Part shown: piece by piece, positions 1-21,120 of the stretch
How positions within the stretch are numbered: the first letter of the stretch is position 1
Layout: the number at the start of each line of letters is the position of its first letter
Notes under the pieces: model-generated
Database searches by the model: none
Told to the model about the DNA's origin: nothing
Seen by the model: only the letters and a program-made list of their open reading frames with translations
Program-made: the position numbers and the translations under genes
From: a virus
IMG/VR virus record: IMGVR_UViG_3300030108_001573
Coordinates: 1-21,120 of that record
DNA: 21,120 nucleotides
Strand: one strand, 5' to 3'

Positions 1-2
1 CA

Positions 3-2516
3 CAAATCTACAACAGTAATAGAGCAACTTTAGATTTATCTACTGATACAGGTAATTATTCATCAAGTACTAATCTTAAAATGTGGTTAAGAATGGGCGA
101 TGAAGCATCTACAAGAGTAGTAGATACTAATGCTAACAACCTTGTAATACCTGATATGAGAAAGACATTCTTTAGTGGCAAGAGTATAGACTTTGATGGT
201 AGTAATGATTATATAGAAGTAAGCGATTCAAATAATTTAAGTTTTGGAGATGGTAGTTCTGATTCAGCATTTAGTATTTCGGCTTGGATATATATGGATG
301 ATGCTACAGATTTTCAAATATTAAACAAAGGTGTATTTAATACAGATGGAGAATGGAATTTTAGAACAAACTCATCTGACAAATTAGTTTTTGCTTTATA
401 TGACGAAAGTGTAGCAAGTACACACGAAAGTGTTTTGTCATCAGCTTTAACATCTTATGAAGGACAATGGATTCACGTTGTTGGAACTTATGATGGTACA
501 GGTGGAACAAGTGCAAATAGTGGATTAGAATTATATATAAATGGTTCAAATGCAACAGACACAAGAGTAGATGGTGGTACTTATGTAGCTATGGAAAATT
601 TAGCAGGTAATGTGCGTATAGGTAGATTAGATACTAATTATGGTAATGGGAAAATATGCGATGTCGCTGTATGGAATACAGAGTTAGATGCCAACACAGT
701 AGCATCTATTTACAATTCAGGTGAGCCAAACAATTTATTATTATCTGCAAGTTATACAGCAGGTAGTGGTGTAGACAAGACAGCTAACTTACAAGCCTAT
801 TATAGAATGGGTAATGGAACTTTAGATTTAGATAGTACAACAGGCGATTTGGTTATAGCAGATCAAACTAATGCGACATTAGGTAGCGAATTATTCAATG
901 GAACAGATAAAGGTGTAAATTTATTTACTTCTACAGGTGGAGGAACGGAAGTATCTTTTGAATATAGTTCAGGAGAATGGATAGCAACAGGAAATGGTGG
1001 AGATTCAATAGCAATATTTTATTTGTCAGATAAATCCTCAAACGGAGGTCTTTCATCAGATTTAGATGCAAATAGTTTTTATAAAGTAACATTTGATGCC
1101 AAAGAAGAAAATGGAGATGTAGCTTTACAAGTTATTGCAAATAATAGCCATACCATTAATTTAGAAACTACATATACTTCTTATACTTTATATATAAAAA
1201 CAAAATCTACTTCTACAGACACAAATCATTATATAAGATTCATTAGTCTTGGTAATACTGAAAAAGGATATATTAAAAATTTATCAGTCAAAAAATTACA
1301 AGGAAATGCAGGTGTAATGGAGAATATGAGTGCATTTGACATAGTAGATCACGCACCTAATCGTAATTCAGGCGATATGATTAACTTTGATGCGACAGCC
1401 GATATAGAAACAGACACACCTGTACAGATATATACAGTAACAAATACAAAGTCTGTACTGTTTGATGGAAGTGATGATTTTATACAATTTGGAGATATAG
1501 AATTTACAGGTGCTTTTAGTATTTCAGCTTGGATAAAATTTAATAATTTAAATCAAGAAACTTTAATAGGAAATTCAACCAATTCTAATTGGTTAAGATT
1601 TGAAGATACTGATGATATTAAGTTTAAAATAGGTAATAATTCTATTATAGTTACAAATTCAGGTGCTTTTTCTACAGGAAGTTGGTTTCATTTTTCAGCT
1701 GTTAGAAATAGTAGTAATGTAATAACATTTTACAAGAATGGTGTTGCATTATCAACAACAGGCAGTAGAAGTGGTACTTTTACACCTGAAAGAATAGGAC
1801 AAAAGACAAGTGGAGATACCTTTTTTGATGGCAATATAGATGAATTAGCTTTGTGGAATGTTGAATTGTCAGCATCTCAAGTTGCACAAATATATCACGG
1901 TAGTCAAGCTAATTTTGATTTAAGTCAGAATGGTGGTGGATACACATCAGCATCTAATTTACAAGCTTGGTGGAGAATGGGTGATGGAACTATAGATGAC
2001 TTTACTTTAATTGGTGATCAAACAGACACATCTTTACAAAGCAACATAATTGATAGTACAAAGTTTTTTAGAGAAGAAGATGGAACAAGTGGTGGATGGA
2101 CACCTTATGGTACTAATAGTTTATCAGTAACATCTGATAGTGTTACAATCGCTTATGGTAACCACACATACGGTGCTAAATTAATATTTAAACAAACAGG
2201 TGCAAATAGTTCTTTAACAGAAAATTTGGTTGTTGATCAGGTATATAAATTCTCTTGCACTATATCATCTTTAACGGATGGTGGAAATATGAGATTGAAC
2301 GTAACGGGTGCTTCTGTAACAAGTGAAGTATTATCTAATGGTGATGCTGTAATATATTTTAGGGCATCACACGCAACTTCAAATACTTTGAGATTAAATG
2401 GATTAAATTCAGGCGAAACTGTTACTATATCTAATCCAAGCTTACAAAAGGTCAATGGTAACGCAGGTATAATGACAAGTATGACATCAAGTCAAATAGA
2501 AACAGATACACCGTAA
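3..2516 (+). CDS. LamG-repeat adhesion/tail-fibre-like protein, 5'-truncated by window edge
   Basis: Probable virion surface protein that binds a host or carbohydrate ligand. The ATG at 81 is not the true start: the frame is open to the left edge, and the residues before it (QIYNSNRATLDL) match the end of a LamG repeat seen twice later (SIYNSGEPNNLLL, QIYHGSQANFDL). Counting from the ATG at 81, a concanavalin/LamG-type module spans about residues 33-215 (SIDFDGSNDYIEV to VWNTELDANTV). A jelly-roll, carbohydrate-binding-like segment follows at about 275-415. A second LamG lies at about 457-607 (SVLFDGSDDFIQF to LWNVELSASQV), and a second jelly-roll-like segment at about 650-795. The protein ends at IETDTP, the same words that precede the internal LamG at residue 440, so it stops at a module boundary. 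The family assignment comes from motif reading; the ligand is unknown. Confidence 0.8.
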   Translation, partial: QIYNSNRATLDLSTDTGNYSSSTNLKMWLRMGDEASTRVVDTNANNLVIPDMRKTFFSGKSIDFDGSNDYIEVSDSNNLSFGDGSSDSAFSISAWIYMDDATDFQILNKGVFNTDGEWNFRTNSSDKLVFALYDESVASTHESVLSSALTSYEGQWIHVVGTYDGTGGTSANSGLELYINGSNATDTRVDGGTYVAMENLAGNVRIGRLDTNYGNGKICDVAVWNTELDANTVASIYNSGEPNNLLLSASYTAGSGVDKTANLQAYYRMGNGTLDLDSTTGDLVIADQTNATLGSELFNGTDKGVNLFTSTGGGTEVSFEYSSGEWIATGNGGDSIAIFYLSDKSSNGGLSSDLDANSFYKVTFDAKEENGDVALQVIANNSHTINLETTYTSYTLYIKTKSTSTDTNHYIRFISLGNTEKGYIKNLSVKKLQGNAGVMENMSAFDIVDHAPNRNSGDMINFDATADIETDTPVQIYTVTNTKSVLFDGSDDFIQFGDIEFTGAFSISAWIKFNNLNQETLIGNSTNSNWLRFEDTDDIKFKIGNNSIIVTNSGAFSTGSWFHFSAVRNSSNVITFYKNGVALSTTGSRSGTFTPERIGQKTSGDTFFDGNIDELALWNVELSASQVAQIYHGSQANFDLSQNGGGYTSASNLQAWWRMGDGTIDDFTLIGDQTDTSLQSNIIDSTKFFREEDGTSGGWTPYGTNSLSVTSDSVTIAYGNHTYGAKLIFKQTGANSSLTENLVVDQVYKFSCTISSLTDGGNMRLNVTGASVTSEVLSNGDAVIYFRASHATSNTLRLNGLNSGETVTISNPSLQKVNGNAGIMTSMTSSQIETDTP

Positions 2517-2525
2517 GGAGAATAA

Positions 2526-2774
2526 ATGTTTAGTAATAGAAAATGGGTAATAATAACTTTGGCTGACTACACAGATGAGCAGTTAGAAGAATTAGTATCT
2601 AATGCAATACAAACAAGTTCATCTACATTGAGAAAGTCAGTAGATGGAACTAAAGCAATATTGAAGTGGGATGGCGACACACCATCTTGTTTTGATGGTA
2701 TGGTAACATACAATCACACACAAATATTAACCACTTTAGCGACATCAGAGTGGACAGTTGAGGAAACAGAATGA
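2526..2774 (+). CDS. Small hypothetical protein (82 aa)
   Basis: I do not recognise a function. The start is well supported by an AAGGAGAATAA ribosome binding site directly before the ATG, nine bases after the LamG gene stops. The protein is soluble, with an acidic helix near residues 14-26 (DYTDEQLEELVSNAIQ) and a short segment rich in W, D and T (KWDGDTPSCFDGM). Its stop overlaps the lysozyme start as ATGA, so the two are probably translationally coupled. It could be a tail-fibre accessory or a lysis-associated protein; nothing in the sequence decides between them. Confidence 0.7.
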   Translation: MFSNRKWVIITLADYTDEQLEELVSNAIQTSSSTLRKSVDGTKAILKWDGDTPSCFDGMVTYNHTQILTTLATSEWTVEETE

Positions 2775-3172
2775 GCTTAGTAGAATCAATTAAAGAAGGT
2801 GAAGGCTATAGAGCTAAAGTATATAAATGCACAGAAGGTTACGATACTATAGGTTATGGCTTTGCAATTAAAGACTTAGAATTGGATGAAGAAGTTTGCG
2901 ACTTAATACTAGATAAAAAGCTAGATAAACTTATAGATGCTACGAATAAAAAGTTTCCATTTTTAAGAGAGTTGCCACAAGATAAATGTGAGGTAGTATT
3001 TGAAATGGTGTATCAACTTGGACTTACTGGTGTAAGTAAGTTTAAGAAGATGTTAAAAGCATTAGAAAGAAAAGATTATGACAAGGCATCTGCAGAAATG
3101 CTTGATAGTTTATGGGCAAAGCAGACACCTAATAGAGCTATTAAACTTAGTAATAAGATGAAAAAATGTTAG
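2771..3172 (+). CDS. Endolysin: T4-type lysozyme (GH24 muramidase)
   Basis: Predicted muramidase that cuts peptidoglycan at the end of infection. Residues 9-30 line up with T4 lysozyme in identical numbering: Glu11 is the general acid, Thr26 is conserved in YDTIGYG, and Cys20 sits where T4 has Asp20. This fits the known Glu-8aa-Asp/Cys-5aa-Thr triad of phage lysozymes. The C-terminal TPNRA box at about 117-121 is also typical of the T4 type. At 133 residues it is shorter than T4 lysozyme (164). There is no signal peptide or N-terminal membrane anchor, so it should need a holin to reach the wall. The start overlaps the upstream stop (ATGA), and the stop overlaps the 48-residue membrane protein start at 3166. 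Confidence 0.93.
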   Translation: MSLVESIKEGEGYRAKVYKCTEGYDTIGYGFAIKDLELDEEVCDLILDKKLDKLIDATNKKFPFLRELPQDKCEVVFEMVYQLGLTGVSKFKKMLKALERKDYDKASAEMLDSLWAKQTPNRAIKLSNKMKKC

Positions 3173-3312
3173 ATACTTTACGAACAGCAGGTGTAGGAAT
3201 AGCAGGAAGCGCGTTGCATTGGACAGAATATGTGCCGCCGATAATGAGTGCTTTGGCGGCATTGGCAACATTAGTTTATATGCTTATTAAAATTAATAAA
3301 GAGATAGAATAG
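3166..3312 (+). CDS. Candidate holin: 48-aa single-span membrane protein
   Basis: Short reading frame starting with an ATG that overlaps the lysozyme stop by seven bases and filling the otherwise empty gap before the metallophosphoesterase. The protein has a short polar N-terminus, a Gly/Ala-rich stretch at about 8-18, the turn EYVPP at 21-25, one hydrophobic helix at about 26-42, and a charged tail KINKEIE. Size, topology and position directly after the endolysin fit a single-span phage holin. It also resembles small PPI...YMxIKIxKEI proteins that I recall from other phages, but that is memory and not a search result. An antiholin or spanin part is possible. Confidence 0.6.
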   Translation: MLDTLRTAGVGIAGSALHWTEYVPPIMSALAALATLVYMLIKINKEIE

Positions 3313-3319
3313 AGGTAAG

Positions 3320-4093
3320 ATGGGGAAAGTTTTAAAAAGAGCAATCGTAACACCAGATAAGCACTTTCCTTTACATTCACAACCTGCGATAAATTGCGTT
3401 ATACAGACTATTGAAATTATTAAGCCTGATATTTATGTAGACTTAGGCGATACTGGTGAATGGGGAAATTTTTCACATTGGAAGTGGAAAAGAAAGAAAA
3501 GACCACCATTAGAGGTTATAATACCAACATTAGATCAAGATGTTAAGGATGTCAATGAAGGTATGGATCAAATAGATGAGGCGTTAGATAAGGCAGGATG
3601 CGAAACTAAACACTTTATTGAAGGTAATCACGAACTATGGTTAGATCAGTTTGTAGAAGAACATCCTTACTTGCCTCAGTACAAGCCACAGAATTGCTTA
3701 AAGTTAAAAGAGCGTGGTTACAAATACCACAAGTGTGGCAAGTTTTTAAAGATAGGTAAATTAAATTTTTATCATGGACATTTGTATGGAGGTCAGTATC
3801 ATACTGCTAACCATCTTAGAAAGTTAGGTGCTAATGTTATGTATGGTCATTGGCACGACATCCAACAAATGAGTGCTACACATATAGACGGACAGAAGTC
3901 AGCTTGGAGTATAGGTTGTTTAAAAGATATGTCTGATGCTAGTAATGAGTGGTTAGGTGGTAGAGAGCATAATTGGTGTCATGGTTTTGCAATAGTAGAC
4001 TTTTTTGAGAAAGGTTACTTTTCTGTACACCTTATGCAAATTATAAACGGAGTTACAAGCCTTTATGGAGAAAAGATAGATGGCAATGTCTAA
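3320..4093 (+). CDS. Calcineurin-like metallophosphoesterase
   Basis: Predicted soluble, metal-dependent phosphoesterase. All family motifs are visible in order: DKH at 13-15, GD at 43-44 within VDLGDTGEWG, GNHE at 102-105, HGH at 152-154 and GHWHD at 176-180. These supply the usual Asp, Asn and His metal ligands, so the enzyme should be active. The substrate cannot be read from sequence; members of the family act on phosphoproteins, nucleotides or nucleic acids. At 257 residues it is little more than the catalytic core. A weak AGAGGTAAG precedes the ATG. It sits between the lysis genes and a membrane protein within the late operon, an unusual place for such an enzyme, and its last 14 bases overlap the next gene. 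Confidence 0.88.
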   Translation: MGKVLKRAIVTPDKHFPLHSQPAINCVIQTIEIIKPDIYVDLGDTGEWGNFSHWKWKRKKRPPLEVIIPTLDQDVKDVNEGMDQIDEALDKAGCETKHFIEGNHELWLDQFVEEHPYLPQYKPQNCLKLKERGYKYHKCGKFLKIGKLNFYHGHLYGGQYHTANHLRKLGANVMYGHWHDIQQMSATHIDGQKSAWSIGCLKDMSDASNEWLGGREHNWCHGFAIVDFFEKGYFSVHLMQIINGVTSLYGEKIDGNV

Positions 4094-4514
4094 ACAAGAG
4101 ATAGAAGCAAAGAAAAAAGAACGAGCTGCAGCTAGAAGGCTGTTAATAGATAAGTTGCGTTTCTGGGTAGGTGTATTTAGTGTACCTACTATATTAATTA
4201 TGGCTTGTATGTTGATTGCCGCCGCTTATTATCTTGGTGAAAGTCAATTAGCGGTTGTAACTGGTTTGATTTCTACAATTACCTTAGGTTTGATAAATGT
4301 ATTAACATCTATGGTAGCACCGCCACCACCTGAAGATCCATTAGCAACAGTAGCAAAAGACCTGGTTCATCACTTGCAAGAAACAAACAAAAGTGCAGAA
4401 ATTATGATGGATAAAAACCACATAAAAATAGGTGGTAATGGTATGAAAGTAGCAACAAGTAACGACAAAGATTTAGTATGGGGTAACGATGAAAAACCAA
4501 AAAAAAGGAAGTAA
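4080..4514 (+). CDS. Two-helix membrane protein (144 aa), function unknown
   Basis: Membrane protein of unknown role. A very basic N-terminal helix (residues 5-27, rich in K, R and E) leads into hydrophobic helices at about 29-52 and 57-79. A proline run (APPPPEDP, 80-87) follows, then a polar C-terminal half ending in KPKKRK. Both tails should be cytoplasmic. The start at 4080 is chosen because GGAG at 4067-4070 lies nine bases upstream; a second ATG at 4086 is less well placed. It overlaps the metallophosphoesterase end by 14 bases. Position near the endolysin makes a holin or antiholin possible, but the long hydrophilic C-terminus is atypical. Confidence 0.75.
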   Translation: MAMSKQEIEAKKKERAAARRLLIDKLRFWVGVFSVPTILIMACMLIAAAYYLGESQLAVVTGLISTITLGLINVLTSMVAPPPPEDPLATVAKDLVHHLQETNKSAEIMMDKNHIKIGGNGMKVATSNDKDLVWGNDEKPKKRK

Positions 4515-4632
4515 CCATATTTATCATCAAAGAAAAGCTCAATTAGATGCTTTGAACGGTGAATATAATGGATGGTGGATATATGAGTATTGTAAAGACG
4601 CAATAATTAGGTATCAGCCAGAAGGAAGGTAA
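4489..4632 (+). CDS. Small hypothetical protein (47 aa)
   Basis: Short frame that begins inside the 3' end of the upstream membrane-protein gene (26-base overlap) and fills most of the gap to the next good ribosome binding site. The product is basic and aromatic (HIYHQRK, YNGWWIYEYCK). I do not recognise it. No strong ribosome binding site precedes the ATG, so expression could depend on coupling to the upstream gene. The tight fit between its stop (TAA at 4630-4632) and the next start at 4634 supports it being real, but a non-coding spacer remains possible. Confidence 0.4.
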   Translation: MKNQKKGSNHIYHQRKAQLDALNGEYNGWWIYEYCKDAIIRYQPEGR

Positions 4633-4633
4633 T

Positions 4634-4756
4634 ATGACAATTTTACAAGCATTATCAATGATAGGTGTAGCTTTTTTAATAGCAGTTCCTGTTTGGTTAA
4701 TATATTTACTTGGTAAAGTTAGTATTATATACTTAGTTGAACAATTAAGAAAATGA
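4634..4756 (+). CDS. 40-aa single-span membrane protein
   Basis: Short gene with a strong ribosome binding site, AAGGAAGG at 4622-4629, four bases before the ATG. The product is almost entirely one hydrophobic helix (residues 8-36, with a Pro-Val-Trp kink) followed by a charged end (EQLRK). It ends at 4756, so an ATG at 4753 overlaps the stop as ATGA. Its size, and its place among several small membrane proteins near the endolysin, make it a second candidate for a holin or antiholin. No sequence family is recognisable. Confidence 0.6.
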   Translation: MTILQALSMIGVAFLIAVPVWLIYLLGKVSIIYLVEQLRK

Positions 4757-4817
4757 ACAATGTATCAGTATCAAATCTGCCAATTTTTTATGTAGACAAT
4801 AGAATAACCTTTAAGAT

Positions 4818-4821
4818 GGAG
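4818..4821 (+). promoter_or_regulatory. Ribosome binding site favouring the 4828 start
   Basis: GGAG followed by a six-base spacer and ATG. No comparable motif precedes the upstream in-frame ATG at 4753, so this site decides the preferred start. Confidence 0.55.
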
Positions 4822-4827
4822 AAAGTA

Positions 4828-5124
4828 ATGAATTTTGATAAAATAAACACTTTATTAGACAAAGTTGGAGTCGATGGCGATGAAATTAAGAATAATTTCA
4901 AAGACGCTATAGAAGAAGAGATAAAAGAAGCTAAAGCTGAAGTATCTTTATCTGTAAAAGATAAAATTATGTATTTCTTTGAAGATGAAGAAGGTAAGAA
5001 AATTTTAGTTGATAAAGTAAATAAAGCTATTGACATTCCATTTCTTTCTGAAAAAGTTGAAGAAAAGATTTTTACTATTATATTTGAAGTTATAGGTGGA
5101 GTTTTAAAGAAAGTTCTTAAATAA
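4828..5124 (+). CDS. Small helical hypothetical protein (98 aa; alternative start 4753)
   Basis: I do not recognise this protein. It is charged and probably all-helical: an acidic/basic amphipathic region (residues 16-45, rich in K, E and A) and a hydrophobic amphipathic C-terminus (FTIIFEVIGGVLKKVLK). The start at 4828 is preferred because GGAG at 4818-4821 lies six bases before it. An in-frame ATG at 4753 would add 25 residues and overlap the upstream stop as ATGA, so it cannot be excluded. The stop shares one base with the next ATG. The hydrophobic tail could associate with membranes. Confidence 0.65.
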   Translation: MNFDKINTLLDKVGVDGDEIKNNFKDAIEEEIKEAKAEVSLSVKDKIMYFFEDEEGKKILVDKVNKAIDIPFLSEKVEEKIFTIIFEVIGGVLKKVLK

Positions 5125-5912
5125 TGAGTTTAACTAACAAAACAATAGCAAGTAGTTACAAAGACTTATTGCAGATAGACAATGGCAATAACGGTGTATC
5201 TACATCTACAAAGCAAATAAAGAGTGGCGATGGCACTAATTCTTGTGCATCTATATCAGATGATCAATTATCAATAAAGCCACAGAACGACAATACAACA
5301 GATGTATTGACTGTTAAAAACGCAGGTGGAACAAACTTGCTGCAAGTAGACAGCACTAATACAAAAGTAAAAGCATTAGGGCAGTTTGTTAATACTCAGG
5401 TTAAACAATTTATGTTATCATCTGTTAATTTTCAACCATCTACAACAAACTGGACTATGTTAGACTCTATAGGAGGTGGCAGATTTAATACAACACCACC
5501 GACTATGGGTTCAGGATCAACTCCTAATACATCGCTTACAATATCAACTACAGCAGATGATGTAGTACAATGTTTGTGGTATTTACCTTTTAATATAACA
5601 CTAGATCAAGTAATTGTTTGGTTTGGTGCTGATGTAAGTTCAGGTGATGAAGTTCAATTTAGTTTGATGAGTTATGACATTGATACAAGTAATGGCAGTA
5701 CAGGTGGTGATCTTAGTAATGGAACAGAGGTTGCAGTTTCACCATCAGCTATAGTAGGAGCAGGTTATGAACAGGCTTATTTTCAAACTTTAAATATAAG
5801 TAGTGCAGATGTAAATTCAGGCAAGGCAATAACTGCAAATGTTAAAATGGATGGAACTTCGGCTGATTTGACAATATCAATGCAGGTAATATATTCTTTA
5901 AGGAGTGCGTAA
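5124..5912 (+). CDS. Probable virion structural protein (262 aa)
   Basis: Beta-rich, Ser/Thr/Gly/Asn-rich protein with few charges, typical of phage fibre or decoration proteins. The N-terminal third (residues 1-80) has short repeated strand-turn phrases (QIDNGNNGVSTSTKQIKSGD, LSIKPQNDNTTDVLTV) like the attachment part of a fibre. The rest looks like one compact beta-sandwich. I recall similar proteins starting MSLTNKTIASSYKDLLQ in marine phage genomes and always unassigned; this is memory only. It is coupled to its neighbours by TAATG overlaps at both ends. A tail-fibre or head-fibre role is inferred from composition and place. Confidence 0.65.
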   Translation: MSLTNKTIASSYKDLLQIDNGNNGVSTSTKQIKSGDGTNSCASISDDQLSIKPQNDNTTDVLTVKNAGGTNLLQVDSTNTKVKALGQFVNTQVKQFMLSSVNFQPSTTNWTMLDSIGGGRFNTTPPTMGSGSTPNTSLTISTTADDVVQCLWYLPFNITLDQVIVWFGADVSSGDEVQFSLMSYDIDTSNGSTGGDLSNGTEVAVSPSAIVGAGYEQAYFQTLNISSADVNSGKAITANVKMDGTSADLTISMQVIYSLRSA

Positions 5913-7480
5913 TGGCAAATTTAAATACACAATTAGTTTTGACAGCAAATGGAAAAGAGTTTGAATTTCAAAATTCAACTACATATAATGAAATATTTAA
6001 CATAGAACAGTCAGTATCTGAAACGGATGATTTTGTAAGGTTGTTAAATTTTGATCCTACATCAGGTGGTGCTACTACAGGAATTATAGAAAATCCACAA
6101 TTTATTTGTGTTTATAATTCTTCTAATCAAGCTGCCGAAATACAACATCTTGTGCAAGGTATAACTGCAGGTGCAAGTGATACAACTGGAGCGTCAGATG
6201 GCAATATTCAAATGCTATTAAGACCTCAAGAGTATTATATTATTCCTCATTCTATGTTGGTAAATTATAGTACGACTAAATCAGCTATGAATGGCACTAC
6301 TACATCTGTAGATAATGATACACCTTCCTCTGATATGTATGGAGGAGTTGCAGCTTTTGTAGATGGCTCAGGCTTGGCAAGTAGCACAACTGCCACTTCA
6401 TTTGATATAGATGATAATGAAAGTTCTCCTGCAGGTGTTGCATTACTTTTTAAGGTTGGAGATTTAATTAGAATTGAAGATGAGATAATGGAAATAACAG
6501 GAATTACAGACTCTGGAGGAACTGAAGATACTTTAACTGTTAAAAGAGGTTTATTTGGATCGACTGCAGCTACACACTCAGACAATACTCAGATAAGGCT
6601 TCCATTTTTTAATAACTATGATGATTTTAACACATATTCTACTGCATCTACTGATGTATCAGGTAATTTTAAATCTACAAACTTTTTTGCAAAATATAGA
6701 AACAATACAACTACTGTTCAAGATGGTTTATGTAGAGGAACAGTAGCTATTAAGTTTTTTGAAGCAGGTTATCAAGAGTTTGGACTTTCAGGTATAACAT
6801 CAGCAACAAAAACAGGTTTAACTGCATCTACTCAATATTTCGTTAAGATAGGTATAGATGGAGCAACAGCAGATGAAATATCAATTACAACTGACTCTAG
6901 TGTAGATACATTTGGTGGAGCAAATGGATTTGTAGCAAAGTTGCAAACTGCAATAGATGCTTTATTTTCAGATGCAAGTAAGAATAATTTTCAGAAAGGA
7001 GCGACAGTATCTATTGTAAACGGAGATATAAGGGTAACCTCAAAGCAACATCTTTCTACATCCGCTATCGCGCTAACAGCAGGAACAAGTGGTTCAGATA
7101 CAACAACAGAAATATTTGCACAAGCAATAGGTAGATTACCTGCCGCACCAGAAGGAGCAGTAGCAGCAAAACTTCCTGATGATAATATTGTAAAAGATGG
7201 AATATCAGCACCAAATTCTGAAGCATACTTAATGGATGATGGTTTTGGCAATTTAATTGCAGGTTCTTCTGCACAAGGTAGCGGAACGATAGACTATGAT
7301 ACAGGTGCAATAAATTTAACAGGATGTCCAAGTAGAGCAGATTTTGTATTCTCTGCGATAGGAACATCAGGTTTAGCTTGTGGAGGAAATACAAATTTAA
7401 ACACTCTTACAAGTATAAGAGCAAGAAGTACAAGTAACAAAAGAAAAGCGAAAATACAGATAATAGCATTTAATCAATAA
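5912..7480 (+). CDS. Probable virion structural protein (522 aa)
   Basis: Large beta-rich protein of unknown exact role. Residues 182-228 hold a module (VGDLIRIEDEIMEITGI, then LTVKRGLFGS) of the kind found in phage fibre or baseplate proteins, where a short strand-rich domain ends in an RG(L)xGS turn. The C-terminus is basic (SNKRKAKIQIIAFNQ). An AAGGAG site at about 5900-5905 precedes the start, which overlaps the upstream stop as TAATG. It follows another structural-type protein and precedes the basic protein cluster, so it is probably part of the virion. Head decoration and tail fibre are both open. Confidence 0.6.
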   Translation: MANLNTQLVLTANGKEFEFQNSTTYNEIFNIEQSVSETDDFVRLLNFDPTSGGATTGIIENPQFICVYNSSNQAAEIQHLVQGITAGASDTTGASDGNIQMLLRPQEYYIIPHSMLVNYSTTKSAMNGTTTSVDNDTPSSDMYGGVAAFVDGSGLASSTTATSFDIDDNESSPAGVALLFKVGDLIRIEDEIMEITGITDSGGTEDTLTVKRGLFGSTAATHSDNTQIRLPFFNNYDDFNTYSTASTDVSGNFKSTNFFAKYRNNTTTVQDGLCRGTVAIKFFEAGYQEFGLSGITSATKTGLTASTQYFVKIGIDGATADEISITTDSSVDTFGGANGFVAKLQTAIDALFSDASKNNFQKGATVSIVNGDIRVTSKQHLSTSAIALTAGTSGSDTTTEIFAQAIGRLPAAPEGAVAAKLPDDNIVKDGISAPNSEAYLMDDGFGNLIAGSSAQGSGTIDYDTGAINLTGCPSRADFVFSAIGTSGLACGGNTNLNTLTSIRARSTSNKRKAKIQIIAFNQ

Positions 7481-7491
7481 GGAGAATAGAT

Positions 7492-7563
7492 ATGCCAGGA
7501 CATTATGGAAAGAAAATGAATAAAGGTAAGAAAAAGAAAAAAGGGATGAAAAAGCGTAAGTGA
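7492..7563 (+). CDS. Micro-gene for a 23-aa lysine-rich peptide
   Basis: A very short gene, but with a strong AAGGAG site at 7479-7484 before the ATG and a stop one base before the next gene. The peptide (MPGHYGKKMNKGKKKKK followed by GMKKRK) has 12 Lys/Arg in 23 residues and no acidic residue. It is the first of four consecutive basic proteins. I recall MPGHYGKK-type peptides from other marine phages, without a search. A nucleic-acid-condensing role inside the capsid is inferred from charge alone. Confidence 0.65.
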   Translation: MPGHYGKKMNKGKKKKKGMKKRK

Positions 7564-7564
7564 A

Positions 7565-7822
7565 ATGGCTAAATATAGAGGCAGAACAGTTCGTTTAAAT
7601 AAACCTTCTAGAATACGAAGAGGACAACCAGGTTTTGGTCGTAAAAAGTCGCAAGTATTTGTTAAGGACAAAGGTCGAGTAAAAAGAATTACGTTTGGTG
7701 ATCCTAATATGAGAATTAAAAAGTCAAGTCCTGCTAGAAGAAAGTCTTTTAGAGCTAGGCATAGATGTGCAACAGCAAAAGACAGAACTACTGCAAGATA
7801 TTGGTCGTGTAAGGCTTGGTAA
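7565..7822 (+). CDS. Highly basic protein with SFRARHxC...YWSCKxW motif (85 aa)
   Basis: Contains 17 Arg and 12 Lys against 3 acidic residues. The C-terminal half carries a distinctive set of phrases: FGDPNM at 44-49, ARRKSFRARHRC at 57-68 and YWSCKAW at 79-85. I recognise this combination as recurrent in phage and some giant-virus proteins of unknown function. His66, Cys68 and Cys82 could bind a metal. The start lies one base after the 23-residue peptide stops. A virion nucleic-acid-binding or head-assembly role is likely from charge and position next to head-tail genes, but is unproven. Confidence 0.8.
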   Translation: MAKYRGRTVRLNKPSRIRRGQPGFGRKKSQVFVKDKGRVKRITFGDPNMRIKKSSPARRKSFRARHRCATAKDRTTARYWSCKAW

Positions 7823-7825
7823 GAA

Positions 7826-8017
7826 ATGGCTAGAAAAAAAAGAAAAAAAAGTAGAGTAAATGAGGCAGGTAACTATACTAAGCCTACTTTAAGAAAAAGA
7901 TTATTCTATAGAATTAAGGCAGGTTCTAAAGGTGGCAGAGCAGGTCAATGGAGTGCAAGAAAAGCGCAGATGTTGGCTCGTGCTTATAAAAAAGCAGGTG
8001 GAGGATACAAGAAGTAA
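7826..8017 (+). CDS. Basic protein with GQWSARKAQ motif (63 aa)
   Basis: Has 22 Lys/Arg in 63 residues and a single acidic residue. The motifs are AGNYTKP (14-20), GSKGGRAGQWSARKAQMLA (33-51) and GGGYK (58-62). I recall the KGGxxGQWSARKAQxxA...GGGY phrase from small phage and nucleocytoplasmic large DNA virus proteins with no known function. The gene starts three bases after the previous stop and ends in a TAATG overlap with the next basic gene. It is therefore co-translated with the cluster. DNA or RNA binding is inferred. Confidence 0.78.
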   Translation: MARKKRKKSRVNEAGNYTKPTLRKRLFYRIKAGSKGGRAGQWSARKAQMLARAYKKAGGGYKK

Positions 8018-8262
8018 TGGCACTTAGAAAATCACAAAAGTCATTAAAGAAATGGACTTCTCAAAAGTGGGATTACATTAGTAAAGGTGATAAGAAAAAA
8101 CCTAGAAGAAAAAGAGGTAGATACTTACCTGCGTCTGTTAGAAAGTCAATGACAGCTTCACAAAAGGCATATGAAAATAGAAAGAAACGAGCAGCTAGTA
8201 GAAAAGGTAAACAAAGAGCTAAATACTCTAGGTCTACAAGAAGAAAGATGCGAGGTAAATAA
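8017..8262 (+). CDS. Basic protein with SLKKWTxQKW...RGRYLP motif (81 aa)
   Basis: The most basic of the cluster by count, with 33 Lys/Arg in 81 residues and 3 acidic. Motifs are SLKKWTSQKWDY (9-20), RGRYLPASV (33-41), ENRKKR (53-58) and GKQRAKYS (64-71). Similar phrases occur, from memory, in uncharacterised phage and giant-virus proteins. Both ends are TAATG overlaps with neighbours. The tail (SRSTRRKMRGK) is protamine-like. A role in compacting packaged DNA or in the prohead interior is inferred from charge and neighbours. Confidence 0.78.
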   Translation: MALRKSQKSLKKWTSQKWDYISKGDKKKPRRKRGRYLPASVRKSMTASQKAYENRKKRAASRKGKQRAKYSRSTRRKMRGK

Positions 8263-9215
8263 TGGCAATAGCATATTGTACAGATAGAGAATTGAAAGAC
8301 GTATACCCACATATTGATGACTTTGATAATAAGACACCTATATATGGGTTTGAGAATACAGATACGCCAAATCAATATCAGGCAAATAATACTGGATTGA
8401 TAACTCATTTGTTTTTTGATGGCATAAAAGGTACATCTGTTACAGACTCTCCTAATGAAACATATGAGTATAATTATTCTTCTACTACAGACTCTGTGCA
8501 AGTTTTTCACGCTACAAAGAATCCTAATGATATGCTTATAGAAGCAGGTGAGGATTGGGCGACTTTGAAACAAAGATATAGAGAAAACGCATCAAGATAT
8601 TTAGAAAGTAAATTAGATAAAACTTTACCTAGAGAACAATTTAAAGACAAAGATGGTAACTATGACTATATAATTGTACGAACAACAGCATTACTTGCCA
8701 CAGTTTTTCTGATACGTTCTCATGATCCTACATCTGAAGTGGCATCAAATATGATGGAGGAAGCACAAGCTGAGATAGATAAATTAAATAGTGGTGATAA
8801 TGTGTTGTCTTGGATGAAAACCGCAGACAGCTCTAAAGGAATAGTAAGAGAAGTTTCTGTAAGTGGTGGTTTAAAGATAGTTGATACTAGAGGTAGATAT
8901 TATGGCGTTTATGATAGAGTAGGAGTGAAAATTACTACAGGTGGTGCATTAGGTACTGCTAAATACTCTGTATGGCGTAAAGATAGTGAAAATTTAGGTG
9001 CAGAAAGAATGAATAATGGTTTACCTGCAGACTTTGCTGATGAGGTAATAAATGGACAATATCAGTCTTTATCTGGAGGTTTAGAAATACGCTTTGGTGG
9101 CGACACCGCAGATACTGCAACACTAGGAGATAAATGGGAAATAGAGTTGTCAGGATATTTTGAAGAAGTAGATAATGCTTCTAGTATGAGATCAGCAAGG
9201 ATGACTAGATTATAA
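8262..9215 (+). CDS. Probable head-tail connector/adaptor protein (317 aa)
   Basis: First gene of the connector/tail module. Residues about 105-180 form a helical stretch (RYRENASRYLESKLDKTLPR, then TTALLATVFLI and MMEEAQAEIDKL) resembling the helical core of gp6/gp15-type adaptors that dock on the portal. A beta-rich C-terminal part (about 190-317) is extra. The gene order is adaptor, tail terminator, tail tube, chaperones, tape measure, which supports the assignment more than any single motif does. It overlaps both neighbours by one base. A head-completion or neck protein is an alternative. Confidence 0.55.
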   Translation: MAIAYCTDRELKDVYPHIDDFDNKTPIYGFENTDTPNQYQANNTGLITHLFFDGIKGTSVTDSPNETYEYNYSSTTDSVQVFHATKNPNDMLIEAGEDWATLKQRYRENASRYLESKLDKTLPREQFKDKDGNYDYIIVRTTALLATVFLIRSHDPTSEVASNMMEEAQAEIDKLNSGDNVLSWMKTADSSKGIVREVSVSGGLKIVDTRGRYYGVYDRVGVKITTGGALGTAKYSVWRKDSENLGAERMNNGLPADFADEVINGQYQSLSGGLEIRFGGDTADTATLGDKWEIELSGYFEEVDNASSMRSARMTRL

Positions 9216-9649
9216 TGCCAGTTACATTTACAAATAATTGGAAAAATATAGTAGATAAACTTCAGTCTATTTTGAGAACTGAGTTTGGCGGCAGTATGCC
9301 TGTATATAGAGGTATGCAAAAAACTACAGGTAACCAATATTTAAGATTAGTTCCTGTAAGTAGTGATTTGTTAAATTACAATTCTACAAGTGAAACTAGA
9401 GAATTTACTATACAAGTTTTATATTACTTTTTTGAGAAGAATATGAGAGAAACAGCTTTAGATCATGTAATGAGAATGACATCAAGAATTGAAGCATTAA
9501 TACATGATAATATAACTATGACACTTGCAGATAGTTCAACATCATTTAATTGTAGATTTAATACTACAACTTTAAACGCAGACGAGGAAGAAGAGGTATA
9601 TGTTGTTGAATGGGAATGGAAAGGTCAGCATTTAGGAAATGTAACTTAG
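9215..9649 (+). CDS. Probable tail terminator/completion protein (144 aa)
   Basis: A small alpha/beta protein: N-terminal helix (WKNIVDKLQSILRTEF, 9-24), strand region (REFTIQVLYYFFEK), a central helix (ETALDHVMRMTSRIEALI) and a C-terminal acidic strand region (DEEEEVYVVEWEWKGQHLG). This arrangement and its place just before the major tail protein fit the gpU-like tail terminator fold that caps the tail tube at the neck. Assignment rests on architecture and order, not on catalytic or signature residues. The start overlaps the adaptor stop as TAATG. Confidence 0.55.
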   Translation: MPVTFTNNWKNIVDKLQSILRTEFGGSMPVYRGMQKTTGNQYLRLVPVSSDLLNYNSTSETREFTIQVLYYFFEKNMRETALDHVMRMTSRIEALIHDNITMTLADSSTSFNCRFNTTTLNADEEEEVYVVEWEWKGQHLGNVT

Positions 9650-9656
9650 GAGTATT

Positions 9657-9839
9657 ATGAAAGTAAAATTAAAAGCAAATGAAAAAATATCATCCATGAA
9701 TAACTATTGTGGTTTAAATATGGATAATTGGACAGCCTTAAATCAGGGCAAAGAGGTGGAATTAGATGAGATTCCAAAATTAATAAAAGAACAAGTAGAG
9801 ATAGTAAAAACTAACTCTAAAGATAAAGGAGAGAAGTAA
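9657..9839 (+). CDS. Small hypothetical protein between tail terminator and major tail protein (60 aa)
   Basis: Short soluble protein of unknown function with a good ribosome binding site (TAGGAGTATT before the ATG). It reads as a small folded domain (KVKLKANEKI, then NWTALNQGKEVELDEIPKLI) with a Lys-rich end. Genes of this size often sit between terminator and tail-tube genes in siphoviruses. A neck or tail assembly role is a guess from position. The stop shares one base with the major tail protein start. Confidence 0.65.
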   Translation: MKVKLKANEKISSMNNYCGLNMDNWTALNQGKEVELDEIPKLIKEQVEIVKTNSKDKGEK

Positions 9840-10831
9840 TGGCTAACGCAGCATTTTCACCTAGAGATTTTAAGGCTTGGATCATTGAAGAAGCGACTCC
9901 TGGAACAATTCCTACTATAACATCAGGTTTGTATCAGTTAGATGTAGATTCGGTATCAATGCCATCTCTTAATGTGAATCAATTATTAGATGTAAGAACA
10001 AGCACAGGGAGAGTATTGAGTAGTGAGGATTTCTTCCAAGATAATAAAAATAGAGTAACAGAAGTATCTTTATCAGGTATATTCCACAAAGATATAGGTC
10101 ATACTATGTTACTACAGAATGTATGTGGTGCAAGTATGGGTTCTGTAGCAGATGTATCATTAGCTTATAACGCTACTGGTGTTACAGGAAAATATGGAGT
10201 AGCTCAGAATGACGCTACTTTCACATTGGTTTTAGCTTCACCTGATACTACAGATGGATTTAATTTAATAGTTCCTGGAGCTATGTGTACTAATTTTCAA
10301 ATAAGTGCAGACTCTACTGCTGATGGAGGTGTTTATAAATTTAGTGCTACTATACAATCAGGTAGAATACCTACTCTTAATGACACAACTACAGAAGCAG
10401 GAACAGCTTATACCGCAAATCCTATTTCCATATCAACATTAACAACAAAAAAGGTTTATAGTGCAGATGTGATCTTGTCTAATTTTGGCGTAACCATAGA
10501 TAGTCCTGCTGTATACGCAGGTACTTCTGCCAATGGATACGAAGCATTTACAAGAGGTGCTGAAATTTCAGTTACTGCAACTGCTCAATCAAAGTATGAT
10601 TCTGCAACAAGAGGCTTTATAAATTCTTTTGACGGACAAGTAGCAGGTGGTCATGATGCAGCCGACTCATTTACAATGACACAATCAACTGCAACAGACT
10701 GTTCTATTGATATACCTAGTGCAGTTTTAACAAATACTGCATTGAGTGAAGGTGATATTATGATGATAGATACAGAGTTAAAAGCTGTTAATATTGGTTC
10801 AGGTAATGTAATAACTTTTGACTTAGCATAA
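9839..10831 (+). CDS. Major tail (tube) protein
   Basis: Predicted tail tube subunit of 330 residues. It is a beta-rich, low-charge protein with an N-terminal phrase (AAFSPRDFKAWIIEEATPGT) typical of tube proteins, and it lies directly before the chaperone pair and tape measure, the canonical position. The C-terminal part (about 200-330) may form an additional surface domain, since Ig-like or other add-ons are common here. A strong AAGGAG site precedes the start, as expected for a protein needed in many copies. It could in principle be another virion protein, but the gene order argues for the tube. Confidence 0.75.
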   Translation: MANAAFSPRDFKAWIIEEATPGTIPTITSGLYQLDVDSVSMPSLNVNQLLDVRTSTGRVLSSEDFFQDNKNRVTEVSLSGIFHKDIGHTMLLQNVCGASMGSVADVSLAYNATGVTGKYGVAQNDATFTLVLASPDTTDGFNLIVPGAMCTNFQISADSTADGGVYKFSATIQSGRIPTLNDTTTEAGTAYTANPISISTLTTKKVYSADVILSNFGVTIDSPAVYAGTSANGYEAFTRGAEISVTATAQSKYDSATRGFINSFDGQVAGGHDAADSFTMTQSTATDCSIDIPSAVLTNTALSEGDIMMIDTELKAVNIGSGNVITFDLA

Positions 10832-10843
10832 TAAAGGAAAATA

Positions 10844-11125
10844 ATGAAAGAAATTAAACTTAAAAATGGTAATAAGATAAAGTTAAAACAATTAACTTTA
10901 GATGATAGAGATTACTTACTAGATAATACACAATACGTCATAGATAATGGTGAGATCAAAGAAGTGAAAATGATGCACTCTACTCTCACCAAATATCTAA
11001 GAAGAGGTATAGATGGCGATACATCTGATAAAGCATTGATGAATATGTCATTTGAAGATAGAGTTGAAATATTTAAAGCTATACAAGGAAATATGTTGTT
11101 GGGGGAAGAGAATCCCTCAAGCTAA
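10844..11125 (+). CDS. Tail assembly chaperone, short form (gpG-like, 93 aa)
   Basis: Located between the major tail protein and tape measure, where siphoviruses encode a chaperone that coats the tape measure during tail assembly. The protein is small and highly charged (EIKLKNGNKIKLKQLTLDDR) and ends LLGEENPSS. The start follows AAAGGAAAATA. Near its end is a GGGGG run (11101-11105) in AT-rich DNA. The -1 frame is open from 11077 through 11553, giving a likely gpG/gpGT-type frameshift. Family assignment is by position, size and this arrangement; the sequence itself is not diagnostic. Confidence 0.7.
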   Translation: MKEIKLKNGNKIKLKQLTLDDRDYLLDNTQYVIDNGEIKEVKMMHSTLTKYLRRGIDGDTSDKALMNMSFEDRVEIFKAIQGNMLLGEENPSS

Positions 11126-11159
11126 CTCTTAACATTCTTAATGAAAGTTGGTGCGAGGG
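11101..11159 (+). promoter_or_regulatory. Programmed -1 ribosomal frameshift site with possible downstream stem
   Basis: GGGGG at 11101-11105 lets a tRNA-Gly on GGG (11102-11104) re-pair with GGG (11101-11103). A CCCTC segment at 11114-11118 is complementary to GAGGG at 11155-11159 and starts six bases after the heptamer G-GGG-GAA, a typical spacer for a stimulatory structure. An inner AACT/AGTT pairing (11124-11127 with 11146-11149) is possible. The slippery run is convincing; the stem is weaker. Confidence 0.55.
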
Positions 11160-11553
11160 TTGTCAGTACCATCAATTTCCTTACATAGCTACGCCACCTA
11201 TAAGCGGTGCAAAGCCACGACAGTTTGAGTGTATGGATGATGTATGGACAGTAGTAGATTTATTAGTAGAGGAGGTGAAAAAGTTTAATAGTGAGGGTAA
11301 GAGCTTTGATGTTGGTAAGTCTGTTAATGCTCAGCTACCCTTTTTTACTTGCAAAAACTTATTTCATTCTTCAGAGAATCAAAAAGATATACAAAGATAC
11401 ATCTATTGCCAAGATTTTAATATTCAGCCATATCCAGGTAGCTATGGTGAACAACCTTTTAAATGGATAGAAAAAGCATTTATAATTAAGAGTACATTAG
11501 CAAAATTGAACAAGGATAAGATAGAAGATGTCAGAACAAAGCATAGTAGTTAA
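11104..11553 (+). CDS. Tail assembly chaperone, T extension made by -1 frameshift (gpGT-like)
   Basis: This frame has no convincing start of its own. The first in-frame ATG is at 11233, without a clear ribosome binding site, and no ATG, GTG or TTG lies between the frame's opening at 11077 and that ATG. Yet the upstream codons read as protein (NILNESWCEGCQYHQFPYIA, then TPPISGAKPRQFECMDD). Entry by -1 slippage at GGGGG would give 87 residues of the short chaperone plus 149 from this frame, 236 in all. That matches the lambda-type pattern in which G and GT are made in a fixed ratio. The last 26 bases overlap the tape measure gene. A sequencing indel is the main alternative. Confidence 0.7.
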   Translation, partial: GRESLKLTLNILNESWCEGCQYHQFPYIATPPISGAKPRQFECMDDVWTVVDLLVEEVKKFNSEGKSFDVGKSVNAQLPFFTCKNLFHSSENQKDIQRYIYCQDFNIQPYPGSYGEQPFKWIEKAFIIKSTLAKLNKDKIEDVRTKHSS

Positions 11554-13771
11554 ATTTAGAGCCACAGGTGATGCCGCGCTTAAAAGAGCTGTTATTGACT
11601 TAGAAAAAGCAACTGCAGCTTTAAAAGGAGAAACATCTAGGCTTAAAGGTGTAAGTGATCAACATAACACAACTATGTTGAGGCAACAAAAAAACGCTTC
11701 AGGACTATCAAGATCATTTGCTACTTTAAGAAATAAAATGTTATTGTTTAGCTTTGCTATGTCTTTAGGTGGTAGACAGTTAATTAGGTTTACAAGAGAT
11801 GCCGCAAGAGTTGATACTATGTCAGATGCTTTTTCTAGTTTAGTTGGTGGTACGCAAAATGCAGAAATAGCTTTAGACAAACTTAAAGGTGCAACAAATA
11901 ATACTATGTCTGAGTTTGACTTGTTCCAACAAGCAAATAATGCTATGGTACTAGGTATAACTAAAAACTCTGATGAGATGGCAGTTATGTTTGACAAGGC
12001 ACAAAAACTAGGTGCAGCTTTAGGTAAAGATACAAGACAATCAGTTGAATCTCTAGTTACTGGTATTGGTCGTCAATCTAGGCTGATGTTAGATAATATT
12101 GGTATTATCGTAAAAACAGACGAAGCATATAAGGACTTTGCAGATGCTAATAATACTACAGTAGCTGCTTTATCAGATACTCAAAAAAAACAAGCATTTT
12201 TAAATGCTACTTTAGATGCCGCAGATACAAAGTTAGCCGCTTTAGGACAAAAGTTTGGCGACACAGGCGATGAAATTCTAACAAATGAACAACAATTACA
12301 AAGGATTGATGCAAGTTTAGCAAACTTTACAGATACTATAGGTAGAGCATTTATACCTGCTATAGAACCTGCAGCAGATTTAATAGTAGCATTTACAGAG
12401 GCTATTGATCCAGAAGATGTAAGGGTTTTTGTAGCTTCTATAGCTACAGGATCAGGCTCTATATTAGCTTTTAATGCAGGTACTACGATAGGAACTACTG
12501 CTGTTAATTTATATAGAGGTGGATTAGTTAAAGCGACAATTGCTATGAGAGCCTTTACTGTATCTATGCTGACAAATCCTTTTGGAATAGCCGCAGTAGC
12601 CATAGCAGGAGCTACAGCGGTAGCATTGAAACATTCAGGTGTTTTGAAAAACATGGATGATACAATGAATAAGTTAATAGGAACTTCTAAAGAATTAACT
12701 GGAGAGTTTAATAAAGATGTATTTGTTAAAGCTTCAGAAAATGCAGTTAAAATGGGTATGGCTTTAGAAAAACTTGAACTTTCAAACAAAAAGCTATCTG
12801 ACAATGAAAAGAATAGAATTTTATTAGAAAAAGAACATGAATTATTATTAAATCAACAGTTATTTATACAAAAAGCCTTAGGCGAGGATACTCAAGAATA
12901 TTCAGATATTTTGTTCAAACTTATAGAAAATGAAACAAGGAGAAATGAATTAGCTCAAAAAATAGCAAAAGATACAGAAAAAGAAACAGAAGCAACAAAG
13001 AAAAAGAACGATGCAAAAAAAGATGCAAATAAAAAACTATTAGAAGAAATAGAACTATTACAAGCAAGAAAAGATAATTTTGGTGATGAATTAGGTTTTT
13101 TACAAGCTGAAATTGATATTATGCAAAAAAAAGCAGATGCTCTTGGAGATACTAATGAAGCTAAAAAATTACAATTAGAAATTGATAATAAACAATTAGA
13201 ATTAGATAAAAAAAGAAGTGAGCGTATAATAGAAGAAACTATTCAAACAAAGTTATTGGCAAGTTCAATAGAGTCTATGTCAAGTGCATTGGCAAACGCA
13301 GCTTTAAATGGTGATCATATGGGTAGACAAATAGAAAAAGCGTTAAAAAGAATTGCAGCACAAATATTAGCTAAGGCAGGTGTGTTTGCTTTGCTAAATG
13401 TTCTTTTCCCTGGAACTGTAGCTGCAGCAGGTTTGAAAGGTGTAAATCCTTTTGCATTTGCATTAGGTTTAGATAAAGCTCATACTGGTGGTTTTATTAA
13501 AGATAACAAAGTACAAAAGTTTGCTACAGGCGGAGTTGTTCAAGGTGAGGATAACGTACCTATTCTTGCACAAAATGGCGAGTTTGTTATGAGTAGAAAT
13601 GCAGTAGAGTCTGTAGGTATAGAAACTATGAATAGAATCAATCAAACTGGTTCGGCAGGTGTTACTGTTAATATATCAGGCAACGTGATGTCGCAGGATT
13701 TTGTAGAAGGAGAACTTGCAGAGAGAATAAAAGAAGCAGTACGCAAAGGCTCTAACTTTGGAATGTCATGA
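11528..13771 (+). CDS. Tail tape measure protein
   Basis: Long, Ala-rich helical protein that sets tail length and helps DNA entry. The N-terminal region (1-60) is coiled (AALKRAVIDLEKATAALKGE). Hydrophobic segments lie at about 69-80, 335-360 and 615-650, and a strong Glu/Lys coiled coil spans about 395-575. The C-terminus has the family phrase FATGG, GEDNVPILAQNGEFVMSRNA and VNISGN at about 660-725. By the known rule of about 0.15 nm per residue, 747 residues predict a tail near 110 nm. No peptidase or lytic domain is evident. The start overlaps the chaperone end by 26 bases; the stop overlaps the next ATG as ATGA. Confidence 0.92.
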   Translation: MSEQSIVVKFRATGDAALKRAVIDLEKATAALKGETSRLKGVSDQHNTTMLRQQKNASGLSRSFATLRNKMLLFSFAMSLGGRQLIRFTRDAARVDTMSDAFSSLVGGTQNAEIALDKLKGATNNTMSEFDLFQQANNAMVLGITKNSDEMAVMFDKAQKLGAALGKDTRQSVESLVTGIGRQSRLMLDNIGIIVKTDEAYKDFADANNTTVAALSDTQKKQAFLNATLDAADTKLAALGQKFGDTGDEILTNEQQLQRIDASLANFTDTIGRAFIPAIEPAADLIVAFTEAIDPEDVRVFVASIATGSGSILAFNAGTTIGTTAVNLYRGGLVKATIAMRAFTVSMLTNPFGIAAVAIAGATAVALKHSGVLKNMDDTMNKLIGTSKELTGEFNKDVFVKASENAVKMGMALEKLELSNKKLSDNEKNRILLEKEHELLLNQQLFIQKALGEDTQEYSDILFKLIENETRRNELAQKIAKDTEKETEATKKKNDAKKDANKKLLEEIELLQARKDNFGDELGFLQAEIDIMQKKADALGDTNEAKKLQLEIDNKQLELDKKRSERIIEETIQTKLLASSIESMSSALANAALNGDHMGRQIEKALKRIAAQILAKAGVFALLNVLFPGTVAAAGLKGVNPFAFALGLDKAHTGGFIKDNKVQKFATGGVVQGEDNVPILAQNGEFVMSRNAVESVGIETMNRINQTGSAGVTVNISGNVMSQDFVEGELAERIKEAVRKGSNFGMS

Positions 13772-16700
13772 TAAATAACGAAAAATTTAACTTAGCTACA
13801 GGTGGCAATACTTACAATGTAGTACCTTTAGTTATTATAGTATCTAATTCAGGCTTAGTGGCTAACTATTTTTCAACGCAACCTACAAATATAGGCTTGG
13901 CAGCGTTTGATCCTCTTAGTTTCGATCCATTACTTTTAAATGTATCTTCTATAAAAGAGTCGGTAGATGTTGAAACTCGTAAATATAAAACATCATCTGT
14001 TACTATTACTCTTTCTAATGCTAAATATCTTGGTAGACGTTTAAGTGATAGCTATACGGACATAATAAATGGTGATGTAGAAATTTATTTTAAAACACAA
14101 AACATAACTGACCTTACACGAGCTATTTTAGTTTATAAAGGCACAGTCAGAAGAATATCACAAACTGACACAACCCTTACTTTAAGCGTAGAAGATGCTT
14201 CAGAACAAAAAGTACATAAAGACATCCCAGAGAGTATAACTAACGAAACAGATTTTAAGTCTAAATTTAAAAATAAACCTTTTCCTATGGTTATAGGCAA
14301 AGTTGATAGATCGCCTTGTATAACTTCATTTGGTACGACAGGAGAATATGATATAGATGACGATGGTGATTTAGACGAATATGATTTTGTAAGAGAAGTT
14401 TTTGCTGACAGAAAGGAATTGGCAAAATTAATACCTGAAAATTTAAAAGTTGGAAATAATAAAATTGGCGTTACTTCATTATATGCCGAAGTAGATGATG
14501 ACTATGTTGGTATTTATCCTACTACTCAAATAGACTTTGAATCTGGTTTAGGTGAAGGATTTTTAAATTATTCAACTTTAGTAACTAATAATGGTTTTAC
14601 TTTTTTAAATTTATTTAATGAAGAGCCTGAAGATGAAAATGAAGATGATAAAATTACTATAGAAGAGTTGGCAAAAAATGATACTGCTGCAAATAGAGGT
14701 AGAGTTTTAGTAGAAAGAAAAGAAAATAAAATAGAAAGAGTTATTCAAACTAAAGGACTAGATAGCAATTTTATCTTTAAAAGTGGAATAGTACAAGGCG
14801 ATGAATTTATAGAAGATTCTAATTTGAATTTTAACAGAATAAATGATGGGAATCCAAATAGTTGCGTACAAATAGAAGGCGACTACAAAATGCAAGAACG
14901 TATAACTAATGGATTTAAATATTTAGATTACAGTTTTGCCTATTTAAAATTTCATTTTGATTCATTACCATCTGGAGTTACTGTAAATATAAATGATGCT
15001 TCAACATGGTCAAGATATATAGCAAAAATACAAATTTTAGACAAGACTCTGCATAATATTCCTTTTGATAATCCTGATATGCCTTTGCAAATGCCATTAG
15101 TAAGTGTATTCACTCAAGAAAATAATTTTGGAGGACAGCTAGATGCAAAGCCTTTTGCTGTTATTGAACCTAAAAGTACATTAATACATCATGATCATAC
15201 TAGAATGAATGTCGTAGAAGATATAGTTTACAATGATGACGATTTCCCTGTTCCTGCAAAAGTTATAAAACCTCCTGAAGATGAAAATAGTCAAGAGGAT
15301 GGTAGATTGCATATTTTTGCAACAAGTCAATCTGAATACAATAGTTATGATGGTAATAGTCCATTAGGAAGAATACATCCAATTTTAGTGCCTAATGAAT
15401 CTAATTTTTATTGTCTTGGATTACCAAAAATTGCAAGAGAAGGACTTTATCGTGAGGAAGATGATAATGGAAATGTAACTCTCCACTATCCAAATATAGA
15501 TATTCCTGCCAAAATAAGAATATTTGAATCATCTATGTGGGCGATGGGAACTTTAGACAACTTACTGCAAAAGAATTTTTATGCAAATGTATGGGGTAGA
15601 CCTACAGGTAATTTAGGTATATATAATTTACAATTAGTTCCTGATATTGGACAGTCTACAAATGAAATAGAAGAAAAAGCGACAGGACAACTCTTGAAGT
15701 ATTTGTTTGATAATAATCCTTTTGTAGTTATAGATGCAAATACAATATATAACATATTAAAAGATAATTTACAAGTCTATCCTACGCAAATAATAGTAGA
15801 AGAGCAAGTTTCAACTGATCCTAATAATCCGTTTGGTGGAGTAACAATAGATATTACTGACTGGCAAATAGTTAGAACAATAAATAGTAATGAAATATCA
15901 TTACAATTTAGATGTGATGGAATTGTTACAAGCTATTCTAATGAGGAGGAAGAAGGAAGTGAACCTACAATACCAAATGGTGATGTTAAAGTTGTATTAT
16001 CAGATGGACAAGAATATACTTTGCAATCTGAATATAGTGGTTATTATGAATTTGCTACATTTGATATAATACCTATTGAAAAAGCAGGTGAGATAGTAAA
16101 ACACATTTTAGAAGAAGAGTGTAAGTATGATGGAGAATTTAATGAAAATGAATTAAATGCTATAGAACAGATACATAGTGGATGGAATTTTGCTTTTACG
16201 CAGAACAAACTAATAAGTTCCAAAAAATTAATAGAAGATTTTTCAAGATCGACTAAGTCTTTTCCTAGATTTAGAGCTGATGGTACTTTTGGTTGGAATG
16301 TAGTTAAAGATACTTACTCAGACGATGATATAGACTTAATTGTAGACGAATCAGATATTATTAACTATAGATATGACAGAACAAAATTAGAAGATGTAAA
16401 AACCAAGGTAAAGGTGCTGTTTAACATTGACTATGCTAAAGGTAATCATTTATTTTCTACGGATGATATTCTAGCGACAGACTATGTTAATACTAGCATA
16501 TATCAGTATTATGGTTTAGCAACTGACGACTCAGACTCTACTTTAAACTTTGAAACTGACTATATTAGAGATAGATACACAGCGGAGCAGTTGCGTAATT
16601 GGTTACTTACTTGGAATATGAATCAAAAGAATTTAATAAGTCTTACGTTACCTATTAAGTATATTAAGTTAGAAGTTGGTGATGTCGTTGCTTTAGACAA

Positions 16701-17097
16701 GGAAATACAAGGCACAAAGATATTTGGTGAAACCTATACACAAACATCAATTACTAGAAATGGACAAGAAATATATCCATATTTTATGGTATATGAAACT
16801 AACAAAAATTTAGAAAAGATAGATATAAAACTAATACAACTACACAACCTTGATATTAATAGTCTTGGAACGGTTGAAGAGCAAGAAGCACAACAAGAGG
16901 AATCTAATGTTGTATTACCAACAGGCGATGTTAATGGCGATGGCAATACTGATGTAGTAGATATAGTTAATGTTATTAGTTTTGTTTTAGGAGCAAAGCA
17001 ACCTACAGATGAAGAGTTTTTTCAAGCAGATATAAATCAAGATGGAAACGTAGATGTATTGGATATAGTTGCTTTAGTAAATATAATATTAGGATAA
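13768..17097 (+). CDS. Tail hub/tip protein with C-terminal dockerin (1109 aa)
   Basis: Large protein immediately after the tape measure, the place of distal-tail, hub or receptor-binding tip proteins. Residues about 60-180 are beta-rich (SVTITLSNAKYLGRR). Residues about 930-1040 (LRNWLLTWNMNQKNLISLTL, LEVGDVVALDK, YPYFMVYETNKN) resemble the hub region of gpJ-like proteins. Residues 1051-1109 form a complete type-I-like dockerin: two Ca-binding loops, DVNGDGNTDVVD (1054-1065) and DINQDGNVDVLD (1088-1099), each followed by a hydrophobic helix. A third EF-hand-like loop, DIDDDGDLDEYD, sits at 195-206. The dockerin may stabilise the protein with calcium or bind a partner. The hub role is inferred; the dockerin is read directly. 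Confidence 0.8.
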   Translation: MINNEKFNLATGGNTYNVVPLVIIVSNSGLVANYFSTQPTNIGLAAFDPLSFDPLLLNVSSIKESVDVETRKYKTSSVTITLSNAKYLGRRLSDSYTDIINGDVEIYFKTQNITDLTRAILVYKGTVRRISQTDTTLTLSVEDASEQKVHKDIPESITNETDFKSKFKNKPFPMVIGKVDRSPCITSFGTTGEYDIDDDGDLDEYDFVREVFADRKELAKLIPENLKVGNNKIGVTSLYAEVDDDYVGIYPTTQIDFESGLGEGFLNYSTLVTNNGFTFLNLFNEEPEDENEDDKITIEELAKNDTAANRGRVLVERKENKIERVIQTKGLDSNFIFKSGIVQGDEFIEDSNLNFNRINDGNPNSCVQIEGDYKMQERITNGFKYLDYSFAYLKFHFDSLPSGVTVNINDASTWSRYIAKIQILDKTLHNIPFDNPDMPLQMPLVSVFTQENNFGGQLDAKPFAVIEPKSTLIHHDHTRMNVVEDIVYNDDDFPVPAKVIKPPEDENSQEDGRLHIFATSQSEYNSYDGNSPLGRIHPILVPNESNFYCLGLPKIAREGLYREEDDNGNVTLHYPNIDIPAKIRIFESSMWAMGTLDNLLQKNFYANVWGRPTGNLGIYNLQLVPDIGQSTNEIEEKATGQLLKYLFDNNPFVVIDANTIYNILKDNLQVYPTQIIVEEQVSTDPNNPFGGVTIDITDWQIVRTINSNEISLQFRCDGIVTSYSNEEEEGSEPTIPNGDVKVVLSDGQEYTLQSEYSGYYEFATFDIIPIEKAGEIVKHILEEECKYDGEFNENELNAIEQIHSGWNFAFTQNKLISSKKLIEDFSRSTKSFPRFRADGTFGWNVVKDTYSDDDIDLIVDESDIINYRYDRTKLEDVKTKVKVLFNIDYAKGNHLFSTDDILATDYVNTSIYQYYGLATDDSDSTLNFETDYIRDRYTAEQLRNWLLTWNMNQKNLISLTLPIKYIKLEVGDVVALDKEIQGTKIFGETYTQTSITRNGQEIYPYFMVYETNKNLEKIDIKLIQLHNLDINSLGTVEEQEAQQEESNVVLPTGDVNGDGNTDVVDIVNVISFVLGAKQPTDEEFFQADINQDGNVDVLDIVALVNIILG
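16918..17094 (+). other. Dockerin domain coding segment (two Ca-binding repeats)
   Basis: Encodes residues 1051-1109 of the tail hub protein. Each repeat supplies Asp/Asn at loop positions 1, 3, 5, 9 and 12 and Gly at 6, followed by a helix ending in Leu-Gly (NVISFVLG and ALVNIILG). Spacing between loops is the 34 residues expected for a duplicated dockerin. It is the extreme C-terminus and is preceded by a Glu/Gln-rich linker. Confidence 0.85.
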
Positions 17098-17099
17098 AT

Positions 17100-17579
17100 A
17101 TGAATTTGTTATATGGAAATGGCGAGGTAGTTTTAGAAGAAAATACAGAAGTTGTTGGACTTCAAATACACTTTATGGGCAAAATAAATGTAGTAAGTAA
17201 ACTTCCTGATAACTTTAACGTAATATTAGCAGATGGCAAGATATTAATATACAGCTTAGAATTATCAGTTTTACCTGAAATGTTATTTACTTATAATGGT
17301 TCTTTTAGAATAACACAATGTATAGCTTCCACAGATCAAGGTGAAAAGGTAAATGTTTTTCCATCAAATAATAATTTAGGTTTTTGGTCTAAAACTAATA
17401 GCACTTACGATGCAGGATCGGAGTGGGAAAATTATTTAGGTGGATATAGATATGGAGCAAAGGTTTACATACAGAAAAACAACATACCTAAGGTAGAAAA
17501 AGGTACAAAAGTAGTTAAAAGAGAAAGTGTAGCAAGAAATGTGTCGCGACAGACAACTAGAAGTAGTGGAGGTTATTAA
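17100..17579 (+). CDS. Probable tail-associated protein (159 aa)
   Basis: I do not recognise the family. Residues 1-120 are beta-rich with alternating hydrophobics (EVVGLQIHFMGKINVVSKLP, FNVILADGKILIYSL) like a compact sandwich. The C-terminal 30 residues are basic and flexible (KRESVARNVSRQTTRSSGGY). It starts two bases after the hub protein stop and shares one base with the next gene, so it belongs to the same tail operon. A minor tail or fibre-attachment role is inferred from place only. Confidence 0.6.
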   Translation: MNLLYGNGEVVLEENTEVVGLQIHFMGKINVVSKLPDNFNVILADGKILIYSLELSVLPEMLFTYNGSFRITQCIASTDQGEKVNVFPSNNNLGFWSKTNSTYDAGSEWENYLGGYRYGAKVYIQKNNIPKVEKGTKVVKRESVARNVSRQTTRSSGGY

Positions 17580-18697
17580 TGGCTAAATATCAAAACGTAG
17601 GTACGCCAAGATTTTATGTAGATTATTTTCAATATGCTTTGACGACAGGTATATTATCAGATGAAGATATATATGTAACAACTGGAAGTAATTCAAATTT
17701 AGATCAAATTAGAAATTTGTTTTATTTAAATCCTACTAAAACAAATATAATCAAGGAAGAATATCTGCAAGAGTACGATAATGCAGAGTTTAAGGAGCTA
17801 AATATACGCACCAACACTAATTTTAAAACAACAGACTATGCTTTTGATTATTATGGAATATTAAATCATAACTTAAAAGAAATATACTCTACAAATATAG
17901 AAGGTGGATCTATGGGTTTAGGGTATCAAGATAATAATAGTTCTTATGCAGTTTTAGAAAATATACAAAATACTAATAGCATAAACATGAATGTAGATCA
18001 AATTGATTATAATGGTTTTTCTTTTGTAGACCTTAAATCAGGTAATAATGAAATAGGAGCAAATCCATTGGCAGTATCTTTTGATTTTAGATTTGTAAAT
18101 GAAGAAAATGTAAATTTAAAATTAGGTGCATTGACTGCAGGATATTATTATGATATGCCTCATTCACCTGATTTAGACCTAACTCTTACTAGAGAATATG
18201 GCGGTTCAACCAAACAGTTTACTAAAGGAGGTTATCTTTTAACAAACTATAACTATACTCAACCACCAACTTGGGGAGAATCTGAGCCTTGGGGTACATA
18301 TACAAATACACCAAGAAAAGTACAAAAAAGAAGAGCAGGTAGAAGAAGATGGGATTTAAAATTTTCCTACATAGCATCATCAGATTTGATGGCAGACACA
18401 GAAACATTAGACATTGATGTATTGTTAAATTCAGGATTTACTGATTTTGATGTTTTTGTTAATAATTCAAGTGAATATGATACTATTAATACAATTCTTT
18501 CAGAAGATAGAAGTTTCTTTACTCAATTTATGCAGAAAACTTTAGGTGGTAGTTTAAGGTTTATATTTCAACCAGATAAAACTGACTTCACTCCTGATGG
18601 TTTTGCTATATGTGTATTAGATCAAGACTCAATATCGTTTAAGCAGGTAGCTCACAATACTTATAATGTAAGTCTTAAAATTCTTGAAGTCTGGTAG
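17579..18697 (+). CDS. Probable minor tail/structural protein (372 aa)
   Basis: Last gene of the rightward block. It is aromatic and Asn-rich, with much predicted beta structure, a Tyr/Pro/Trp segment at about 225-245 (YNYTQPPTWGESEPWGTY) and a basic patch RKVQKRRAGRRRWDLKFSY at 245-263. The final 60 residues (FDVFVNNS to NVSLKILEVW) look like a closing beta domain. I recall proteins opening MAKYxNVGTPRFYVD in marine siphophages, all unassigned. The GGAGG at 17569-17573 supports the start. Its last 23 bases overlap the end of the convergent NinB-like gene. Confidence 0.62.
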   Translation: MAKYQNVGTPRFYVDYFQYALTTGILSDEDIYVTTGSNSNLDQIRNLFYLNPTKTNIIKEEYLQEYDNAEFKELNIRTNTNFKTTDYAFDYYGILNHNLKEIYSTNIEGGSMGLGYQDNNSSYAVLENIQNTNSINMNVDQIDYNGFSFVDLKSGNNEIGANPLAVSFDFRFVNEENVNLKLGALTAGYYYDMPHSPDLDLTLTREYGGSTKQFTKGGYLLTNYNYTQPPTWGESEPWGTYTNTPRKVQKRRAGRRRWDLKFSYIASSDLMADTETLDIDVLLNSGFTDFDVFVNNSSEYDTINTILSEDRSFFTQFMQKTLGGSLRFIFQPDKTDFTPDGFAICVLDQDSISFKQVAHNTYNVSLKILEVW

Positions 18698-19040
18698 GAT
18701 CAGGCAGAGGAAAGTCTAAGAACTGCGCCGACCATCTGATAATTCTATCAAGATAGTCCTGAAACTCATCTTGTGATAATTTACTAGTAGACTGCACATC
18801 AAACTTAAACTTCAATACCTCGTGCATCTTATTGTCAGAATAACCTAGATGTTGTGCTAATAGTCTTACTATTACTCCTCTATAATAGTTATTTTGTTTG
18901 CTAGTCTTTTTCTTTGGTAGTTCTTTTACAGTTAAGACAACATCTCCATGTAACTTATATAAGTCGTTTTGAAAGTCGTCTTTATTATTTAAGGTAAGCT
19001 TACCATTCTTAACCTTGCCAAATACTCTAATCTCAATCAA
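18675..19040 (-). CDS. ninB: NinB-like recombination protein (121 aa, TTG start)
   Basis: Resembles the lambda NinB/Orf recombination mediators, which bind single-stranded DNA and SSB to help RecA-type recombination. Visible family features are KKTSKQNNYYRGVIVRLLA, then MHEVLKFKF, STSKLSQDEFQDYL, and an end in PDPTRL. The frame can be read from an ATG at 19082, but that start lies 50 bases inside the HNH gene and has no ribosome binding site. A TTG at 19040 has AGGAG (19049-19053) eight bases upstream and gives MIEIRVFGKVKNGK, so I prefer it. It overlaps the HNH stop by eight bases. The product matches the family's usual size of roughly 120-150 residues. The assignment is by motif recall. Confidence 0.7.
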   Translation of the reverse strand: MIEIRVFGKVKNGKLTLNNKDDFQNDLYKLHGDVVLTVKELPKKKTSKQNNYYRGVIVRLLAQHLGYSDNKMHEVLKFKFDVQSTSKLSQDEFQDYLDRIIRWSAQFLDFPLPDPTRLQEF

Positions 19041-19305
19041 TAAAATATCTCCTAAGTAGCTTAAATGCTTCTTTCCATACATCTATTCGATAATGCTCGT
19101 TAAATCGCTTAATACCCATACCATGCCTATCCTGATGATGTTCTCTACATAGAGGTATACAACTAAAGTCTTTAGGTGTTTGTTTGTTTCTATTGTTACC
19201 CATACCTATAGCTTCTAGGTGATCAGGATCAACAGGTATGCCGCCACATATCAGACAATGTTGCGATTTAATATACTTTAGATATTCTTTTGTATCAATC
19301 GCCAT
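19033..19305 (-). CDS. HNH endonuclease (90 aa)
   Basis: Compact zinc-stabilised HNH nuclease. Cys17 and Cys20 (CLIC) with Cys53 and a later His form the likely zinc site. VDPDHLEAIGMG (25-36) provides the D-H catalytic strand, and IPLCREHHQDRHGMG (50-64) provides the closing helix. It resembles small phage HNH proteins near ninB/ninG-type genes, including the DUF968 and P1 Ref groups, from memory. Such enzymes nick or cut DNA in recombination. The start overlaps the methyltransferase end by 28 bases, and no strong ribosome binding site is visible. It might instead be a restriction partner of that methyltransferase, but nothing in the sequence shows this. Confidence 0.8.
   Translation of the reverse strand: MAIDTKEYLKYIKSQHCLICGGIPVDPDHLEAIGMGNNRNKQTPKDFSCIPLCREHHQDRHGMGIKRFNEHYRIDVWKEAFKLLRRYFID
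19049..19053 (-). promoter_or_regulatory. Ribosome binding site supporting the TTG start of the NinB-like gene
   Basis: AGGAG on the minus strand, eight bases upstream of TTG at 19040. It lies inside the last codons of the HNH gene and is the only good site near the NinB-like start. Confidence 0.6.
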
Positions 19306-20240
19306 ATTTTTTTGCCTATTACTTTTACAACAGGTACACTTACTGCATTACCTAATTGTTTATATCTTTGAGTGTCAGACTGACCTTCTGTCCATCCATC
19401 TGGAAAGCCTTGCAATCTCTCTGCTTCTGTTGGAGTTAATCTTCTTATATTTTTATCTATTATAAGTGGTGGCATAGTAGATATATCAGTTTTAGAGTGC
19501 TTACGAGTAGACAAGCAAGGACTATTACCATCTTTTCTTATTCTCAAACCTTCATCATTTCTGAAGTCAGCAACCTTTACATAAGTTTTACCCATAGCAT
19601 GAACGCCTTTATGTAAATTTGATGTTATTGTTGAACAATATTCGCTACTCCTTTGCCTCTCCTTTTTTCTGCTCTGTTCAAATACTCTATCGCTTTCTCT
19701 GATAGGAAATATTTTTGATCTACTTCCTTCTCCAATATATCCGACAATGTATATTCGCTCTCTATTTTGGGGTAAAAACCACTTAGTATTAAGTAATTGG
19801 CATTCAATGGTATAACCAATTTCGGTAAGAACTTTGTATATTGTAGCAAATGTTTGTCCATTGTCGTGGTTAAGTAAGCCTTTAACATTTTCGAGTATAA
19901 AGTATGGGATTGGTTTGCCAGTTTCTTTGAAATATCTGAGAATCCGTGCAATTTCAAAAAATAATGTTCCTCTTGTGTCATTGAATCCTTGCCTTTTTCC
20001 AGCAATCGAAAACGCTTGGCATGGAAATCCTCCACAAAGGATTGTAATGTCGCTTGGCAAGTCTTTTGGTTGAATAGTTGTAACATCTCCGAGTTCTGTT
20101 GCATTTGGAAATCTCCTTTTATATTGCTTGGAGGCATATTTATCTATCTCACTATATCCTATCCAATCAAACTCAAAGCCTGACTGTTCAAGTCCTAAAT
20201 GAAAGCCACCAATACCACTAAACAAGTCTAATAACTTCAC
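19278..20240 (-). CDS. DNA cytosine-5 methyltransferase
   Basis: Transfers a methyl group from S-adenosylmethionine to C5 of cytosine in a short DNA target. All conserved motifs are present: I, DLFSGIGGFHLGLE (5-18); IV, GGFPCQAFSIAGKRQG with catalytic Cys74; VI, ENVKG (117-121); VIII, QNRERIYIVG (158-167); IX, RRLTPTEAERLQGFP (266-280); X, GNAVSVPVV (297-305). The target-recognition region is about 170-262. At 320 residues the enzyme is complete and probably active. The start is GTG at 20240, overlapping the stop of the upstream nuclease gene as GTGA. No classical restriction gene is adjacent, so it is likely an orphan enzyme masking phage DNA from host restriction. The target site cannot be read from the sequence. 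Confidence 0.95.
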   Translation of the reverse strand: MKLLDLFSGIGGFHLGLEQSGFEFDWIGYSEIDKYASKQYKRRFPNATELGDVTTIQPKDLPSDITILCGGFPCQAFSIAGKRQGFNDTRGTLFFEIARILRYFKETGKPIPYFILENVKGLLNHDNGQTFATIYKVLTEIGYTIECQLLNTKWFLPQNRERIYIVGYIGEGSRSKIFPIRESDRVFEQSRKKERQRSSEYCSTITSNLHKGVHAMGKTYVKVADFRNDEGLRIRKDGNSPCLSTRKHSKTDISTMPPLIIDKNIRRLTPTEAERLQGFPDGWTEGQSDTQRYKQLGNAVSVPVVKVIGKKIWRLIQKNI

Positions 20241-20566
20241 TTGCTTAGTTCGTATATCTTATCGTGTAATTCTTTTTTTTCTTTTAAATAATCAACTGCT
20301 CTCATCATTAAATACGTTTCTCCACGATCCTCTTTAAAAGCTACCATATCTACATTATCTGTCATACCTAGAAATTTTGGTATCTGTTTTCTGCATTTAG
20401 CTTGTACTTTAGTTTGACCTTCAACAAGTATATCAACTTCTTCAGGTAGTCCTAAAGACTTACCATTACTGCCCCAAGCTCGGACAGCCTTAAATTTAAA
20501 TGACTCAAACAACATAACAAGTTGTCTTTCAAATCTATTACCCTTCTCTTTGGATTTGTTCGGCAT
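20237..20566 (-). CDS. PD-(D/E)XK nuclease, Hjc-like Holliday junction resolvase (109 aa)
   Basis: Small nuclease-fold protein. The N-terminal KGNRFERQL gives Glu13. The core has a Ser/Gly loop (WGSNGKSLG, 31-39), then Asp45 in EEVDILVEG, and QAKCRK with Lys57. This is the order Glu, Asp, x, Lys of archaeal-type Hjc resolvases, which are similar in size. Gln55 occupies the position usually held by Glu or Asp. The predicted role is resolving branched DNA during replication or packaging. The start has AGGAG six to seven bases upstream. It overlaps the 70-residue gene upstream by 29 bases and the methyltransferase start by four. A restriction-type nuclease paired with the methyltransferase is the alternative. 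Confidence 0.72.
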   Translation of the reverse strand: MPNKSKEKGNRFERQLVMLFESFKFKAVRAWGSNGKSLGLPEEVDILVEGQTKVQAKCRKQIPKFLGMTDNVDMVAFKEDRGETYLMMRAVDYLKEKKELHDKIYELSK

Positions 20567-20750
20567 CTGATTCTCCTAATGTTTTGTTAAACTTCATTAT
20601 TACATCATTTAATTCACCATCACTTAAATTATTTATTTTATAATGTGGCGAATCATTCTGTACTTCTAGTTGATGTAGTGGTTTGCTTTTGTGATATAAG
20701 CCTAAATTTGCCCATATAAGGAACTTTTTTATTATACTTAGAGTGAACAT
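20538..20750 (-). CDS. Small hypothetical protein (70 aa)
   Basis: I do not recognise this protein. The start is well supported by AGGAG upstream of the ATG (TAGGAGAATACCATG on the minus strand). The N-terminal 20 residues are hydrophobic and basic (MFTLSIIKKFLIWANLGLYH), possibly an amphipathic or membrane-touching helix. The rest is polar and acidic (LSDGELNDVIMKFNKTLGE). It overlaps the 57-residue gene upstream by 13 bases and the nuclease downstream by 29. It is part of the leftward operon; no function can be given. Confidence 0.65.
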   Translation of the reverse strand: MFTLSIIKKFLIWANLGLYHKSKPLHQLEVQNDSPHYKINNLSDGELNDVIMKFNKTLGESDAEQIQREG

Positions 20751-20911
20751 GGTATTCTCCTAACTCTTAGGTGTAAAAGCCTTGTTTTTAAAATGTCTAT
20801 CATATCTCTTGTAATTTCTACATTATAGTCAGTTATCTTGCCTAGATTCTTCTCATAATGCTTTATCATCTTTTCGTATGTTTCTATTACGACATGGTTT
20901 TTTTCTTTCAT
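20738..20911 (-). CDS. Small helical hypothetical protein (57 aa), first gene of leftward operon
   Basis: Starts at the minus-strand ATG at 20911, four bases after GAGGA (20916-20920). The product is a charged helix-former (KEKNHVVIETYEKMIKHYEK, then KITDYNVEITRDMIDILKTR) with a basic end, probably a short coiled coil. It reads through the ribosome binding site of the next gene and stops 13 bases inside it, consistent with coupling. The frame stays open for 24 codons upstream (to TAG at 20984-20986) with protein-like content but no ATG, GTG or TTG. Function unknown. Confidence 0.6.
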   Translation of the reverse strand: MKEKNHVVIETYEKMIKHYEKNLGKITDYNVEITRDMIDILKTRLLHLRVRRIPCSL

Positions 20912-20915
20912 TATT

Positions 20916-20920
20916 TCCTC
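20916..20920 (-). promoter_or_regulatory. Ribosome binding site of the 57-aa gene
   Basis: GAGGA on the minus strand before the ATG at 20911. The stop codon (TAG) of a possible 12-residue leader peptide ends exactly at its first base, 20920. Confidence 0.55.
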
Positions 20921-20958
20921 TACTTTATACGGACTGATGCGGAAGGCAACATATACAT
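20920..20958 (-). CDS. Possible 12-aa leader peptide
   Basis: Minus-strand ATG at 20958 with AGGAG at 20969-20973 upstream (ten-base spacer) encodes MYMLPSASVRIK and stops at TAG, eight bases before the ATG of the 57-residue gene. Translation of this peptide would pass through the paired arms 20938-20945 and 20930-20936. It may be chance, since other frames here are also open. Confidence 0.3.
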   Translation of the reverse strand: MYMLPSASVRIK

Positions 20959-21034
20959 ATGGATTTGACTCCTCAATATAGTTCTATACACTTCCGCACT
21001 ATCAAGTAGTTACCAACGACTGACGAACAGTCCG
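20930..21034 (-). promoter_or_regulatory. Structured leader with alternative pairings upstream of the leftward operon
   Basis: On the minus strand, CGGACTG (21034-21028) can pair with CAGTCCG (20936-20930), and TGCGGAAG (20998-20991) with CTTCCGCA (20945-20938). The two downstream arms are separated by one base, so the stems stack in nested order. The same GACTG can instead form a local hairpin with CAGTC (21022-21018) around loop TTCGT, so the two folds exclude each other. The region is more GC-rich than its surroundings. It lies just ahead of the first leftward gene and could be a riboswitch-like or attenuator leader, an operator, or part of an origin. I see no match to a known riboswitch class. 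Confidence 0.45.
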
Positions 21035-21104
21035 CTTTGTTATGTTTGGAGTTTTTATCCTGCAACTTCCAGCCAGTAAATTTTGAAAATGAGCCAAGCC
21101 ACAT
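20973..21104 (-). CDS. Doubtful 43-aa reading frame, possibly the 5' half of a frameshifted gene
   Basis: Minus-strand ATG at 21104 with only a weak AGG upstream; an in-frame TGA precedes it directly. It encodes a protein-like sequence (GSFSKFTGWKLQDKNSKHNK, later VVGNYLIVRKCIELY) and ends at TGA 20973-20975. A +1 step at TAT-TGA would continue as EESNPYVYVAFRISPYKVEE and run into the 57-residue gene, giving 121 residues. It overlaps the structured leader, so both readings may not be true. The rest of 20912-21120 holds no other feature that I can support. Confidence 0.25.
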   Translation of the reverse strand: MWLGSFSKFTGWKLQDKNSKHNKADCSSVVGNYLIVRKCIELY

Positions 21105-21120
21105 TCAAACCTGACTCATT

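Follow-up and report, generated by a model that had tools for sequence, protein, structure and literature searches.

Ahead of the leftward early operon of this virus, close to the contig end, two helices can pair in nested order, and the locus raises the question of whether this pairing is real, to what kind of RNA it belongs and what that RNA might do. The window (the whole stretch analysed, 21,120 bases, which is the complete IMG/VR virus record) combines rightward structural genes with a leftward early operon that includes NinB-like, HNH, C5 methyltransferase and Hjc-like genes. The first gene 3' of the leader encodes 57 aa (20738-20911, minus strand, start ATG at 20911) and recurs in the related loci L002 and L016; a 48-codon portion of the gene matched nothing in Pfam or PHROGs scans. 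Elsewhere in the window, three successive small and very basic proteins (63-85 aa, K/R-rich) are encoded amid the structural genes at 7565-8262, and a 1109-aa tail-region protein (13768-17097) carries a C-terminal dockerin type I domain (Pfam E-value 7.9e-9), which is unusual for a phage tail protein.

The nested pairing, first proposed from the letters of the window alone, is borne out, as both helices dominate the predicted fold of the minus strand. The outer helix joins GCGGACTG (21028-21035) to CAGTCCGT (20929-20936) with pair probabilities of 0.86-0.90, the inner helix joins TGCGGAAG (20991-20998) to CTTCCGCA (20938-20945) with probabilities of 0.97-1.0, and the 3' end of this domain falls ~20 nt short of the first gene. 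The 161-nt leader of the window folds with a predicted energy of -36.9 kcal/mol (z-score -2.84, equalled by 3 of 200 shuffles), and a nested arrangement this strong, defined as two helices with adjacent 3' arms and a 5' gap of 8-75 nt, was equalled in none of 3000 dinucleotide shuffles.

Using the Hjc-like neighbour as a search handle gave nine loci, five of them with a nearly identical leader. L007, whose Hjc protein is 88% identical, has a diverged leader with an outer helix GTAGGGAA/TTCCCTAC and an inner helix GGAGAGG/CCTCTCC, and its domain folds like that of the window (outer pairs at least 0.73, inner pairs ~1.0). The test set for this pairing was whether the arms vary without compensation in relatives, and the outcome was the opposite: L007 swaps both helices with compensation, six of the eight pairs in each helix (12/16) being altered on both sides and still pairing, in what is a single comparison of two lineages whose changes count as one linked set. 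The L007/L028 arrangement was equalled by 2 of 3000 dinucleotide shuffles. Between the two 5' arms, the stretch UUGGUAACUAC (21006-21016, minus strand) is identical in the window, L002, L005, L010 and L007, with diverging flanks. Across 20 leader loci, the nested test was strong in the window, L034, L028, L014 and L025 (0/300 shuffles each), weaker in L013, L018 and L020, and non-significant or absent in the remaining 12; the nested arrangement is therefore no universal feature of these leaders. The solutions for L014 and L025 consist of helices other than those of the window, and the outer helix of L028 is missing from the minimum-energy structure of a longer fold and present in the leader-limited one.

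The coordinates given in the sequence-only reading do hold the nested helices; the component common to the different phages lies just outside them, as a 30-mer core (ACUGGCUGGAAGUUGCAGgAUAAAAACUCC) at 21077-21048 on the minus strand, directly upstream of the nested domain and the same in L007 except for one G/T position. A 24-base pattern located this 30-mer in 25 contigs, and a degenerate motif scan (fixed spacing, blind to split cores) returned the same 25; each of 26 records, window included, holds one copy of the core. In one group an HNH gene lies ahead of the element, and a search with this gene retrieved 25 loci, including three (L094, L096 and L097) in which the same loop and tail are separated by 18-37 extra bases. 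A variable-linker pattern retrieved 52 IMG/VR stretches, of which 50 were kept, giving together with the window (short form, 21048-21077, minus strand) 24 distinct cores; L123 and L125 (26 bits) were dropped as likely chance matches in coding sequence. Most core contigs come from one numeric metagenome series, so that independent lineages number fewer than the contigs themselves. A search of 75 sources with a covariance model of the core added no member, exact core matches were absent from the GTDB bacterial and archaeal genomes searched, and three GTDB split-pattern matches were taken as chance (22.6-25.3 bits vs. at least 41.8 for members). Neither the motif nor one leader used as query had a convincing match among phage and plasmid records, and a match in phage HK639 (E-value 4), on the other strand and outside the annotated nearby putL-like RNA, was likewise taken as chance. 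All these searches required the exact loop, and cores with other loops would escape them.

Stem P1 of the core closes an 11-nt loop, and a variable linker leads on to a tail complementary to this loop. In the window (all minus strand), P1 pairs CUG (21076-21074) with CAG (21062-21060), the loop GCUGGAAGUUG spans 21063-21073 and is kept in every member found, and the A-rich tail AUAAAAACUCC spans 21048-21058. The two outer P1 pairs covary among the 24 distinct cores (AU/GC/CG/UA and CG/GC/UA; e.g., GGUG/CACC in L094 in place of CCUG/CAGG), 98.3% of cells are paired and the covariation score was reached by 0 of 500 shuffles, with the outermost pair missing from 4 of the 24 cores, including that of the window. 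A second helix, P2 (21048-21070), would join GGA(A)GUU in the loop (21070-21064, A bulged) to AACUCC in the tail (21053-21048): six pairs are possible in 24/24 distinct cores, one being G-C or G-U (12 each, the tail reading AACUCC or AACUCU) and the others invariant. The search pattern fixed the middle of the motif, whose invariance is therefore partly by construction, and left free the outer P1 bases, the linker and all beyond the tail. We infer that loop and tail form an H-type pseudoknot, which these cores are consistent with and covariation leaves unproven. Because relatives split the core with hairpins and the flanking stem covaries, the element as a whole (21077-20929, minus strand) is almost certainly a structured RNA rather than a promoter.

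Around this core, the periphery is variable. All 19 distinct long cores carry a linker hairpin of at least 4 bp, with 13 distinct stems and a recurrent loop GGAUAAUAAAG in 10 of the 19. In many members a further helix, P0, encloses the core and ends ahead of the next ribosome-binding site: it was detected at P <= 0.05 (60 shuffles) in 17 of 23 distinct rows (21 long cores plus L012 and L032) and not in the other 6, and its 3' strand begins 1-6 nt past the tail, with a ribosome-binding site soon after in most cases. In 16 hand-picked members (near-duplicates, one bulged helix and two members without P0 being left out), P0 includes one non-standard pair overall and all 8 innermost pairs vary in type. 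The window group showed no P0 of the long-form kind (window shuffle P 0.85), its layout being an upstream hairpin, the short core and the nested 3' domain. The upstream hairpin is terminator-like (AATGAGTCA/TGGCTCATT, 21088-21120, minus strand), lies directly upstream of the core, is cut by the contig end and is longer in L002. Other short-core phages have strong hairpins of unrelated sequence at the position of the 3' domain, and in leaders without a strong 3' hairpin ACTCT replaces ACTCC, these members (L012, L032) being of the P0 type. Overall, structure is stronger in the leaders than in sequence 500 nt beyond them (mean z-score -3.10, n = 16, vs. -0.70, n = 13; p-value 1e-4). An idea that GGAG/GAGG is displayed in apical loops was abandoned (3 of 17 leaders vs. 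0.56 expected, p-value 0.016, one of the three spurious). Separately, L019, L024, L027, L031, L017 and L111 have, upstream of the core, a covarying stem within a domain that AUUCGU/ACGAAU closes (AUUCAU/AUGAAU in L017), and L022, L122 and L131 share another element, GAGAGAGUUACGGCUAAAACCACCA ... CAAGCGUGGUCUCUCUC, on one or the other side of the core.

The gene context is similarly diverse. Core-bearing phages have at least two unrelated sets of structural genes, and in nearly every case the core sits between early genes and on the strand that encodes them. Of the 45 members with enough flank, 42 have a same-strand ribosome-binding site and open ATG no more than 320 nt away. No fixed downstream gene was found, the following genes being very different, nor any consistent gene association that would hint at a ligand. 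About half of the records have small helix-turn-helix (HTH) genes near the motif, and G002, G007, G009, G014, G017, G021 and others encode small HTH proteins (41-52 aa) and small zinc-ribbon proteins (51-77 aa) close to the element; neither kind is a universal partner.

Relatives with the same upstream HNH gene and no core also exist. In L086 the HNH gene leads directly to the next gene, without a leader at the junction, and L086 and other core-less relatives carry another conserved structured module at the HNH-gene junction or one gene on, made of a GGUAAC hairpin, CUCGUCGAAAAGAG, a variable hairpin and UGACUCGAAAGGAG ahead of the next ATG. This sister module (L081-L092, after the HNH gene, e.g., L092:1975-2200) includes AGCAGURGAGAGCUGUUAGCGUGAGCGCA ahead of the GGUAAC hairpin, gave no Rfam match, and pieces of it recur in the core-bearing leaders L011 and L035. 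The core is thus not always needed, because core-less relatives such as L086 carry a different structured element, and sister phages may use two different structured RNAs at one junction for one purpose.

The initial view that a structured leader outside the known classes precedes the leftward operon holds against Rfam, in which no family matched. Rfam 15 at the gathering score gave no match in the window or in sets of 10 and 12 sources, and three element regions searched at E-values up to 5-10 gave two chance matches only, far below gathering; the core strings had no occurrence or description in the literature searched, a limited collection. PreQ1-I riboswitches are H-type pseudoknots in which a hairpin loop pairs with an A-rich 3' tail, and the core resembles them in having, just ahead of a gene, a small hairpin with an A-rich 3' tail complementary to its loop. 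However, the loop and tail sequences of the core deviate from the preQ1-I consensus, no preQ1 family matched, and the core has linker hairpins and no queuosine genes that we noticed downstream. In the T4 gene 32 leader, an H-type pseudoknot 5' of the ribosome-binding site serves as a protein-binding nucleus, and the inferred fold of the core likewise puts such a pseudoknot ahead of a phage gene, whereas the genes downstream of our core are diverse, with no recognised single-strand-binding protein adjoining. Glutamine riboswitches (glnA/Downstream-peptide) are, like the core, structured leader RNAs carried by marine phages, and one is described for methylophage Melnitz and related phages in PMC9004378; their core differs, no linked tmRNA or glutamine gene was seen here, and neither Rfam family (glnA, Downstream-peptide) matched the element. 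The element is nearest to preQ1-I in topology, and to the glutamine riboswitch and the HK022 put RNA in setting, and on the tests run it is a member of none of them.

Whether the element is a new leader RNA acting in cis in phage early operons, of which the window carries the short-core version, is in our estimate evenly poised, and factor-dependent regulation in cis, our top-rated specific mechanism, stands at or slightly under that mark. In this mechanism, the loop and tail would fold into the pseudoknot and offer a platform to which some factor shared by every host of these phages could bind, be it a small molecule or a protein of host or phage, and the folded leader would set the expression level of the downstream early operon. 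P0 in most long-core relatives, or the hairpin domain in the window type, would be the changeable part that places the platform next to the following ribosome-binding site. The diversity of the following genes, the mid-operon position, the coding-strand orientation and the nearness of a ribosome-binding site argue against a metabolite switch for one pathway and for a general control point, be it a leader that binds a factor, an antiterminator RNA or an element for processing.

Among the alternatives to factor-dependent regulation, a cis-acting processive antiterminator (HK022 put or EAR-like), in which the nascent RNA would bind RNA polymerase and allow read-through of the operon, is unlikely and yet survives best. 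The mid-operon position, single copy, lack of gene specificity and free ribosome-binding site all fit, and a strong intrinsic terminator lies between core and next gene in L022/G012. The put RNA of HK022 is, like our element, a structured phage leader RNA (~70 nt) near the start of an early operon, and according to PMC9378689 it acts by itself, as structured nascent RNA, on RNA polymerase, binding the zinc-binding domain of the beta' subunit through two stem-loops. In contrast, the part common to our leaders is the P1 hairpin plus tail, a pseudoknot-like core (the word pseudoknot occurs 0 times in that paper), with two tandem hairpins in some leaders, of unrelated sequence. Moreover, 19 records hold two intrinsic terminators downstream of the core (0.5 expected) and several upstream, and this rarity of downstream terminators weakens the case for antitermination, although Rho-dependent sites would not show.

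We consider it quite improbable that the element is a self-cleaving ribozyme or a processing signal cutting the polycistronic early mRNA. Typical small ribozymes combine a compact invariant core with a pseudoknot and peripheral helices that vary; the element, intergenic and within an operon, shows the same traits, the pseudoknot as a likely one. Against this, no Rfam ribozyme family matched. A structure acting at the DNA level (a single-strand origin, recombination or packaging site) is very improbable: one copy per record and strong hairpins would suit it, and covariation alone cannot separate RNA from single-stranded DNA, but the coding-strand orientation just ahead of a ribosome-binding site (the 42 of 45 members above), the G-C/G-U exchange in P2 and the existence of core-less phages all speak against it.

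Fainter still is the idea of a conserved phage promoter (middle or sigma54-like -24/-12) with an ordinary structured 5' UTR, the 30-mer then being DNA recognised by a sigma factor or a small HTH protein. It draws on the exact conservation of 24-30 nt, single-copy and always intergenic, on the near-palindrome CTGgAAgTTgCAG, on the small HTH genes near about half of the motifs and on the terminator-like hairpin directly upstream. Relatives nevertheless insert hairpins of 18-37 nt between TTGCAxx and AAAAACTC, with flanks that covary as a stem, a pattern that a promoter leaves unaccounted for, and whereas sigma54 promoters have GG and GC elements with 10 bp between them, all cores read GG-N9-GC, one base short. 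The promoter reading of the 30-mer was dropped as largely refuted by the relatives with split cores.

The sequence-only reading had proposed a switch, in which a 12-residue leader peptide would control the change between the nested helices and a mutually exclusive local hairpin. The peptide's 12-codon ORF (MYMLPSASVRIK, 20920-20958, minus strand) is present in the window, has its own AGGAG and passes through the 3' arms, and holding these arms open alters the predicted fold; it is not conserved, having 16 codons in L005/L010, where its stop overlaps the next ATG, and being absent from L007. The local hairpin (GACTG-TTCGT-CAGTC, 21018-21032, minus strand) is likewise there in the sequence as a minor alternative (pair probability <0.09, 2.4 kcal/mol worse than the dominant fold), kept with one wobble in L005/L010 and with no equivalent seen in L007. 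The ribosome-binding site of the first gene, the supposed target (AGAGG at 20921), is mostly unpaired (0.78-0.96) and therefore not hidden by the predicted fold, so that no switch is visible in the window. With peptide and hairpin absent from L007 and the site unsequestered, a leader-peptide or ribosome-binding-site switch is without comparative support, and we rate peptide-controlled switching the least probable of all these readings.

For the phages concerned, we tentatively propose, at somewhat less than even confidence, that the element represents a new class of regulatory RNA in phages, an aptamer or ribozyme folded as a pseudoknot around an invariant loop-tail core. Such an RNA, whose core occurs in unrelated phages and was not found in the GTDB genomes searched, would sense one common signal and set the timing for the later genes of the early operon. 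Few riboswitches and antiterminator RNAs encoded by phages are known, and a core conserved across unrelated uncultured phages without an Rfam match would constitute a new RNA class. Such a core would offer a handle on the timing of gene expression in these phages, and its covariation makes the core structure testable now.
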